Part shown: positions 1-64,000 of the stretch, piece after piece
Position numbering within the stretch: the stretch's first letter is position 1
Layout: the number at the start of each line of letters is the position of its first letter
From: Bacillota bacterium
GTDB taxonomy: Bacteria; Bacillota; Dehalobacteriia; UBA4068
Direction of reading: 5' to 3'
DNA length: 64,000 nt
Assembly (NCBI GenBank): GCA_024679955.1
Contig: JAILCQ010000017.1
Location: 1-64,000 of the forward strand
The notes under the pieces: model-generated
Databases searched by the model: none
Seen by the model: the letters and a program-made list of their open reading frames with translations, nothing else
What the model was told of the DNA's origin: nothing
Translations under genes and position numbers: made by a program

Positions 1-205
1 CGCCGCCGTTGGCGGGCCGGGCCTGCCAGGGATGTTCCCGCTGGTCTTGCCCGCTTTGCCTTTGCCGGGCCTGCCAGGCTTCCCGGCGGCGGCGCTGCTC
101 TTCCACATCCTGCTGCCGCCGCTGCTGCTGCCTTTGCTGGCCGAAAAGGGTTTTCATCACCCGGGCCGCCACAAATACCATGATCAATATAATCAGGCCA
201 TCCAT
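1..205 (-). CDS. Small membrane-anchored protein downstream of floA (partial)
   Basis: The gene starts with ATG at 205 and runs off the left edge, so only the first 68 residues are visible. A GGGAGG ribosome site lies about 8 bases upstream. The start is hydrophobic (MDGLIILIMVFVAARVMK), consistent with one N-terminal membrane segment. It is followed by a very Gln/Arg-rich stretch (QQRQQQRRQQ, then REAWQARQRQ) that should be cytoplasmic and positively charged. It lies 15 bases after the floA stop on the same strand and is probably co-transcribed with it. I do not recognise a family, and the C-terminus is missing. Confidence 0.55.
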   Translation of the reverse strand, partial: MDGLIILIMVFVAARVMKTLFGQQRQQQRRQQDVEEQRRRREAWQARQRQSGQDQREHPWQARPANGG

Positions 206-220
206 AGCGCAGCCTCCCGT

Positions 221-1255
221 TTATTTCTTATCCGGCGTGCCGTTGACTACCGGCGGGTTGGCGTTCATACCGGCGATATTTTCCCGCATTTTGGTATCGG
301 AAGCCACGTTCATCATATTATAATAATCCATAACGCCCAAGCGGCCGTTGCGGAAGGCGTCCGCCATGGCTTTGGGCACTTCCGCCTCGGCTTCCACCAC
401 TTTGGCCCGCATTTCCTGAACGGCGGCCACCATTTCCTGCTCCCGGGCTACCGCCATGGCCCGTCTTTCCTCTGCTTTGGCCTGGGCGATGCGCTTGTCC
501 GCCTCCGCCTGATCGGTTTGCAATTCCGCGCCAATATTCCGTCCCACGTCAATATCAGCAATGTCGATGGAAAGAATTTCAAAGGCCGTCCCGGCGTCCA
601 GGCCCTTGCCCAACACGGTTTTGGAGATCCGATCCGGGTTTTCCAACACGTCTTTATGGGTTTCGCTGGAGCCTACGGTGGTGACGATGCCTTCGCCCAC
701 CCGGGCGATGATCGTTTCTTCACCGGCGCCGCCCACCAGGCGGTCGATATTGGCCCGGACGGTGACCTTCGCCTTGGCCTTCAATTCGATACCGTTGATG
801 GCCATGGCCGCCACCACCGGGGTTTCGATCACTTTCGGGTTTACGCTCATCTGCACGGCTTCCAAAACATTACGGCCCGCCAGATCGATGGCCGCCGCCC
901 GCTCGAAGGACAGGGGGATATTGGCCCGCTCGGCGGCGATCAAAGCGTCCACCACCCGGTCCACATTACCGCCGGCCAGATAATGGGCTTCCAGATCGGA
1001 AACGGAAACGTTCAAACCGGCTTTTTCCGCTTTGATCAAGGGATTGACGATTTTCGACGGGGAGACCCGGCGCAGCCGCATACCGATCAAATCCAGTATC
1101 CCCACCTTTACGCCGGCGGCCAAAGCGGATATCCACAGTCCCACGGGGATAAAGCGGAGAATGATCAACAAAGCGATAACCACCAACAGGATCAAAAGCA
1201 AGCCGCCCAAGGCAGCCCCGCCCACACTGGCGGCCAGGGAATACAAACCGTTCAT
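221..1255 (-). CDS. floA: Flotillin-like protein FloA
   Basis: A bacterial flotillin of 344 residues, close to the usual 330. Flotillins scaffold ordered membrane microdomains in Bacillota and affect signalling, secretion and membrane fluidity. Residues about 13-50 form a long hydrophobic membrane hairpin. The SPFH-type domain follows, and then an Ala/Glu-rich coiled coil (about 240-310, with [19 protein letters not shown]) typical of flotillin oligomerisation. The start is well supported: AAGGAGGT sits 5 bases before the ATG. It is separated from rpmA by a terminator, so it has its own promoter. Many Bacillota place an NfeD-type gene before floA; none is seen here. Confidence 0.93.
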
Positions 1256-1275
1256 ACGTTACCTCCTTAAATATA

Positions 1276-1302
1276 ATTATATGATTTGCTCTATGCCGGC
1301 AA
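1276..1302 (-). promoter_or_regulatory. Putative floA promoter
   Basis: Reading leftwards, TATAAT (1281-1276) is preceded by TTGCCG (1302-1297) with a short 15-base spacer. The -10 lies just upstream of the floA ribosome site, giving a very short leader. The -10 is clear but the -35 is weak. Confidence 0.35.
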
Positions 1303-1371
1303 GTTTAGTATGGCGCATAACGGAAAAACCCATCCGGCCCGGCCTTTTCCGCGGCACAAGCGCCCCTTTGC

Positions 1372-1402
1372 AAAAAGGCCCGGTTTTTTCAAAAACCGGG
1401 CC
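1372..1402 (-). terminator. Intrinsic terminator after rpmA
   Basis: A 12-bp perfect inverted repeat (GGCCCGGTTTTT / AAAAACCGGGCC, 1377-1402) is followed on the minus strand by a T run (complement of 1372-1376). It ends the rplU-rpmA transcript before floA. Confidence 0.8.
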
Positions 1403-1441
1403 GGCGGCGCCCGGTAGGGAACCGCTGCATATGCTGCTCAA

Positions 1442-1708
1442 TTAAACCGCTTGGGTATCCGGATAAACGCTGACTTGTTTCCGGCTGCGGTCTTTTTTCT
1501 CAAATTTTACTCTGCCGTCCACAGTGGCGAACAAAGTATCGTCTTTGCCCAAACCGACGTTGACGCCGGGATGGAATTTGGTGCCCCGTTGCCGCACGAT
1601 GATGCTGCCGGCGGTGACGAATTGACCGTCGCCCCGTTTCAGACCCAATCGCTGCGCCGCGGAGTCGCGACCGTTACGAGACGAGCCGCCCGCTTTCTTA
1701 TGAGCCAT
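1442..1708 (-). CDS. rpmA: 50S ribosomal protein bL27
   Basis: A full-length bL27 of 88 residues, beginning [16 protein letters not shown]. The bL27 N-terminus reaches the peptidyl-transferase centre. The start is fixed by AAAGGAGGG 8 bases upstream of the ATG. Many Bacillota make bL27 with a short N-terminal extension that the protease Prp removes. That extension is absent here, and no prp gene lies between rplU and rpmA, which are only 73 bases apart. obgE, the usual next gene, is also missing; a terminator and floA follow. Confidence 0.97.
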
Positions 1709-1781
1709 AAAACAATCCCTCCTTTATTGCTCAAATCGCCCACAGGCAAAACGGCGGTAGCCGTTGTTGAATGCCGTTCGG

Positions 1782-2096
1782 TTACGCTTGAATGGAAACC
1801 ACTTGCAGCTTGGTAAAAGGCTGCCGGTGACCGTTCTTTTTGCGGATGTTCTTTTTCGGTTTATAATGGAAAACCACCACTTTTTTGCCTTTGCCGTTTT
1901 CCACTACTTTACAGGTGACTTTGGCGCTTTCCACATAAGGATGGCCGGGGGTCAGCATTTCGCCGTCGTAAACGGCCAAAACCTTATCGATTTCGATTTC
2001 CTGCTCGGCTTCGCAGCCCGGCAGCAATTCCACCCGAATGGTGTCCCCCTCGGCGACTTTGTACTGCTTGCCGCCGCTTTCAATGATCGCAAACAT
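1782..2096 (-). CDS. rplU: 50S ribosomal protein bL21
   Basis: bL21 of 104 residues (start MFAIIESGGKQYKVAEGD, typical family length), a large-subunit protein binding 23S rRNA. The ribosome site GGGGAGGTG lies just before the ATG and can pair with an upstream CAUCUCC, see the leader feature. It is the first gene of a two-gene rplU-rpmA unit, directly downstream of the RNase G gene. This is the common Bacillota neighbourhood, except that prp is missing. Confidence 0.97.
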   Translation of the reverse strand: MFAIIESGGKQYKVAEGDTIRVELLPGCEAEQEIEIDKVLAVYDGEMLTPGHPYVESAKVTCKVVENGKGKKVVVFHYKPKKNIRKKNGHRQPFTKLQVVSIQA

Positions 2097-2196
2097 ATCG
2101 TTGCACCTCCCCTACTATATAGACTCGCCCGGAGATGGCGGCGGCGACGCCGCGCTTTCGGCCATGCCGGAGCGGTATGACAACAGATGAATTTTA
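2097..2196 (-). promoter_or_regulatory. Probable L21 (rplU) mRNA leader
   Basis: This 100-base gap between rng and rplU is structured. CAUCUCC (complement of 2131-2137) can pair over 7 bp, with one G-U pair, with GGAGGUG (complement of 2104-2110), which contains the rplU ribosome site. The segment between them, with GGGCGAG and UAUAUAGUAG, resembles what I remember of the Bacillota L21 leader family. The sequestering pairing is visible; the family assignment is from memory. The expected role is autogenous control of rplU-rpmA by bL21. Confidence 0.55.
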
Positions 2197-3498
2197 TCAT
2201 ATTTGCGGTTCTTCGTCAACAGTTTTTGTTTCCATTCGATATTGGGGCAGCAAGACCCGGCCTTTGCCGCCGCAGGCGGCGCATTCCCCTTCCACCACGG
2301 CGGACAGCTCCCGTCCCACTTTTTTGCGGGTCAGTTCCACCAGGCCCAGTTGGGTCATGCCCATCACCGTAACGCGGATGCGGTCTTTTTTCAATTCTTC
2401 TTCCAAAGCCTCCAATAGCCTCTCTTTGTCCTCCGGCCTTTCCATATCGATGAAATCCACGATGACGATGCCCCCCAGATTGCGCAGGCGCAGCTGCCGG
2501 GCGATTTCCCCTACCGCTTCCAGATTGGTTTTCAGCACGGTTTCCTGCAAATCGCATTCTCCCACATATTTACCGGTATTGACGTCGATGGCGTTCAAGG
2601 CTTCGGTTTGATCCAAAACGATATAGCCGCCGCTTTTCAGCCATACTTTTCGCCGCAGCGCCTTTTCCACCTGGCTGTAAATATCATAGGCGGCGAACAG
2701 ATCCTCCGCTTCCGTGACGATCACAGGCTTATTGCGCAAATTGGGCGCGATCCAGTCGATCACTTCCTGCAGCCGCCGGGCGGCCGGGGCGTCGTTGACG
2801 ATAAAACGGTCGATATCGTCTTCGCCGGTATCCCGGATCACCCGTTTCAGCATTTCCAAATCCCGGTGCAGCAGCATGGGCGCGGCGGACTTGGCCGCCA
2901 GGCCCTGAATGCGCCGCCACTCCTTGGTCAGCTGACGGATATCGGCGGCCAGATCCTGTCCATCGCTGCCTTGGGCCACGGTGCGGACGATGGCCCCCAT
3001 ATTGTCGGGCAAATATTGGCGCACCAATTCTTTCAGTCTGTCCCGTTCCTGCTCATCCTCGATGCGTCGGGATACGGCGATATAATCGCCGCAGGGCAGC
3101 AGCACCAAATAGCGGCCGGGCAAAGAAGGCTGCATGGTCACGCGAGCGCCTTTGGCCCCGGTGGGTTCCTTAAATATCTGTACGATGACCTGTTGCCCCT
3201 TGCGCACCAAATCATGGATACGCCGTTCCCTGAGGGCCGGCCCGGCGGACAAACGGCCGCCGTATACCGTAGGCGGCAAATAGGCGTCCTCCACATACAG
3301 AAAACAGTTTTTCACCAAACCGATATCCACAAAAGCGGCCTGCATACCGGGAAGCACATTTTCCACCCGGCCCAGATAAATATTGCCCAGCAGCTGTTCT
3401 TCCTCTCCCCGGGGCAAATGGATCTCCGCCAGCTGCCCCTGTTCCAAAAAAGCCACGGCCGTACTGTCGCCTTCGATCCTGACCAACATCTCTTTCAT
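2197..3498 (-). CDS. rng: Ribonuclease G/E family endoribonuclease
   Basis: An RNase G-type enzyme of 433 residues, about the size of a bare RNase E/G catalytic core, without the long scaffold tail of RNase E. It is expected to cut single-stranded AU-rich RNA and to process rRNA. Visible features are an S1-like region near residues 35-125, catalytic aspartates D305 (AIDVNTGK) and D348 (VIVDFID), and the zinc-link CxxC at C406/C409 (ECAACGGKG). It follows the radical SAM gene by 12 bases. Pairing of rng with TIGR03960-type radical SAM genes ahead of rplU is common in Bacillota. Confidence 0.94.
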   Translation of the reverse strand: MKEMLVRIEGDSTAVAFLEQGQLAEIHLPRGEEEQLLGNIYLGRVENVLPGMQAAFVDIGLVKNCFLYVEDAYLPPTVYGGRLSAGPALRERRIHDLVRKGQQVIVQIFKEPTGAKGARVTMQPSLPGRYLVLLPCGDYIAVSRRIEDEQERDRLKELVRQYLPDNMGAIVRTVAQGSDGQDLAADIRQLTKEWRRIQGLAAKSAAPMLLHRDLEMLKRVIRDTGEDDIDRFIVNDAPAARRLQEVIDWIAPNLRNKPVIVTEAEDLFAAYDIYSQVEKALRRKVWLKSGGYIVLDQTEALNAIDVNTGKYVGECDLQETVLKTNLEAVGEIARQLRLRNLGGIVIVDFIDMERPEDKERLLEALEEELKKDRIRVTVMGMTQLGLVELTRKKVGRELSAVVEGECAACGGKGRVLLPQYRMETKTVDEEPQI

Positions 3499-3510
3499 GG
3501 CTACGCCTCC

Positions 3511-6009
3511 CTAGTCTTCATGGTACAACCGCCGCGTTACCCCCGCAGGCCGCCAGGACGGCAGCAAACAGGCGGCCAGCTCCTGCGGCTTGGCCAAAGC
3601 GCCGCCGTCTAAGGCCAGGGTGTAATGCAAATGGGTTCCCGTAGCGGATAAACGCGACACCGCCGGACGTATATCCGCCTCTTTGCGGCCTTTGGGGCCT
3701 GTGCGCACCACGATTTGCGACGAAGAACGGGAAAAACTCTCAATGGCGGGCTGCAAATCCACACCGCCGGCGCCGGCAGGCAATTCCATTTGATAATCGG
3801 CCCGGTTGAGCCACGCCGTCAAAGCCGGCCCGTTCAAAGGCACTTCCCAGGCTTCCGTTACCTGCAATCCCGGAGGCAGGGTCTCGTTCAAACGCGGCAG
3901 CCAGTCTTCCGACGGCGCCTGCCACAAATACAAATCGCAATATTCGCATTGGCCCGCCACCCCCACCGGGTGAGCAGGGCCCCAGGAAATCAGCATATGG
4001 GGATTAAAGCCCTGGGAATAGGCCACCGGCGTGTCGCAGCGGCGCAGCGCCTTTTCCCAGGCGGCCAAAACCTCCAGATGGGATTGCCAAATCAGCGGGC
4101 CGTCCAGCAGCAAACGGCAGCGCCAGCGCCGCTTCTTCTCCCGAGGCGGCCAGGATGCGGTCACCGCTCCCGCCATTTTTTCTACCGGCCTGGCCAGTAC
4201 GTTTTGTACCGACAAACGATCGCAAACGCCGCAGCCGTTGCAGCCGCCCCGGCGGCAATCCTCCGTAAGAACGCCTGCCGCCGCCCGTTCATATTCCCTG
4301 GCCAACCAGGCCGGATCCACCCCGGGATCCAGATGCGCCCAGGGCAAAGCCTGCCCCGGACAGAAGCTTTGATAGGCAAATTCCTCCATGGTCAGGCCGT
4401 TTTCGGCAAAAGCCTGCCGCCACAAATCAAAATCAAAATGCTCCGACCAGCCGTCCATATAGCAGCCCAGCCGGTAGGCGCTGAGCAACACCGGCGCCAA
4501 ACGCCGGTCGCCCCGGGCGAAAACCGCCTCCAACAGACTGGCTTTGGGATCATGATAATGGACGCTCACCTGGCGCAAAGGGCGGATATGCTCCAACAAA
4601 AAGGCCTGCTTTTCCCGTAACTGTTCCTGGGTGTCCTGGGGACAGTATTGAAAAGGCGTATGGGCCTTGGGCACGAAATTGGAAATGCCCAAAGTGATCC
4701 GCACCGGCTTATTCACCCCCGCCGGCTTATGCTCCCTGGCGATTTGCAGCAGTTTTTTGCACATATCCACGATGGCCAGCAAATCCTCATTGGTTTCAAA
4801 GGGCAGGCCGATCATAAAATACAGCTTGATCCCCATATACCCTTGGGAAAAAGCGGCGGCCGCCGCCGCATACAGATCCGTTTCCCGCACGCCCTTATTG
4901 ATGATATCCCGCAGCCTTTGGCTGCCCGCCTCCGGGGCCAAAGTCAGGCCGCTTTTGCGCACCTGGGCGGTTTTGGCGGCCAGATCCACGGAAAAAGCGT
5001 CCACCCGCAAAGAAGGCAAAGAAATGCCGCAGCCATGGGAAGCGTGGGCGGCCAACAGGGAATCCATCAGCGGCTCGATCTGGCTGTAATCGGCGGAAGA
5101 CAGGGACAGCAGGGAAATATCTTCATACCCGGCGGCTTCCCGTTGCCGTTCCGCCTGGCGCAACAAGGTGGCTACTTGTTTTTCCCGCACCGGCCGGTAC
5201 AAAATCCCCGCCTGGCAAAAGCGGCAGCCCCTGGCGCAGCCCCGCATGATCTCCAGCATGCTGCGGTCATGCACGGCTTTGGGCTGAGAGATCAAAGGCG
5301 CGTCCGGGAAAGGCGCGGCGTCGATATCCGCCAAAACCTGCTTGCGCACGGGCATAGGCGCGCCGTCCTCCGCTTCCAGGGCGGCAAAAACGCCGTTTTC
5401 ATCATAACGGGGCCGGTAACAGGCCGGCTGATAGCAGCCGGGCAAAGCCAGCGCCCGGCGCAAAAATTCCCCTTTACCGCCGCCGTCTTCCTTGACCTGG
5501 GCCGCCAGCTCCAGCAGGTGCAGGACGGTTTCCTCGCCGTCGCCGATCACGAACAGATCGATCATACCGGCCAGAGGCTCCGGATTGAAAGCGCAGGGAC
5601 CGCCGGCGATCACCACCGGCCAATCCCGCCGTTCCGCCGCCTGCAAAGGCAATCCGGCCAAATCCAACATACGCAAAATATTCGTATAGGAAAGCTCATA
5701 CTGCAAGGTAAAGCCCAAAAGATCAAAATCCGCCAGCGGACGCTTGCTCTCCCAGCTGAACAGGGGCAAGTTCCGGCGGCGCATTTCCGCCGCCATATCG
5801 TCCAAAGGCAAAAAGCTGCGTTCGCAGACAAAATCCCGGCAGCGGTTCACCGTCTCATAAATCAGCCGCATGCCCAAATGGGACATGCCCAATTCATAAG
5901 AATCGGGGAAGGCAAACGCCAAGGTGGCCTTCACCTGCCGCCAATCCTTGACCACGGCATTTTTCTCGCCGCCTATATATTGGCCGGGCCGTTCCACCTG
6001 GCGCAACAA
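3511..6009 (-). CDS. TIGR03960-type B12-binding radical SAM protein fused to a DUF2344 domain
   Basis: An 832-residue fusion of two widespread families of unknown reaction. Residues 1 to about 240 form the cobalamin-binding-like N-terminal part. The radical SAM core carries C258xxxC262xxC265 (RGCARGCRFC), which would bind a 4Fe-4S cluster and SAM. From about residue 620 a DUF2344 (TIGR03936) domain follows; in many genomes it is a separate gene. Coordinates use the first TTG. However, the only good ribosome site, GGGGAGG at 6056-6050, points 11 codons further up to an in-frame ATT at 6042, which would give N-G-E-R-I-L-L before this start. It lies 12 bases before rng and 48 after the deaminase stop, clearly one operon. 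Confidence 0.88.
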   Translation of the reverse strand: MLRQVERPGQYIGGEKNAVVKDWRQVKATLAFAFPDSYELGMSHLGMRLIYETVNRCRDFVCERSFLPLDDMAAEMRRRNLPLFSWESKRPLADFDLLGFTLQYELSYTNILRMLDLAGLPLQAAERRDWPVVIAGGPCAFNPEPLAGMIDLFVIGDGEETVLHLLELAAQVKEDGGGKGEFLRRALALPGCYQPACYRPRYDENGVFAALEAEDGAPMPVRKQVLADIDAAPFPDAPLISQPKAVHDRSMLEIMRGCARGCRFCQAGILYRPVREKQVATLLRQAERQREAAGYEDISLLSLSSADYSQIEPLMDSLLAAHASHGCGISLPSLRVDAFSVDLAAKTAQVRKSGLTLAPEAGSQRLRDIINKGVRETDLYAAAAAAFSQGYMGIKLYFMIGLPFETNEDLLAIVDMCKKLLQIAREHKPAGVNKPVRITLGISNFVPKAHTPFQYCPQDTQEQLREKQAFLLEHIRPLRQVSVHYHDPKASLLEAVFARGDRRLAPVLLSAYRLGCYMDGWSEHFDFDLWRQAFAENGLTMEEFAYQSFCPGQALPWAHLDPGVDPAWLAREYERAAAGVLTEDCRRGGCNGCGVCDRLSVQNVLARPVEKMAGAVTASWPPREKKRRWRCRLLLDGPLIWQSHLEVLAAWEKALRRCDTPVAYSQGFNPHMLISWGPAHPVGVAGQCEYCDLYLWQAPSEDWLPRLNETLPPGLQVTEAWEVPLNGPALTAWLNRADYQMELPAGAGGVDLQPAIESFSRSSSQIVVRTGPKGRKEADIRPAVSRLSATGTHLHYTLALDGGALAKPQELAACLLPSWRPAGVTRRLYHED

Positions 6010-6039
6010 ATCATCGGATAAAAGAATCCGCTCTCCGTT

Positions 6040-6056
6040 AATGGCAATTCCTCCCC
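6040..6056 (-). promoter_or_regulatory. Ribosome site pointing to an ATT start
   Basis: GGGGAGG (6056-6050), seven bases, then ATT (6042-6040) in frame with the radical SAM gene. No ATG, GTG or TTG occurs at a suitable distance. The first TTG codons (6009, 6006) lie more than 35 bases away with no ribosome site of their own. Confidence 0.5.
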
Positions 6057-6057
6057 A

Positions 6058-7365
6058 TTATCCTTTCGCCGCCAAACAGGCGACGATACGCTGGCGGGCC
6101 CGTTCCGCTTCATAGTCGGCCCGTTCCCTGTCGAAGTCCATAAATGCCCCGTTCTCGTAGCGGATCTTTCCATCCACCATGGTCATATACACATCGCTGC
6201 CCACCGCGGCATACAGCAAATTGTGCAGCAGATTATGGGCCGGCCGCCAATAGAGCTGTTGCATATCCACGGCCACGATATCCGCCCGGTTGCCCAACTT
6301 CAAAGCGCCGCAATCCGCCCGGCCCTGGGCGACGGCCCCGGCTCTGGTGGCCGCGTATAAGGCCTGGGCAGGCGTAATCAAGGTGGGGTCGCCGCTGACG
6401 CCCTTATGCAGCAGAGCAAATGTTTTCATCTCTTCCAGCATATTCAAATTGTTATTGCTGGCCACGCTGTCGGTGCCCAAAGCCAGATTCACGCCGGCCG
6501 CCAAAAGCTGCGCCGCCGGGCAAATGCCGCTGGCCAGCTTCAAATTGCTTTTGGGACAAGTGGCCACGGTCACTTCTTTTTCTTTATAAATCTCTATATC
6601 CGCCTGATCGATATAAATGGAATGGGCGGCGATAGCCGGCCCGTCGAACAGGCCGCAGGCCGCCAGATAGGCCACGGGACTCATGCCGTGCCGTTCATAG
6701 CAGCCCTGGGTTTCCTCTTTGGTTTCCGCCACATGCACATGGACGCCCCTGCCGTTTTCCCAGGCGGCTTCCGCCACGCCCCGGGCCACTTTTTCGCTGC
6801 TGGTATATTCCCCGTGCAGGGAAAAATCCACCAATATCCGCCCATCGTCATAGCCGTGCCAGGCCGCCAATGTATCCAGCGTGTCCTGATAGGCAGGCAA
6901 TTCCCGATAGGAACGCTGATCGAAACAGGTACAGCCCAGGCTGACATTGGCTTTGATGCCGCTGTCGGCAAAACCTCTGGCCAAGGCCTCGCCCCGCATA
7001 TACATATCGCTGGTGGAAACGATGCCGAAGCGCAGCATTTCCCCGGCCCCCAACAAGCAGGACCAATAAATGTCCTCCGGCGTCAGCTGATCTTCAAAAG
7101 GAAAGATCCGCTGATTCAGCCACTCGTTCAGGCGCAGATTTTCCCCATAGCCCCGCAGCAGATGCATAGGCGCATGGCTGTGGGCGTTGATAAAACCGGG
7201 GATAAACAGTTTTCCTTCCCCATGGGCGTATACCGGCCCGAAAGCCGCTGGGTCCGCCGGCGGCGTATCCGCCAGATAAGCGATGCGGCCGTCCTTGACC
7301 CCCAAATACATATGCTCGCGAATGTGAAAATCCTCGTCCACCAGGACGATGTCCTGAAACAACAT
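6058..7365 (-). CDS. mtaD: 5-methylthioadenosine/S-adenosylhomocysteine deaminase
   Basis: An amidohydrolase of 435 residues, full length, in the zinc-dependent MTA/SAH deaminase family. It would convert S-adenosylhomocysteine to S-inosylhomocysteine, and methylthioadenosine likewise, in the cytoplasm. Visible metal ligands are H62 and H64 (NAHSHAPMHLLRG, the family signature), the HVHVAE motif near residue 220 and LGTDSVASNN near residue 310. It lies 29 bases after the homocysteine methyltransferase gene. Together they suggest a route that removes SAH and remethylates homocysteine after methyl transfer. A general ATZ/TRZ-type hydrolase is the fallback assignment. Confidence 0.88.
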   Translation of the reverse strand: MLFQDIVLVDEDFHIREHMYLGVKDGRIAYLADTPPADPAAFGPVYAHGEGKLFIPGFINAHSHAPMHLLRGYGENLRLNEWLNQRIFPFEDQLTPEDIYWSCLLGAGEMLRFGIVSTSDMYMRGEALARGFADSGIKANVSLGCTCFDQRSYRELPAYQDTLDTLAAWHGYDDGRILVDFSLHGEYTSSEKVARGVAEAAWENGRGVHVHVAETKEETQGCYERHGMSPVAYLAACGLFDGPAIAAHSIYIDQADIEIYKEKEVTVATCPKSNLKLASGICPAAQLLAAGVNLALGTDSVASNNNLNMLEEMKTFALLHKGVSGDPTLITPAQALYAATRAGAVAQGRADCGALKLGNRADIVAVDMQQLYWRPAHNLLHNLLYAAVGSDVYMTMVDGKIRYENGAFMDFDRERADYEAERARQRIVACLAAKG

Positions 7366-7394
7366 GGCCGTTACTCCTTCCCCAATTCTACCCT

Positions 7395-8267
7395 CTATTC
7401 CTCAGCCAGACCGATCCGCAGCTGTCGGATATGTTCCGGCGTAGTGCCGCAGCAGCCGCCCAGCAGCTGCGCCCCCGCCTGACGGCACAGGGCCATTTCC
7501 GCGGCAAATTCCTGGGGCGACAACGGATACGACACGGCATTGTTCTCCGCATATTGGGGCTTGCCCGCATTGGGCTGCAACAGCACCGGCAATCCCGCCT
7601 GCTTCAATCCTTCGATGATCGGCGGATACTCTTTGGGATTCAAATCGCCGCAATTGGCCCCCAGCGCCGCCACGCCATGCTTTTGCGCAAAAGCGCAAAT
7701 ATCCGCGGTACGGTCCCCCATCATCGTGGCGCCGCCCCGTCTGGCGGTGCAGAAGGTCATGGTAAAAACCACCGGCAACTGCGGAGCCTGATCATGACAG
7801 GCCTGCAGCATCAACTCCGCCTCCGCCAGATGAAACACGGTTTCCACGATCAGGCCGGATAAAGGATACGCGGCCATGGTCTCCACCTGCCGGCAATAGG
7901 CTTCGTAGATCTGATTCGCGTCGCCGTTGCCGTAAGGCGGCAGCATTTGCCCGGTGGGCCCCATATCGCCGAAAACAAAGGCATGTCCATCGGCAGCCTG
8001 CAAGGCCGCTTCCATGGCGGCGCGCAAAGAATCATCCAATTGCTGATCCGTCAAATCGGAATAAATGCGGTTGAGACTGAAACTGTTGGTGGTCAAGCAA
8101 TCCGATCCCGCTTCCAAATACAGACGGTGGGCTTTTTCCACCAAATCGCGGCTGGTCAAATTATTATGGCCGCTGCGCATATCGCCGCCCATGGAGGCCA
8201 ATAAACTGCCCATTGCGCCGTCGAACAGCAATACCTTCCCCGAAGCCAGCGTTTGTTTAAAATCCAT
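7395..8267 (-). CDS. Homocysteine S-methyltransferase family protein
   Basis: A single-domain Zn-dependent methyltransferase of 290 residues, matching the N-terminal homocysteine-binding domain of MetH and the betaine-homocysteine methyltransferase family. Zinc ligands are C206 (GANCGD) and C272/C273 (GGCCGTTPEHI); the N-terminal FDGAMGSLL motif is also typical. The substrate donor cannot be told from sequence. There is no cobalamin domain, so it may work with a separate corrinoid protein or another methyl donor. It is the first gene of the minus-strand operon running to rng. A TATAAT at 8340-8335 could be its -10, but I see no good -35. Confidence 0.87.
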   Translation of the reverse strand: MDFKQTLASGKVLLFDGAMGSLLASMGGDMRSGHNNLTSRDLVEKAHRLYLEAGSDCLTTNSFSLNRIYSDLTDQQLDDSLRAAMEAALQAADGHAFVFGDMGPTGQMLPPYGNGDANQIYEAYCRQVETMAAYPLSGLIVETVFHLAEAELMLQACHDQAPQLPVVFTMTFCTARRGGATMMGDRTADICAFAQKHGVAALGANCGDLNPKEYPPIIEGLKQAGLPVLLQPNAGKPQYAENNAVSYPLSPQEFAAEMALCRQAGAQLLGGCCGTTPEHIRQLRIGLAEE

Positions 8268-8407
8268 GCGTCAACCCTCCATTCCCCTATCCCTGCGGCC
8301 GCCGGGCCGCCGGATATATCCTGCTTATTCATTTATTATATCGCAATAACGGTTTAAAGGAAAGACCCCATTCTTATCATTCTCCCCGCCGGTTTCTCCG
8401 CCACATG

Positions 8408-8510
8408 ACAAAACAGCGCCGCCTGTGGGCAGCGCTGTTTGTGCAGAGAATAACATGAGAAGAATGGATTTGAAAAAGGAAGGTTGAAAAAATTATACTT
8501 GGAACAGTAT
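8408..8510 (-). ncRNA. Predicted small RNA A of a tandem pair
   Basis: A unit of about 100 bases begins just after a TTGACG-17-TATAAT promoter and ends in a hairpin (AAACAGCGC / GCGCTGTTTT, 8440-8410) followed by TTTTGT. The body has a small stem (ATACT/AGTAT) and a CU-rich single-stranded part (CCTTCCTTTTTC, ATTCTTCTC) able to pair with ribosome sites. No convincing reading frame: the 64-codon frame here would start inside the promoter. The right-hand unit is built the same way and shares short motifs. The class is unknown; the arrangement recalls tandem CU-rich sRNAs such as the LhrC family. Confidence 0.6.
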
Positions 8511-8516
8511 ATTCTT

Positions 8517-8545
8517 ATTATATACATCCCCTTGCCGGCCGTCAA
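8517..8545 (-). promoter_or_regulatory. Promoter of small RNA A
   Basis: TTGACG (8545-8540), a 17-base spacer and TATAAT (8522-8517). The nearest downstream features are the CU-rich body and its terminator, with no gene in range. Confidence 0.7.
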
Positions 8546-8629
8546 CATTTAATTGCAAAGAATTTATATCTATTTATTGCATCACCGGCAATTTTTTTTG
8601 CGTTTTTCGATAATCTTGTTTTTATTCCA

Positions 8630-8740
8630 AAAACAACAAAACAGCGATCGCCGAATATCGCTGTTTTATTGTGAGTGGATAGCATGAAGGAATAAATTAG
8701 AGAAGAACAACTCAGGAGAAATTATCCTTATTTCAGTATA
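8630..8740 (-). ncRNA. Predicted small RNA B of a tandem pair
   Basis: About 110 bases lie between a perfect TTGACA-17-TATAAT promoter and an intrinsic terminator with an 11-bp perfect stem (AAAACAGCGAT / ATCGCTGTTTT, 8667-8638) followed by GTTGTTTTT. The 5' part shares TATACTG and the ATAATTT run with unit A, both have TTCTTCTC, and both terminator stems contain AAACAGCG. The middle holds TTTCTCCTGA, complementary to a strong ribosome site. I infer a duplicated trans-acting small RNA; it may still be a leader of unknown purpose. Confidence 0.65.
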
Positions 8741-8745
8741 GTTAA

Positions 8746-8774
8746 ATTATAGAACATAAGGAGCCGCTTGTCAA
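8746..8774 (-). promoter_or_regulatory. Promoter of small RNA B
   Basis: Consensus TTGACA (8774-8769), 17-base spacer, consensus TATAAT (8751-8746), among the best housekeeping promoters in the window. Confidence 0.75.
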
Positions 8775-8873
8775 GCATTTTATCCGCAAATCAGGACAAT
8801 TTCTTTTTCGCATATTTTTTCCGGCGCAAGCATACATATAGAACAAACCCTAAGAATACGCGAGGAATAGAGC

Positions 8874-9617
8874 ATGGGCAGCATTGGCGACTATAAACGG
8901 CCGGAGATGAAACGCCGCGCCGCATCCCGGCAAAGCAAAAGAATCCCCGGCGGACGCTTGGCCAGACAGATCCTGGCCGCCGCCGCCTTCGTCTTACTGG
9001 TGACGGCGGGGATCGGCGCAAAAAACTGGTTGGGCGACAGCGCCCGCTATGTGGCCGGCGCTGGCCTGGACGCCGGCAACAGCTGGCTGGATTTCAGCCA
9101 AAGCCGGCCGGTAAACGGCGAAAGCGATCCCGGCGCTTTGCTCCCTGCCGGCGCTGCCGCCTCCGCCGGCTATGACGCAGCCCTGGCCGCCGGGGAGGCC
9201 AAAAGTCAAAACGGCGGCGCAGCCGCGGAGGGCAGCCAAACGGAAGCCGCGCCGGAAACCTTTGTGGCCCCCGCCTCCGGCGTTGTGGTCAAAGACATGG
9301 CCCTGGACGAAACCGGCGTCACCAGCGAAAAAGGCATCCTCATCCAGGGCGCGGCAGGGCAGGCCGTCATGGCCGCCGCCGCCGGCAGCGTGCAGTATCT
9401 GGGCAATTGCGACAGCGGCTACATCGTAGAGATCCGCCACGGCGGCGGATATACCAGCGCCTATCAGGGTCTGTCCTCGCTGGACGTCAGCGTGGAACAA
9501 ACGGTGGCCGCCGGGCAAACCATCGGCGTCAGCGACAGCGGGCAATTGCTCTTCACCCTGACGCTGAACGGTCAGGAGGTAGATCCCATAGAATATCTGT
9601 TCGCGGACAACAAGTAA
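8874..9617 (+). CDS. Degenerate LytM/M23-domain membrane protein, SpoIVFA-like
   Basis: 247 residues: a basic N-terminus, one membrane segment (about 31-50, LARQILAAAAFVLLVTAGIG), an Ala/Gly-rich linker and a C-terminal LytM-fold domain from about residue 130. The metal ligands of active M23 peptidases (HxxxD and HxH) are missing; the last strand reads LLFTLTLNG, so it should not be an enzyme. This organisation matches SpoIVFA, which anchors and inhibits the sigma-K processing protease SpoIVFB. In Bacillus spoIVFAB lies beside rplU-rpmA, which here is about 7 kb away. No spoIVFB is visible. ATG start with GAGGAA upstream. It could also be another degenerate LytM protein. Confidence 0.6.
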   Translation: MGSIGDYKRPEMKRRAASRQSKRIPGGRLARQILAAAAFVLLVTAGIGAKNWLGDSARYVAGAGLDAGNSWLDFSQSRPVNGESDPGALLPAGAAASAGYDAALAAGEAKSQNGGAAAEGSQTEAAPETFVAPASGVVVKDMALDETGVTSEKGILIQGAAGQAVMAAAAGSVQYLGNCDSGYIVEIRHGGGYTSAYQGLSSLDVSVEQTVAAGQTIGVSDSGQLLFTLTLNGQEVDPIEYLFADNK

Positions 9618-9768
9618 AACGATGGGCTGCGGGCCGGCAAAGTCAAAAGACAAAAAAATAGAAAAAACATTTGCATTTTCCGATGATTTCCTCCATACTA
9701 AAAAATAAAAGACGGTTTGCCGCTTTCGCAGCAATGCCGGTACTATCATGCGGTAGGGGGGATTTCCC

Positions 9769-11250
9769 ATGTACATTGGCAAACAATACTATGCCCGGGA
9801 GCAGAATTACGAAACTTTGGATATACAGCAGCAACGGCAGATCCACAGCGCCGCTTTGCGGGTGCTGTGGGAGCATGGGATGTCCTTGCATCAGCCGGAG
9901 GCTTTGGCCCTGCTGCAGCAGGCGGGCGCCACGGCGGAACCGATAGAGGGCGGCGCTTTTATGGTACATTTGCCTCCCGCTTTGGTGGAATGGGCGATAC
10001 GCCAGGCCCCCAGCCAGGTGACCCTGTTCGACCGCAACGGCAAAGCCGCCATGTTCCTGGAAGGGAAAAACGTCTATTACGGAACCGGCTCCGATACGGT
10101 GCTGCTCAGCGATTATGAAAGCGGCGAAAGCCATCCCTGGACCAAAGACCAGGTGGCCCAGGCCGCCAGATTATGCGACGCTCTGGAGCATATCGATTTC
10201 GTTATGTCCATGGGCATCATTTCCGACGTGCATTACAGCGTCAACACCCGGGAACAGTACGCGGCCCTGATCCGCAACACCACCAAACCGCAAGTGGTGG
10301 TATGCGACGGCAAAGAAGACCTGGAAGACGTCTTCCGCATGTTCATCGCCGTGCGCGGCAGCGCCCAGGCCCTGCGGCTGCGGCCCTATGCGGTGGTATA
10401 CAACGAGCCCACCTCGCCTTTGGTCAATTCCGACACCGCCATGGACAAACTGCTGCTGTGCGCCGATTACGGCGTGCCCTCCAATTATGCCACCGGCAGC
10501 CTGTCCGGGGCCACCACGCCGGTGACCGCCGCCGGCACCATCGTGCTTTCCACCGCCGAATGCCTGTTCGGTTTGACCGTTCATCAATTGCGCCGCCCCG
10601 GCGCGCCCTTTGTTTTCGGTTCCGGCGATTCTCCCATGGATATGAAAACCGTGCAGGCGGACTATGCCCATCCCGTGTGCATGCAGGTACAGGGCGGCAT
10701 GTGCGATATGTCCCGCTTTTACCGCCTGCCCTGCTGGGGACAGGCCGGCGAAGGCTGCTCCAAATTAGCGGACGAGCAGGCCATACAGGAAGGCACCTTC
10801 ACTTTGCAAATGGCCGCCCTGCAAGGCGGCAATCTTACCCATGACGTGGGCTATAACAATTTCGGGCTGGGCTTCTCTTTTGAAACCCTGGTCATGCACA
10901 ACAACTGCATCGGCCAAATCAAGGAGATCATGAAAGGCGTAGAAGTCAACGAGGAAACCCTGGCTGTAGACTTAATCATGCAAACCGGCTGCAACGGCGA
11001 TTTCCTGCGCAGCAAACTGACACGAAAAGCAGCCAAAACCATGTGGCGGGGAGAATTGAACGACTATTTGGCCTACAAGGATTGGCGGGCCGCCGGCAGC
11101 CTGTCCATGGGCGCCAGAGCCCATGCCATGGTGCAGGATATCCTGGCCCATCACCAACCCCAGCCGCTGGACCCGGCTGCAGATCAACAGATCGAAGCCA
11201 TCCTGGACGCCGCCCGCCGGCAAATCCCCGAAAAAGAAAAAGAAAAATAA
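9769..11250 (+). CDS. MttB-family (non-pyrrolysine) corrinoid methyltransferase
   Basis: A 493-residue member of the trimethylamine methyltransferase (MttB) superfamily. These barrel enzymes move a methyl group from a quaternary amine to the cobalt of a small corrinoid protein. The frame is open throughout with no internal TAG, so it belongs to the large non-pyrrolysine group, whose known members use substrates such as glycine betaine, carnitine or proline betaine; the substrate here is unknown. ATG start behind GGTAGGGGGG. No corrinoid protein or MtaA-type partner is adjacent. A RACo-like activator lies 8 kb away, and the SAH/homocysteine genes are nearby. A strong terminator follows. Confidence 0.88.
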   Translation: MYIGKQYYAREQNYETLDIQQQRQIHSAALRVLWEHGMSLHQPEALALLQQAGATAEPIEGGAFMVHLPPALVEWAIRQAPSQVTLFDRNGKAAMFLEGKNVYYGTGSDTVLLSDYESGESHPWTKDQVAQAARLCDALEHIDFVMSMGIISDVHYSVNTREQYAALIRNTTKPQVVVCDGKEDLEDVFRMFIAVRGSAQALRLRPYAVVYNEPTSPLVNSDTAMDKLLLCADYGVPSNYATGSLSGATTPVTAAGTIVLSTAECLFGLTVHQLRRPGAPFVFGSGDSPMDMKTVQADYAHPVCMQVQGGMCDMSRFYRLPCWGQAGEGCSKLADEQAIQEGTFTLQMAALQGGNLTHDVGYNNFGLGFSFETLVMHNNCIGQIKEIMKGVEVNEETLAVDLIMQTGCNGDFLRSKLTRKAAKTMWRGELNDYLAYKDWRAAGSLSMGARAHAMVQDILAHHQPQPLDPAADQQIEAILDAARRQIPEKEKEK

Positions 11251-11299
11251 ACAAAGCACTCTATCACAGCCGCCGGAACAGGCCCTCCAGGCGGCAGAC

Positions 11300-11332
11300 A
11301 AAGGGCCGGGGATATCTTCCCCGGCCCTTTTT
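11300..11332 (+). terminator. Intrinsic terminator after the MttB-family gene
   Basis: AAAGGGCCGGGG / TCCCCGGCCCTTT hairpin with TTTTT at 11328-11332, on the plus strand, 50 bases past the stop codon. Its other strand may also serve the flavodoxin gene. Confidence 0.75.
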
Positions 11333-11382
11333 GACGGTTTCCGGCGTTTCGGCTGCCGTTTGCAGGCGGCCGGCGCCGTTTT

Positions 11383-11868
11383 TTATGCCAGTTTTACCGC
11401 CTGCTGCGCCATGCGTTGGCCGTAGATCCGGAACAGCTCCGCAAACCCGTCCAGATCCGGGGCGATGGCCACCGGCCCCAAATGGATCACCGGCCGCCCC
11501 CAAGCGCTGCCGCCGGAATAGGCCATCATGCCCGCCACCAGCAAATGGGTCAGCACGCATTGAATGGCCAAATCCCCGCCGCCATGGATAAAGGCCGCCG
11601 TGGCATAGGCACCCGCCAGTTTGCCGGGCAAGTCCAGATTCTTGGGCGCGGTTTCCAGCCAGGCTTTTATCCGGGCGGTCAGCGTGCCGTTGTAGGTGGG
11701 CGTGCCCACGATCAAAGCGCCGCATTCCCGCACATAGGCCTCGTCCACCCCGTCGATGGGAAAGGCTTTGGCTTCCGCCCCCGGTACCGTTTCTATGCCC
11801 TGGATAATATATTCCGCCATTTTCGCCGTATTGCCGGTCTTGCTGTCATAGACGATCGCCATTTTCAT
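11383..11868 (-). CDS. Flavodoxin family protein
   Basis: A short FMN-binding flavodoxin-like protein of 161 residues. The phosphate-binding loop YDSKTGNTAKMAEYI lies at the N-terminus, and GTPTYNGTL (about residue 56) is the second FMN loop. It is expected to be a cytoplasmic electron carrier or small quinone/FMN reductase; the partner is unknown. I place the start at ATG 11868, 7 bases after GAGGAGG, rather than at the in-frame TTG two codons earlier. It stands alone between convergent and divergent neighbours. Reduced flavodoxin could feed corrinoid reactivation nearby, but that is only a guess. Confidence 0.82.
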   Translation of the reverse strand: MKMAIVYDSKTGNTAKMAEYIIQGIETVPGAEAKAFPIDGVDEAYVRECGALIVGTPTYNGTLTARIKAWLETAPKNLDLPGKLAGAYATAAFIHGGGDLAIQCVLTHLLVAGMMAYSGGSAWGRPVIHLGPVAIAPDLDGFAELFRIYGQRMAQQAVKLA

Positions 11869-12016
11869 AAGCAAACCTCCTCAAATATCCTGTTTTCCCT
11901 GATCTCATGCCGTTTTGAGCTATCGCTGATCTTATTATATACCCATTGCCGCCAGAAACAAAAGCGCCTTTCCCGAAAACCCACCGTTGTCAACCCGTCG
12001 TCCGCTCGTCGCAGCC

Positions 12017-12045
12017 TTGACCAAAAGACGGCTTTTTGCTAGAAT
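12017..12045 (+). promoter_or_regulatory. Promoter of tRNA-Leu
   Basis: TTGACC (12017-12022), 17-base spacer, TAGAAT (12040-12045), 38 bases upstream of the tRNA. Confidence 0.6.
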
Positions 12046-12083
12046 AGGAAAAGCAAAGCCCTGTTTTCAACAACACAAACTCT

Positions 12084-12168
12084 GCGGGTATGGCGGAATT
12101 GGCAGACGCGCAGGATTTAGGATCCTGTACCGCAAGGCGTGTGGGTTCGACCCCCACTACCCGCACCA
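12084..12168 (+). tRNA. tRNA-Leu (anticodon UAG)
   Basis: An 85-base class II tRNA with encoded CCA. The acceptor stem is GCGGGTA / TACCCGC, the anticodon stem CAGGA/TCCTG holds the loop TTTAGGA with anticodon TAG (CUN codons), there is a variable arm, and the T loop is GTTCGAC. It marks the left side of the accessory stretch. Confidence 0.95.
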
Positions 12169-12177
12169 AACCCCAAC

Positions 12178-12231
12178 GATCCGAACCGAGTCTTCTTCCC
12201 CGAAGACGGGTTCGGATCGTTTGTTTTCTTT
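12178..12231 (+). terminator. Terminator of tRNA-Leu
   Basis: GATCCGAACC (12178-12187) pairs with GGGTTCGGATC (12208-12218), with an inner TCTTC/GAAGA stem, followed by GTTTGTTTTC. Confidence 0.7.
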
Positions 12232-12396
12232 GCTAAGATACGAAGTTGCGCCTTTTCAAAAAGCTACCGGCAAGCCCGCAAATCCAAACCGGAAAGACAA
12301 GGGAAACCGGCAGCCCAGATGGCTTTGACAAGATTCTTTGCTTGTATGCGCCCATAAAATATGCTACCGTAGCGATCAAGAAAGAAGGTGTGTATA

Positions 12397-12858
12397 TTGG
12401 CAGATTTTAGCCTCAATTTAAAAAGACTGCGAAAAAAGTCAAACTTGTCTCAGGACGCATTAGCGGAACAATTGTGCGTATCCCGGCAAACGGTTTCCAG
12501 TTGGGAACGAGGAAAATCCTACCCGGATCTGGATATTTTGATGCAAATCAGTGAAATCCTTCATACAACCCCCAACGAATTACTCTATCCACCTCTGGAA
12601 AACAAGGGCAGCCATACAAATGAAATATTTAGAAAAGGTTTGTTCAATAAGGTAGCCTTTGCCGTTTTTATCTGCGGTTTTGGGCTGGGACTATACAATG
12701 GCAGTCAGGCCTATGCCTCAGCCCCAAACACATTAAGCTGGCATTTCATTTTTTCTGACGCTCTCAAATACTGGGTCCCGGCATTGTTGATGGGGTTGCT
12801 CTCTATGGGACTGCAAACCGTACTCTCTCTACTCTATGAAATAAAGGATAATGAATAA
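12397..12858 (+). CDS. XRE-family regulator with C-terminal membrane segments
   Basis: About 153 residues. The N-terminal helix-turn-helix (LKRLRKKSNLSQDALAEQLC, then VSRQTVSSWERGKS) is a standard Cro/CI DNA-binding fold. The C-terminal half has two hydrophobic stretches (about 85-103 and 125-145), so the regulator is probably tethered to the membrane. I chose TTG at 12397 because GAAGG lies 8 bases upstream; the GTG at 12388 is too close to it. Base composition is clearly more AT-rich than the neighbours, suggesting acquisition. The target is unknown. Confidence 0.75.
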   Translation: MADFSLNLKRLRKKSNLSQDALAEQLCVSRQTVSSWERGKSYPDLDILMQISEILHTTPNELLYPPLENKGSHTNEIFRKGLFNKVAFAVFICGFGLGLYNGSQAYASAPNTLSWHFIFSDALKYWVPALLMGLLSMGLQTVLSLLYEIKDNE

Positions 12859-12912
12859 AACCGCACAAAAACGCGGCGAAGTATACTTCCCCGCAGCTGT
12901 CAGGGAAGGCTA

Positions 12913-13013
12913 CGTTTGCGCCGAGTAAGTTGACGCAAACCCCTGCGCCACTCCCATGCTGCCAAACCATACCAGAACGCCCCCCGCCCTGACATCGCAG
13001 CGGGAGCGTTCTG
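12913..13013. repeat. Inverted repeats in a gene-free gap
   Basis: The 302-base gap 12859-13160 has no credible gene. It holds GTTTGCG / CGCAAAC (12913-12939, 7-bp stem) and a longer hairpin GAACGC..CCCGC / GCGGG.GCGTTC (about 12975-13013) without a T run. They may be an RNA structure or a decayed repeat. Confidence 0.35.
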
Positions 13014-13160
13014 CACAATTTGCCTTCCCGGTCTCATACAGATATACAGCCGTTTCTGCCGTCAATCCCGACAACACCTCTTACGATGGATGGCGCATTT
13101 GCGCCCCTTACGAGAATAGCTGCGGCCCCGCCTTCTCCGGCAGGACTTGCGTCCCCGGCC

Positions 13161-14549
13161 CTATAATGGCCTTTGCGGCGCGCCCCTTTTCTCCCGGCGA
13201 AAGGCGTCGCTGTAGATCACCGTGCGGAACAGCCAATCCGCGAACATGGCGTACCAGATCCACAAAACGTTTTTGCCCAACAGCTTGACGCATACATAGG
13301 CCAGCCCCACCCGGAAAACCGCCATGGCGAACAGAGCCACCGTCATGGTAAAGCCCGCCCGGCCGACAGCGCGGAAATAGTAGGGCAAAAGAAAAGCCAC
13401 CGGCCAGATGAGCATGGCGACAGCGTGAGCCAGGATCAGCCCCGCACCCAGGGCCGCAGCATTGGCGGAAAGATGATAGCAGCTTACCCAAAAGCCCCGG
13501 CCGATGATCAGCGCCGCGCAGATCGGGGCAAGCATCCCATAATTCAAGGCGATCAGCAGCTTGGCATACTGTTTCCCCTGTTCCGGCTTTCCGGCCCCAT
13601 GGCACTGGGCCACGACCGTGATCATGGCCGCCCCCAAAGCATTGCCCGGCAGGTAGAGATAGGTGGCCAGATTGGAGGCCACGGCATAGGCGGCGATGGA
13701 AGCGGTACCCAGGGTGGAAACCAGACTTTGCAGCGCCACCTTGCCCACGTTGAACAGGGCGCTTTCCACGCTGTTGGGGACGCCGATGGACAGCATCTGC
13801 CGCAGGATCGTCCCTTCCGGCTTCATCTGGCGGAAACTGCCGATGCGGATCTCGTTTTTCCCCTGCTGGAACAGCAGCAGCATCGCGGCCGCGCCCACAG
13901 CTCTGGCCAGCAGCGTGGGAATGGCCACACCCGCCACACCCATGCCCAAAACAAAGATACAAAAGGCATTGCCCAGCACATTCAGCACGTTCATACCCAT
14001 GGATACCAGCATGGATACCCGGGTGTTCCCCTGGGCGCGAAAACCGGCGGAAAGCCCATGGTACAGCGCCAAAAAGGGGAAGGAGGCCGCCGTATAACGC
14101 ATGTAGATCACCGCGTCCGCCATGACCCGCGGCTCCACGCTGCCGAAAATCAGCGCCAGCAGACTTTTGCCGCCGCTGAGGAATACCGCCGTCAGGCAAA
14201 ACATAGAGAGAACGGTGACCATGATAAGCTGCCCGCAGCTTTTCCCGGCGGCGGCCGGGTCTTTCCTGCCGGTATACTGGGCGCATACCACCGTGCCCCC
14301 TGCCGTCAGCGCGAACAAAACCTGCAAAATCAGATGATTGACGGAATCCACCAGCGAAACGCCGGATACCGCCGCCTCGCCGATATAAGAAACCATCAGC
14401 ACATCGATCATACCGATGAGAACGCTGAATAGTTGTTCGATCACCAGCGGCCATAACAGCGTCCAAAGCTGCCTGGCGCTGAAAAGCGCGCCTGAAGCTG
14501 TTAAGAATGATCGTTTTTTACCCATTTCGGCCGTCGTTTCTCTAATCAT
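13161..14549 (-). CDS. MATE family efflux transporter
   Basis: A 462-residue multidrug and toxin extrusion-type transporter with about 12 hydrophobic segments in two similar halves. The N-terminal signature is visible (LWTLLWPLVIEQLFSVLIGM, then IDVLMVSYIGEAAVSGVSL). Such pumps export organic cations or other compounds using Na+ or H+; the substrate cannot be read from sequence. It has a near-consensus promoter just upstream and no same-strand neighbour. The AT-rich XRE gene beyond its 3' end is convergent, so local regulation is not evident. Confidence 0.9.
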   Translation of the reverse strand: MIRETTAEMGKKRSFLTASGALFSARQLWTLLWPLVIEQLFSVLIGMIDVLMVSYIGEAAVSGVSLVDSVNHLILQVLFALTAGGTVVCAQYTGRKDPAAAGKSCGQLIMVTVLSMFCLTAVFLSGGKSLLALIFGSVEPRVMADAVIYMRYTAASFPFLALYHGLSAGFRAQGNTRVSMLVSMGMNVLNVLGNAFCIFVLGMGVAGVAIPTLLARAVGAAAMLLLFQQGKNEIRIGSFRQMKPEGTILRQMLSIGVPNSVESALFNVGKVALQSLVSTLGTASIAAYAVASNLATYLYLPGNALGAAMITVVAQCHGAGKPEQGKQYAKLLIALNYGMLAPICAALIIGRGFWVSCYHLSANAAALGAGLILAHAVAMLIWPVAFLLPYYFRAVGRAGFTMTVALFAMAVFRVGLAYVCVKLLGKNVLWIWYAMFADWLFRTVIYSDAFRREKRGAPQRPL

Positions 14550-14567
14550 CTATACACTTCGCTGATC

Positions 14568-14597
14568 ATTATAATGCAGGACAGCCGCGTATGTCAA
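14568..14597 (-). promoter_or_regulatory. Promoter of the MATE gene
   Basis: TTGACA (14597-14592), 18-base spacer, TATAAT (14573-14568), about 20 bases before the start codon. Confidence 0.65.
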
Positions 14598-14724
14598 TCT
14601 GAGGCCATACCGCGGCTTCGGCGCGCCCTGCTTTCTGCCAGCATGAAGCTTTACCATGCCCCTTCCCCGATCCCCGGCCCCGGTCCGCTGGGCCGGGCCT
14701 TTGCTTACGTGTATCGGGAATGTG

Positions 14725-14753
14725 TTGAAAAAAGAAAAGTTATCCCTTATAAT
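14725..14753 (+). promoter_or_regulatory. Promoter of the clostripain-type gene
   Basis: TTGAAA (14725-14730), 17-base spacer, TATAAT (14748-14753). The leader before the ATG at 14862 is about 100 bases. Confidence 0.6.
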
Positions 14754-14861
14754 ATGTGGGTAATATGTATGAAATTTAAAAATCCGTTTTCTTGTCAATC
14801 GCAAGACGGCAGAATTTCAAACAGAGCTTTACGACAAATTTTGCTAACGGAGGAAACAAAA

Positions 14862-17330
14862 ATGGCAAACAGACCTAGAGGAAGAGAACAGAACATCACC
14901 GGTTCTGGCAAAAGCGTACACCGGCGGGGCAGCGGCCTGGGCACCGGCCCGGTGGGCAATGCCGGCGGCTATGCCGGCCGGGATCAAAACAACGGCTCCG
15001 GCCATGGACAGGGCGGGGGCCGGGGCAGCAACAGCGGTTCGCAGATGCAGCGCTCCTCCGGCAGACGGATCTCGCCGCTGCTGATCATCGCCATCCTCGC
15101 CTTCCTGGTGCTGGGCGGCGGCGGAGCCGGACTCAGCTCCCTGTTCGGCGGCAATACGGACACCCAGAGCAATGTGGCTGTACAGCAGCAATCCGGCAAC
15201 AGCCTGGGCAATCTGGGTAACCTGGGCAGCCTGCTGGGCAATTTCAGCGGCGGAAACGTTTCCAGCGGCTGGAGCAGAAGCGCCAATACCGGCGCCCTGG
15301 ATACTACAGTCAGCGCTCAGGCCAGAAGCAAACGCACCAATATCCTGGGCAACGGCCGGGATACCGTCACCATCATGGTCTATATGTGCGGCGCGGATCT
15401 GGAATCCCGGGGCGGCATGGCCACCTCGGACCTGCAGGAAATGGCCTCCGCCAACCTGGGCGACAAAGTCAACCTGCTGGTTTATACCGGCGGGGCCAGC
15501 CGTTGGCAGAACAATGTGGTAAGCAACCGCACCAATCAAATCTATAAAATAGAAAAACAAGGCTCTATGAGCCGCCTGGAAAGCGATCTGGGCAGCGTGG
15601 CCATGACCAAGCCCGGCACCCTGACCGGATTCATCCAATACTGCAACAAAAAATATCCCGCCAACCGCAATATCCTGATCTTCTGGGATCATGGCGGCGG
15701 CTCCATCACCGGATACGGCTATGACGAAAAATTCGCCTCTTCCGGCGCCATGAGCCTGAAAGGCATCGATCAAGCGCTGCAGCAGGCCGGCGTGACCTTC
15801 GATTTCATCGGCTTCGACGCCTGCCTGATGGGCACGGTGGAAAACGCCCTGATGCTCAGCTCCTATGCGGATTATCTGATCGCCTCGGAAGAAACGGAAC
15901 CCGGCATCGGCTGGTATTACACCAATTGGCTGAACAAGCTGGCCTCGGATACCGCCACGCCCACCATTGAAATCGGCAAGATCATCGTGGACGACTTCAC
16001 CTCCACCTGCGCCAGCCGCTGCGCCGGTCAAAAGACCACCCTCTCCGTGGTGGATCTGGCGGAGCTGGAACGCACGGTGCCCCAGGAGCTTTCCGACTTT
16101 GCCTCCTCCACTTTGAATATGCTGCAGGATAACCAGTATCAAACCGTCTCCAACGCCCGCAGCAGCGCCAGAGAGTTTGCCTCCAGCAACCGGGTGGATC
16201 AGGTGGATCTGGTTAGCCTGGCCGACAAACTGGGCAACAAAGCATGCGAAGATCTGGCCAAGGCCATCCTGGGCGCGGTCAAATACAATCGCACCTCTTC
16301 CAATATGACGGACGCCTACGGCCTGTCCATCTATTTCCCCTATCAAAAGATATCTACCGTCAACAGCGCGGTCAAAGCCTATGAAGACATCGGCATGGAC
16401 GACGACTACACCGCCTGCATCCGCAAATTTGCCAGCATGGAAGTGGGCGGCCAGGCCGCTTCCGGCGGCAGCGCCTCGCCGTTGGCCACCTTGCTGGGCT
16501 CGGCCATGGGCGGCAACACCGGCGGCAGTTCCGGCAGCAGCGGCTCCGGCGTCAACAGCGCGGATATGATCATGCAGCTTCTCGGCGGGCTTTTAGGCGG
16601 CAATATGGGCAATGTAGCCGGGCTGACCAGCGGCAATGCCTCCTTCCTGGGCAAAGGCCTGGATGTGGAAAACGACGCCGCCTATCTGGCGGAAAACAGC
16701 TTTGACGCCAGCCAACTGCGCTGGCAAAAAGATGCCGACGGCACGCCGCTGATGTATCTTTCCGAAGAGCAATGGGGCCTGGTGCAAAACCTGGAGCTGA
16801 ATGTGTTTATCGACGATGGCGAAGGATATATCGACCTGGGTCTGGACAATGTATTCGATTTCACCGACGACGGCGGGCTGATCGGTACCTATAGCGGTAC
16901 CTGGCTGGCCATTGATCAACAGCCGGTGGCCTATTACCATATGGATACGGTGGACGACGGCGAAACCTACAGCATCACCGGCCGGGTACCGGCCATGCTC
17001 AACGGCGAGCGGGTCAACCTGATCCTCATCTTCGATTCGGAGAATCCCCACGGCTATATCGCCGGGGCGGAGCCGGTCTATGCGGAGACCCAGACGCAAA
17101 CCGTTTCCAAGGCCATGCTGCAATTGCAGGATGGCGACGTCATCGATTTCCTCTGCGACTATTACAGCTATGACGGCGACTACCAGGACAGCTATTACCT
17201 GGGCGAACAGTATGTGGTAAACGGCACGCCCGAAATCAGCGACGTCTATGTGGACGCCGAAGCGGCCAGCGCCGTCTATCGCTTCACCGATATCTACCAA
17301 CAGCATTACTGGAGCCCGGTCATGGAATAA
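14862..17330 (+). CDS. Membrane-anchored clostripain-family (C11) cysteine protease
   Basis: 822 residues from ATG 14862, which has GGAGG 8 bases upstream; the frame is open further up but has no ribosome site there. A Gly/Arg/Gln-rich cytoplasmic tail (1 to about 68) is followed by one membrane segment (about 70-92) and a Gly/Asn/Ser-rich linker. The C11 catalytic domain has H277 (FWDHGGGS) and C321 (GFDACLMG). Another Gly-rich linker (about 545-590) leads to a C-terminal beta-rich domain of about 230 residues of unknown role. The protease should lie outside the membrane. Similar proteins with an RGSGLGTGPVG tail are known to me from gut Clostridia. Substrate unknown. Confidence 0.88.
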   Translation: MANRPRGREQNITGSGKSVHRRGSGLGTGPVGNAGGYAGRDQNNGSGHGQGGGRGSNSGSQMQRSSGRRISPLLIIAILAFLVLGGGGAGLSSLFGGNTDTQSNVAVQQQSGNSLGNLGNLGSLLGNFSGGNVSSGWSRSANTGALDTTVSAQARSKRTNILGNGRDTVTIMVYMCGADLESRGGMATSDLQEMASANLGDKVNLLVYTGGASRWQNNVVSNRTNQIYKIEKQGSMSRLESDLGSVAMTKPGTLTGFIQYCNKKYPANRNILIFWDHGGGSITGYGYDEKFASSGAMSLKGIDQALQQAGVTFDFIGFDACLMGTVENALMLSSYADYLIASEETEPGIGWYYTNWLNKLASDTATPTIEIGKIIVDDFTSTCASRCAGQKTTLSVVDLAELERTVPQELSDFASSTLNMLQDNQYQTVSNARSSAREFASSNRVDQVDLVSLADKLGNKACEDLAKAILGAVKYNRTSSNMTDAYGLSIYFPYQKISTVNSAVKAYEDIGMDDDYTACIRKFASMEVGGQAASGGSASPLATLLGSAMGGNTGGSSGSSGSGVNSADMIMQLLGGLLGGNMGNVAGLTSGNASFLGKGLDVENDAAYLAENSFDASQLRWQKDADGTPLMYLSEEQWGLVQNLELNVFIDDGEGYIDLGLDNVFDFTDDGGLIGTYSGTWLAIDQQPVAYYHMDTVDDGETYSITGRVPAMLNGERVNLILIFDSENPHGYIAGAEPVYAETQTQTVSKAMLQLQDGDVIDFLCDYYSYDGDYQDSYYLGEQYVVNGTPEISDVYVDAEAASAVYRFTDIYQQHYWSPVME

Positions 17331-17385
17331 ACCGACGCTGCAGATGACCGATTTTAAAAAAACGCGCCTGCCTGCGTAAGCGAAT

Positions 17386-17435
17386 GCGGGACGCGACAGC
17401 CAAAGAGGACTGCCGCGCCCCGCTATTTGTTTGTT
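17386..17435 (+). terminator. Terminator after the clostripain-type gene
   Basis: GCGGGACGCGACAG (17386-17399) pairs with CTGCCGCGCCCCGC (17410-17423) with two A-C mismatches, followed by TATTTGTTTGTT. Confidence 0.7.
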
Positions 17436-17514
17436 GACCGAAACAACCGGCCGGCAAATCCGCTTGGCTCGGGTGGGCCGGACAATGGGATGCTTTCCCA
17501 GCGCGCCGCTGTTT

Positions 17515-17724
17515 TTAAAAATAGAACAACTCCTCAAACCGCTTGTCCAAGGCGATGCACAAAATCAATGCCAGCTTGGCCGTGGGATTGAACTGTCCCG
17601 TCTCGATGGAGCTGATGGTATTGCGGGACACGCCCACCATTTCGGCAAGCTGCGCCTGGGAAAGACCGACCTGCATCCGTATTTCCTTCAATCGGTTCTT
17701 CAGTATAAGTTTATCGCTCTTCAT
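17515..17724 (-). CDS. Small XRE-family transcriptional regulator
   Basis: A 69-residue protein that is almost only a helix-turn-helix: LKNRLKEIRMQVGLSQAQLA, then VGVSRNTISSIETGQFNPT. It matches the short Cro/CI-like regulators often found with a small membrane protein. It follows the DUF6442-like gene by 6 bases, with GGGTGA upstream of its ATG. The shared promoter carries two copies of a 19-base sequence containing CAAG-N4-CTTG, so autorepression is likely. Confidence 0.87.
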   Translation of the reverse strand: MKSDKLILKNRLKEIRMQVGLSQAQLAEMVGVSRNTISSIETGQFNPTAKLALILCIALDKRFEELFYF

Positions 17725-17730
17725 ATGGCG

Positions 17731-18069
17731 TCACCCGATAAGCCGCTTGATAAACAAAAGCGTAAAGAACAAAAATAAGCCGGCAAAAAGAACGGCCAGC
17801 AGCAATTCATGCCTTCTGTGCAGCTTCACATATTTCACCGTGAAAATCGTGCCCAGAATGCTGAAATAAATCATCCAGCTCTCGACGCTGACGACGTCGG
17901 TAAACCAAACCTGCAAAACGGCTACCAGACAACAGACAAGCATACCCACCTGCGCCGCGATTTTCCCGGCGGCGGCCAGGGTGAACAGCTCCATTTCGTC
18001 CGAGCCTTGATTGTCCTTTCTGCTCTTTGCCAAAATCTCTTCTTTATTCATGACCGTATCTCCATTCAT
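17731..18069 (-). CDS. Small membrane protein, DUF6442-like
   Basis: 112 residues: a charged N-terminus (MNKEEILAKSRKDN, preceded by six extra residues if the first ATG is used) and three hydrophobic segments (about 38-58, 63-78, 88-110). It resembles small membrane proteins (DUF6442, from memory) encoded beside short XRE regulators in Bacillota. Both candidate ATGs (18069, 18051) have a ribosome site, so the start is open. Function unknown. It is the first gene of a two-gene operon with the regulator. Confidence 0.65.
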   Translation of the reverse strand: MNGDTVMNKEEILAKSRKDNQGSDEMELFTLAAAGKIAAQVGMLVCCLVAVLQVWFTDVVSVESWMIYFSILGTIFTVKYVKLHRRHELLLAVLFAGLFLFFTLLFIKRLIG

Positions 18070-18081
18070 GCTCTCATCCCC

Positions 18082-18136
18082 TTGCCAAGTTTTCTTGTCA
18101 CACGCCGATTATACCATTGCCAAGTTTTCTTGTCAA
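18082..18136 (-). promoter_or_regulatory. Promoter with two operator repeats for the XRE operon
   Basis: TTGACA (18136-18131), 17-base spacer and TATAAT (18113-18108) are consensus. A 19-base sequence, TTGCCAAGTTTTCTTGTCA on the plus strand, occurs at 18117-18135 (over the -35 and spacer) and again, identical, at 18082-18100 (around and after the start site), 35 bases apart. Each copy contains CAAG-N4-CTTG dyad symmetry. Confidence 0.75.
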
Positions 18137-18252
18137 CAGCGAAATCAGCCCCTTCATAAAAAAAACCAGCACGCTGTCGCATTCCGGGCCTGTCCTGGCT
18201 GATACGGTACGGTAAAGGAAAAGAACGCAAAAGGAAAATCTCTGCCGACAAG

Positions 18253-18281
18253 TTGACAAATCAGGATGGGGCGTATACAAT
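18253..18281 (+). promoter_or_regulatory. Promoter of the AbiF-type RNA and gene
   Basis: TTGACA (18253-18258), 17-base spacer, TACAAT (18276-18281), reading into the structured leader and the HEPN gene. Confidence 0.7.
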
Positions 18282-18287
18282 ATAAAC

Positions 18288-18358
18288 GACAGGACCTCCC
18301 GCACCTCTCCGCGGCAACGCGTGACGTGACCCAGGGAGGACATTTTTATATGGGGTGC
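18288..18358 (+). ncRNA. Probable abiF-type structured RNA
   Basis: Between the promoter and the abi gene are CCTCCC (18295-18300) pairing with GGGAGG (18334-18339), and inside that a CGCG-GCAA-CGCG hairpin (18310-18321). In addition GCACC (18301-18305), within the first loop, can pair with GGTGC (18354-18358), which overlaps the ribosome site of the abi gene. That would make a pseudoknot. Structured RNAs are known upstream of AbiF-family genes. The pairings are seen; the family assignment is inferred from position and gene type. Confidence 0.55.
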
Positions 18359-18362
18359 AGAA

Positions 18363-19226
18363 ATGATAAAAGTAAAGGAACCCACAACCTATGAGGAACA
18401 AATAGCAAAATTGCGTTCTCGCGGATGCATGATCGCTGATGAAAATGAATGCCGTGCATTTTTAGAGCGCGTCAGCTATTACAGACTAAGCGCGTACTTT
18501 CTGCCTTTTATAAACAGAGATACGGATATGTATTCGCCCGGCATAACCTTTGAAAGAATCGTTCATATCTATGGGTTTGACCGCCGTCTGCGGCATTTGA
18601 TTTTCGCGGCGATTGAAGACGTCGAAATACACTTACGTTCCGCCTTTTCCTATTATCACGCGCATAAATACGGCGCAGAGGGATATTTAGTCGGCGGCAA
18701 TTTTTCCGACAAGCACGATGCGCAAAGATTTAAAGATAAATTGCAAAGGGAAATCGAAAACAACAAGAATGCGCCTTATGTCAAGCACCACATAGAGCGA
18801 TACGGCAACCGTTTCCCGCTATGGGTCGCCTGTGAACTGTTTTCCTTTGGTATGCTGTCCTATTTCTACGCCGATTTAAAAACGCAAGATGCGAAAAGGC
18901 TTGCTGCCAAATTATATCATACGATCCCGAAAAACATAAAAAGCTGGCTGCGGTGCTGTACAGATTTAAGAAACATCTGCGCCCACTATGGAAGACTGTA
19001 TTACCGTAAGTTCAGCGCGATCCCCGCAGCCATGGAATTGCAGCCAATGCAGCAAAGAAGCTTGTTCGGGGCAATTTTAGCCCTGCGAGCCTTACACCCG
19101 CATTCTCAAAAATGGAATAATGAATTTATAGCCGGTCTGCAAGCGATATTAGAACAGTATAATGCGGACATATGCCTTGAGCACATCGGTTTTCCGGATG
19201 ACTGGCTGGAAAAGCTAAGAAAATAA
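18363..19226 (+). CDS. Abi-like HEPN protein (AbiD/AbiF family, Abi_2)
   Basis: A 287-residue member of the abortive-infection family Abi_2. It carries the RX4H motif of HEPN RNases, R203-N-I-C-A-H208 (DLRNICAHYGRLYYR). An N-terminal motif SYYRLSAYFLPF (about 38-49) and FDRRLRHLI (about 72-80) are also typical. The expected role is phage defence by RNA cleavage, held in check until infection. It is markedly AT-richer than the flanking genes, which suggests transfer, and stands alone between the XRE operon and the tRNA cluster. A structured RNA precedes it. The true trigger is unknown. Confidence 0.86.
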   Translation: MIKVKEPTTYEEQIAKLRSRGCMIADENECRAFLERVSYYRLSAYFLPFINRDTDMYSPGITFERIVHIYGFDRRLRHLIFAAIEDVEIHLRSAFSYYHAHKYGAEGYLVGGNFSDKHDAQRFKDKLQREIENNKNAPYVKHHIERYGNRFPLWVACELFSFGMLSYFYADLKTQDAKRLAAKLYHTIPKNIKSWLRCCTDLRNICAHYGRLYYRKFSAIPAAMELQPMQQRSLFGAILALRALHPHSQKWNNEFIAGLQAILEQYNADICLEHIGFPDDWLEKLRK

Positions 19227-19280
19227 AAACCCCACGCCCATACCGCAAAAAGCACAAATCTTCATAGATGCAAAGACGAC

Positions 19281-19328
19281 AAAACCCCTGCCAAATGCCG
19301 CATAATCACGTCACCTAGCAGGGGTTTT
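19281..19328 (-). terminator. Terminator of the tRNA cluster
   Basis: AAAACCCCTGC (19328-19318) pairs with GCAGGGGTTTT (19291-19281) across a 26-base loop, and the T run follows on the minus strand. Confidence 0.65.
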
Positions 19329-19332
19329 CTAT

Positions 19333-19408
19333 TGGTGAGCCATCGGCGACTCGAACGCCGGACACCCTGATTAAAAGTCAGGTGCTCTACCGACTGAGCT
19401 AATGGCTC
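19333..19408 (-). tRNA. tRNA-Lys (anticodon UUU)
   Basis: 76 bases with encoded CCA. Acceptor GAGCCAT/ATGGCTC, anticodon arm CCTGA-CTTTTAA-TCAGG with anticodon TTT, T loop GTTCGAG. Last of three tRNAs in one transcript. Confidence 0.95.
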
Positions 19409-19413
19409 ATATT

Positions 19414-19488
19414 TGGCTGGGGTGGCAGGATTCGAACCTACGAATGTCGATTCCAAAGACCGATGCCTTACCGCTTGGCTACACCCCA
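19414..19488 (-). tRNA. tRNA-Gln (anticodon UUG)
   Basis: 75 bases with encoded CCA. Acceptor TGGGGTG/CACCCCA, anticodon loop CTTTGGA with anticodon TTG, T loop GTTCGAA. Confidence 0.95.
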
Positions 19489-19491
19489 GCA

Positions 19492-19568
19492 TGGGGTGGA
19501 TGAAGGGTTTCGAACCCTCGGGTGCCGGAGCCACAATCCGGTGCGTTAACCGCTTCGCCACATCCACC
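19492..19568 (-). tRNA. tRNA-His (anticodon GUG)
   Basis: 77 bases with encoded CCA, including the extra 5' G (G-1) opposite discriminator C, diagnostic of tRNA-His. Acceptor GTGGATG/CATCCAC, anticodon loop TTGTGGC with anticodon GTG. Confidence 0.95.
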
Positions 19569-19582
19569 ATGACGCGAGATTT

Positions 19583-19611
19583 ATAATACCAAAAAAACAA
19601 AGGCTTGTCAA
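19583..19611 (-). promoter_or_regulatory. Promoter of the tRNA-His/Gln/Lys cluster
   Basis: TTGACA (19611-19606), 17-base spacer rich in T, TATTAT (19588-19583), 15 bases before tRNA-His. Confidence 0.75.
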
Positions 19612-19668
19612 TGCTTTTTCGCAGGGAAAATCATTCTTTTTCCGGCTTTTCTTCGACAGGAGGCCGCA

Positions 19669-21231
19669 TCAACCGGCGCTGCCCTCCAAAGGATAAAAAC
19701 CCATCCCTTCGATAAAGCTCTCGGCATACATCAGATCCGCCGACAGATCCACTCTTTCGATGGCGGCGGCCAGCTTTTCGCTTTCCGACAGACAGCGCCA
19801 ATTGCTCAGGGCCAAATACGCCCCTTGCCAGGCCGCGTTGCCGATAGAACGGACCTTTTCCGCGGGCAAAGCTGGCAGCAAGCCCACCGCCAGGGCGGAA
19901 GCGGGACGGATATGCGCGCCATAGGACTCCGCCAGCAGCGCCTGCTCCACATCCCCAGGCTCCGCGTCCATTTGCGCCAACAGCGCCTGGCAGGCGGCAT
20001 ATACGCCGCTTTTGGCCAATTGGAATTGCCGCACGTCGTCCTGATTCAAATAGATTTCTTCCCCCTTGGCCCCTTCCGGGGAAAGGATCAAACGCCTGTC
20101 GCCCATGGCCTCGTCAAAATGCCGGGACAAACGAGGCGGCAGGTCGCCGGGGATGAGAAAACGGCCTTCCGCGTCCAGCATACCCGCGTCCAGCAAAGCA
20201 TGGATGGCGGAGATCAAACCGGCGCCGCAAATGCCGGCGGGTTTGCCGTCGCGCACGGTGTGCAAAAACAGGTCGTCCTCGATGATCACCTGGGTGATGG
20301 CGCCGGTCACGGCATAGGTGCCGCAATTGATATTGCCGCCCTCCAGGGCCACGGTGGGTACGGAAGCGGCCAATATCCGCCCCCGACCGGCCAAAATGAT
20401 TTCGCTGCTCATGCCCAGATCCACCAACATAGTAAAGGCAGGCCGGTCTTTTTTGGCCAGCAATTCCACGGAAAGACAGGCCGCCACCGTATCGCAGCCG
20501 ATATCGGCGCTGGCGTCCGGCAAAATATAGCATTTTGCCTGCTCCGGGATGTTTTTCAAACCCAATTCCCCGGCGGAAAAGCAGCAATAGCGCTGCATTT
20601 GCCGGGGCAGATCCCGCAGCCAAAAAGAAACGGTATGATGATTGGCCGCCAAGGTGACCGCATGGATCTCCTCAGGGGCAATCCCGCCTTTGGCGGTAAC
20701 GCGGCAAATCAGGCTGTCGATATCGGCGGACAAAACGCGGGACATGGCCGCCCCGTCCTCCGGGTGCTGCTTCAGCCAGTTCAGACGGTCGGGGATATCC
20801 CGGCCAAAGCGGTTTTGCCCGTTGTGGGTGGCGGATAAAAAGGGGATGTTCAACCCCTTCATATTGACCAGACCCGCCGCTATGGTTCCCGTGCCGGCGT
20901 CCACCACCAAACCGTAGCCGCCGGCCAAAGGCTGCCCCGGCAGATGTTCCTGGGCGCCGGCCAAATATATCACTGCATCGCCGCAGATGCGCCGGCCGCC
21001 GGCCAGCATCCAGCCTTCGGTCAGCTCCGCCTGGCTGAAAGCGGCTTCTTCCGCCTGGGGGTCTTCCGCCGGCGATATCGCCCCTTTTTCCAGCCGCACC
21101 CGGTCGCCGTTTTCCTGATCCGGAGTCACCAACCCCGCCACCAGCAGCAGCGTATACAAAACGTCGCCCGCATTGGCGTACAAGGTTTTTTCTTGGGGCA
21201 ACACTTCTATTTTATACTGTTCTTTTTTCAT
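19669..21231 (-). CDS. RACo/RamA-like corrinoid-protein activator lacking its iron-sulfur ligands
   Basis: 520 residues of the DUF4445 ASKHA-type family that reductively reactivates corrinoid proteins using ATP. Visible motifs are VVDAGTGTIAAGLV (about 108-121), SATHNGQNRFGRDI (about 133-146), LVDLGMSSEI (about 268) and GICGAGLISAIHALLDAG (about 333-350). Canonical members begin with a 2Fe-2S ferredoxin domain (CxxxxCxxC plus LAC). Here that region (residues 5-95) keeps the fold-like pattern, but the Cys loop is gone and LAC reads LAG, leaving only a single Cys (RRICGD). It overlaps ispF by 4 bases. It may serve the MttB-type or homocysteine methyltransferases nearby, and may need an outside electron donor. 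Confidence 0.8.
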   Translation of the reverse strand: MKKEQYKIEVLPQEKTLYANAGDVLYTLLLVAGLVTPDQENGDRVRLEKGAISPAEDPQAEEAAFSQAELTEGWMLAGGRRICGDAVIYLAGAQEHLPGQPLAGGYGLVVDAGTGTIAAGLVNMKGLNIPFLSATHNGQNRFGRDIPDRLNWLKQHPEDGAAMSRVLSADIDSLICRVTAKGGIAPEEIHAVTLAANHHTVSFWLRDLPRQMQRYCCFSAGELGLKNIPEQAKCYILPDASADIGCDTVAACLSVELLAKKDRPAFTMLVDLGMSSEIILAGRGRILAASVPTVALEGGNINCGTYAVTGAITQVIIEDDLFLHTVRDGKPAGICGAGLISAIHALLDAGMLDAEGRFLIPGDLPPRLSRHFDEAMGDRRLILSPEGAKGEEIYLNQDDVRQFQLAKSGVYAACQALLAQMDAEPGDVEQALLAESYGAHIRPASALAVGLLPALPAEKVRSIGNAAWQGAYLALSNWRCLSESEKLAAAIERVDLSADLMYAESFIEGMGFYPLEGSAG

Positions 21232-21746
21232 ACCGTTATCCCAAAACTTCCTTTAGAATAAGCGTTTTTTATCGCCGTCCGTTCCAGCAAAACCACGGCC
21301 TGGGCGGCGATGCCTTCACCCCGGCCGCAATAGCCCATATGCTCGCTGGTCTTGCCCTTTACCGACATCTGACCGGCGTCGATGCGCAGGGTTTGGGCAA
21401 TATTCTGGCGCATCTCCAGGATAAACGGCGCGATTTTCGGCGCCTGGGCGATCACCACGGCGTCGACATTCTCCACCCGCCAGCCTTCCCGCCGCAGCAA
21501 ATCGCCGGTGCAGGCCAACAGGGCCAGGCTGGATATCCCGGCATAGGCCGGGTCCGTATCGGGAAAATGGCCGCCGATATCGCCCAAGGCCGCCGCGCCC
21601 AGCAAAGCGTCGATGATCGCATGCAGCAATACGTCGGCGTCGCTATGCCCGGCCAATCCTTTGTCAAAGGGTATGGATACGCCGCCTAAAATCAAAGGAC
21701 GCCCTTCTACCAACCGATGCGCGTCCCAGCCGATACCTACTCGCAT
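21228..21746 (-). CDS. ispF: 2-C-methyl-D-erythritol 2,4-cyclodiphosphate synthase
   Basis: IspF of 172 residues, cyclising CDP-ME-2-phosphate in the MEP route to isoprenoids. Zinc ligands D8 and H10 (GWDAH) and the HSDADVLLHAI motif (about 34-44) are intact, as are the DIGGHFPDTD loop and the KGKTSEHMGYCGRGEGIAA end. Length slightly exceeds the usual 157 because of a short C-terminal tail. It overlaps ispD by 10 bases, so translation is probably coupled. Confidence 0.96.
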   Translation of the reverse strand: MRVGIGWDAHRLVEGRPLILGGVSIPFDKGLAGHSDADVLLHAIIDALLGAAALGDIGGHFPDTDPAYAGISSLALLACTGDLLRREGWRVENVDAVVIAQAPKIAPFILEMRQNIAQTLRIDAGQMSVKGKTSEHMGYCGRGEGIAAQAVVLLERTAIKNAYSKGSFGITV

Positions 21747-22429
21747 GTTCTTTCCCGCCTTTTTTGCAATACCATTTCCGCTATGGCCAAATCATCGGCA
21801 TAGGTCAATTTCAAATTGGCGTTTTTGGCCATGATCACCGCCACCGGCACCCCCAAACGTTCCACCAGGCAGGAATCGTCGGTAGCAATAAATTCATCCT
21901 TCTCCGCCTGGGCATAAGCCCGCTGCAACAGGTTGGGGCGAAAAACCTGAGGCGTTTGAGCGGCCACCAGCATGCTGCGATCCAGGCTTTTTCCCACCAG
22001 GCTGCCGGCGCAGGTCTTCACGCTGTCGGTCACCGGCCCGGCCAATATGGCCGCCCCGCTTAAATAGGCGGCGGAAACCAATGCCGTAAAATCCAAAGCG
22101 GTCAGCAGAGGCCGGGCCGCGTCATGTACGGCCACCAGATCCGCTTCCGGCGGCACCAGGGCCAAAGCGGCCCGTATCGACTCCTGCCGGCTGGCGCCGC
22201 CGGGGATCACCGCCTTCACCTGGGGATAGGCCGCGCAGATCTCTTCGATCCGCGGCATATCCGCCGCATTGGCCGTCACCACGATATGCTGTACCGACGG
22301 CTCTTCCGCAAACAAATCCAAACTATGGGCCAGCACCGGTTTCCCCGCCAGATCCAGCAAGGGCTTATTCACCGGCAAACCCATGCGGCGGGCCACACCG
22401 GCCGCCGCTATGATCACGCTGATATACAT
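21737..22429 (-). CDS. ispD: 2-C-methyl-D-erythritol 4-phosphate cytidylyltransferase
   Basis: IspD of 230 residues, transferring CMP to methylerythritol phosphate, the third step of the MEP pathway. The nucleotide-binding start IIAAAGVARRMG, the GGASRQESIR motif (about 77-86), VHDAARPLL and AAQTPQVFR are all present. The gene begins directly after yacL and overlaps ispF; with carD and yacL this is the classic Bacillota order. Confidence 0.96.
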   Translation of the reverse strand: MYISVIIAAAGVARRMGLPVNKPLLDLAGKPVLAHSLDLFAEEPSVQHIVVTANAADMPRIEEICAAYPQVKAVIPGGASRQESIRAALALVPPEADLVAVHDAARPLLTALDFTALVSAAYLSGAAILAGPVTDSVKTCAGSLVGKSLDRSMLVAAQTPQVFRPNLLQRAYAQAEKDEFIATDDSCLVERLGVPVAVIMAKNANLKLTYADDLAIAEMVLQKRRERTCE

Positions 22430-23530
22430 TTATCCCGCCGTTTTGGCGAACACCATCCTTCCCGCAGCGGTCTGCAATACGCTGGTCACCACCACGTCCA
22501 CATTTTTGCCCACATACCGGCGGCCGTTTTCCACCACGATCATGGTGCCGTTGTCCAGATAGGCTACGCCCTGGCCGGGCTCCTTACCTTCTTTGATCAC
22601 AGTCACCTGCATTTCCTCGCCGGGCAGCATCACCGGTTTCACGGCATTGGACAATTCATTGATATTCAATACCTTCATACCCTGCAATTGGGCCACTTTG
22701 TTCAGGTTGAAATCATTGGTCACCACCACGCCCCGCAAATCCTGGGCCAATTTCAACAATTTGGAATCCACTTCGGCGATGTCCGGATAATCCTTGTCCC
22801 AAATCACGATGCGGTTGGCAAAAGCGTTGCGCATCCAGTTTAAGGTATCCAAACCGCCCCGTCCCCGATTGCGTTTCAGAGAATCGCTGCTGTCGGCGAT
22901 ATGCCGCAATTCTTCCAAAACAAAATTGGCCACGATCAGATCCCCTTCCAGAAAACCGGTTTGGCAGATGTCGGCGATCCGGCCGTCTATAATGACGCTG
23001 GTATCCAAAATCTTTGGCGGTATTTTCCACTGTTTTTTCTCTTTTTTCTTCGGGGGCGCGGCTTCGCCCTTTTCCTTGTCCCCGCTTTGCCAGGAACGGC
23101 TGAGCAGCTGACCGATCTCCTCCCGTTTGCGATAGCCGACCAAAAGGCCGATATAACCGATAAGAACCAAACAAATGATCGCCAAATACGTGCCGATCAC
23201 CGAAATCCGCGCCACCGCGGAACCAATAAGACTGGCGATAATTAAGCCAGCGATAAGTCCGATTACACAACTGATGATATCCGTGGTTTTCATAGCCGTT
23301 ACCACACCCACCAGTTTTTCCGTAGTTTTTTCCAACCATCTCACCATTTTGGGAGCCAATAAAAGACCGAAGACCGCCATAAGCAAGGCCGCCGCCACCA
23401 AAACGGGCCAATAATACGCCGCATACTTGCCCAACAGCCACGGCCCCAATAAACTGGAGACCAACAATAAACCGATCACCGCAAACAACAGGCAAATGAG
23501 GCCATATACCGCTTTTTTCATCATTCTCAC
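22430..23530 (-). CDS. yacL: PIN/TRAM domain membrane protein, YacL-like
   Basis: 366 residues. Four hydrophobic segments (about 8-28, 38-58, 85-105, 112-130) anchor it in the membrane. A PIN nuclease-like domain (about 175-290, [15 protein letters not shown] and the acidic residues of the fold) and a TRAM RNA-binding domain (about 305-366) follow. The YacL family is widespread in Bacillota, with proposed RNA or DNA processing roles not firmly settled. It is downstream of carD, with a separate possible promoter in the 240-base gap. Confidence 0.9.
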
Positions 23531-23726
23531 CTCCTTTATCGCTTCTATATAAATAGAATAGCGTGCATATATAATAATGGTATGCGCCGGCCGTTAGAAA
23601 AGGCCAAAACGGCGCAACGCCGCTTTGGCCGCAATCAAGCCCAAACGCCTTGCCCAACAGGAAGCCGCCGGCCAGTTTCCCGGGCATTTACCGGCAACCC
23701 CTATTTTTACTGCATAGGATACCATC

Positions 23727-23755
23727 AGTATAGAAAAAAACACCGGCAAATGCAA
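23727..23755 (-). promoter_or_regulatory. Putative yacL promoter
   Basis: TTGCAT (23755-23750), 17-base spacer, TATACT (23732-23727). It would give a leader of about 190 bases before yacL. Confidence 0.45.
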
Positions 23756-23768
23756 GCGTTTTCTTCGA

Positions 23769-24287
23769 TCATTTTGTGGCGTTCGCCGGTGCGGAATCGT
23801 CCTTCCGGCGGCCGTCAAACAAACGGTTCAAGGAATCCGCCGCTTCTTCCGCCGGCATTTCTTTGGCCAAAACGATCTCGCTCAGCAGAATCTTGCGGGA
23901 GGTCTCCAGCATTTTCTTTTCTCCGGCGGAAAGTCCCCGGGTCAAATCCCGCACCATCAGATTGCGCACCACTTCGGCCAATTGGCAAATATCGCCGCTT
24001 TTGATTTTGTCCATATTCTCCCGATAGCGGCGATTCCAATTGTCCTCCCAGGGGGAAGCCTCTCCCTGCAATATGTCTTTGACCAAAGCCAAGGTTTCGT
24101 CATCGCTCACCGGGCGCATACCGATTTTGTCCACGGTATCCACCGGCACCATAACATTCAGCTCGCCAACGCTCAGGCGCAAAATATAATAGCGGCGTTT
24201 TTCACCCAGCACTTCTTTTTGCTCGATCGCTTCGATGATCCCCGCGCCATGCACCGGATATACGACTTTTTCGCCAATTTTAAACAT
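23769..24287 (-). CDS. CarD family transcriptional regulator
   Basis: A 172-residue CarD/CdnL-type protein that binds RNA polymerase beta through its N-terminal Tudor-like domain and stabilises promoter complexes. The start MFKIGEKVVYPVHGAGIIEAI is typical, and the helical C-terminal domain contains WNRRYRENMDKI. I place the start at ATG 24287, with GGGAG just upstream; the frame also has an ATG ten codons earlier without a ribosome site. It heads the carD-yacL-ispD-ispF order and has two consensus-like promoters in tandem. Confidence 0.92.
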   Translation of the reverse strand: MFKIGEKVVYPVHGAGIIEAIEQKEVLGEKRRYYILRLSVGELNVMVPVDTVDKIGMRPVSDDETLALVKDILQGEASPWEDNWNRRYRENMDKIKSGDICQLAEVVRNLMVRDLTRGLSAGEKKMLETSRKILLSEIVLAKEMPAEEAADSLNRLFDGRRKDDSAPANATK

Positions 24288-24421
24288 ACCGGCTCCCTGC
24301 TGCTTTGTCAGCTTCATCCGCCAAATTTTTCTTAGCGCCAGCGCCCATCGACCAACGACGCCGCCGCCGGGCCCATTGCCGCCAATCCATAGGCGAGGCC
24401 GGGGCAGTCTAAGATATCTTT

Positions 24422-24451
24422 ATTGTAGCAAAAGAGCCATGCCTATGTCAA
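24422..24451 (-). promoter_or_regulatory. carD promoter, downstream copy
   Basis: TTGACA (24451-24446), 18-base spacer, TACAAT (24427-24422), about 135 bases before the carD start. Confidence 0.6.
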
Positions 24452-24463
24452 ATTAAAAATAGT

Positions 24464-24492
24464 ATTTTACCATAGGAATATTTGCTTGTCAA
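24464..24492 (-). promoter_or_regulatory. carD promoter, upstream copy
   Basis: TTGACA (24492-24487), 17-base spacer, TAAAAT (24469-24464), 42 bases upstream of the second promoter. Confidence 0.6.
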
Positions 24493-24511
24493 TATTTTAT
24501 AGGCCTCGCCG

Positions 24512-25171
24512 TCAAGATTTTCCTACGTCGGGGCCAGGACCTTTTGGCTGCGCCCCTTCCTTTCGCCACAGGGCCACAAAATACTCGTTCAACTGGCGAC
24601 GGCGGCGGGGACTGCTTAAGAATCCGCCGTCGTAATTGCAGGCCAACAGCAAATAATGCTCCAACACCGGGGCCAAAACGGAATAGGCGGCGCTTTGAAA
24701 GTCCATGGTGCGGATTTCCCCGGCGGCGGCCCGTTTCTTCAATTCGCCGGGCAGCCAGGCGTAGATTTGGCGGAAAAATCTTTCCAGCTGCCGCCGGAAG
24801 TCTTCTTCCATGTTTCGCCATTCTTTTACCAAAATCACCGCCAATTGTTGCTGGGCCTGGGTGTGAGTCAGGCACATTTGCCAAAACTGATCCAAGAATT
24901 CCGTCAAAGGCAGCCGGGACAGATCCGGCCAGCAGCGTTTTACCTCTTCCATAAGCTCTTGTGCCTGGTTTTGGATCAGGGCCTGAAAAATCTCTTTTTT
25001 CCCTTGGGGAAAATAATGATACAACAAGCCGTCCGCCACCCCCGCCAGCCGGTTGATGCTGCGCACGCCGGTGGCGCTGTAGCCGTGTTCGCCAAACAAA
25101 GCCAAAGCCGCCGCCAATAATTTCTCCCGGCTGGCTTCCGCCTGTTTCAGCCGGCTGCTTTCTTCCGTCAT
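24512..25171 (-). CDS. TetR/AcrR family repressor of the RND pump operon
   Basis: 219 residues. The N-terminal helix-turn-helix is standard: REKLLAAALALFGEHGYSAT, then VRSINRLAGVADGLLYHYFP. The C-terminal helical domain would bind an inducer and form a dimer. It lies 45 bases downstream of the RND permease on the same strand, so the pair should be one transcript. A dyad TTGAAC-N4-GTTCAA at the operon promoter is the probable operator, making this an autoregulated efflux unit. The inducer is unknown. Confidence 0.9.
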   Translation of the reverse strand: MTEESSRLKQAEASREKLLAAALALFGEHGYSATGVRSINRLAGVADGLLYHYFPQGKKEIFQALIQNQAQELMEEVKRCWPDLSRLPLTEFLDQFWQMCLTHTQAQQQLAVILVKEWRNMEEDFRRQLERFFRQIYAWLPGELKKRAAAGEIRTMDFQSAAYSVLAPVLEHYLLLACNYDGGFLSSPRRRRQLNEYFVALWRKEGAQPKGPGPDVGKS

Positions 25172-25216
25172 CGTACTCGCCCCCTAACCTGATCTGACTT
25201 GACCGGTTCTCCGGTT

Positions 25217-28200
25217 TCAATCCTGCCTTTCCCCAACGTCGTTTCCGGCCATGGCCTGGGCCGCCGCCGGATCGGCCACATTCCGGTTCAGTTCTTCCTC
25301 TTCGACGATCACGGCCAAAGGCGGCCGTTTGGCCAAAATATCGTACATCACGGGAATGATGAACAGCGTGGTCAAGGTAGCGTAGAGCAAACCGCCCGCC
25401 ACCACGATGGCCATGCCCCGTCCCATTTGCGAAGCCATATCGCCGCCAAAGATCAAACCGGCCAAAGCCAGTATGGTGGTGAGAGCGGTCATCAAAATCG
25501 GCCGCATGCGGGTCTTACCGGCCACAACCAGGGCCTGCCGCCGCTCTAAACCGGCTATGCGCAGCTGATTGGTATAATCCACAAAGACGATGCCGTTGTT
25601 GACCACCGTGCCCAATAAAATGGCCAGCCCCATCAGACTCATCATCGACAGCTGTTCCCCGGCGATCCACAGGCCCAACAAACCGCCGGTAAAGGCCAAG
25701 GGCGTGGTAAAAAGGATGATAAACGGGCCTCGCAGGCTCTGGAACTGGGCCACCATCACCAAATAGATCAGCAGCAATCCCAAAAGCAGCACTTTCATCA
25801 TTTGCGATAGCATCTGCTCGATCAAATCATATTCCCCGCCCATCTGCAGACGGTAGCCTTCCGGCAATGCATAGGCATCCAGCAGCGGCTGCAGCTGCCG
25901 GCTGAGCAAAGCCAGATTATAGCCTTCGCCGGTTTCGGCGCTGACCGTGATATAGCGGTTCTGATTCTCCCGGTTTATCGCCGCCATGCCGGTTTCCTCA
26001 GTCACCGTGGCGAATTCCTGCAAAAGATGGTCTTCCAGCACCTGATCCCCGTCTTCGTCGGTGACCGTGACCCGGAAGCTGTATTGGGAAAGATTCTCCT
26101 TGGTCAGGGGTTGCCGGTCGTCCTTCACCACCACGTCCATGGTGGCGTCGTCCACCGTCACCTGGGCGGAAACGGCACTGTCGCTCAGTTTGGCGTTGAT
26201 ATCCTGGTAGACCTGGGCCACAGTCAGTCCCAAGCGCCGCACTTCGTCCTTATCCAGATGCAAATGGAGTACGGCCTCCCCTTCTTCCTGGCCGTTGCTG
26301 ATATTTTCAAAGCCCTCCACGCCGTCTACGATCTCCATCACCTCTTGGCTGCAGCGTTCCAGGGTCTGCAGGTCGTCGCCGTAAATTTGGATCTGCAAAC
26401 CGCTGCCCATCATCTCAGACATGGAAACGGCATTGGCGGAGGCGGTGATCTCGCAAGGCAGATCCGAGTTTTCCGTTTCGATAGACGCGGCCAAAGCCCG
26501 CACTTGTTCGCCGTCCGGGTTTTTATCCTGCAAATTGATTAAAAAGACAAAGTTTTGATAATCGTCCGCGCCGTCGAAGGAAGAAACCATCATACCGGCG
26601 GTGCCGCCGGACATCGCGCCTACCGATTCCGTACCGGGCAATGCGTCCAAACGCTCCATCAGCCGGTCCGCCGTGGCATAAGCCTCCTCTTTGTTCAGGC
26701 CTTCCTCCATGGTCACCGTCACCATCAGCTGATTGGCGGTGACTTCCGGCACCACCACCACGCCCAGGCGCAGCACCAGAAAAGCCGCCAGGGCAAACAA
26801 TGCGCCGCAGGAGGCCAGGGAGATAAATTTATGTCCCAGGCACCAGTCCAAAGCCCGGCCATAGCTTTCCTTCATCCGATCGAACCGGGGATGGGAAACG
26901 GCGCGGCTGTTTTTCAGCAAGGTGGAAGCCGCCGCCGGCGCCACCGTCATGGCGATCAGCAAGGAGGAGCCCAGGCAAAACATAACGCTCAGACTCATGG
27001 GCAGCATCAGATCCCGCACCGTGCCGTGGGTGAAAACCAAAGGCAAAAACACGCTGACCGTGGTCAGAGTGGAGGCGATGATCGCCGCCGCCACCTGCCT
27101 TGTTCCCCGCACCGCCGCCGCGGCGGCGCTGACGCCCTGGGTCCGCAACCGGTAAATGTTTTCGCTGACCACGATGGAATTGTCCACCAGCATGCCCACG
27201 CCCAAGGCCAGGCCGGCCAGGGACATCATATTCAGATCCACGCCTGTAAAATACATGCAGATCAAGGCCAGCAGCACGCTTAAAGGTATGCTGGCCGCCA
27301 CCACCAAGGTGGGCTTCACGCTCTTCAAGAACAAAGCCAGGATGATGATGGCCAAAATCGCGCCCAGTATCATGGTTTGGGTCACGCTGTCCACGATCAA
27401 ACCGATATAATCCCCTTCGTCGTACAAAACCGCCGTTTGCAAACCGGGGATATCCTTCTTTAATAGCGCCAGCGCCCGCTGGCAGCTGCGGCTGACGTCG
27501 TTGGCCGCGGCGGCGCTGCTTTTGTATACCGAAAGGATCATACCGGAGCGGTCGTTCATACGGGCGTAGCTGTCGCCGCTGTTGTCGGTGACAGCCAGAT
27601 CCGCCACATCCGCCAGCCGCACATTGCCGATATCATCCATATAGCACAGCACGGTATTGGCCAGCTCTTCCACGCTGGCATAGCCTTGCCCCACCTTCAG
27701 CAGCCAGGCATTCCCCTGGCTGTCCTCTATATAACCGGCGGGCATGGAGAAATTTTGTGCATAGATCAGACCGCTGAGATTGTCGATATCTACCAAATCG
27801 TCAGCATTGGCCTTTTTCAAGGCTTCCCGTCTCTGTTTTTCATACTCGGCCAAAGCTTCCCGGTAATCCTTCCAACCATCGGCCAGTTGTTTTTCCGCAT
27901 CGCTCAAGGATTCCCAGCCTTTGCCGATCTGCTTCGCCGAATCCTCCAGAGAACTCCAGCCGTCATCCAGCTGTTTCTGCGCGTCTTCCAGGCCGCTCCA
28001 ACCGGCGTCCAATTGCTGCTGCGCCTGATCCAAAGCCTGTTCCCCGGCGGACAATTCGGCGGCAGCCTGGCCGAAACCGGCGGCGGCCTGCATTTTCGCC
28101 CGCTCTATATCGGTATAATCCACGCCCAGCGCCGCCAGATTCTCCTCATATTGATCGATGATCCCCTGGGTGACGGCGATTTCCACTTCCAGCTCCGCCA

Positions 28201-29503
28201 GAGAATCCTCATACTGCTCCAGCCGTCTTTCCGCCTCCTTCAGTTCCGACGCCGCCGAAGAGGCCAGATCCGCCCCCCGGCGCAAAGCCGCCGCCGCTTC
28301 CGCCCGGCTCCAGGCCGGATCCCATTCCCAGCCGGGCAAAGCCGTGCCCACCTGGGCCGCGATGGCCGCCAGGGCCGCCTGCTCCGCGGCGGTCAATTCC
28401 CCCTCCCCCAGGGATAGCGCCGCCGCCTGGGCGGACAAAACCCCGCTCAAGCCCTGCAGCAGCTGGACGGTCCCGGCAAGATCCGACCGGCGCAGCCCCT
28501 GCTCCCGCAGGGCGCTTTCCACAGCGTCCAGCGCCGTTTCCAGGGCGGTTTGGTTGGCCTGCTGATTCAACAGCTGGGTCTGATAGGCGCTCAGTTGATC
28601 CAATAGCAAACTGGCCTGGGCCAGGGACTGATAGGTGTCTTCCTGTTCCTGCTGCAGCTGTTCTTTGGCGTCGGCCAGATCCTGGCGGCTGGCGTCCAAT
28701 TGATTCTGACTGTCGATCAAATCCAGACGGTGCTCCTGCAATTGGTTTTGCCCGTCCAGCAGCTCCCGGCGGCCTTCGGCTATGGCGTCCTGACCGTCCA
28801 GCAATTCCGAACGGTTGTCCTGGATCTTGACGCCGCTGTCGATCAGGTTTTGCCGGGCCTTGTTCAAATCCTGCAAAGCCTTGGCAAACTCCCCGCTTAC
28901 CTTGGCCAATATTTTATCGTTCAAAGCGTCGATCTTGCTCTGATTCAGCGTCACCTCCAGGGATTGTTCCACCGTGCCGGTGGCCACAACCCGGGCCACC
29001 CCTTCCTGGCGGGAGAGGACGGGGATCACCTGCTCTTCCACCAATTGGCTGAGCCGGTATACGTCCCCCTCTTCCAGACCCACGTTGATATAGGCGAAGG
29101 GGATCATATCCGTGCCGATTTCCAATAGAGTGGGCTTGCCACATTCCTCCGGCAAAACGCCCTCCATCTGCGACAGCGCATTGCTGATCTTGACGATGGC
29201 CGCATCCATATCGGTACCGGCCACAAATTCCAGCTGCACCGTACCGTAATTCTTATTGCTGACGCTGTATACGTTTTTCACCCCGGTAATGGCGGCCAAA
29301 ACGCTTTCCACAGGTTTGCACACCTGCTGCTCCACCTTTTCCGGGCTGGCGCCGGGATAGGCGGTCAATACCATGATATAAGGGAGATCCATGTCCGGCA
29401 GCATATCCAAATGCATTTCCCCCAAGCAGACAAAGCCGAAAACGATGGCCACGATCACCAACACCAAAACCGTAAACGGTTTTTTGACGCTGAATTTTTC
29501 CAT
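25217..29503 (-). CDS. RND-family efflux permease with a long coiled-coil insertion
   Basis: 1428 residues against about 1040 for AcrB-type pumps. The RND core is clear: N-terminal membrane helix and GEMHLDMLPDMDLPYIMV, the proton-relay helix region with a GVGMLVDNSIVV motif, and two sets of membrane helices. The excess is an insertion at about 205-565 in the first extracytoplasmic domain. It is rich in Gln, Leu, Asp, Glu and Ala, with repeated units such as LLDGQ, QLDDGWSSLEDS and QLADGW, predicting a long coiled coil. No adaptor (HlyD) or TolC gene is adjacent, so the insertion may replace them in a single-membrane cell. Substrate unknown. Confidence 0.93.
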   Translation of the reverse strand: MEKFSVKKPFTVLVLVIVAIVFGFVCLGEMHLDMLPDMDLPYIMVLTAYPGASPEKVEQQVCKPVESVLAAITGVKNVYSVSNKNYGTVQLEFVAGTDMDAAIVKISNALSQMEGVLPEECGKPTLLEIGTDMIPFAYINVGLEEGDVYRLSQLVEEQVIPVLSRQEGVARVVATGTVEQSLEVTLNQSKIDALNDKILAKVSGEFAKALQDLNKARQNLIDSGVKIQDNRSELLDGQDAIAEGRRELLDGQNQLQEHRLDLIDSQNQLDASRQDLADAKEQLQQEQEDTYQSLAQASLLLDQLSAYQTQLLNQQANQTALETALDAVESALREQGLRRSDLAGTVQLLQGLSGVLSAQAAALSLGEGELTAAEQAALAAIAAQVGTALPGWEWDPAWSRAEAAAALRRGADLASSAASELKEAERRLEQYEDSLAELEVEIAVTQGIIDQYEENLAALGVDYTDIERAKMQAAAGFGQAAAELSAGEQALDQAQQQLDAGWSGLEDAQKQLDDGWSSLEDSAKQIGKGWESLSDAEKQLADGWKDYREALAEYEKQRREALKKANADDLVDIDNLSGLIYAQNFSMPAGYIEDSQGNAWLLKVGQGYASVEELANTVLCYMDDIGNVRLADVADLAVTDNSGDSYARMNDRSGMILSVYKSSAAAANDVSRSCQRALALLKKDIPGLQTAVLYDEGDYIGLIVDSVTQTMILGAILAIIILALFLKSVKPTLVVAASIPLSVLLALICMYFTGVDLNMMSLAGLALGVGMLVDNSIVVSENIYRLRTQGVSAAAAAVRGTRQVAAAIIASTLTTVSVFLPLVFTHGTVRDLMLPMSLSVMFCLGSSLLIAMTVAPAAASTLLKNSRAVSHPRFDRMKESYGRALDWCLGHKFISLASCGALFALAAFLVLRLGVVVVPEVTANQLMVTVTMEEGLNKEEAYATADRLMERLDALPGTESVGAMSGGTAGMMVSSFDGADDYQNFVFLINLQDKNPDGEQVRALAASIETENSDLPCEITASANAVSMSEMMGSGLQIQIYGDDLQTLERCSQEVMEIVDGVEGFENISNGQEEGEAVLHLHLDKDEVRRLGLTVAQVYQDINAKLSDSAVSAQVTVDDATMDVVVKDDRQPLTKENLSQYSFRVTVTDEDGDQVLEDHLLQEFATVTEETGMAAINRENQNRYITVSAETGEGYNLALLSRQLQPLLDAYALPEGYRLQMGGEYDLIEQMLSQMMKVLLLGLLLIYLVMVAQFQSLRGPFIILFTTPLAFTGGLLGLWIAGEQLSMMSLMGLAILLGTVVNNGIVFVDYTNQLRIAGLERRQALVVAGKTRMRPILMTALTTILALAGLIFGGDMASQMGRGMAIVVAGGLLYATLTTLFIIPVMYDILAKRPPLAVIVEEEELNRNVADPAAAQAMAGNDVGERQD

Positions 29504-29578
29504 ACAGTATATATCCTTTCCGAAAACGCCGCCCGCCCCAAGCCCGCGGCGCAGGCCCGGCGGTTGAACGTTGGATCA

Positions 29579-29626
29579 TTGAACGTTTGTTCAACCAGTA
29601 TAATCCATATCCCTACCTGCCGTCAA
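29579..29626 (-). promoter_or_regulatory. RND operon promoter and TetR operator
   Basis: TTGACG (29626-29621), 18-base spacer, TATACT (29602-29597), immediately followed by the perfect dyad TTGAAC-GTTT-GTTCAA (29579-29594). A further half-site TTGAAC lies at 29564-29569. The dyad covers the expected transcription start. Confidence 0.7.
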
Positions 29627-29718
29627 GGGGAAAATCGCCGGCCGAAGGCAAAGTTTTTCCCCGGGCCGGCAAAGCGCCCCCTTCTTTTTCTATACCGGGC
29701 CGTCCCTTTTCTTGCCAC

Positions 29719-29752
29719 AAAAAACGGGAGACGTTTACCAAAACGTCTCCCG
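29719..29752 (-). terminator. Terminator after the activase fusion
   Basis: CGGGAGACGTTT / AAACGTCTCCCG, 12-bp perfect stem with a 4-base loop (29725-29752), followed on the minus strand by TTTTTT. Confidence 0.9.
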
Positions 29753-29777
29753 CAAAACGGCTTATATCCGCGCCGCT

Positions 29778-32700
29778 TCAGGCCTGGCTCAGGCACATAT
29801 TCTCTTTGGCGATGCTCATCATCAGCTTGATGCGGTTCAGCTGATTCACCTGGCTGGCGCCGGGATCGTAGTCCACGGCCACGATATTGGCCTGGGGATA
29901 TTTTTCCCGTATGCCGCGGATCACCCCTTTGCCCACCACATGATTGGGCAGGCAGGCAAAGGGCTGGATGCAAACGATATTGCTGACGCCCTGATTGATC
30001 AAATCGATCATTTCTCCGGACAAAAACCATCCTTCGCCGCACATATTACCCAAAGATACCACTTCCTGGGCGCTGTCCGCCACTTTGTAAATGCTATGGG
30101 CTTCGCCCAGCCGGTGCTTGGACAATTGTTTGCGCAGGGGCCGGCGCAGTTTTTCCAGGAGATACAAGCCCAAACGGCCGGTCCAGGCGGACAGGTGTTT
30201 GCCCGCCAAAATCTTATATTTGGTGATCTCGCCGAACAGGCAATATTCCAAAAAGCCGATCAGCTCCGGCGACACCACTTCGCCGCCTTCCGACTCGATC
30301 ACCTCCACCACATGATTGTTGGCCCCGGGATGGTATTTGACCAGGATCTCACCGACCACCCCCACCTTAGGCTTTTGACGGCTGCGATCCTGGGGCAGGG
30401 ATAAAAATTCATTGACCATACGGCGGATGGAGGAGCCGTACAGGTACAAGCGGGGACGGGACAGTTGGCGGGCAAAATACTGATTCCATTTTTCCGCCAG
30501 GGCGTTGGCCGCGCCCTTCACCTTTTCATAAGGCCGGACGCTGTACAGCATCCGCATCAACGCGTCGCCGTAGCCTACCGCCATCATGCCCCGCATCAGC
30601 AAGGGCAAAGACAGCTTGAAGCCGGGGTTTTTCTCCAAACGAGAGGCGGAAAGGGAAATCACCGGCACATAATCCAGCTTCAGCTCTTTCAAGGCCAATC
30701 GCAGCAAACCAATATAATTGGTGGCCCGGCAGCCGCCGCCGGTTTGGCTGATCATCACCGCAGTACGGCTCAAATCGTATTCCCCGGAAAGCAAAGCGGT
30801 CAGCAGCTGTCCCACCACGATCACCGCCGGATAGCAGGCGTCGTTGTTCACATAGCGCAGGCCCATGTCGATCACCTGCTGATCGGTGCGATCCAGGACC
30901 ACCAGATGATAGCCGCTGTGACGGAAGGCCGCCTCCAGCAATTTGAAATGCATGGGTGACATCTGCGGGGCCAAAATCGTATAGTCCCGCCGCATGGCTT
31001 TGGTAAACAAGGGCCGGTGGCGAATCAGGTTCCGGGCCAGATCCATGGGGTTTTTGCGCCGTCCCTGTTTGCTCCGTTCCTCGATGGCGGCGATCAGGGA
31101 ACGGATGCGGATCCGCGCCGCCCCCAAATTGTTGACTTCGTCGATCTTCAGCAGGGTATACAAGCCTCCCGCCGCCGCCAAGATCTCATTGACCTGATCG
31201 ATGGTAATGGCGTCCAGACCGCAGCCGAAGCTGTTCAATTGCACCAGCTCCAGGCAGTCTTCCCGGCACACCACATCCGCAGCCTGATACAGCCGGGTAT
31301 GATAGGTCCACTGATCCACCGCGTGGATGGGCCGGGGCAAGCGGCCCATATGGGCCACGCTGTCCTCGGTGAACACGGCAAAGCCATAACCGGCGATCAT
31401 TTGCGGCAGACCGTGATTGATCTCCGGGTCCACATGATAGGGCCGCCCCGCCAAAACGATGCCCCGTCCCCCTTGACGGCGCAATTGGTTCAGCGTTTCT
31501 TCCCCTTTGCGGCGAATGTCTTCCTTGCAGGCGGTCTCCTCCCGCAGCGCTTCCGCCGCCGCCCGGTCCACCTCCGCCTGGGTGATACCCAGGGGGGCCA
31601 GCTCTTCATACAGACGCTGGCGCAGGCGGCCTTTGTCGTCATAGGGCAAAAATGGGCTCAGGTAACGGACGCCCGGCTCCTTCAAACCCGGCACATTGTT
31701 GCGTATCACTTCCGGATAGGTGGCCACGATGGGACAATTGTAATGATTGGAACCGCCCAGCCCTTCATCCTTTTCATAGGGCAGGCAGGGATAGAAAATG
31801 GTTTTGACCCCTTTGTTCAGCAGGGCCTGTATATGTCCGTGGGCCAAACGGGCCGGATAGCAAACGGATTCCGAAGGCATGCTTTCGATGCCGGAATCGA
31901 ACAAAGCCCGGGAAGAACGGGGCGAAAGGATCACCCGAAAACCCAAAGCGGTAAAAAAAGTAAACCAGAACGGATAATTCTCATACAGATTCAGCACCCT
32001 GGGTATGCCGATTTCCCCCCGGGGGGCCTGATCCGCCGGTAACGGCTTATAGGAAAACAGGCGGCGGTATTTGTAATCGAACAGGTTTTCGCCGCGAACC
32101 GCCGCTTTGTCCTGATATTGTTCCGCTCCTTTTTCGCAGCGGTTATTGGAAACATGGCGGCTGCCGTCGGCAAAACGGCTGACGGTCAGCAGGCAATTGT
32201 TGCCGCAGCGGCCGCAGCGTTCGGTGGTTTTTTCCACGGTAAAGGCCGCCAACTGCTCCGGCCCCAACAGGGTGGAGGGGCCGCCCTGCCACTGATCCCG
32301 GCTGAGCAGCGCCGCCCCGTAGGCCCCGGTAAGACCGGCCTGCAAAGGCCGGACGGCCTCGATGCCCACGATCAGCTCAAATGCCCGCAGCACGGCCTCG
32401 TTGAGGAAAGAACCGCCCTGGACGATCACCTTTTTACCCAATTCCGAGGGATCATGCAGCTTCACCACTTTAAACAACGCGTTTTTGATCACGGAATAGC
32501 TCAATCCGGCGGAAATATCTCCCACCGTAGCCCCTTGCTTTTGCGCCTGCTTCACCCGGGAATTCATAAACACAGTGCAGCGGGAGCCCAGATCCACCGG
32601 CTTGTCCGCCAGCAAAGCCTGCTGGGAGAACTGGGCCGGGGTCAAGCCCAAGGCCCGGGCAAAGGTTTCGATAAAGGAACCGCAGCCGGAAGAACAGGCT

Positions 32701-34022
32701 TCGTTCAATAAAATGCGGTCGATGGCCCCGTTTTCGATATGCATGCATTTCATATCCTGGCCGCCGATGTCCATGATAAATTCCACGCCGGGCAGCAAAC
32801 GCTCGGCCGCCCGGTAATGGGCCACGGTCTCCACCTGGCCCAGATCCGCTTTCAAAGCAGTTTTGATCAAAGCCTCCCCGTAGCCGGTGACACAAGCGCC
32901 GGCTATATAGGCCCCGGCGGGCATTTGCCGGTACAACTGGCGCAGGGTTTCTATGACGCATTCCAGGGGCCGGCCGTTGTTGTTGCCGTAAGAACTGAAC
33001 AGCATCTGCTCCTGTTCGTCGATCAATACGCATTTGCTGGTGGTGCTGCCGGCGTCGATCCCCAAAAAGCAGGGGCCTTGGGCCTGCGCCAAAGGACTTT
33101 CGGGAATAAAACTGCGACTGTGCCGCTCCCGGAAAGCCTGCAATTCCTCTTCATTGGCAAACAAAGGCGGCAAAATCTCCTCCTGGGACAGCCGGTCTTC
33201 CGCCAAAAGCGCCAATTTGCCGGGGATGTCCGCTGCGGCAACCGGCTCGCCCTGGCGCTGCAAAGCCGCGCCCATGGCGATGAACACCTGGCTGTTTTCC
33301 GGAACCAGCATTTCTTCATCCGCAAGATGCAAGGTTTCCTGAAAGCGGCGGCGCAGCTGGGGCAAAAAATGCAAAGGCCCGCCCAAAAAAGCCACCTTGC
33401 CCCGGATCGGCTTGCCGCAGGCCAGGCCGGAAATGGTTTGATTCACCACCGATTGAAAAATAGAAGCGGCCAGATTGGCCGGAGAAGCCCCGTCGTTGAT
33501 CAAGGGCTGGATATCGCTTTTGGCAAAAACGCCGCAGCGGGAAGCGATGGGATACAAGGCCGTGGCGTCCGCCGCCAATACATCCAATCCGGCGGTATCG
33601 GTATCCAGCAAAGAAGCCATCTGATCCAAAAACGCGCCGGTGCCGCCGGCGCAGGAGCCGTTCATCCGCTGCTCCACGCCGTTCTTCAAATAGGTGATTT
33701 TGGCGTCCTCGCCCCCCAGCTCGATGGCCACGTCGGCGTCAGGCACAAAACGGCGCAAGGCAGCCAAACCCGCCGCCACCTCCTGCACAAAGGGCAAGCC
33801 CAAACGCTCCGCCACGGCGATGCCCGCCGAGCCGGTCACCGTAAGCAAAAAGCCGTCGTCCCGGAAGCGGCTGCAGACGTCCGTCAGCAGATCCTGCAAA
33901 CACTTGCCGATATCCGCCAAATGCCGGCGGTAATCGGCAAAAACCAGTCGATCGTTTTCATCCAATATGGCAATTTTAACAGTGGTAGAACCGATATCCA
34001 AACCGGCCGCATATATGGTCAT
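29778..34022 (-). CDS. 2-hydroxyacyl-CoA dehydratase activase fusion (BadF/BcrA ATPase, DUF2229)
   Basis: 1414 residues from ATG 34022, chosen because AAAGGA lies at the right distance. Two ASKHA ATPase modules of the HgdC/BadF type occur in tandem. The first (about 1-315) has [19 protein letters not shown] and SCAGGTGAF. The second (about 317-590) has [19 protein letters not shown] and ACSSGCGSF, with the cysteines that hold the shared 4Fe-4S cluster of a dimer. A DUF2229 region (from about 660) and an HgdB-like C-terminal part (from about 1010) follow. Such fusions are common in anaerobes, but their physiological target is not established. It stands alone with its own terminator. Confidence 0.9.
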
Positions 34023-34241
34023 AGTCGATAGTCCTTTTCCCATAAAACCTGACAAAACAAAGGGGCATACGTCCCGGCAGCCCCCAGCATAAGCCCGGAA
34101 CGGTTTTCTGTTTCAAAGCTGCTATTTTTACTCTATATTTTAATAGGAACGTTACAGATCACAACAGTATTGATCGTATCATATATAGATCGGAAAATCA
34201 ATCGTTGGCAAATATAGGCGATGAGGCGGCCCCTGCAAATG

Positions 34242-34272
34242 AAAAACGCCGCGAAACCTGGCCGTTCGCGGC
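34242..34272 (-). terminator. Terminator after the sigma factor
   Basis: GCCGCGAA / TTCGCGGC stem (34272-34248) followed by GTTTTT on the minus strand, shortly after the sigma factor stop. Confidence 0.7.
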
Positions 34273-34300
34273 TTACCGTTTTTCCGGACGCCGGAAACGC

Positions 34301-35149
34301 TTATCTGTCTTGCTCCCGGTTTTCCAAATATCTTTCCAATTTCCGTTTCACCCGCTGCAGGGCGTTGTCGATGGATTTCACATGCCGGTTCAAATCGCAG
34401 GCGATTTCCTGATAGCTTTTCCCTTCCAGATAGAACATCAGCACTTTCCATTCCAGAGAGGACAAGATCTCCCCCATTTTCGACTCGATATCGTCGAATT
34501 CTTCCCGGCTGATGATCAGCTCTTCCGGGTCGGTGATGCGGGTGCCGGAAATCACATCCAGCAGGGTGCGGTCGCTGTCCTCATCGTAAATGGGTTTGTT
34601 CAAAGAAACATAGGAATTCAAAGGGATATGTTTTTGCCGGGTGGCGGTTTTGATGGCGGTGATGATCTGCCTGGTGATGCACAGCTCGGCAAAGGCCCGG
34701 AAGGAAGAAAGCTTGTCCGGACGGAAATCCCGGATGGCCTTATACAGGCCGATCATCCCTTCCTGAATGATGTCCTCTTTGTCCGCGCCGATCAAAAAAT
34801 AGGAACGGGCTTTGGCCCGAACAAAATTCTTGTATTTGGTGATCAGATATTCCTGGGCGTCCACATTGCCCTGTCCGGCCAAAGCCACCGCTTCCTCATC
34901 GCTGAGCAGGCAAAAATCCTCCTGGCGATTGTCAATACCGGCCACGGCATGCTCCAGATCGTCATAGGCGGTGGACAAATCGTCCTCATCCAGCGCCGTT
35001 TCCAGAAAATCCTCGCCGGGGGGCTCGAGAGTAGATAAGTCGCCGGACAAATCGTTCAAGTCGGATATCGTATCCATCTCTTCCAGAAAATCCCCATCAC
35101 CGTCGGACAGCCGCCGGTTAAAATTATCATCATGATTATCCTTCCGCAA
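34301..35149 (-). CDS. sigH: SigH-like RNA polymerase sigma factor with acidic N-terminal extension
   Basis: About 282 residues against 210-220 for typical SigH. Region 2 is present (NVDAQEYLITKYKNFVRAKA, then YFLIGADKEDIIQEGMIGLY) and so is region 4 (SLEWKVLMFYLEGKSYQEIA, then CDLNRHVKSIDNALQRVKRK), which would read -35 elements. SigH drives early stationary-phase and sporulation genes. The first 80 or so residues are an extra, strongly acidic, Asp/Glu/Ser/Leu-rich segment not usual in the family. The start is unsure: GTG at 35164 lies inside the ribosome site GGAGGTG, TTG at 35149 is rather far from it, and ATA at 35155 is best spaced. It has its own promoter. Confidence 0.85.
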   Translation of the reverse strand: MRKDNHDDNFNRRLSDGDGDFLEEMDTISDLNDLSGDLSTLEPPGEDFLETALDEDDLSTAYDDLEHAVAGIDNRQEDFCLLSDEEAVALAGQGNVDAQEYLITKYKNFVRAKARSYFLIGADKEDIIQEGMIGLYKAIRDFRPDKLSSFRAFAELCITRQIITAIKTATRQKHIPLNSYVSLNKPIYDEDSDRTLLDVISGTRITDPEELIISREEFDDIESKMGEILSSLEWKVLMFYLEGKSYQEIACDLNRHVKSIDNALQRVKRKLERYLENREQDR

Positions 35150-35192
35150 ACTTATTATTCTCACCTCCCCGAAAAAACGCTTCTCTTCTTTA

Positions 35193-35222
35193 AGTATACT
35201 TTATCATTTTTGTCGAAGTCAA
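35193..35222 (-). promoter_or_regulatory. Promoter of the sigma factor gene
   Basis: TTGACT (35222-35217), 18-base spacer, TATACT (35198-35193), a housekeeping-type promoter. Confidence 0.6.
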
Positions 35223-35344
35223 GCAAAGTTTAGGAAAACAGCCCGGCCATACGGGAGAAATGCCGGATCGGCTTCGGCAAAACAGGAAGATTCTTCCAAT
35301 ATTCTCCATTTCTCTTCACCAAAACTGCATAAAATTTGCAGATT

Positions 35345-36364
35345 TTATTTTTTTGCGGCGGATTTTTTCAACCTGTTCATGATCGCCGCCCCCAAACCCT
35401 GTTCCGGAACGGTCTCCACCAAAATATATTGCCTTTTCTCCGCATCCGCCAAACGCAAAGCGGCAAACATGTTCCGGGCGAAGGCCTGCAGATCCCCCCG
35501 GCGGGCGATAATAAAATTATCCTGCCGGGGATAGGCGGCGGCGGTATCTTCAAAAACGATGCACAACGGCTCCGGCAAGCCCTGGGCCAGCAGTTCCCGC
35601 CGGGTTTTGTCCAGGCTGGCGCCGTCTTCCATCAGCAACACCTGGCCTTCCGGGGCGTAATGCCGGTATTTCATACCCGGCGCCGCCGGCCTTTCTTTGT
35701 CTTCCGGCCGGGGCAGCGCCACATCGCCGCAAAGCGCCCGCAATGCCTCGGCGGTGATCCGTCCCGGCCGCAGCAGCACCGGCACGTCGCCGCAGGCGTT
35801 GACCACCGTGGATTCCAAACCGATATCCACCGGGCCGCCGTCCAAGATCAGCGGCAGCTTGCCCTGCAAATCGTCGTATACATGCCGGGCCAGGGTGGGG
35901 CTGGGTTTGCCGGAAGAATTGGCCGAAGGCGCGGCCACCGGCACTTTCGCCGCCCGCAGCATGGCCGCGGCCCCTGCATGCAGCGGAAAGCGCACCGCCG
36001 CCGTAGGCAAACCGGCGGTGACCACATCCGGCACCTGCGGCCGCCGGGGCAAGACCAAAGTCAAAGGCCCCGGCCAAAACCGCTCCGCCAGCTTCCGGCC
36101 CAAAGGGGTAAACTTCACCAGGCGCTCCGCCGTTTCCATATCGGCCACATGGGAAATCAACGGATTATCCGCCGGCCTGCCCTTGGCGGCAAAAATCTTG
36201 GCCACCGCCGCCGGCTGCCAGGCGTCCGCGCCCAAGCCATATACGGTCTCCGTGGGAAAGGCCACCAATTCCCCGCGGCGCAGCCATTCCCCCGCCTGGG
36301 CAAATGCCGCCTGGGCAGTTTCCGGGTTTTCTATATTCACGATTTGAGTATCGAATCCGTTCAT
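35345..36364 (-). CDS. tsaC: L-threonylcarbamoyladenylate synthase (Sua5/TsaC family)
   Basis: 339 residues, the long Sua5 form with the YrdC domain plus a C-terminal Sua5 domain. It makes threonylcarbamoyl-AMP from threonine, bicarbonate and ATP for t6A37 tRNA modification; tsaD lies 9 kb away in this window. Motifs: GELVAFPTETVYGLGADAW (about 29-47), KGRPADNPLISH, and SANSSGKPSPT. I place the start at ATG 36364; the frame is open for 55 more codons but these overlap prmC and are not conserved. It follows prmC by 65 bases. Confidence 0.92.
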   Translation of the reverse strand: MNGFDTQIVNIENPETAQAAFAQAGEWLRRGELVAFPTETVYGLGADAWQPAAVAKIFAAKGRPADNPLISHVADMETAERLVKFTPLGRKLAERFWPGPLTLVLPRRPQVPDVVTAGLPTAAVRFPLHAGAAAMLRAAKVPVAAPSANSSGKPSPTLARHVYDDLQGKLPLILDGGPVDIGLESTVVNACGDVPVLLRPGRITAEALRALCGDVALPRPEDKERPAAPGMKYRHYAPEGQVLLMEDGASLDKTRRELLAQGLPEPLCIVFEDTAAAYPRQDNFIIARRGDLQAFARNMFAALRLADAEKRQYILVETVPEQGLGAAIMNRLKKSAAKK

Positions 36365-36429
36365 AGTAACAGACGGTCCTTCAAGCGTATTTGTTTCCGC
36401 CGGGGCCTTTGCCCCGGCTTTCCCTAAGA

Positions 36430-37296
36430 TCAATCCCCGGCCAAACCGGCCACCACAAAGCGGTCCCGGCCGCCGTAATCGTCGCCGGTTTCCCATACCG
36501 TCCAACCGGCTTCCCGCAAAATGGCGCATACCCCGGCCCTTTGACCGGCGCCATGCTCCAGGATCAGCCGCCCGCCGGGATACAACACCTGACCGGCCTG
36601 AACAGCCAGGCGGCGGTAAAAGGAAAGCCCGTCCGGTCCGCCGTCCAAAGCGGCCCAGGGTTCGTACTGCAGCTCCCGATCCAAAGCGGCGATCTCCTGG
36701 CTTGGGATATAGGGCGGATTGGCAATCAGCAAAGACAGACGCAGGCCCTGGGCCTGCAGGGGCAAAAGCAAATCCCCTTCCAGCAGCCGCACCCGGTCTT
36801 CCGTATGGTTCAGTTGGCAGTTTTCCCTGGCCACCGTCAGGGCGCCGGGAGAAATATCCACCGCATACACGGTAAAATCCGGCAAAAAGCAGGCCAAAGC
36901 CACGGCAAAAGCGCCGCTGCCGGTGCAGATATCCCCGGCCAACGGCGGCAGATGCTGCCGGTCCGCCAATTGCCGGGCCAGAGCCACCGCCCTTTCCACC
37001 ACCACTTCGCTGTCGCCCCGGGGGATCAAAGCCTGGGGCAAAGCCCGCAGGGTAAGGCCCATGAATTCCGTTTCGCCCAAAATGTATTGCAGCGGTTCTC
37101 CCTGCCGCCGCCGCTGCAATCGCGGCAGCAGCCAGGCCTCTTCCACCGTTTCCCGGCGATGCAAAGGCAAATGGCTCAAAGGCACGTCCAAAGCCGCCGC
37201 CAGCAGCAATCTGGCTTCGCTGTGGGCCTCCTCCGGCGTCATGCCGGCCTGGGTCAAAGCTTCTTTCAGCCAGATATAGGCTTGATCCGCGCGCAC
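36430..37296 (-). CDS. prmC: Peptide chain release factor N5-glutamine methyltransferase
   Basis: PrmC/HemK of 288 residues, methylating the Gln of the GGQ motif in RF1 and RF2 with SAM. The N-terminal helical domain is followed by the Rossmann fold with DICTGSGAFAVALA (about 141-154) and the diagnostic NPPYIPSQEI (about 191). It starts with GTG, overlapping the last bases of the murJ frame region. prmC usually follows prfA; here it sits between murJ and tsaC, a pairing (prmC-tsaC) seen in many Bacillota. Confidence 0.95.
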   Translation of the reverse strand: MRADQAYIWLKEALTQAGMTPEEAHSEARLLLAAALDVPLSHLPLHRRETVEEAWLLPRLQRRRQGEPLQYILGETEFMGLTLRALPQALIPRGDSEVVVERAVALARQLADRQHLPPLAGDICTGSGAFAVALACFLPDFTVYAVDISPGALTVARENCQLNHTEDRVRLLEGDLLLPLQAQGLRLSLLIANPPYIPSQEIAALDRELQYEPWAALDGGPDGLSFYRRLAVQAGQVLYPGGRLILEHGAGQRAGVCAILREAGWTVWETGDDYGGRDRFVVAGLAGD

Positions 37297-37297
37297 A

Positions 37298-38896
37298 TCA
37301 ACTCAGCTTCTTTCTTTTCAATTTGCCTTTGAGCAGATTCAGCACCAAAGCGCATTCTTCCATCTTCATCAGAGAAGCGGCCACGAAAAACACCGCCATG
37401 GCCACCGCAATGGAACCGCCCAGGCTGAGGGCCTGCTGCATTTTGCCCGCCGTGCCCATCAGGCCCTCCAGCAAACGGCTGGTTTGCCAGGCGGCCAAAC
37501 CCATCAGCACGCAGGCCGCGCCGGTCTTCAAAAAGGAAAGACAGATCCGGCGCATATCCATGGGGCCGATCTTCAGCCGCAGGAACAGGAACAGCAGCGC
37601 CGCCTGGATCAAGCCCGCCAGGGAATTGGCGAAAGCCAAACCGATATGCTGCCAATGGCCGATCAGCAATATGGAAAAGAGGATATTCAAGGCAATGCAG
37701 GATACGCTGATCATCACCGGGGTGACGGTGTTTTGGATGGCGTAAAAGCCCCGCAAGATCACCTGAACGATGCCGTAGCCCACCAGGCCGATGCAGTAAA
37801 ACAGCAGGGCCTGGCCGGTCAGCGTGGTATTCGCCGCGGAAAAGGACTGGCTGTATTCGAACAGCAAACGGATGATCGGCTCCCGCAGCACCGCCAGACC
37901 CACGGCGGAAGGCAGCAGGATAAAGGCCACCGAGCGGATGGCCAAAGACAGGCTGCGTTTGTATTCGCCCATTTCCTTCACGGCCGCCAAACGGGTCAGG
38001 GTGGGGAAAAAGGAAACCGCGATGGCCACGGCGAACACGCCGATAGGCAATTGCATAAAACGGTTGGCCATACGCAAAGCCGTATACACCCCGTCGGTCA
38101 AGCCGGTGGCCAGCTTTTGGGTGACCAAAAGATTGATCTGGCTTACGGACAAACCGATCAGAGCCGGGATCATCAGGGCCACCATACGGTGGAGGCCCGG
38201 GTTGTGGGTATCCAGGGAGAAAGAAAAACGGAACCCCACTTTTTTCAAAGCGGGCACCTGCACTAGGAAGAACAGGGCCGCGCCCACCAATACGCCCAGG
38301 GAAAAGCCGGCGATGCCATAGCCCGGCCAGCGGCTTTCTATGGGGCCGGCCAAAGCCGCGCCGAACACCACGATGATCACATTGTAGAGGAAAGAGCCGA
38401 TGGCCGGCCAGAAAAAGTGCTGATTGGCATGGAGGATGGCCATGGCAATGGCGGACATGGCCATAAGCAAGGCCTGGATCAGCATCATGCGGGTCAGGGT
38501 GACGGTCAGGGCCATGCCTTGGGCCGTATCAAAATCGGTAAGCAGGCTCATCAAGGGACGGGTGAATACAAACGAGATACCGATGCCGATCACCATCAGC
38601 AAAAGGATCCAACTGGTAAAAACGCTGGATACCCGCCAGGCCTGCTCTTCTTTTTTATTGGCCAGATAGGAAGCGAAAACCGGAATGAACGCGGAGCTCA
38701 TAGCGCCGCCGATCAGGATCTGATACAAAGTATCCGGTATGGAAAAAGCGGCGTTATAGGCGTCGGTGACCATGCTTTGGCCGAAAATATTCATCATCAC
38801 CACATCCCGGACATAGCCCAGGACCCGGGACAAAACGTTGACCACCATCAAAAACCCGGCGGTGCGGATAATAAAACTCTGGTCGGTTTTGCTCAA
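37298..38896 (-). CDS. murJ: Lipid II flippase MurJ
   Basis: A MurJ/MviN protein of about 532 residues with some 14 membrane helices, moving lipid II across the membrane for peptidoglycan synthesis. The N-terminus after the chosen start (SKTDQSFIIRTAGFLMVVNV) and the LSRVLGYVRDVVMMNIFG motif are typical, as is FIPVFASYL. I choose TTG 38896, 6 bases after GGGGGGA; an upstream ATG at 38923 lacks a ribosome site. It heads the murJ-prmC-tsaC unit, with an extended -10 (TGGTATAAT) at 39008-39003. Confidence 0.94.
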   Translation of the reverse strand: MSKTDQSFIIRTAGFLMVVNVLSRVLGYVRDVVMMNIFGQSMVTDAYNAAFSIPDTLYQILIGGAMSSAFIPVFASYLANKKEEQAWRVSSVFTSWILLLMVIGIGISFVFTRPLMSLLTDFDTAQGMALTVTLTRMMLIQALLMAMSAIAMAILHANQHFFWPAIGSFLYNVIIVVFGAALAGPIESRWPGYGIAGFSLGVLVGAALFFLVQVPALKKVGFRFSFSLDTHNPGLHRMVALMIPALIGLSVSQINLLVTQKLATGLTDGVYTALRMANRFMQLPIGVFAVAIAVSFFPTLTRLAAVKEMGEYKRSLSLAIRSVAFILLPSAVGLAVLREPIIRLLFEYSQSFSAANTTLTGQALLFYCIGLVGYGIVQVILRGFYAIQNTVTPVMISVSCIALNILFSILLIGHWQHIGLAFANSLAGLIQAALLFLFLRLKIGPMDMRRICLSFLKTGAACVLMGLAAWQTSRLLEGLMGTAGKMQQALSLGGSIAVAMAVFFVAASLMKMEECALVLNLLKGKLKRKKLS

Positions 38897-39002
38897 ACAA
38901 TATCCCCCCATCTTGATTGGCATAAGTCAATAGAAACGGCCCTTCCGGGGCCGCCGGCGTCGAAGCGTTCCAGCCGCCGGTCACAGGCCAACCTATCTTA
39001 AA

Positions 39003-39067
39003 ATTATACCATAGTTTTTTTATTTTTCCACTTTGTTTTTGACCAAAGTTATGGCATACTTTAAAAT
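39003..39067. promoter_or_regulatory. Divergent promoters of murJ and the acyltransferase-like gene
   Basis: Plus strand: TTGACC (39039-39044), 17-base spacer, TAAAAT (39062-39067). Minus strand: TGG-TATAAT (39011-39003), an extended -10 without a clear -35. This AT-rich gap is where gene orientation in the window switches. Confidence 0.5.
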
Positions 39068-39104
39068 AATAAACTGCGGTTTTGATAACAGCAAAGGAGA
39101 ATGT

Positions 39105-39914
39105 ATGAAGCGATGCAATGCCCCGGCGGCGCTGGAAAAACCCGCCGCCGCGCGAATTTGGGAATTGGACGCCTGGCGCGGCCTGTGCGTATGCCTGATG
39201 ATACTGGATCATACCCTGTACGACATAGGCTTTTTGTTCGGGGATATTTGGCAGGCCCATCCGCTGCTCCAGGGCTTGGCGGCCGTGGGCGATTTCGCCT
39301 GCAGCGTCTATTGGTATTCCTGGCCCAGGATGCTGGTGCGGGCTTTGGTGCTGGCTTCCTTCATCGCCTTATGCGGCATTTCCTGTTCCTTTTCCCGCTC
39401 CAATCTGTGGCGGGGCATGCGTTTGCTGGTGGTGGCCCTGCTTTTGAGCCTGGTCACCTGGCTGGCCGACCGTTTCCTGGGCGTGCGGGACTATATGACC
39501 ATTCGTTTCGGCGTTTTGCATATGCTGGCCATCTCCATCCTGGCCTATCATCTGGTGCACCGTTTCCACCGGCATATCGTTTTGGCCATCGGCATGCTGA
39601 TGATCGCCATGGGCCTGTATTTCCATTATCACCCCCTGCCGGGCAGTTGGATGATCGGCGGCATTTTAGGGGTCAGCCCCGCCTCCTTTTATTCCGCCGA
39701 CTATTTCCCCCTGTTGCCCTGGTGCGGCTATTTGCTGGCCGGCGCGGCCCTGGGCCAAAGGCTGTACCAAAACCGGCGCAGCCGTTTTCCCAAAGGCGGC
39801 GGCCGCGGCTGGCAAAAAGCCCTCTGCCTGGTAGGCCGCCACGCTTTGTTGGTTTATGTGCTGCATCAGCCCATATTATATGCGTTCTTCTCTTTGCTTA
39901 CCCATATCTTCTGA
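39105..39914 (+). CDS. Heparan-alpha-glucosaminide N-acetyltransferase-like membrane protein (DUF1624)
   Basis: 269 residues from ATG 39105, which has AAAGGAG 6 bases upstream; the frame is open 24 codons further. Multiple membrane helices are visible, and the N-terminal IWELDAWRGLCVCLMILDHT carries the conserved Asp-Arg and His-Asp pattern of this family. Members are related to the lysosomal transmembrane acetyltransferase and to bacterial membrane acyltransferases; the bacterial substrate is unknown, perhaps an envelope sugar. It is first in the plus-strand run and lies about 100 bases before yqfC. Confidence 0.82.
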   Translation: MKRCNAPAALEKPAAARIWELDAWRGLCVCLMILDHTLYDIGFLFGDIWQAHPLLQGLAAVGDFACSVYWYSWPRMLVRALVLASFIALCGISCSFSRSNLWRGMRLLVVALLLSLVTWLADRFLGVRDYMTIRFGVLHMLAISILAYHLVHRFHRHIVLAIGMLMIAMGLYFHYHPLPGSWMIGGILGVSPASFYSADYFPLLPWCGYLLAGAALGQRLYQNRRSRFPKGGGRGWQKALCLVGRHALLVYVLHQPILYAFFSLLTHIF

Positions 39915-40012
39915 CAACGGCGGCCAGGCTGCAAAAGGAAATCCGCCCTGCCGCCGCTTTCAGGAAAAATCCCCTTCCACCCGCATATATATCCCCCAGG
40001 GGGGATTTTTTT

Positions 40013-40300
40013 ATGGGCAAAAACAAAATCGCCGCCGCCTTGGCCGCCGCTTTGGAATTGCCGGAAGAAGCGGCTTTGGCCCTGCCGCGTTTGACCTTGC
40101 TGGGGCAAGAGCGGCTGACGGTGGAAAACCATCAGGGCATTGTCGTCTACGGGCCCAACCGGGTGGTATGCGCCACCTGCCTGGGGCCGCTGGAGATCGC
40201 CGGCCGGGATCTGCGTCTGGGCTATCTGGCCCCGGAAGAACTGACAATAACCGGCAGCATCGCCGGGCTCACCTGGATGGAAAGGGGGGAAAATCCATGA
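40013..40300 (+). CDS. yqfC: Sporulation protein YqfC
   Basis: A 95-residue YabP/YqfC-family protein. In Bacillus yqfC and yqfD are sigma-E dependent and needed for efficient sporulation; the biochemical role is unknown. The family pattern is visible: LPRLTLLGQERLTVENHQGI, YGPNRV and the GLTW end. The ATG has GGGGGGA 7 bases upstream, and its stop overlaps the yqfD start (ATGA), so translation is coupled. Confidence 0.85.
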   Translation: MGKNKIAAALAAALELPEEAALALPRLTLLGQERLTVENHQGIVVYGPNRVVCATCLGPLEIAGRDLRLGYLAPEELTITGSIAGLTWMERGENP

Positions 40301-41520
40301 GCTTTTCGCCGGAACGATGGTGGAAAGGACAACTGCAAGTGGCGGTCAGCGGCCCGCAGCCGGAGCGCTTTCTCAATTTGGCCCTGTCCCGGGGGCTTAC
40401 GGTGACCGGCGTGGCCTGGGACGGCCAGGGGCGGCTGCGTCTGTGGCTGGAGCTGCCGGACGCCGCCCGATTGCCGGAGCTGTGCCGCCTTTCCCATTGC
40501 CGCTTTCAGATCCTGCGCCGCCGGGGCCGGCCTTTCCTCCTGGCCCTATGGGGGAAAAGGCCTGCGCTGCTTGCCGCCGTTTTTCTTTCCCTGGCCGCCC
40601 TGCTGTGGCTTTCTTCTTTAATATTGAGCCTGGAGGTGACTTCCCCCTATCCGCTGGAAACGTCACAAAAGCAAAGGATACTGCAGCTGGCGGCGGAAGC
40701 CGGGGTCAAGCCCTATATCTCCCGCTGTTTCATCGATCTGGAAGAGGCGGAATCCCACATTTTAAGCAACGAGCCCGATCTGCTGTTTGCGGAAATCGAA
40801 GAACGGGGCAGCCATTTGCGGATCAACGTGGTATACCGGGTGAATGTGGCGGCGGGAGAAGAGACCCGGCCCCCCGGAGATATCGTGGCCGCCGCCGGCG
40901 GGGTGATCCGCAGCATCCTGGTGCAAAAGGGCACGGCCGCGGTCAGCGCCGGCCAGGCGGTGCGCCAAGGCCAGGTGCTGATCTCCGGCCAGGTGGGAAA
41001 CAGCCAGGTGGCGGCAGCCGGCATGATCGTGGCGGAGATCTGGCGGGACGGCTACGGGGAATACCCCCTGTCTGCAAAAGTGCGGGAAAACAGCGGCCGG
41101 GTCAGCCGCCGCCTGTCCCTTCGCTTGGGGCACGGCCCTTCCCTAACCCTGTGGGGAAAAGAAGCCCCGCCCTTTGCCATCTGGCAGACTCGGGAAGAAA
41201 AGCGGCCTTTGCGCCTATGGAGGAAAATGACTTTGCCCATAGAATTAACTAGGAAGGAATACTTTGAGCAAAATGAAAAAGCGCTGGTATTCACGTCTCA
41301 ACAGGCCCAGGAGCGGGCGGCCTGCGCCGCCTGGAACGCCGCTTTTTTCCTTTTACCGCCCCAGGCGGCGGTAGAGGATTGGCAAAACCGGGTTTTGCCC
41401 GGCGACGGCGATCTGGCCCGGGCCCATGTCCGCTTATCCGCCGCCTGCGATATCGGCGTTTTCCGCCCGGGTGTGGACGAAGCGGCGGCGCCAAGCCAAG
41501 CCGGCGAGGAAAACGACTGA
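40297..41520 (+). CDS. yqfD: Sporulation protein YqfD
   Basis: 407 residues, the usual size. An N-terminal soluble part with repeated short domains (1 to about 85) is followed by a single membrane segment (about 90-112, PALLAAVFLSLAALLWLSSL) and a large outer part with the family pattern PYISRCFIDLEEAESHIL and PGDIVAAAGGVIRSILVQKG. In B. subtilis YqfD is a sigma-E sporulation protein. Its presence with yqfC indicates a spore-former or a recent descendant of one. phoH follows in the conserved order. Confidence 0.9.
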   Translation: MSFSPERWWKGQLQVAVSGPQPERFLNLALSRGLTVTGVAWDGQGRLRLWLELPDAARLPELCRLSHCRFQILRRRGRPFLLALWGKRPALLAAVFLSLAALLWLSSLILSLEVTSPYPLETSQKQRILQLAAEAGVKPYISRCFIDLEEAESHILSNEPDLLFAEIEERGSHLRINVVYRVNVAAGEETRPPGDIVAAAGGVIRSILVQKGTAAVSAGQAVRQGQVLISGQVGNSQVAAAGMIVAEIWRDGYGEYPLSAKVRENSGRVSRRLSLRLGHGPSLTLWGKEAPPFAIWQTREEKRPLRLWRKMTLPIELTRKEYFEQNEKALVFTSQQAQERAACAAWNAAFFLLPPQAAVEDWQNRVLPGDGDLARAHVRLSAACDIGVFRPGVDEAAAPSQAGEEND

Positions 41521-41580
41521 CCGTCTCCCCGGCCGCCGGGACGGAAAAGCGCCAACCTCTTGCAAAGAAAGGGCGATCAT

Positions 41581-42519
41581 TTGAAGTCGCAATTTATCGA
41601 ATTTGCCAACAATCAACAGGCCGCCGCCATTTCCGGGCGGCAGGATGCCTGGCTGCGCAGGATCGAAGAGCAGACCGGGGTAAAAATATTGCCCCGGGGC
41701 TGCCAGCTGACCGTCAGCGGCGAGGACGACAATGTCAAACAGGCGGAGATGGCCTTGGCCCATCTGCGCATCCTGGAAGAAGCCGGCGTGGAAATCACCG
41801 GCATGACCGTGAATTACGCCTTGGCCTGCCGGGAAAAAATGGATTTGAGCCAGGCGGCTTTGTTGACCAAGACCTTTTTCATCACCGGCCGAGGCCGGCC
41901 GGTAAAAGCCAAAAGCTTCGGCCAATGGCAATATTTGCAGGCCATAGAAAAAAAAGATTTGGTCTTCGCCATCGGCCCCGCCGGCACCGGCAAAACCTTT
42001 TTGGCCGTGCTGAAGGCGGTGGAAGCCCTGAAGCAAAAGGATAAAAGCAAGATCATCCTCACCCGCCCCGCCGTGGAAGCCGGGGAAAAACTGGGCTTCC
42101 TGCCCGGAGATCTGCAGGAAAAAGTCAACCCCTACCTGCGGCCGGTATACGACGCCCTGGACGAAGCCCTGGGGGTGGAAAGCGCCCGCAAATATGTGGA
42201 AAAAGGCGTGATCGAAGTAGCGCCTTTGGCCTATATGCGGGGCCGCACCCTGGACGACGCCTTTATCATTCTGGACGAGGCCCAGAACACCACCTGTCAA
42301 CAGATGAAAATGTTCCTTACGCGTATGGGCGCCGGTTCCAAGGCGGTGATCACCGGGGATATCACCCAGGCGGATCTGCCGCCGGGACAAGCTTCCGGCC
42401 TGATCGAAGCGGAACAAAAACTGAAGGATATCCCGGAAATCGCTTTTTGCTATTTAAGCGAGGTAGACGTGGTGCGCCATCCCCTGGTGCAAAAAATCAT
42501 CGCGGCCTACCGGGGATAA
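41581..42519 (+). CDS. phoH: PhoH family ATPase
   Basis: 312 residues from TTG 41581, with AAGGG about 8 bases upstream; the frame is open 7 codons more. Walker A GPAGTGKTF (about 132-140) and Walker B FIILDEAQNTT define the PhoH/YbeZ ATPase. An N-terminal KH-like part (TGVKILPRGCQLTVSGEDD) suggests RNA contact. YbeZ-type proteins work with YbeY in rRNA and ribosome quality control, and ybeY is two genes downstream. Confidence 0.94.
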   Translation: MKSQFIEFANNQQAAAISGRQDAWLRRIEEQTGVKILPRGCQLTVSGEDDNVKQAEMALAHLRILEEAGVEITGMTVNYALACREKMDLSQAALLTKTFFITGRGRPVKAKSFGQWQYLQAIEKKDLVFAIGPAGTGKTFLAVLKAVEALKQKDKSKIILTRPAVEAGEKLGFLPGDLQEKVNPYLRPVYDALDEALGVESARKYVEKGVIEVAPLAYMRGRTLDDAFIILDEAQNTTCQQMKMFLTRMGAGSKAVITGDITQADLPPGQASGLIEAEQKLKDIPEIAFCYLSEVDVVRHPLVQKIIAAYRG

Positions 42520-42552
42520 TCCCAGCCTCAAAGGCGGAAAGGATCAAGCTTT

Positions 42553-44841
42553 ATGCGGATGAATTTCAAAACGCCGGCGACCGGCAAACGGTTTTCCCAA
42601 AGCGCGGACCGGCCCAAACGGGAACGGCGGCCCGCCGCCGGTGAAGGCAAGGCAAAGCCCGCCCGTCCCAAGAAAAAATCTTCCTCCTGGCCCCAATACC
42701 GCCGTCTGTTGACGTTTGCGGCTTTGGCCCTGGCCGTGGCTTTGATTCTCTCCATCCGGCTGGCCGGCGGCAACGCCGTCTCCCTGAACGTGGGAGAGAT
42801 CGCCGGCGAAGACGTCTATTACCAAGGGGCCGTGGCCACCTATACCAGCGAGATCCGAACCGAAGAAGCCCGGACCATCGCCGCCGCCAAAGTGGAGCAG
42901 ATCTTTAACGTGGATCCGCAGGCGGCCAACGATTTATCCGATACGGTCGATCAATACTTCCAGGATATCCAAAACGCCCAAACCGAGGAAGACGGCCTCA
43001 GCCGTTTGGCCGCCGCCCTGCCCGGCTCCTATGAAGATGGGACTTTGCAGGCCATCCTGCTGCTGCCGGCGAAAGACCTCACCGCCATGGAGGATCTGCT
43101 GCAAGGCGTACTCCGGGACGTATACGATCAGGGCATAACCGAAGAAGAGATCCCCCAGGCCCGGGAGAAGATCGCCGCCGCCATCGCCAGTTCTACCGTG
43201 ACCGGCCAAAAGGAACTGTTCCTCAAATCCCTGGCGGAAGGCCTGGACTTGCCGGCCAATAAAGAATACGACGCCCTGGCCACCGCCCAAGCCGTAGAAG
43301 AGGCGATGGATGAGATCAGCGCCGTACAGGTAACGGTGCAGCCCGGGGAAAAACTGGTCAGCCGCGGCTCCATGGTCACCGACGACCAGGTGGAAGCTTT
43401 GCAGGCTTTGGGACTGTACCGGGAATCCTCCCTGCCCAGCCCCTATGCAGGGATACTGCTGCTATCCGTGGTCTGCTGCATCCTGCTGTATTACTATCTC
43501 AAGCTGTTCCAGCCGCAGATTTTCCGCGACCCCAAACGGATCACCCTGTTCGCGGTGGTATTGGCCACCACCTTATTGCTGTGCAAGATCATTTCCCTGA
43601 TCACCGTGGAAAGCGGCAGCGACTTCCGGCAGCTGATCGGCTATATGCTGCCGGCCGGAGCCGCCACCATGCTGGTTTCCGTGCTGCTGTCCCGGGACGC
43701 GGCCATTTTCACCACGGTGCTGTTCGCCGTTTTCACCGGCGTCATCACCAACGGCAATTTTTCCTGCGTGCTGGTGACCGTCGCCTCCGGTCTGACCGCG
43801 GCCTATTGCACCAGCCGCATGAACCAGCGCAGCCAATTCGTCGTGGCCAACGTCTATATCGTCGCGGCCAATGCCGCCGTGATTCTAAGCTACGGCCTCA
43901 TCCAAAACTACGACCTGCCCTATATCGGCCTGGGCATGATATTCGGCCTGGCCAACAGCTTGCTTTGCACCATTTTGGCCATGGGCGTGCTGCCCTTTTT
44001 GGAAAGCGGCTTCGGCGTCACCACCTCCCTGCGTTTGCTGGAATTGTCCAATTCCAATAATCCCCTGCTGAAGCGGCTGATGATGGAAGCCCCCGGCACC
44101 TACAATCACAGCATCCTGGTGGGCAACCTGGCGGAAGCCGCCGCCGACGCCATCGAAGCGGATCCGCTGCTGGTACGGGTGGCCTCCTATTATCATGATA
44201 TCGGCAAGCTGCGCCGCCCCTATTTCTTCATCGAAAACCAGCATCCGGGCGAAAACCCCCACGACAAATTGCAGCCCGCCGTGTCGGCGATGATCATCAC
44301 CTCCCATGTGACCGAAGGCAGCCAAATGCTGCGGCAGGAAAAATTCCCCCAGGAAATCATCGATCTGGTGGAACAGCATCACGGCACCGGTTTTCTCGGC
44401 TTTTTCTATCACAAAGCTTTGGAACAGGCCGAGAATAAAGAAAATATCAAAAAAGACGACTTCCGCTACCAAGGCCCCAAGCCGCAAACCCGGGAAGCCG
44501 GTCTGGTATTGCTGGCCGACAGCGTGCAAGCCGCGGTGCAATCCCTGGAAGGCGTGCCCAGCCGGGAACAAATGGCCCAGGTGGTGGAAGATATCATCAA
44601 AGGCAAAATCGACGACGGCCAATTGCAGCAATGCCCCCTGACCTTCCGGGATCTGCAATTGGTTTCCCAAAGTTTTCTCACCGTATTGGGGGGCATGTAC
44701 CATCAACGCATCGCCTACCCCACCTTGGACAAAGAGGAGAAAAATCATGCGGATACGCTTATCCATCAGCCTGGAGCGGGAAACGACGCTCAGCCTGTCC
44801 CTCTGCCGCAAGCTGAAGCAGGCGGCGAAAACCGGGATTGA
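42553..44841 (+). CDS. pgpH: PgpH-type membrane HD phosphohydrolase (7TM-HD)
   Basis: 762 residues: one N-terminal membrane helix (about 50-70), an extracytoplasmic 7TMR-HDED domain (about 75-290), seven membrane helices (about 300-510) and a cytoplasmic HD domain with H548-D549 (YYHDIGKLRRPYF). PgpH hydrolyses cyclic di-AMP to pApA in Listeria and Bacillus. Length exceeds the usual 710 or so. The last 31 residues are hydrophilic, Pro/Gln-rich and read in a different frame across the first 95 bases of ybeY, suggesting that an older stop was lost. Confidence 0.92.
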   Translation: MRMNFKTPATGKRFSQSADRPKRERRPAAGEGKAKPARPKKKSSSWPQYRRLLTFAALALAVALILSIRLAGGNAVSLNVGEIAGEDVYYQGAVATYTSEIRTEEARTIAAAKVEQIFNVDPQAANDLSDTVDQYFQDIQNAQTEEDGLSRLAAALPGSYEDGTLQAILLLPAKDLTAMEDLLQGVLRDVYDQGITEEEIPQAREKIAAAIASSTVTGQKELFLKSLAEGLDLPANKEYDALATAQAVEEAMDEISAVQVTVQPGEKLVSRGSMVTDDQVEALQALGLYRESSLPSPYAGILLLSVVCCILLYYYLKLFQPQIFRDPKRITLFAVVLATTLLLCKIISLITVESGSDFRQLIGYMLPAGAATMLVSVLLSRDAAIFTTVLFAVFTGVITNGNFSCVLVTVASGLTAAYCTSRMNQRSQFVVANVYIVAANAAVILSYGLIQNYDLPYIGLGMIFGLANSLLCTILAMGVLPFLESGFGVTTSLRLLELSNSNNPLLKRLMMEAPGTYNHSILVGNLAEAAADAIEADPLLVRVASYYHDIGKLRRPYFFIENQHPGENPHDKLQPAVSAMIITSHVTEGSQMLRQEKFPQEIIDLVEQHHGTGFLGFFYHKALEQAENKENIKKDDFRYQGPKPQTREAGLVLLADSVQAAVQSLEGVPSREQMAQVVEDIIKGKIDDGQLQQCPLTFRDLQLVSQSFLTVLGGMYHQRIAYPTLDKEEKNHADTLIHQPGAGNDAQPVPLPQAEAGGENRD

Positions 44842-45226
44842 GCTGGCCGCGCCCCGGGCCTGGCCGCCGCTGAAAAGCGCGGAGATCAGCCTGATGTTCA
44901 CCGACGACCGGGGCATACGGGAACTCAATCGCAACTACCGAAACAAAGACGCCGCTACCGACGTTTTATCCTTTCCCCAATGGGAAGACGAGATCCCGCC
45001 CCCCGGCGGGCCCGTTCTTTTGGGGGACATCATCATCTCTCAGGAAAAAGCCGGGGAACAGGCCGCTTTGTACGGCCACTCCCTGCGGCGGGAAACCGTC
45101 TTTTTGTTCGTCCACGGGCTTTTGCATCTGCTGGGCTATGACCATGAACGGGGCGAAGAGGCGGAAAAAGAAATGTTTGCCCTGCAGGAACAGATCATGA
45201 CCAAAATACGCTTAGCCAGAACTTAG
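44747..45226 (+). CDS. ybeY: Endoribonuclease YbeY
   Basis: 159 residues with the metal-binding HGLLHLLGYDH motif. YbeY is a zinc-dependent RNase required for 16S rRNA 3' maturation and ribosome quality control. Start ATG 44747 is backed by GAGGAG 7 bases upstream. The gene begins 95 bases inside the end of pgpH in another frame. In order with phoH and pgpH as in most Bacillota. Confidence 0.95.
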   Translation: MRIRLSISLERETTLSLSLCRKLKQAAKTGIELAAPRAWPPLKSAEISLMFTDDRGIRELNRNYRNKDAATDVLSFPQWEDEIPPPGGPVLLGDIIISQEKAGEQAALYGHSLRRETVFLFVHGLLHLLGYDHERGEEAEKEMFALQEQIMTKIRLART

Positions 45227-45265
45227 TGGCCGGGCTACAAATTCGCTTTTAGGAGGAAAAAACAT

Positions 45266-45742
45266 ATGCAGGATAGTTTTTCAAAAATGGCCAATTTGCA
45301 TATCCGGCGTCTCACCGCCGAAGACCTGAACGCGGTGATGGAAATCGAAGAAAGCACCTTCAGCCAATATTGGAGCCGGGGCGCTTATGAGCACGAATTC
45401 ACGGAAAACCCCATCGGCCATTTCTACGGCCTGTTCGTAGACGATACGCTGCTGGCCTACGGCGGCTATTGGCAAATCATGGACGAAGGCCATATCGCCA
45501 ATATCGCCGTGGCGGAGAAATACCGCCGGGCCGGCCTGGGCGAGACCCTGACCCGCTATTTGATGACCGACTGCCAAAGCAACGGCGGCAAAAGAATGAC
45601 GCTGGAAGTGCGGCGGGGCAACAGCGGCGCCATACGCCTTTATGAAAAGCTGGGCTTCGTGGGCGCAGGCTACCGTCCCGGCTATTATAACGACAACAGG
45701 GAGGACGCCCTCATCATGTGGGTGGAACTGGCGGAAAAATGA
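45266..45742 (+). CDS. rimI: Ribosomal-protein-alanine N-acetyltransferase RimI
   Basis: A GNAT acetyltransferase of 158 residues, with the acetyl-CoA loop AVAEKYRRAGLGETLTRYLM (about 77-96), LEVRRGNSGAIRLYEKLGF and a RPGYYNDNREDALIMW end typical of RimI. It would acetylate the N-terminal Ala of bS18. AGGAGG lies at the start. Its stop overlaps the tsaD start. The usual upstream partners tsaE and tsaB are not in this window. Confidence 0.93.
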   Translation: MQDSFSKMANLHIRRLTAEDLNAVMEIEESTFSQYWSRGAYEHEFTENPIGHFYGLFVDDTLLAYGGYWQIMDEGHIANIAVAEKYRRAGLGETLTRYLMTDCQSNGGKRMTLEVRRGNSGAIRLYEKLGFVGAGYRPGYYNDNREDALIMWVELAEK

Positions 45743-46827
45743 CAGAAGAACGCATGCAGGCTTCGCAGGCCGGCGGGGAACCGGTCCGTATCTTAGCCAT
45801 TGAAAGCAGTTGCGACGAAACCGCCGCCGCCGTGGTGGAAAACGGCGTGCGGGTGCTGAGCAATATCATCGATTCGCAAATCCCCATACATCGCCGTTTC
45901 GGCGGCGTGGTGCCGGAGGTGGCCTCTCGCCGCCATCTGCAGGCCATTTGGCCCGTGACCCAACAGGCCCTGGAGGAAAGCGGCCTTACCGTCGAACAAT
46001 TGTCCGCCGTTGCCGTCACCGCCGGCCCCGGCTTGGTCGGCTCTTTGCTGGTGGGGGTCTCCTTCGCCAAGGCTCTGGCCTTCGCCTGGGGAAAACCGCT
46101 GATCGGCGTGCATCATTGGCAGGGTCATATCGCCGCCCTGCAGTTGGAAAGGCAAATGCCCCGGGAATATTTGGCGCTGGTGGTATCCGGCAGCCACAGC
46201 GGCCTGTTGAAAATCAACGCCCAGGGCTTGTTCCCCTTGGGCATGAGCCATGACGACGCGGCGGGCGAAGCCTTCGACAAAATCGCCCGGGCTTTGTACC
46301 TGCCCTACCCCGGCGGCCCGGAAATCGACAAAGCGGCGAAAAACGGCCGGGCCGACGCGGTGGCTTTTCCCCGGGCCTGGCTGGAAGGCACCGACGACTT
46401 CAGCTTCAGCGGCTTGAAATCCGCCGTGCTCAATTATCTCAACCAGCGGCGGATGAAAGGGGAAGATTTTTCCCCGGCAGAAATCAACGACTTGGCGGCT
46501 TCGGCCCAAGAAGCCATTTGCGATGTGCTCTCCGCCAAAGCGGTAGCCGCCGCCCAAAGGGAAAAACTGCCGCTGATCGCTCTGGCCGGCGGCGTAGCCG
46601 CCAACAGCCGCCTGCGGGCGCTGCTGCAGCAGCGGGCTACGGCGGCGGGCATTGAAACCGTCTGGCCCAGCCCCATCTATTGCACGGACAACGCCGCCAT
46701 GATCGGCGCCGCCGCCTACGGGGAATATCGCTTGGGCCATTTTGCCTCGCTTTCTTTGAACGCCGATCCCCGCAAGCCTTTCCCCTTGCAGGCCGCGGCC
46801 AAGACCGCCGCCTCTGTCAAGGCCTGA
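45739..46827 (+). CDS. tsaD: tRNA N6-adenosine threonylcarbamoyltransferase TsaD
   Basis: 362 residues from ATG 45739, overlapping the rimI stop. TsaD transfers the threonylcarbamoyl group to A37 of ANN-reading tRNAs. Motifs: ILAIESSCDETAAAVV (about 18-33), the metal-binding HHWQGHIAAL (about 122-131), and the ATPase loops SGSHSGL and GGVAANSRLR. TsaC is encoded at 35.3-36.4 kb in this window; TsaB and TsaE are not seen. A non-coding, DnaA-box-rich gap follows. Confidence 0.96.
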   Translation: MTEERMQASQAGGEPVRILAIESSCDETAAAVVENGVRVLSNIIDSQIPIHRRFGGVVPEVASRRHLQAIWPVTQQALEESGLTVEQLSAVAVTAGPGLVGSLLVGVSFAKALAFAWGKPLIGVHHWQGHIAALQLERQMPREYLALVVSGSHSGLLKINAQGLFPLGMSHDDAAGEAFDKIARALYLPYPGGPEIDKAAKNGRADAVAFPRAWLEGTDDFSFSGLKSAVLNYLNQRRMKGEDFSPAEINDLAASAQEAICDVLSAKAVAAAQREKLPLIALAGGVAANSRLRALLQQRATAAGIETVWPSPIYCTDNAAMIGAAAYGEYRLGHFASLSLNADPRKPFPLQAAAKTAASVKA

Positions 46828-46888
46828 AGCCGGCAAATGCCACCTGGCTTTTACTGGTCTTTTATCCCCTATCCGTAACGGTGCAGGC

Positions 46889-47173
46889 ATTTCCACAAGC
46901 AAAATTTTCTTGTGGAATAAGAATGTGGATATTGTGGATAACTATGTTAATAACTGTCTAATACTGGTTTGTTTCCCCTCGCCATACTTTTTGCCACATA
47001 CTTGACAAAATTGTTTTTCTGTGTATCTTTCCGCAATTCTCCAACGAATAAAAACGAAGAATGGCGAAATAGCCGCGATCGCAACGAATTTTTGACAAAA
47101 ACGGGGGATTTTGACGTAAATTTATGTGGATAAAACAAAGGTTATCACGGATAAAAAGCGAAATCTATCCACA
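46889..47173. promoter_or_regulatory. Cluster of DnaA-box-like sequences (oriC-like or regulatory)
   Basis: The 418-base gap 46828-47245 is AT-rich and holds two perfect DnaA boxes TGTGGATAA (46933-46941 and 47125-47133). It also holds two 8/9 matches (TGTGGATAT 46924-46932; CTATCCACA 47165-47173) and weaker 7/9 matches at 46889-46897, 46911-46919 and 46990-46998. TTGACA occurs twice (47003-47008, 47092-47097) without a good -10. There is no gene in it that I believe. dnaA and dnaN are not adjacent. Confidence 0.6.
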
Positions 47174-47188
47174 TGATTCCAAAATGAG

Positions 47189-47225
47189 CCGGATGTTTTT
47201 CCTATTTGCCCCATCCGGTTTTTTT
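47189..47225 (+). terminator. Terminator just ahead of the histidine kinase gene
   Basis: CCGGATG (47189-47195) pairs with CATCCGG (47212-47218), followed by nine T. It ends only about 20 bases before the kinase start, so it could be an attenuator or end a short transcript from the DnaA-box region. Confidence 0.65.
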
Positions 47226-47245
47226 ATGGAGGCGAAAAGAGCACC

Positions 47246-48061
47246 ATGGAAGGATGTACCACAATGCAGAACGACAGGGCAAACGAAGAAAACAGCGCGC
47301 CGCTTTCCGAAGAACAATACCGGGACGATTTATTGCGCACCCTGGGGGAAAACGCCGCGGCGATCATTCATGAACTGAAAAGCCCCCTGGCAGGGATACA
47401 GGCGCAATTGCAATTGTTGGAAAAACGATTGTCCCTGGGCGGCCGCAGCGAAGACGTTTTATTGCAGGAACGCTTTGATCTGATCTTTTCGGAGATCCAG
47501 CGCATGAGCCAATTGATCAATGAGTTTTTGCTTTTGTCCACGCCCCGGGCGCCCAAATGGCAACAGGTGGAAATGGTAGATCTGATCAATCAAACGGTGA
47601 ACCTCTTGCAAAGCCTGTGCCTGAGCAAAGGCGTCGCCCTGGAATGGCAAGCGCCGGCCGGTCCCCGGCTCCTGTTCGGCGACGAACAAAAGCTGAAACA
47701 GGTGCTGGTAAACTTGATCGTCAACGCCCAACAGGCCTGCGGCTGCGGCGGCAAGATCCGCATCGCCCTGCAGGACGGGCCAGACGCCCTGATCCTCAGC
47801 GTGGCCGACAGCGGCGTGGGCATGGACGAACAGCAGCTGCAACAGATATTCGATCCCTTTTACACCACCAAAGCCAAGGGCAGCGGCCTGGGACTGACCA
47901 TCCTCCGCCAAATCGTCGAAAGCCATCATGGGCAAATCGAAGTCTTCAGCCGTCCCGATCAAGGCAGCCGTTTCCAAATCACGTTTCCCACCCTGTTCGC
48001 CTTTCCCCAAAAGCGGCAGGCAAACGGCGCCAGCGCCGGCAGAAAGACGGCTTTCCGATAA
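47246..48061 (+). CDS. Short sensor histidine kinase without a sensor domain
   Basis: 271 residues. An H box IIHELKSPLAGIQAQLQLLE (phospho-acceptor H42) is followed by an HATPase_c domain with N box VLVNLIVNAQQA, G1 DSGVGM, F box FDPFYTTKAKG and GLGLTIL. There is no membrane helix, PAS or GAF domain, so it is cytoplasmic and senses through partners or not at all. The layout resembles the catalytic end of the sporulation kinases; no response regulator is adjacent. ATG 47246 is used; ATG 47264 has a better spaced AAGGA. A terminator and DnaA boxes lie directly upstream. Confidence 0.87.
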   Translation: MEGCTTMQNDRANEENSAPLSEEQYRDDLLRTLGENAAAIIHELKSPLAGIQAQLQLLEKRLSLGGRSEDVLLQERFDLIFSEIQRMSQLINEFLLLSTPRAPKWQQVEMVDLINQTVNLLQSLCLSKGVALEWQAPAGPRLLFGDEQKLKQVLVNLIVNAQQACGCGGKIRIALQDGPDALILSVADSGVGMDEQQLQQIFDPFYTTKAKGSGLGLTILRQIVESHHGQIEVFSRPDQGSRFQITFPTLFAFPQKRQANGASAGRKTAFR

Positions 48062-48131
48062 AAACCTTGCGGCAGCGCTTGCCGGATCTGCACTTATATT
48101 TTCTTACGGGATACCGCACATAAAACCGTCC

Positions 48132-48156
48132 AAAACCGCCCCATCGGGCGGTTTTT
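48132..48156 (+). terminator. Terminator after the histidine kinase gene
   Basis: AAAACCGCCC-CATC-GGGCGGTTTTT, a 10-bp perfect stem (48132-48155) with T run; also usable from the other strand. Confidence 0.85.
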
Positions 48157-48209
48157 AACGTCTACCGCCGGACCGGTCTCCTCCCCGGCGGCGGCCAAGG
48201 ATAAAAGAT

Positions 48210-48238
48210 TTGCATTTGTTTTGCGGACAAGGTAAAAT
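48210..48238 (+). promoter_or_regulatory. Promoter of the O-antigen ligase-like gene
   Basis: TTGCAT (48210-48215), 17-base spacer, TAAAAT (48233-48238), about 190 bases before the start codon. Confidence 0.55.
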
Positions 48239-48253
48239 AGAAGGGATAAGCGG

Positions 48254-48317
48254 GCCGGCTGCCAAACCGTCCCGGAGAGGCGGCCGCGGCGCATAACGCC
48301 TGTCATGGCCGGCCGGC
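48254..48317 (+). promoter_or_regulatory. Structured leader (three-way junction) of unknown class
   Basis: A 10-bp closing helix (GCCGGCTGCC 48254-48263 with GGC.GGCCGGC 48307-48317, one bulge and one G-T pair) encloses two hairpins: CCGTC/GGCGG (48267-48283) and GGCG-CATAA-CGCC (48288-48300). It lies between a promoter and the ligase-like gene. I compared it mentally with known riboswitches and found no match. Confidence 0.4.
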
Positions 48318-48431
48318 GATAAAAAAATTTCCCTTTTCGCGAACAAAAACGCCGCCGCAAACCACTATATAACAGCGGCCTTCTTTTAAACCGTCTTTCA
48401 CAAAAGCAAAACCGGCCCATAGGAGGTTCTT

Positions 48432-49778
48432 ATGCTCAATACCAGGCAAAAGCTGGAAAACTTTTTCTTGTTCTATTTGCTGCTGAACCCGTTTTTGGAC
48501 TTGGTCGGCGGGATATACCTGCGGGTCAGCACGCTGTTGGCCAGGGAGCCCTTGTATGATATGATCACGCCCGTATTGGCCCTGCGCATGATGGTTTTAT
48601 TGCTTTTCGCCTTCTATGCCCTGCGAACCATGGACAAAAAAATCATCTTCACCATTTTGCCCATCGGCGTAGCCTGGCTGCTTTCCCTGATCGGTGAGTT
48701 TCTTTTCCTGGAGGAATTCTCCCTCTTTGCCGATATCCAGTACATCGCCAAATTCGTCTACAACGTGGCCGTGCTGTTGGTCTACTGGCGGTTCTGCCAG
48801 CATTCCGGCCTGACGCCCAAACAATTGCTGGACAAAGCCGATTGGTATGTGGGCGTCACCCTGCTGATCCTGGCCGGCTCCATTTTGCTTTCCTATGTGT
48901 TCGGCTTGGGCTACGCCACTTACGGCGATCGTTTCGGCGTCAGCGGTTCCCGGGGCTTTTTCTACTCCGGCAATGATATCACCGCGGTATTGATGCTGCT
49001 TTTGCCTCTGGCCTTAACGGCTTATTTACGGCTGGAAGGCAAACCCGCCGCCAAGATCCGCCTGTTTTGGCTGCTGCCGCCGGCGGTCACCATCGCCGCC
49101 CTGCTGATCATCAGCACCAAAACCTCTTTCATCGCCGTGGGCATCGTCCTGCTGACCTTCTTCTTTTACACCTGGTTTCAAGGACGCAAGGCCAAAGACT
49201 ATCGCCTGCTGCGCCGTTTCGGCATGGTGGTCCTCACCTTCGCCGGCATATTCATTTTGATCAGTTTGGCTTCCCAGGCTGCTCTGTTCTTCGATATCGG
49301 TTTCTCCCTGGGCAAGCTGCGGCGCATCCAGGAATCCACCGGTCTGGACGGTTTGCTGTTTTCCGGACGCCAGGATATTCTGCATGACGTGGTCGATCAG
49401 TTCAAAGAAGGCGGCCCCTTTGCCTGGCTGTTCGGCATCGGCCGGGGCGGCCAGAAAAAACTGATCGAAATGGACTTGTTTGAAGTGGTCTTCTATTACG
49501 GGCTGACCGGCGCCGTCACCATGCTGTGGACCTATTTGCGGGTAGGCGTGGATTTCCTCAAAGCCTTCTTCCGCAGCGCCGGCGATATCGTGGGCGTCGC
49601 CTGCTTCGTTTCCCTGGGCTCCACCGTGGCCTATCTGATCATTGCCGGCCATGTGCTGTTCTCCGTCACTTCCGGTTTTTACTTCGCTTTGGTTTTGCTT
49701 TACGCCCGCTTGCATTATCAGGGCCTGGAGGATTGGCATTTCTGGAAACGGAAAAGCCGGTCCGCCGCCCTTTCCTAA
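48432..49778 (+). CDS. O-antigen ligase/polymerase-like membrane protein
   Basis: 448 residues with about 11-12 membrane helices and one large outer loop (about 290-350, around LRRIQESTGLDGLLFSGRQD), the organisation of the Wzy/WaaL/RfaL family (O-antigen_lig). Such proteins polymerise or attach envelope polysaccharide. The GAP/GIGRGG motif near residue 335 is typical of the loop end. AGGAGG sits 5-6 bases before the ATG. It is alone, with no glycosyltransferase cluster nearby, and has its own promoter and a structured leader. The polymer is unknown. Confidence 0.8.
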   Translation: MLNTRQKLENFFLFYLLLNPFLDLVGGIYLRVSTLLAREPLYDMITPVLALRMMVLLLFAFYALRTMDKKIIFTILPIGVAWLLSLIGEFLFLEEFSLFADIQYIAKFVYNVAVLLVYWRFCQHSGLTPKQLLDKADWYVGVTLLILAGSILLSYVFGLGYATYGDRFGVSGSRGFFYSGNDITAVLMLLLPLALTAYLRLEGKPAAKIRLFWLLPPAVTIAALLIISTKTSFIAVGIVLLTFFFYTWFQGRKAKDYRLLRRFGMVVLTFAGIFILISLASQAALFFDIGFSLGKLRRIQESTGLDGLLFSGRQDILHDVVDQFKEGGPFAWLFGIGRGGQKKLIEMDLFEVVFYYGLTGAVTMLWTYLRVGVDFLKAFFRSAGDIVGVACFVSLGSTVAYLIIAGHVLFSVTSGFYFALVLLYARLHYQGLEDWHFWKRKSRSAALS

Positions 49779-49872
49779 AAAAGCTTGCTCTCCGTGATCA
49801 TAGGCGCGGCCCGGGGCAGAAACCGGGGCCGCGCTTATCTGTCCGTAAATACTTAGCCAAAGGGTGAATACT

Positions 49873-50595
49873 ATGTCCGAAACGCCCCGCGCTCCCGGCG
49901 GGGAGGAGCGTCTTTCCCTGAATATCATCGCCCGCATCCACAGCGAGTTCCCCGGCAAATTCGGCATACCGCGGCAAAGCGGCCTGGTCAACGAATTGCA
50001 CAGCGAAATCGTCTTTGAACCGGCCTACCGCCAAGCCGGTTGCGTCCGGGGACTGGAAGGCTTTTCCCACATCTGGCTGATTTGGGGCTTCCACCAAACG
50101 CCGGCCGGCGTCTGGTCGCCGACGGTGCGCCCGCCCCGGCTGGGCGGCAACCGGCGGCAGGGGGTCTTCGCCAGCCGTTCCCCCTTCCGTCCCAATCCCC
50201 TGGGCCTCTCCTGCGTGGAACTGATCGATATCCGCCTCTGCCCCAAGCTGGGCCCGGTGTTGACCGTGGCCGGCGGCGATCTGGCGGACGGCACGCCCAT
50301 CTACGACATCAAGCCCTATTTGCCCCATTTGGAAAGCCATCCCCAGGCCAAAGGCGGCTTCGCCCAGGAAAACGCCGGCCGCCGCCTGCAGGTGGATCTG
50401 CCGGAAGAGCTGGCGGCTTCCCTGGATACCAGGCAGCAAAAGGCTCTGTTGGGCCTGCTGGCTCAGGATCCCCGTCCCGCCTATCATCAGGACCCCCTGC
50501 GGGTATACGGCATGGATTTCGCCGGCTGGCAGGTAAAATTTCGGGTGCGGGACGGCCGGCTCACCGTGATCGCCCTGGAACCATTGGAGGATTGA
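49873..50595 (+). CDS. trmO: tRNA (adenine(37)-N6)-methyltransferase TrmO family
   Basis: 240 residues from ATG 49873 (AAGGGTGA 5 bases upstream). The TsaA/TrmO fold uses SAM to methylate t6A37 of tRNA-Thr, giving m6t6A. Motifs: ARIHSEFPGKFGIPRQSGLV (about 18-37), FSHIWLIWGFH, and FASRSPFRPNPLGLSCVEL. It complements tsaC and tsaD in this window, since t6A is its substrate. A terminator follows directly. Confidence 0.92.
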   Translation: MSETPRAPGGEERLSLNIIARIHSEFPGKFGIPRQSGLVNELHSEIVFEPAYRQAGCVRGLEGFSHIWLIWGFHQTPAGVWSPTVRPPRLGGNRRQGVFASRSPFRPNPLGLSCVELIDIRLCPKLGPVLTVAGGDLADGTPIYDIKPYLPHLESHPQAKGGFAQENAGRRLQVDLPEELAASLDTRQQKALLGLLAQDPRPAYHQDPLRVYGMDFAGWQVKFRVRDGRLTVIALEPLED

Positions 50596-50620
50596 CCCCC
50601 GGCCCGCCGGGGGTTTTGCT
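50596..50620 (+). terminator. Terminator after trmO
   Basis: CCCCCGGC-CC-GCCGGGGG (50596-50613) followed by TTTTGCTTT, starting at the stop codon. Confidence 0.8.
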
Positions 50621-50652
50621 TTGCCCTTTGCCAGCGCCGGCGTATAACAAAC

Positions 50653-50693
50653 AAAAAACCGGCAGCCTCCCCAGGATATAGGGAGGCTGCCGG
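50653..50693 (-). terminator. Terminator of the small minus-strand gene
   Basis: CCGGCAGCCTCCC / GGGAGGCTGCCGG, 13-bp perfect stem (50659-50693), followed on the minus strand by TTTTTT. Confidence 0.9.
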
Positions 50694-50713
50694 CCTGCGT
50701 TATGGGCTTTTGT

Positions 50714-50878
50714 TCAATCGGATTCCGTTTCCCGGGCCAACTGCCGGCACAGGCTCAGCAAAGAACGGCTCTTTTCCCGCAATTGTTCCGGGCCCAGTCG
50801 CCGGTTTGCCGCCAAAAGATTCAGGCAGGCGGCCTGCCGGTAAATATCATATATCAACTGTTTGACTTGCCGGTTCAT
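50714..50878 (-). CDS. Spo0E-sized small helical protein
   Basis: 54 residues from ATG 50878, chosen because GGGAGG is 8 bases upstream; the frame is open 41 codons further without a ribosome site. Two predicted helices (QVKQLIYDIYRQAACLNLL and PEQLREKSRSLLSLCRQLA) joined by a short turn match the size and layout of Spo0E-type aspartyl-phosphate phosphatases. The family SQELD motif reads SRSLL here, so the key Asp is missing and the assignment is tentative. It is the only minus-strand gene right of 39 kb, with a perfect terminator. Confidence 0.5.
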   Translation of the reverse strand: MNRQVKQLIYDIYRQAACLNLLAANRRLGPEQLREKSRSLLSLCRQLARETESD

Positions 50879-51174
50879 CCAAGCCGCCTCCCTGCCCTGC
50901 GCTGTTGTTTCCGGGAACGATTTCATCATACACGATACCAACGCCGCTGACAAACCAAAAATAGCGACAATATCCACATAAAAACGACAAAATCCCTCCA
51001 ATAACGGTCCGGGTTTTTTGCTATTTTGTCATTTTCCATCGAAAAAAGCCTTAAAATGGCAGAAAATTCTCAAGCCGCCGCCTAGGATCATCCAGGGGCA
51101 TTTTTTACGCCCCGGCCGGTTTCCGGGCCGCCAAAGAAAAAACCAAAATTCGTTAAAAAATTTATATAAAATGC

Positions 51175-51203
51175 TTTACAAGTTATATAAACTTTGTTAT
51201 AAT
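51175..51203 (+). promoter_or_regulatory. Promoter and possible operator of the RHH gene
   Basis: TTTACA (51175-51180), 17-base spacer, TATAAT (51198-51203). The spacer contains the perfect dyad AAGTT-ATATA-AACTT (51180-51194). A related sequence TTTATATAAAAT lies just upstream (51161-51172). Confidence 0.6.
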
Positions 51204-51249
51204 TTTTACTGCAGATAGAAATTACTGGAAATAAGGAGGCGGGAGGCCG

Positions 51250-51900
51250 ATGAAAAAAAACATGTATTCTTTGATGCTAGCCGAAGATGTGGTGGCTGCC
51301 ATCGACGCCCTGGCCCGGCTGGCCGGCGCCAATCGCTCCCAAATGATCAACTCGATCCTGGCGGAATATGTATCCTATCGCACGCCGGAACAGCGTATGC
51401 GGGAAATGTTCGACCAGATGGAAGCCTTATTGGGCGGCAACAGCGCGCTACAGGTGATGCTGCGCAGCTCCGAATCGATGATGAGCCTGCGCTCCCCGCT
51501 GACTTTCAAATACAATCCCACCATTCGCTACAATGTAGAATTATACCCCACGCTGACGCCGGTGGCGGGAGAATTGCGGGTCAGCCTGCGCAGCCAAAAT
51601 CATAATCTGCTGCTGTACCTCAGCCAGTTTTACAAACTTTGGGGCAAACTAAGCGCGTCGGTATGCGGCAGCGGCGATTGTCAGATCAGCGACGGACGCT
51701 TTACCAAATGGCTGGCCATAGAGCCCGGCGGCCGGGAGATCAGCGAAGAAGAATTGAGCCGGGGCATCGTGGAATACATTTCCGTATTCGACGGGGCGCT
51801 GAAAGCCTTCTTCTACAACCTGGACCAACCTGCCCAGGCCATCAGCCAGGTGGAAAACATCTATCGCCGCTATGTGGCCGGCAAGCCGCTGATTTTGTAA
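51250..51900 (+). CDS. Ribbon-helix-helix N-terminal protein of unknown function
   Basis: 216 residues. The first 45 (MYSLMLAEDVVAAIDALARL, then AGANRSQMINSILAEYVSYR) look like a CopG/Arc-type ribbon-helix-helix DNA-binding domain. The remaining 160 residues (repeated aromatic and hydrophobic strands such as YNPTIRYNVELYPTLTP) form a domain I do not recognise, perhaps a ligand or oligomerisation module. AAGGAGG upstream. It has its own promoter with a dyad in the spacer, so autoregulation is likely. It lies 69 bases before clpB, but a link to heat shock is not shown. Confidence 0.75.
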   Translation: MKKNMYSLMLAEDVVAAIDALARLAGANRSQMINSILAEYVSYRTPEQRMREMFDQMEALLGGNSALQVMLRSSESMMSLRSPLTFKYNPTIRYNVELYPTLTPVAGELRVSLRSQNHNLLLYLSQFYKLWGKLSASVCGSGDCQISDGRFTKWLAIEPGGREISEEELSRGIVEYISVFDGALKAFFYNLDQPAQAISQVENIYRRYVAGKPLIL

Positions 51901-51969
51901 AGCGGCGCCCTCTTTTCATCTGAACTCTATCTATACTCTGTCGAATCCTATCGGAAAGGGGTTGAGAAT

Positions 51970-54564
51970 ATGAACTTACAAAAATACACCCAAAAAAGCA
52001 TAGAAGCATTACAATCCGTCCAAACCATGGCCCAGGAGCGCCATCATCAGCAATTGCGGCCGGAGCATTTGCTGCTGGCTCTGCTGCAGCAGCAGGGCGG
52101 CCTGATCCCCCAATTGCTCACCAAAGCGGGAGCGGATAAAGAGGCCCTAAGCGAAAATCTGCAAAACGCCCTAAACCGCTTGCCCCAGGTCAGCAACGGC
52201 GATACCTATATGTCCCCGGAACTGAACCAATCGCTGAACGCGGCGGAGCAGGAAGCGGCCGCCATGGGCGACGACTATATCTCCGTGGAGCATCTGTTGC
52301 TGGGCTTGTTCGCCAAAGGCGGCGACGCCGTCAGCCGGGCCCTGCAGCAGGCCGGCGCGGAAGAAGCCGCCTGCCGCCAAGCCTTGCGCAGCCTGCGGGG
52401 CGGGCAAAAAGCCTCCAGCGACAATCCGGAAGCCACCTACGATTCTCTGAACAAATACGGTCAGGATCTGGTGGAGCTGGCCCGGCAGCAAAAGCTGGAC
52501 CCGGTGATCGGCCGGGATGAGGAGATCCGCAACGTCATCCGCATCCTCTCCCGCAAGACCAAAAACAATCCCTGCCTCATCGGCGAACCCGGCGTAGGCA
52601 AAACCGCCATCGCCGAAGGGCTGGCCCTGCGTATCGTCCGGGGAGACGTGCCGGACAATTTGAAAAACCGCAGCCTGTTTTCTTTGGATATGGGCGCGCT
52701 GATCGCCGGCGCCAAATTCCGGGGCGAATTTGAGGAAAGGCTGAAGGCCGTGCTCAACGAAGTGAAACAGGCGGAAGGCAAAATCATCCTCTTCATCGAC
52801 GAATTGCACAACATCGTCGGCGCGGGCAAAGGCGACGGCGCCATGGACGCCGGCAATCTGCTGAAACCCTTGCTGGCCCGTGGCGAATTGCATTGCATCG
52901 GCGCCACCACCCTGAACGAATACCGGCAATATATCGAAAAAGACCCGGCCCTGGAACGGCGCTTCCAGCCGGTTCTGGTGGAAGAGCCCACGGTGGAGGA
53001 CACCATCTCCATTCTGCGGGGGCTGAAGGAGCGCTATGAAGTATACCACGGCGTCAAGATCCAGGATCGGGCCTTGATCGCCGCCGCCACCCTCTCCCAT
53101 CGCTATATCGCCGACCGCTTTTTGCCCGATAAGGCCATCGACCTGGTGGACGAAGCCTGCGCCCTGATCAAAACGGAAATCGATTCCATGCCTACGGAAA
53201 TGGATGAGATCAGCCGGCGCATCATGCAATTGGAAATCGAAGAAACCGCGCTGCGGAATGAAAAAGACAAACTTTCCGCCGAACAATTGCAAAAAATCCA
53301 AAACGAATTGGCGGAATTGCGGGAACGCTTTACGGCCATGAAAGCCAAGTGGGAAAACGAAAAGGCCGGCATCGCCAAACTGCAAAACCTGCGGCAGCAA
53401 ATCGAGCAAACCAATGCCCAAATCGAACAGGCGGAACGGCAATACGACCTGAACAAAGCGGCGGAATTGCGCTACGGCGTCTTGCCGCAACTGCAAAAAG
53501 ACCTGGAAGCCCAGGAACAGGCGGCCGATGCGGAACAAAAAGACCGTCTGCTGCGCAATGAAGTCACCGAAGAAGAAATCGCCCGCATCGTCGGCCGCTG
53601 GACCGGCATCCCCGTGGCCCGGCTGATGGAAGGGGAAAAAGAAAAGCTGCTGCATTTGGACGGCATCCTGCACCAAAGAGTCATCGGCCAGGACGAAGCG
53701 GTCAACAAAGTCTGCGACGCCATCCTCCGCTCCCGGGCCGGCATCAAAGACCCAGGCAAGCCCATCGGCAGTTTTCTATTCCTGGGCCCCACCGGCGTGG
53801 GCAAAACCGAATTGGCCAAGGCCGTGGCCCAAGCCCTGTTCGACGACGAACACAATATGATCCGCATCGACATGAGCGAATACATGGAAAAATATGCCGT
53901 ATCCCGGCTCATCGGTTCGCCTCCCGGCTATGTGGGCTATGAAGAAGGGGGACAGCTTACGGAAGCGGTACGCCGCCATCCCTATGCGGTCATCCTCTTC
54001 GACGAGGTGGAAAAAGCCCATCCCGACGTCTTCAACGTACTGCTGCAGGTGCTGGACGACGGCCGCATCACCGACAGCCACGGCCGTACCGTGGATTTCA
54101 AAAATACCATCATCATCCTTACCTCCAACCTGGGTTCGGATCTGATCTTAGACGGCATCGACGCCGAAGGCAATATTTCCCAGCAGGCCCGGGACGGCGT
54201 CAGTCAATTGCTGCGGCGCAGCTTCCGCCCGGAATTCCTGAACCGTCTGGACGAAACGGTATTCTACAAACCCTTGAGCAAAGACAATATCGAAGCCATT
54301 CTGGACTTGCAGATCAACGATTTGCAGCGGCGACTGGCCGGCCGGCGGCTGCACCTGAACGTCAGCCCCGCCGCCAAAGCCCATCTCATCGCCGAAGGCT
54401 ACAATCCCATGTATGGCGCGCGGCCCTTGAAACGGCTGATCCAATCCCAGGTGGAAACCTTGGCTGCCCGTTACATCATCGCCCAAGACCCCGAACCCGA
54501 CGCCACGCTGCAGGTGGATCTGGTCAACGGCCAATTGACGATCAGCGGCGAAACCAAAGCCTGA
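51970..54564 (+). CDS. clpB: ATP-dependent chaperone ClpB
   Basis: 864 residues, full length. Clp_N domain (1-150), first AAA+ module with Walker A GEPGVGKT (about 204-211), the ClpB middle coiled coil (about 410-525, rich in Glu/Gln/Leu), second AAA+ module with GPTGVGKT (about 606-613) and C-terminal ClpB D2-small domain. It has no ClpP-binding loop and acts with DnaK as a disaggregase. AAGGGG precedes the ATG. I see no CIRCE inverted repeat in the 69 bases before it, so heat control is not evident. Two terminators follow. Confidence 0.97.
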
Positions 54565-54576
54565 GCCCTGCCCCTT

Positions 54577-54610
54577 CCGGCGGACGTTATCTGACGTCCG
54601 CCGGTTTTTT
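54577..54610 (+). terminator. Terminator after clpB
   Basis: CCGGCGGACGT / ACGTCCGCCGG (54577-54604) followed by TTTTTT. Confidence 0.9.
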
Positions 54611-54631
54611 ATCCCCGGATGGCCAGTCAAG

Positions 54632-54658
54632 GGCAAGCTTTGCTTGCCTCTTTTTTTT
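54632..54658 (+). terminator. Second terminator after clpB
   Basis: GGCAAGC-TTT-GCTTGCC (54632-54648) followed by eight T; a backup 22 bases after the first. Confidence 0.8.
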
Positions 54659-54760
54659 CTCTGCCGCTTATGATAAAATATTTGTATCTGTATGCAGGAA
54701 ATCCGCCGGGCTGCGGCCTCCGCCGCCGGGCCGGTCTTCCATTCTTGAGGTATAGCGCAT

Positions 54761-55849
54761 ATGAACGATCCTTCTCAACGGCCGCCGGCTTTCTCCGGCG
54801 AAGCAGCCTTTCCGGAGCTTTGGGCCCCCGCGCCCTATTGCCCGCCGGAAACGGAACAGTGGCTGCGATTGTACCAGGCGGCGGAAAAAGCCGCCCATTG
54901 CCAGGCCGGTCGCCTGCTGAAAAGCGCCGGCCCCCTGCTGGTCCGTTTGCCCCAACGTTCGGAACCGGTTTTCGTATCCCTGCTGCGGCAAAAAGAAACA
55001 ACGCCCGGTTGGAACCTGGCCATTTATCCCGGCTATCAGTCCTATGCCGGCAGCCCGTCCTTTAACGGCGGCGACCGGGAATCTCCCCTGGTCAGCCTGG
55101 GCCGGTTCAACGGCTTTCTCTGCCGTTTTCCCGGCCGGAAACCGTCGATCCCAGCCGCCGGCGAATCGCCGCCATCCGAAACGGAAGAACAGCGGCAAGG
55201 CCGTTTCCTCTGCTGCCGGGCGGGGCAAACGCCCCGGCCCCTGTCTGCCCCACAGGCGGAATTGACCATACAAATACTGACCGCTTTGCCCCCGGCCTTG
55301 CTGGCGCTGAGCCAGGGCAAACTGGTATTGGCTAAAGAGCAGGATCAGTTGGCGGAATGCTTTTACCGCGAAGAGGAACAGGTCTGGGATTGCCGGGCCG
55401 CGGCGGCCCCGTTGATCCCTTTGGAGGCCAAAACCATCTCCATCGTGGACGAATTGTTTATCGCCCGGCTGAAAAAGAATAAAATCACCGCCGCCGTATT
55501 GGAATTGGACGTATTGTATTTGCCCTTGCCCTGCCTTAATCCGGCAGGCCAAGGCGCGGTTTATCCGTTGGCCTGTCTTTTGGCGGATCGGGACGGCCTG
55601 CGCATAGAGGAACAGCATCTGTTCAGCAAAGATGAAGACGTCCATGCCGTCATCGTCGCCATGCTGGGCCAGTATATCCTGGAAAAAGGCCGCCCCCGCA
55701 AACTGCATGTGCGCAATCAAAGCTTCAAATACCTGCTGGCGGATCTTTGCCAAAAGCTCTCCGTCGGCCTGGAAGCAGAACAGGGTATGCCGGCGGTGGA
55801 CGGCTTTGTGGAAAGTATAGCCGGTTATTTGGCCCGCGGTTCCCGCTGA
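54761..55849 (+). CDS. Uncharacterised protein, C-terminus resembling DUF6930
   Basis: 362 residues, hydrophilic and apparently cytoplasmic, with no signal or membrane segment. The N-terminal third (WAPAPYCPPETEQWLRLYQA) is rich in Trp, Tyr and Pro. The C-terminal part (about 285-355: HAVIVAMLGQYILEKGRPRK, LHVRNQSFKYLLADLCQKLS) resembles the DUF7309/DUF6930 type of Bacillota protein, as far as I recall. The middle (SIVDELFIARLKKNKITAAV) has no recognisable motif. It lies after the clpB terminators and 21 bases before the lipoprotein gene, likely one operon. Function unknown. Confidence 0.6.
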   Translation: MNDPSQRPPAFSGEAAFPELWAPAPYCPPETEQWLRLYQAAEKAAHCQAGRLLKSAGPLLVRLPQRSEPVFVSLLRQKETTPGWNLAIYPGYQSYAGSPSFNGGDRESPLVSLGRFNGFLCRFPGRKPSIPAAGESPPSETEEQRQGRFLCCRAGQTPRPLSAPQAELTIQILTALPPALLALSQGKLVLAKEQDQLAECFYREEEQVWDCRAAAAPLIPLEAKTISIVDELFIARLKKNKITAAVLELDVLYLPLPCLNPAGQGAVYPLACLLADRDGLRIEEQHLFSKDEDVHAVIVAMLGQYILEKGRPRKLHVRNQSFKYLLADLCQKLSVGLEAEQGMPAVDGFVESIAGYLARGSR

Positions 55850-55870
55850 CGCTTATCGAATAGGAGTCCT

Positions 55871-56977
55871 ATGCGGCATAAAATCATATTTCTTTTGATC
55901 TTGGCGGCGCTGCCCCTTTGGGCTTGCGCCCCGGTGCTGCCGCCGGAAAACCCCCATCTATCCCCGGCGGCGGAGCTCTATTATCAAAGCCTGCTCAACG
56001 ACAGGGAGCTGGACGTATATCAACGGCTGGCGGCAGGGGTATCCGCTTCCGCCTCCAGCATAAGCTTCCCCTATCTTTTGGATCAGCAAACCCTGAAACA
56101 GGCGATAGAGCGGCTTACGGCGGACCGTCCGGACCTGTATTGGTTCAACGGCGGCGGCAATTTGAGCGTGCGGCATCCCTTCCTTTTCCCCACCAGCTGC
56201 TACAGCCCGGAATATCTCTACGATACGGAGCAGATCGCCGCCCGGGCCCCGGCGCTGAAACAGGCCACGGCGGATTTTCTCGCCTGCGCCCAGGGGCTGG
56301 ATAGCGAATATGAACAGGCGCTGGCCATATACCGCCAGGTGATCCTCCGCACCCAGTATCAAACCGGCGCGCCGGATAATCAAAACCTGTGCAGCGTCCT
56401 GTTAAACGGCGTTTCGGTATGCGGCGGTTATGCCAAAACCATGCAATACCTGCTGCAAAACCTGGGCATACAGGCCGCCTATATCAGCGGCCGCCTGCTG
56501 GACGGCGGCGAAAGCCATGCCTGGGTGCTGATGCGCCTGGACGGGGAATACTATTTTGCCGATCCTACCCTGGGCGACCCCCTGACTCAGGAGGGGGTGC
56601 AGCTGCCGGCGGAAGCCTGCATCGATTATGCCTGGTTCGGCTTAAACAGTGCGGAAATGGCCCAGACCCATGAAGCGAAAAGCGATCTGCCCCTGCCGCA
56701 CTGCACAGCGGAAAAAGCCAATTATTACCGGGCCGAAGGGCTGTATCTGGAAAACTATTCCCGGCAGGCGCTGCTGCCCCTGCTGCAAAGCTGCCTGGAA
56801 AAGAACGCGCCTTTGTTCACCTTCCGCCTGGCCGACGACGCCGGTTTTGACCGGGCCCAAAACGATTTGCTGCAGGACGGCGGCGCTTTCGATCTGCTGA
56901 AACAAGCCGGCATATCCCAGCAGGACTTGCTGTATACCGTAAACGAAAGCAAACGCATCATCACTTTGCTTTTGTAA
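55871..56977 (+). CDS. Transglutaminase-like lipoprotein
   Basis: 368 residues. An N-terminal signal with lipobox LWAC (C19 becomes the lipidated residue) puts it on the outer face of the membrane. The central domain has the transglutaminase-like triad C184 (VSVCGGYAKTM), H216 (ESHAWVLM) and D231 (YYFADPTLGD), as in the bacterial transglutaminase/protease superfamily. The likely role is cysteine peptidase or cross-linking activity at the cell wall; the substrate is unknown. It follows the uncharacterised gene by 21 bases and precedes lepA. Confidence 0.85.
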   Translation: MRHKIIFLLILAALPLWACAPVLPPENPHLSPAAELYYQSLLNDRELDVYQRLAAGVSASASSISFPYLLDQQTLKQAIERLTADRPDLYWFNGGGNLSVRHPFLFPTSCYSPEYLYDTEQIAARAPALKQATADFLACAQGLDSEYEQALAIYRQVILRTQYQTGAPDNQNLCSVLLNGVSVCGGYAKTMQYLLQNLGIQAAYISGRLLDGGESHAWVLMRLDGEYYFADPTLGDPLTQEGVQLPAEACIDYAWFGLNSAEMAQTHEAKSDLPLPHCTAEKANYYRAEGLYLENYSRQALLPLLQSCLEKNAPLFTFRLADDAGFDRAQNDLLQDGGAFDLLKQAGISQQDLLYTVNESKRIITLLL

Positions 56978-57047
56978 AGCCGCCGTACACGATACAGGAA
57001 ATACCAATAGGCACTTGTACTCTTAAAACAAATAAGGAAAGGCTACC

Positions 57048-58841
57048 ATGAAAAATATCCGCAATTTCTGCATCATCGCCCATATCGATCATGGCAAAAG
57101 CACCCTGGCCGACCGCATCCTGGAATATACCGGGGCCGTGGCCAGCCGGGACATGACCAAGCAGATCCTGGACTCCATGGATCTGGAACAGGAACGGGGC
57201 ATCACCATCAAGCTGCAGGCCGTGCGCATCCCCTACCGGGCCCAAAACGGGGAGGATTATGTGCTGAACCTGATCGACACCCCGGGACATGTGGACTTCA
57301 ATTACGAAGTGTCCCGTTCTTTGGCCGCCTGCGAAGGGGCCCTGCTGGTGGTGGACGCCTCTCAGGGCATCGAGGCCCAAACCCTGGCCAATGTCTATTT
57401 GGCCCTGGAACACGATTTGGAGATCATCCCCGTCATCAATAAGATCGACCTGCCCGGCGCCCAGCCGGAGGAAGTGCGGCGGGAAATCGAGGAAGTGGTG
57501 GGCATAGACGCCCAGGAGGCCATTTTGGCCTCGGCCAAAACCGGCGTGGGCACGGAAGAGATACTGGAAGCCATCGTCCACCGCATCCCTACTCCCAAGG
57601 GCGATCCCCAGGCCCCGCTCAGCGCCTTGATCTTCGATTCCCGCTTTGACAGCTACAAAGGAGTGGTGCCCTATTTCCGCATCATGGACGGGCAGATCCG
57701 CAAGGGCATGCGGGTGAGGATGTTCAATACCGGCAAGGAAATGGAAGTGGTGGAGGTAGGCGTATTCACCCCGGCGGCCAAGCCGGTGGAGGCTTTGAGC
57801 GCCGGCGAAGTGGGCTATCTGGCCGCCAGCATCAAAAACGTGGCCGACACCCAGGTGGGAGATACCATCACCGACGCCGCCGATCCCACGCCGTTCCCCC
57901 TGCCCGGCTACCGGCCCGCCACCTCTATGGTATATTGCGGCCTCTATCCGGTGGAAAACAATGAATTTGACAATTTAAAGGACGCCTTGTCCAAGCTGGT
58001 GCTGAACGACGCCGCCCTGCATTATGAACCGGAAACCTCGGCGGCCTTGGGCTACGGCTTCCGCTGCGGTTTTTTGGGCCTGCTGCATATGGAGATCGTC
58101 CGGGAAAGGCTGGAGCGGGAATACAATCTGGATCTATTGATCACCGCCCCTTCCGTCAATTACCGGGCCACCCGTACCAACGGCGAAGTGCTGTATATCG
58201 ACAATCCCACCAAATTGCCGCCGGCCAATGAATTGCTGTATATCGAAGAGCCCTATGTGAAAGCCACCATCATGTCCCCCAGCGACTATATCGGGGCCAT
58301 CATGGAATTGGTGCGGGAAAGACGGGGACAATTCCTCAACATGGAATATCTCAACCCCACCCGGGTGATCCTTCTTTACGATCTGCCTCTGGCGGAGATC
58401 ATCTACGACTTTTTCGACCAGCTGAAATCCCGCACCCGGGGCTATGCCTCCCTGGATTATGAATTGGGCGAATACAAAAAATCCGATTTGGTCAAGCTGG
58501 ATATTCTGGTGAACGACCAGCCGGTGGACGCCTTATCGATCATCGTCCACAAAGATAAAGCCTACAACCGGGGCCGGGCCCTGGTGGTGAAACTGCGCAG
58601 CCTCATCCCCCGCCAACTGTTCGAGATCCCGGTGCAGGCGGCCATCGGCAGCAAAGTCATCGCCAGAGAATCGGTAAAAGCCCTGCGCAAGGATGTTATT
58701 TCCAAATGCTATGGCGGGGATATCAGCCGCAAACGCAAACTTTTGGAAAAGCAAAAAGAAGGCAAAAAACGCATGAAACAGGTAGGCAGCGTGGAAATTC
58801 CCCAGGCCGCCTTTATCGCGGTACTGGAAGCCAAAGACTGA
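57048..58841 (+). CDS. lepA: Elongation factor 4 (LepA)
   Basis: 597 residues. G1 AHIDHGKST (about 10-18), G3 DTPGHVDF and G4 NKID define the GTPase; domains II-IV and the LepA-specific C-terminal domain ([20 protein letters not shown]) follow. EF4 acts on translating ribosomes under stress and in initiation. ATG start with AAGGAAAGG upstream. Length and motifs are complete. It starts a run into the DUF1538-PII pair and recO. Confidence 0.97.
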
Positions 58842-58856
58842 AGGCCCGGGTTTTTC

Positions 58857-58874
58857 AAGGAGGGGATACCTATC
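58857..58874 (+). promoter_or_regulatory. Ribosome site pointing to an ATC start
   Basis: AAGGAGGGG (58857-58865) lies 6 bases before an ATC (58872) in frame with the DUF1538 gene. The first TTG (58896) is more than 30 bases away and has no ribosome site. Confidence 0.4.
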
Positions 58875-58895
58875 GGCAGCCAAACCTATGGCCAA

Positions 58896-60422
58896 TTGCT
58901 GGAAAAAATCAAAGAATGCTTAGGCTCCGTAATGCCGATCACCCTGATCGTACTGGTTTTATGCTTTTCCGTCGCCCCGGTGCCAAACGGCGTATTGGTA
59001 GCCTTTATCCTGGGGGCGGTGTTGCTGACCTTGGGCATGGGTTTGTTCACCCTGGGGGTGGATGTGGCCATGACGCCCATCGGCATATACGTGGGCTCCG
59101 GCGTCACCAAAAGCCGCAAACTGCCGCTGATCATCGGCGGCAGCTTTCTCATCGGCACGGTCATCACCGTATCCGAACCGGATCTGCAGGTATTGGCGGA
59201 GCAGGTGCCGGGCATCCCCAAATTCACCCTGATCATCGCCGTGGCGCTGGGCGTGGGCATTTTTTTGATTTTGGCCATGCTGCGCATCCTCTTGCAAATC
59301 AAACTCAGCCGCCTGCTGCTGATCTGCTATGCCGCCGTATTCGCCCTGGCCGCCGTTACCCCGGAAAGCTTTCTGGCGGTGGCTTTCGATTCCGGCGGCG
59401 TCACCACCGGCCCCATGACCGTACCTTTTATCATGGCCTTGGGCGTGGGCGCCGCCGCCATCCGCTCCGACAAAGGGGCCCAGGACGACAGCTTCGGCCT
59501 GGTAGCCCTGGGTTCCGTAGGGCCGGTTTTGGCGGTGATGCTGTTGGGGCTGATCTTCGGCGCGGCCCAGGGAGAGTATACGCCGCCGCCGATACCGGAT
59601 TATGCGGATTCCCGGCAGGTATGGCAGAATTTTGTCTCCGGCTTCCCCATCTATTTCAAGGAAGTAGCCCTGGCCCTAAGCCCGATCCTCCTCTTTTTCG
59701 CTTTGTATCAGATCTTTTCCTTAAAATTGCCCCGGCGGCAAATCATCAAGCTGGGGGTAGGCTTGGGCTATACCTTTTTCGGCCTGGTGCTGTTCCTCAC
59801 CGGGGTCAATATGGGTTTTATGGCCGCCGGCCATTATCTGGGCGGGGAAATCGCCGGGCAAAGCCATCCCTGGCTGCTGATCCCCATCAGTATGATATTG
59901 GGCTATTTTATCGTGGCAGCGGAACCGGCGGTGCATGTGCTGACCAAACAGGTGGTGGAGATCACCGACGGCGCCATCACCGCCAAAGCGATGAAAACTT
60001 CCTTATCCATAGGCGTAGCTCTGTCCCTTGCCCTGTCCATGATCCGTCTGCTTTCCGGCCTTTCCCTGTGGTGGTTTCTCATCCCCGGCTATTTTCTGGC
60101 CCTGGCCGCCACCTTTTTCTGTCCGCAGATCTTCACCTCCATCGCTTTCGACTCCGGCGGCGTAGCCTCCGGCCCGATGACCGCCACTTTCGTCATGCCC
60201 TTTGCCATCGGCGCCTGTACGGCACTGGGCAGGGATGTGATCACCCAGGCCTTCGGCGTGGTGTCCATGGTGGCCATGACGCCCCTCTTGACCATACAGG
60301 CTTTGGGTCTGTATTACCAATGGAAACAGCAACAGATGCGCAAGCTGGAACAGGCCAGCATGATCCCGGAAGGCGAGATCATCGCCTATACCCAAGATAT
60401 CGATATCGTGGAATGGAGGTGA
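58896..60422 (+). CDS. DUF1538 family membrane transporter-like protein
   Basis: 508 residues with about 12 membrane helices in two similar halves. The motif FDSGGVTTGPMTVPF (about 164-178) recurs as FDSGGVASGPMTATF (about 418-432), and SEPDLQVLAEQV (about 93) recurs as AEPAVHVLTKQV (about 342). This internal duplication is typical of transporters with inverted halves. Substrate unknown. It is directly followed by a double-PII protein, a pairing I associate with DUF1538, suggesting control of transport by nucleotide or metabolite binding. The start is unsure: TTG 58896 here, but the ribosome site points to ATC 58872. Confidence 0.85.
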   Translation: MLEKIKECLGSVMPITLIVLVLCFSVAPVPNGVLVAFILGAVLLTLGMGLFTLGVDVAMTPIGIYVGSGVTKSRKLPLIIGGSFLIGTVITVSEPDLQVLAEQVPGIPKFTLIIAVALGVGIFLILAMLRILLQIKLSRLLLICYAAVFALAAVTPESFLAVAFDSGGVTTGPMTVPFIMALGVGAAAIRSDKGAQDDSFGLVALGSVGPVLAVMLLGLIFGAAQGEYTPPPIPDYADSRQVWQNFVSGFPIYFKEVALALSPILLFFALYQIFSLKLPRRQIIKLGVGLGYTFFGLVLFLTGVNMGFMAAGHYLGGEIAGQSHPWLLIPISMILGYFIVAAEPAVHVLTKQVVEITDGAITAKAMKTSLSIGVALSLALSMIRLLSGLSLWWFLIPGYFLALAATFFCPQIFTSIAFDSGGVASGPMTATFVMPFAIGACTALGRDVITQAFGVVSMVAMTPLLTIQALGLYYQWKQQQMRKLEQASMIPEGEIIAYTQDIDIVEWR

Positions 60423-60426
60423 CGGC

Positions 60427-61125
60427 ATGGAGACCGCGTCTTTTTTGACCGTGGTGATCAACCGCAGTCATGGAGAAAAAACCCTGCGCTTTTTTGAAGA
60501 GGAAAAAGTCCCCCTGGTTTTGAGCGCCCTGGGACAGGGTACGGCCACCAGCGATACCCTGGACTATTTGGGGCTGGGGGAAAGCGAAAAACAAATCCTT
60601 TTTTCCGTGCTTACCGCCGGGCGGGCCAAGGAGATCACCGCCCTGCTGAACCGCCGCCTGAAGCTGTATATACCGGGCAACGGCATCGCCTATACCATTC
60701 CCCTGCGCAGCTTCGCCGGTATCACCGCCCTCAAATGGCTGACCGCCGATTTCGCCATCGACCAAAAAAACGGGGAACAGGAGGAAGCAACCGCCGTGAA
60801 CCAGGACAACGCTTATGAATTGATCGTCGCCATCATGAACCGCGGCTACACCGACCAGGTGATGAACGCCGCCCGCGCCGCACAGGCCCGGGGCGGCACG
60901 GTGATCCACGCCTTGGGCACCGGCCGGGAGGAAGCGGAAAAGTTTTTCGGCATATCCATCGCCCGGGAAAAAGATATGGTGCTGATCGTCACCACCGCCG
61001 CCGCCCGCAACAGCATCATCAAAGCCATCGTAGCCGAGGCCGGCGTACAAACCAAAGCCCATGCCATCGTTTTCAGCCTGCCGGTCAGCGAGATCGCCGG
61101 CATACGTATGAGCGAAGACGATTAA
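60427..61125 (+). CDS. Double PII-domain signalling protein
   Basis: 232 residues made of two PII (GlnB)-like units. The first (about 1-105) is more degenerate and the second (about 125-225; VMNAARAAQARGGTVIHALG, DMVLIVTTAA) is closer to the family. There is no clear T-loop Tyr for uridylylation. PII proteins bind ATP, ADP and 2-oxoglutarate and control partner proteins. It starts 4 bases after the DUF1538 stop, so the membrane protein is its likely partner rather than AmtB or glutamine synthetase. Confidence 0.85.
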   Translation: METASFLTVVINRSHGEKTLRFFEEEKVPLVLSALGQGTATSDTLDYLGLGESEKQILFSVLTAGRAKEITALLNRRLKLYIPGNGIAYTIPLRSFAGITALKWLTADFAIDQKNGEQEEATAVNQDNAYELIVAIMNRGYTDQVMNAARAAQARGGTVIHALGTGREEAEKFFGISIAREKDMVLIVTTAAARNSIIKAIVAEAGVQTKAHAIVFSLPVSEIAGIRMSEDD

Positions 61126-61183
61126 CCGCCGCCTGCCGCCGCGCCCCAAGGCCCCTTGGCCGGCGTATACAGGAGAATACAGC

Positions 61184-61930
61184 ATGAAGGAAAACACCTT
61201 CCGTCTCACCGGCGTAGCCATACGCTCCCGGGATTATAAGGACGGAGACAAAATCATCACCATATTCAGCCTGGAACAGGGCAAGATCACCGCCCTGGCC
61301 AAAGGGGCGCGCAAACCCACGGCCAGCCTGCGGGGGGCGGTGCAGCTTTTGGCCCAGGGCAGCTATTTGCTGGCCCGCAGCCGCTCTTCCCTGCCCATCG
61401 TCACCCAGGCCTGCCAGGAGCAAAGCTTTTTGCCGCCCCAGGGGGGATTCCGGCAGATCGCCTACGCCTCCTATGTGGCGGAGCTCAGCGATCTGGCCCT
61501 GGAGGAAGGACAGCCCTCGCCGGAGCTGTATCGCCAGCTGCTGATCGCCCTGTCCTGGATCAAGCTGGGCGAAAGGCCGGAGGCCGCCGTCCGCTATTAT
61601 GAGTTGCAGATCCTGCGGGAAATCGGCGCTTTTCCCGATCTTACCCTTTGCCGGGGCTGCGGCAAAGCAACGCCCTTTGCCGCCGTGCTTTCCCCGGCGG
61701 CTGGGGGCCTGCTGTGCCCGGACTGCGCCGAAGGGGACGGCCCCGCTTTGAGCCGGGGCGCGGTACTGACCCTGGCCAGATTGGCCGCCTTGCCGGCCCA
61801 GCGCCTGGCCTCGCTGGAATGGAGCCGGGATACGGGCCGGGAAATGGGCGAAGCCCTGGCCGCCTATTTGGATTATCATCTGGAATGCCATCCCAAATCC
61901 CGGGCTTTTTTAGACCTGCCTACCCCATAA
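61184..61930 (+). CDS. recO: DNA repair protein RecO
   Basis: 248 residues: an N-terminal OB-fold (VAIRSRDYKDGDKIITIFSL) and a helical C-terminal domain with a four-Cys zinc finger (CRGCGKATPF and LLCPDCAEG). RecO loads RecA onto SSB-coated single-stranded DNA with RecR and anneals strands. ATG with GGAG upstream, 58 bases after the PII gene. In many Bacillota recO sits near era and glyQS; here glyA follows under its own promoter. Confidence 0.94.
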   Translation: MKENTFRLTGVAIRSRDYKDGDKIITIFSLEQGKITALAKGARKPTASLRGAVQLLAQGSYLLARSRSSLPIVTQACQEQSFLPPQGGFRQIAYASYVAELSDLALEEGQPSPELYRQLLIALSWIKLGERPEAAVRYYELQILREIGAFPDLTLCRGCGKATPFAAVLSPAAGGLLCPDCAEGDGPALSRGAVLTLARLAALPAQRLASLEWSRDTGREMGEALAAYLDYHLECHPKSRAFLDLPTP

Positions 61931-62045
61931 GCCCCAATCCCCCGCTGTCCTGCCCTTTTCCGGAAGGCGCCTGGGCCGTTCCGGCACAGAATTGCCCTGC
62001 CGCTGGCCGTAGGGCAACATTTTTTTTCAACGGCATGCATTTGTA

Positions 62046-62074
62046 TTGCCAAATTACTGCGAATATGGTATGCT
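62046..62074 (+). promoter_or_regulatory. Putative glyA promoter
   Basis: TTGCCA (62046-62051), 17-base spacer, TATGCT (62069-62074) in the 206-base gap after recO. Confidence 0.5.
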
Positions 62075-62136
62075 AAAGGGTATCTGATATACAACTCTAT
62101 AGAAATGTGCATAACGAAGCAATGGAGGATGAAAGG

Positions 62137-63372
62137 ATGTTTGACTTTTCTTATTTACAAACTGCCGATCCGGAAATGGCAGGCGTGGTAGAACGGGAAT
62201 TGCAGCGGCAACAACATAAAATCGAATTGATCGCCTCGGAAAACTTCACTTCCCAAGCGGTCATGGCCGCCCAAGGATCGGTTTTGACCAATAAATATGC
62301 GGAAGGCTATCCGGGCAAACGCTATTACGGCGGTTGCGAATATGTGGACCAGGCGGAAAACCTGGCCAAAGAGCGGGCCCTGAAAGTATTCGGCGGCGAC
62401 CATGTCAACGTGCAGCCCCACAGCGGCGCCCAGGCCAATATGTCGGTATATTTCACCGTCCTGCAGCCCGGCGACAAAGTCCTGGGCATGAGCCTGGCCC
62501 ATGGCGGCCATCTTACCCATGGCAGCCCCTACAATTTCTCCGGCAAGCTGTATCAATTCTTCGGCTACGGCGTGGATGAAAAAAGCGAAGTCATTGATTA
62601 CGACCAGGTAAAACAAATGGCCATGGAAATCAAGCCCAAACTGATCGTGGCCGGCGCTTCCGCCTATCCCCGTCTGCTGGATTTCGCCGCCTTTGCCGAT
62701 ATCGCCAAAGCCTGCGGCGCGTATCTGATGGTGGATATGGCCCATATCGCCGGTCTGGTAGCGGCGGGAGAGCATCCTTCTCCGGTCCCCTACAGCGATT
62801 TCGTCACCTCCACCACCCACAAGACCCTGCGGGGGCCCAGAGGCGGCTTTGTCATCTGCAAAGAAGAATTTGCCAAAACCCTGGATAAATGCGTCTTCCC
62901 CGGCATGCAGGGCGGCCCCCTGATGCATGTCATCGCCGCCAAAGGCGTTGCCTTCGGCGAAGCCCTGCAGCCTTCCTTCAAAGAATATCAACGGCAGGTC
63001 AAGAAAAACGCCCAGGCCCTGGCCAAAGGCTTGATCGACCACGGCCTGCGTCTGGTCTCCGGCGGCACGGACAACCATCTGATGCTGGTGGACCTGCGGC
63101 CCATCGACGTTACCGGCGTAGAAGCGGAAACCCGTCTGGATCAGGTGGGCATCACCTGCAATAAAAACGCCATCCCCTTCGACCCGCAAAAACCGGCGGT
63201 AACCAGCGGCATCCGTCTGGGCAGCGCCGCCGCCACCACCCGGGGCTTCAAAGAAGAAGATATGGCCCTGGTGGCGGACGCCATTTACTATTGCCTCCAC
63301 GACGGAGACGCCGGCGAAGCCAAAGCCCGGGAAATCAGCAAGGCCTTGACCGACAAATATCCGTTGTATTAA
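62137..63372 (+). CDS. glyA: Serine hydroxymethyltransferase
   Basis: 411 residues from ATG 62137 (GGAGG 8 bases upstream; the frame is open ten codons more). A PLP enzyme interconverting serine and glycine with tetrahydrofolate, supplying one-carbon units. Motifs: [11 protein letters not shown] (about 29-39), [12 protein letters not shown] and the PLP-lysine region [13 protein letters not shown]. Full length. Its one-carbon supply links loosely to the methyl-transfer genes at the other end of the window. Confidence 0.97.
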
Positions 63373-63392
63373 TCGGCTTTTTTCGGTTTTCC

Positions 63393-63430
63393 TACGGCTT
63401 AGCCGCCTGCGGCTAAGCCGTATCTTTTAT
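63393..63430 (+). terminator. Terminator after glyA
   Basis: TACGGCTTAGCCG / CGGCTAAGCCGTA (63393-63422), 13-bp perfect stem, followed by TCTTTTA. Confidence 0.8.
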
Positions 63431-63481
63431 CCTGTATCTTCTATCAGCCGCAAGCTTCACCGCTATAAGGAGGGACGGATC

Positions 63482-64000
63482 ATGCTGGAAGATTGGCGCA
63501 ACGCTTTCGCGGATCTATTCTATCCCCAAAGCGCCTGCGTGATCTGCGGCCGGGCCGTGGCCCGTCCGGGGTGGTGCGACGACTGCCGGGATAAAGCCTT
63601 CGCCTATGGCAATTGTCCCTGGGGCGCTTGCTTTCTGCCGCCACTTGGCAGCAACGGCCTTTGCGCCGGCTGCCAGGGCGATCCCCCTTATACCCTGGCC
63701 CGGGCCGCCGCGCCCTATCAGGGAAACCTGCGCCAAGCCCTGTTGGCCTTCAAGTACCAAAAGCAATTGGCCAAACGCCGGCCTTTGGCGGCGATCATGA
63801 GCCAATGCTTTCAGCGGCATTATGCCGGGATCGCTTTTGACTATATACTGCCCACGCCATTATCGTCCCAGCGTCTGGCCAGCCGCGGCTACAATCAAAG
63901 CGCCCTTTTGGCCAAGGAACTGTCGCGCATCCTGGGCATACCCTACCGGCAAGATCTGCTGCTGCGGATCAAAGATACGCCGCCTTTGGCGCCCCACAAC
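63482..64000 (+). CDS. comF: ComF family phosphoribosyltransferase-like protein (partial)
   Basis: The gene starts with ATG 63482 behind AAGGAGG and runs off the right edge after 173 codons. An N-terminal double zinc finger is visible (C19-x2-C22 as ACVICG, then WCDDC, and LCAGCQG). An APYQGNLRQALLAFKY motif and the phosphoribosyltransferase region LPTPLSSQRLASRGYNQSAL follow. ComFC proteins are needed for DNA uptake in competent bacteria and belong to the type I PRTase fold. The C-terminus with the PRPP loop is missing. Confidence 0.9.
   Translation, partial: MLEDWRNAFADLFYPQSACVICGRAVARPGWCDDCRDKAFAYGNCPWGACFLPPLGSNGLCAGCQGDPPYTLARAAAPYQGNLRQALLAFKYQKQLAKRRPLAAIMSQCFQRHYAGIAFDYILPTPLSSQRLASRGYNQSALLAKELSRILGIPYRQDLLLRIKDTPPLAPHN

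Follow-up and report, generated by a model that had tools for sequence, protein, structure and literature searches.

The intergenic gap described here, part of a window of 64,000 nucleotides, carries two tandem units whose features support their reading as diverged small RNA (sRNA) genes outside any known family. On balance, we favor the view that they are sibling sRNAs under a ModE-like repressor, made when molybdate or tungstate is scarce, in a design like that of PrrF1 and PrrF2. The units, their homology, the operator that they share and the gene company of that operator are computed from the DNA, as is the finding that the same genome encodes Hfq, a ModE-type protein, and five molybdenum hydroxylases (PF02738).

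Two tandem units in an AT-rich gap

The gap is about 600 bp long and AT-rich, with 33-45% GC versus 55-70% in the surroundings. Each unit in it begins with TTGACA or TTGACG, a 17-bp spacer, and TATAAT, followed by a pyrimidine-rich stretch of about 70 nt and an intrinsic terminator (Table 1). The promoter hexamers match the consensus at 12 of 12 positions in unit 1 and at 11 of 12 in unit 2; in 1.7 kb, five promoter-like sites were found versus 1.6 expected. The terminator hairpins reach -20.6 and -24.7 kcal/mol, with T-rich sequence after each, the U-tract of unit 2 being weak (TTTTGTCATG). Whole units fold better than their shuffles (z = -4.8 and -5.7), an excess for which the terminator hairpins account. 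A simple terminator scan listed neither hairpin, probably on account of its stem/loop rules. Both units thus have what is expected of an intrinsic sRNA gene, their own promoter and a Rho-independent terminator around a short noncoding stretch. An earlier note on this DNA had described two minus-strand units with near-perfect promoters, a CU-rich body, and a terminator, and the hexamers, spacers, and hairpins are as it described them.

Table 1. Features of the gap and its flanking genes (window coordinates)
Feature	Position	Strand	Basis or remark
Homocysteine S-methyltransferase gene	7395-8267	minus	Flanks gap; ATG at 8267
M23 peptidase gene	8874-9617	plus	Flanks gap on opposite side
Unit 1	8630-8774	minus	Tandem with unit 2
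Unit 1 -35 hexamer, TTGACA	8769-8774	minus	Promoter scan
Unit 1 -10 hexamer, TATAAT, 17-bp spacer	8746-8751	minus	Promoter scan
Unit 1 operator, TATACT-GAAATA-AGGATA, 5 bp past -10, over predicted start	8723-8740	minus	Matrix: second best in 846 kb
Predicted sRNA 1, about 110 nt, body pyrimidine-rich	8630-8739	minus	Fold and unit alignment; predicted transcript
Conserved block TCATGCTATCCACT in sRNA 1	8673-8686	minus	Alignment; by eye, complement of weak Shine-Dalgarno and AUG; putative function
Unit 1 intrinsic terminator, AAAACAGCGAT / ATCGCTGTTTT and T tail	8628-8667	minus	Folding
Unit 2	8402-8545	minus	Tandem with unit 1
Unit 2 -35 hexamer, TTGACG	8540-8545	minus	Promoter scan
Unit 2 -10 hexamer, TATAAT, 17-bp spacer	8517-8522	minus	Promoter scan
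Unit 2 operator, TATACT-GTTCCA-AGTATA, 5 bp past -10	8494-8511	minus	Matrix: fifth best in 846 kb
Predicted sRNA 2, about 105 nt, body pyrimidine-rich	8402-8510	minus	Fold and unit alignment; predicted transcript
Conserved block TCATGTTATTCTCT in sRNA 2	8444-8457	minus	Alignment; putative function
Unit 2 intrinsic terminator, AAACAGCGCTGCC / GGCGGCGCTGTTT and weak T tail	8402-8440	minus	Folding

Could the transcripts encode proteins instead, an outcome that the earlier note had named as speaking against its reading? The search for a coding frame that fits them and has a ribosome site gave none. The short frames present were checked and rejected as genes, having no ribosome sites and running across the terminators. 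A conserved ATG was likewise rejected as a start codon: pyrimidines stand upstream of it, and its frame reads through the terminator. Elsewhere in the window, a gene for an MttB-type methyltransferase (9769-11250) forms one open frame with no in-frame amber codon, and its product is therefore probably a non-pyrrolysine member.

The units are diverged copies of each other, as had been proposed. Global alignment of the parts after the -10 scores 94.5, versus 35 +/- 7 for shuffled sequence, and none of 1,000 shuffles scores as high. Blocks common to both are the -10, TATACTGnnnnAAGnATAATTT, the terminator stem AAACAGCG/CGCTGTTTTGT, and, at equal distance in each unit, TCATGnTATnCnCT. Taken alone, the CU-rich middle is weakly alike (128 of 2,000 shuffles reach its score), and the copies of TTCTTCTC once listed as shared prove to be out of register between the units. 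The conserved UCAUGnUAUnCnCU is the complement of a weak Shine-Dalgarno sequence, five bases, and AUG, which makes pairing of the sRNAs with start regions plausible.

Do such RNAs occur elsewhere? Neither unit matches any Rfam family, PrrF included, and the models for LhrC and RoxS/RsaE give no useful score; the earlier note, too, had recognized no known family. It had also proposed looking in related genomes, where no RNA homologue came to light: a BLAST search with the whole gap in 60 relatives, including the congener, matched only the operator block described below. A pattern for the 5' end, with 3 mismatches allowed, found no further sRNA in 35 genomes. The exact promoter-plus-operator pattern gave ten matches in about 85,000 genomes, with unrelated sequence behind each, and these were taken as chance; a search of phages and plasmids for the RNAs gave nothing. 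In the congener (91% complete) the whole locus is absent, both flanking genes included, while other relatives, in the flanks that were read, have the methyltransferase gene without the units.

A shared operator and its gene company

Five base pairs after the -10 of each unit, over the predicted start site, lies an 18-bp palindrome, TATMCT-N6-AGKATA. The earlier note had seen that the units share TATACTG and an ATAATTT run. They do, but probably as part of this palindrome rather than as a similarity of the RNA bodies, and the same element stands before molybdenum and selenium genes. An RNA hairpin formed by TATACT...AGKATA was considered and rejected; it forms in unit 2 only, and a DNA palindrome therefore fits better. 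The shared TATACTG/ATAATTT block is best read as the DNA operator of a molybdenum/selenium regulon, judging by its position and recurrence. Its arms are retained between the units, while its center differs and much of the body has diverged.

Where else does the operator occur? The one informative BLAST match in the 60 relatives was the operator block in a genome of the same family (G007), where it precedes a MoeA-like/ModA operon. In the whole genome under study (G000), the exact palindrome has three sites, the two units and C2:15888. The looser form TATNCT-N6-AGNATA has four in 846 kb of this genome, namely, these three and C25:65981; all four lie in promoters, and the two outside the units precede molybdenum or selenium genes. 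Other arm spacings occur 0 to 1 times in the same 846 kb. C25:65981 is the promoter of a FecCD-FecE-periplasmic binding protein-MoeA operon of molybdate/tungstate type, FecE being assigned by position. At C2:15888 the operator lies in the promoter of a LysR gene that passes the NCBIfam cutoff of NF040786 (“selenium metabolism-associated”); the neighboring gene encodes a YedE transporter of selenium type (TIGR04112). In the units the operator follows a separate TATAAT; in the molybdenum and LysR promoters its left arm is the -10, 17 bp past the -35. Without promoter context, the palindrome occurs at chance level across the family.

Further observations concern these loci. The C25 operon (C25:65958-70300), headed by the same operator 2 kb beyond the end of the window, is a probable molybdate/tungstate uptake operon of an unusual FecBCD type. 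In the selenium locus (C2:8000-24000), the LysR and YedE-type transporter genes both have operator-like sites, and the stretch that separates the LysR gene from a divergent DMT permease gene holds three more ATTATACTTG-like repeats with a 14-bp period. An operator-like site with one mismatch lies upstream of a molybdenum hydroxylase operon at C37:2472.

The pattern TTGAC-N18-TATNCT-N6-AGNATA was searched in 35 genomes of the order and gave 12 exact promoter-plus-palindrome sites. Clear molybdenum genes (modAB, moeA, mop) follow five of them, FecBCD transporters without a molybdenum marker three, the selenium-type LysR gene two (one in each of the congeners G000 and G001), and unrelated genes the other two (a PTS permease and a protein with a subthreshold YpsA match). 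Downstream of the molybdenum and transporter sites stand tandem TOBE (mop) in G019, ModA-ModB in G012, MoeA-like-ModA in G007, FecCD-...-MoeA in G000, binding protein-MoeA-FecCD in G001, FecCD in G002 and in G034, and a binding protein at a second site in G007. From the moeA-linked cases, the substrate of the three FecBCD transporters may be of molybdate type, or else a different metal complex. Molybdate uptake of lower affinity is known from the MolBCA system (PMC7759655). Some matches with one mismatch (an FMN-riboswitch-like leader in G015, cold-shock genes) were set aside as resembling ordinary promoters.

A matrix built from seven sites of other genomes, and none of the genome under study, ranks the fec-moeA site first in the 846 kb, followed by unit 1, lysR, the yedE promoter, and unit 2; six shuffles of the 846 kb contain no score that high. 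Because the pattern used in the search is a relaxed form of the motif in the units themselves, this rank is partly circular; the independent evidence is the gene company of the sites together with the yedE site, which lies outside the pattern.

The candidate regulator and its alternatives

Which protein would bind the operator? The ModE consensus published for Escherichia coli is ATCGNTATATA-[N6]-TATATANCGAT; boxes that diverge from it have been described for single-domain ModE proteins (PMC545781). The present operator has the 6-N6-6 layout of the ModE box, and a TAT...N6...ATA palindrome is common to the promoters of the units and of the molybdate genes. The E. coli-type box TATATA-N6-TATATA was not found at the units, where the arms read TATMCT/AGKATA. 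Layout and gene company (mod, moe, mop) are thus those of the ModE regulon of Proteobacteria (PMC545781), but the inner arm bases are CT/AG rather than TA/TA, and the local ModE-type protein has a DNA-binding domain only. This is a 128-amino-acid helix-turn-helix (HTH) protein without molybdate-binding TOBE domains, whose gene and that of a molybdenum hydroxylase are about 7 kb apart. It matches TIGR00637 in part (39.6 bits, versus a full-length cutoff of 98.5), exceeds the cutoff for HTH_1, and weakly matches the molybdenum-binding repressor 2ijl in the PDB, among other LysR-type HTHs. The ModE-type HTH is present in all seven genomes with sites before molybdenum or FecBCD genes, and none of the 16 genomes lacking it has such a site (Fisher p = 0.007, a guide only since the genomes are related). 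Most likely, going by these patterns, an ample supply of molybdate (or tungstate) leads a ModE-type repressor to bind the operators. In some relatives (L127, L129, L130, L133, and L138) a ModE-type HTH appears, by eye, to be fused to MocA-type nucleotidyltransferase or YqeC-like proteins, joining a regulator to a cofactor enzyme of selenium-dependent molybdenum hydroxylases, apparently without TOBE domains.

How might the system work? What we infer here concerns transcription, the protein that binds, the signal to which it responds, the direction of control, and the targets. Each unit would be read from its strong sigma-70-type promoter and end at its intrinsic terminator. When the cell is well supplied with molybdate or tungstate, the ModE-type repressor would sit on the -10 of the uptake genes and, at both sRNA genes, on about +1 to +18; a protein bound just past the -10 would block initiation at the sRNA genes. 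In times of shortage the operators would be freed, and uptake genes and sRNAs would be made together. The pyrimidine-rich RNAs, probably with Hfq, would then pair with the ribosome sites of mRNAs, the most useful targets being those of molybdenum enzymes, whereby the metal would be spared.

Are such targets visible? The duplex energies computed against 732 start regions, a prediction proposed in the earlier note, give unit 1 a slight pairing excess at the molybdenum hydroxylase starts (p = 0.015, uncorrected; 2 of 60 shuffles) and unit 2 none. Most top-ranked predicted targets are simply purine-rich and unconvincing. The complementarity of the CU-rich stretches to ribosome sites, to which that note had also pointed, is present but does not convincingly exceed that of shuffled sequence.

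The operator might belong to another regulator. Tandem siblings controlled by the selenium-metabolism LysR protein or some other factor, with selenium, sulfur, or redox state as the signal, seem rather unlikely to us, even though the operator lies in the LysR gene's promoter in both congeners and before yedE; at C2 the LysR protein would then regulate its own gene. LysR and ModE have the same type of HTH, and selenium and molybdenum meet in selenium-dependent molybdenum hydroxylases and formate dehydrogenase. LysR boxes, however, are usually T-N11-A, odd-spaced, and upstream of the -35. G012, moreover, has the modA operator and a ModE-type HTH, yet no close homologue of the selenium-type LysR, and the majority of sites precede molybdenum or FecBCD genes. 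Or is there no such control at all, the sRNAs being constitutive or otherwise regulated, with a palindrome that arose by chance or belongs to the promoter for some unrelated reason and was carried along by duplication? That the four sites in 846 kb are all in promoters, the other two before molybdenum/selenium genes, that shuffled sequence never scores as high, and that the arms were retained while the center and much of the body diverged make this unlikely, against the lack of family enrichment without promoter context and an operator position unlike that in the molybdenum promoters.

Finally, the units could be attenuator leaders of the downstream homocysteine S-methyltransferase gene and no independent sRNAs, which we consider quite improbable. 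The gene lies on the same strand, its start is about 135 bp past the unit 2 terminator, and, as mentioned, the U-tract there is weak. Attenuation, however, does not call for two successive units that each have a full promoter and terminator. No alternative structure was found, nor any leader peptide equipped with a ribosome site. The stretch between unit 2 and the gene contains a TATAAT of its own, and relatives carry the methyltransferase gene without such units in the flanks that were read.

Known sibling RNAs and the meaning of the operator

How would ModE-repressed siblings compare with known systems? PrrF1 and PrrF2 of Pseudomonas are Fur-controlled tandem siblings that were found by a Fur box plus terminator (PMC4211561). 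The present units, too, are homologous sRNA genes in tandem, each with a metal-repressor-type operator and its own intrinsic terminator, the metal here being assigned by gene company. The siblings of P. aeruginosa are 95% identical and iron-responsive (PMC4211561), whereas the present units are far more diverged, unrelated to them in sequence, and equipped with a molybdenum/selenium-type operator. In staphylococci, IsrR is a Fur-controlled, iron-sparing sRNA, as experimentally shown (PMC9410917). Its Gram-positive host, repressor boxes at the promoter, and single-stranded pyrimidine motifs have counterparts here, as may its metal-sparing role, but IsrR is a single, iron-regulated RNA with C-rich loops and has no sequence relation to the units. 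The csRNAs of Streptococcus have pyrimidine-rich unpaired stretches, again like the present units. They are several related sRNAs under one regulator, CiaR, but the regulator is another one, and their model (RF02379) scores 19 bits at the units versus a cutoff of 57.

LhrC and RoxS/RsaE, to which the earlier note had likened the pair, are CU-rich and of similar length, and LhrC occurs in tandem copies. No operator of the present type is known for them, and, as mentioned, their Rfam models give no useful score. Since part of the sequence shared by the units reads as the operator of a molybdenum/selenium regulon, it speaks for metal-responsive siblings like PrrF sooner than for an LhrC or RoxS parallel.

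Iron-saving sRNAs are known in many bacteria. In the literature searched, which leaves most subscription journals outside, no molybdenum- or tungsten-responsive sRNA was found, nor any sRNA in the ModE regulon of Proteobacteria. It is a tentative suggestion, then, that these are the first molybdate/tungstate-responsive sRNAs, ModE-like-repressed twins through which an anaerobe spares molybdenum, with selenium metabolism tied in via the shared operator. If so, an anaerobic lineage has evolved the design of twin RNAs under a metal repressor for a metal other than iron, and molybdenum supply, selenium transport, and posttranscriptional control would be linked in a way that can be tested. The operator would also open up the molybdenum regulon of bacteria whose ModE-type proteins lack a known sensing domain.
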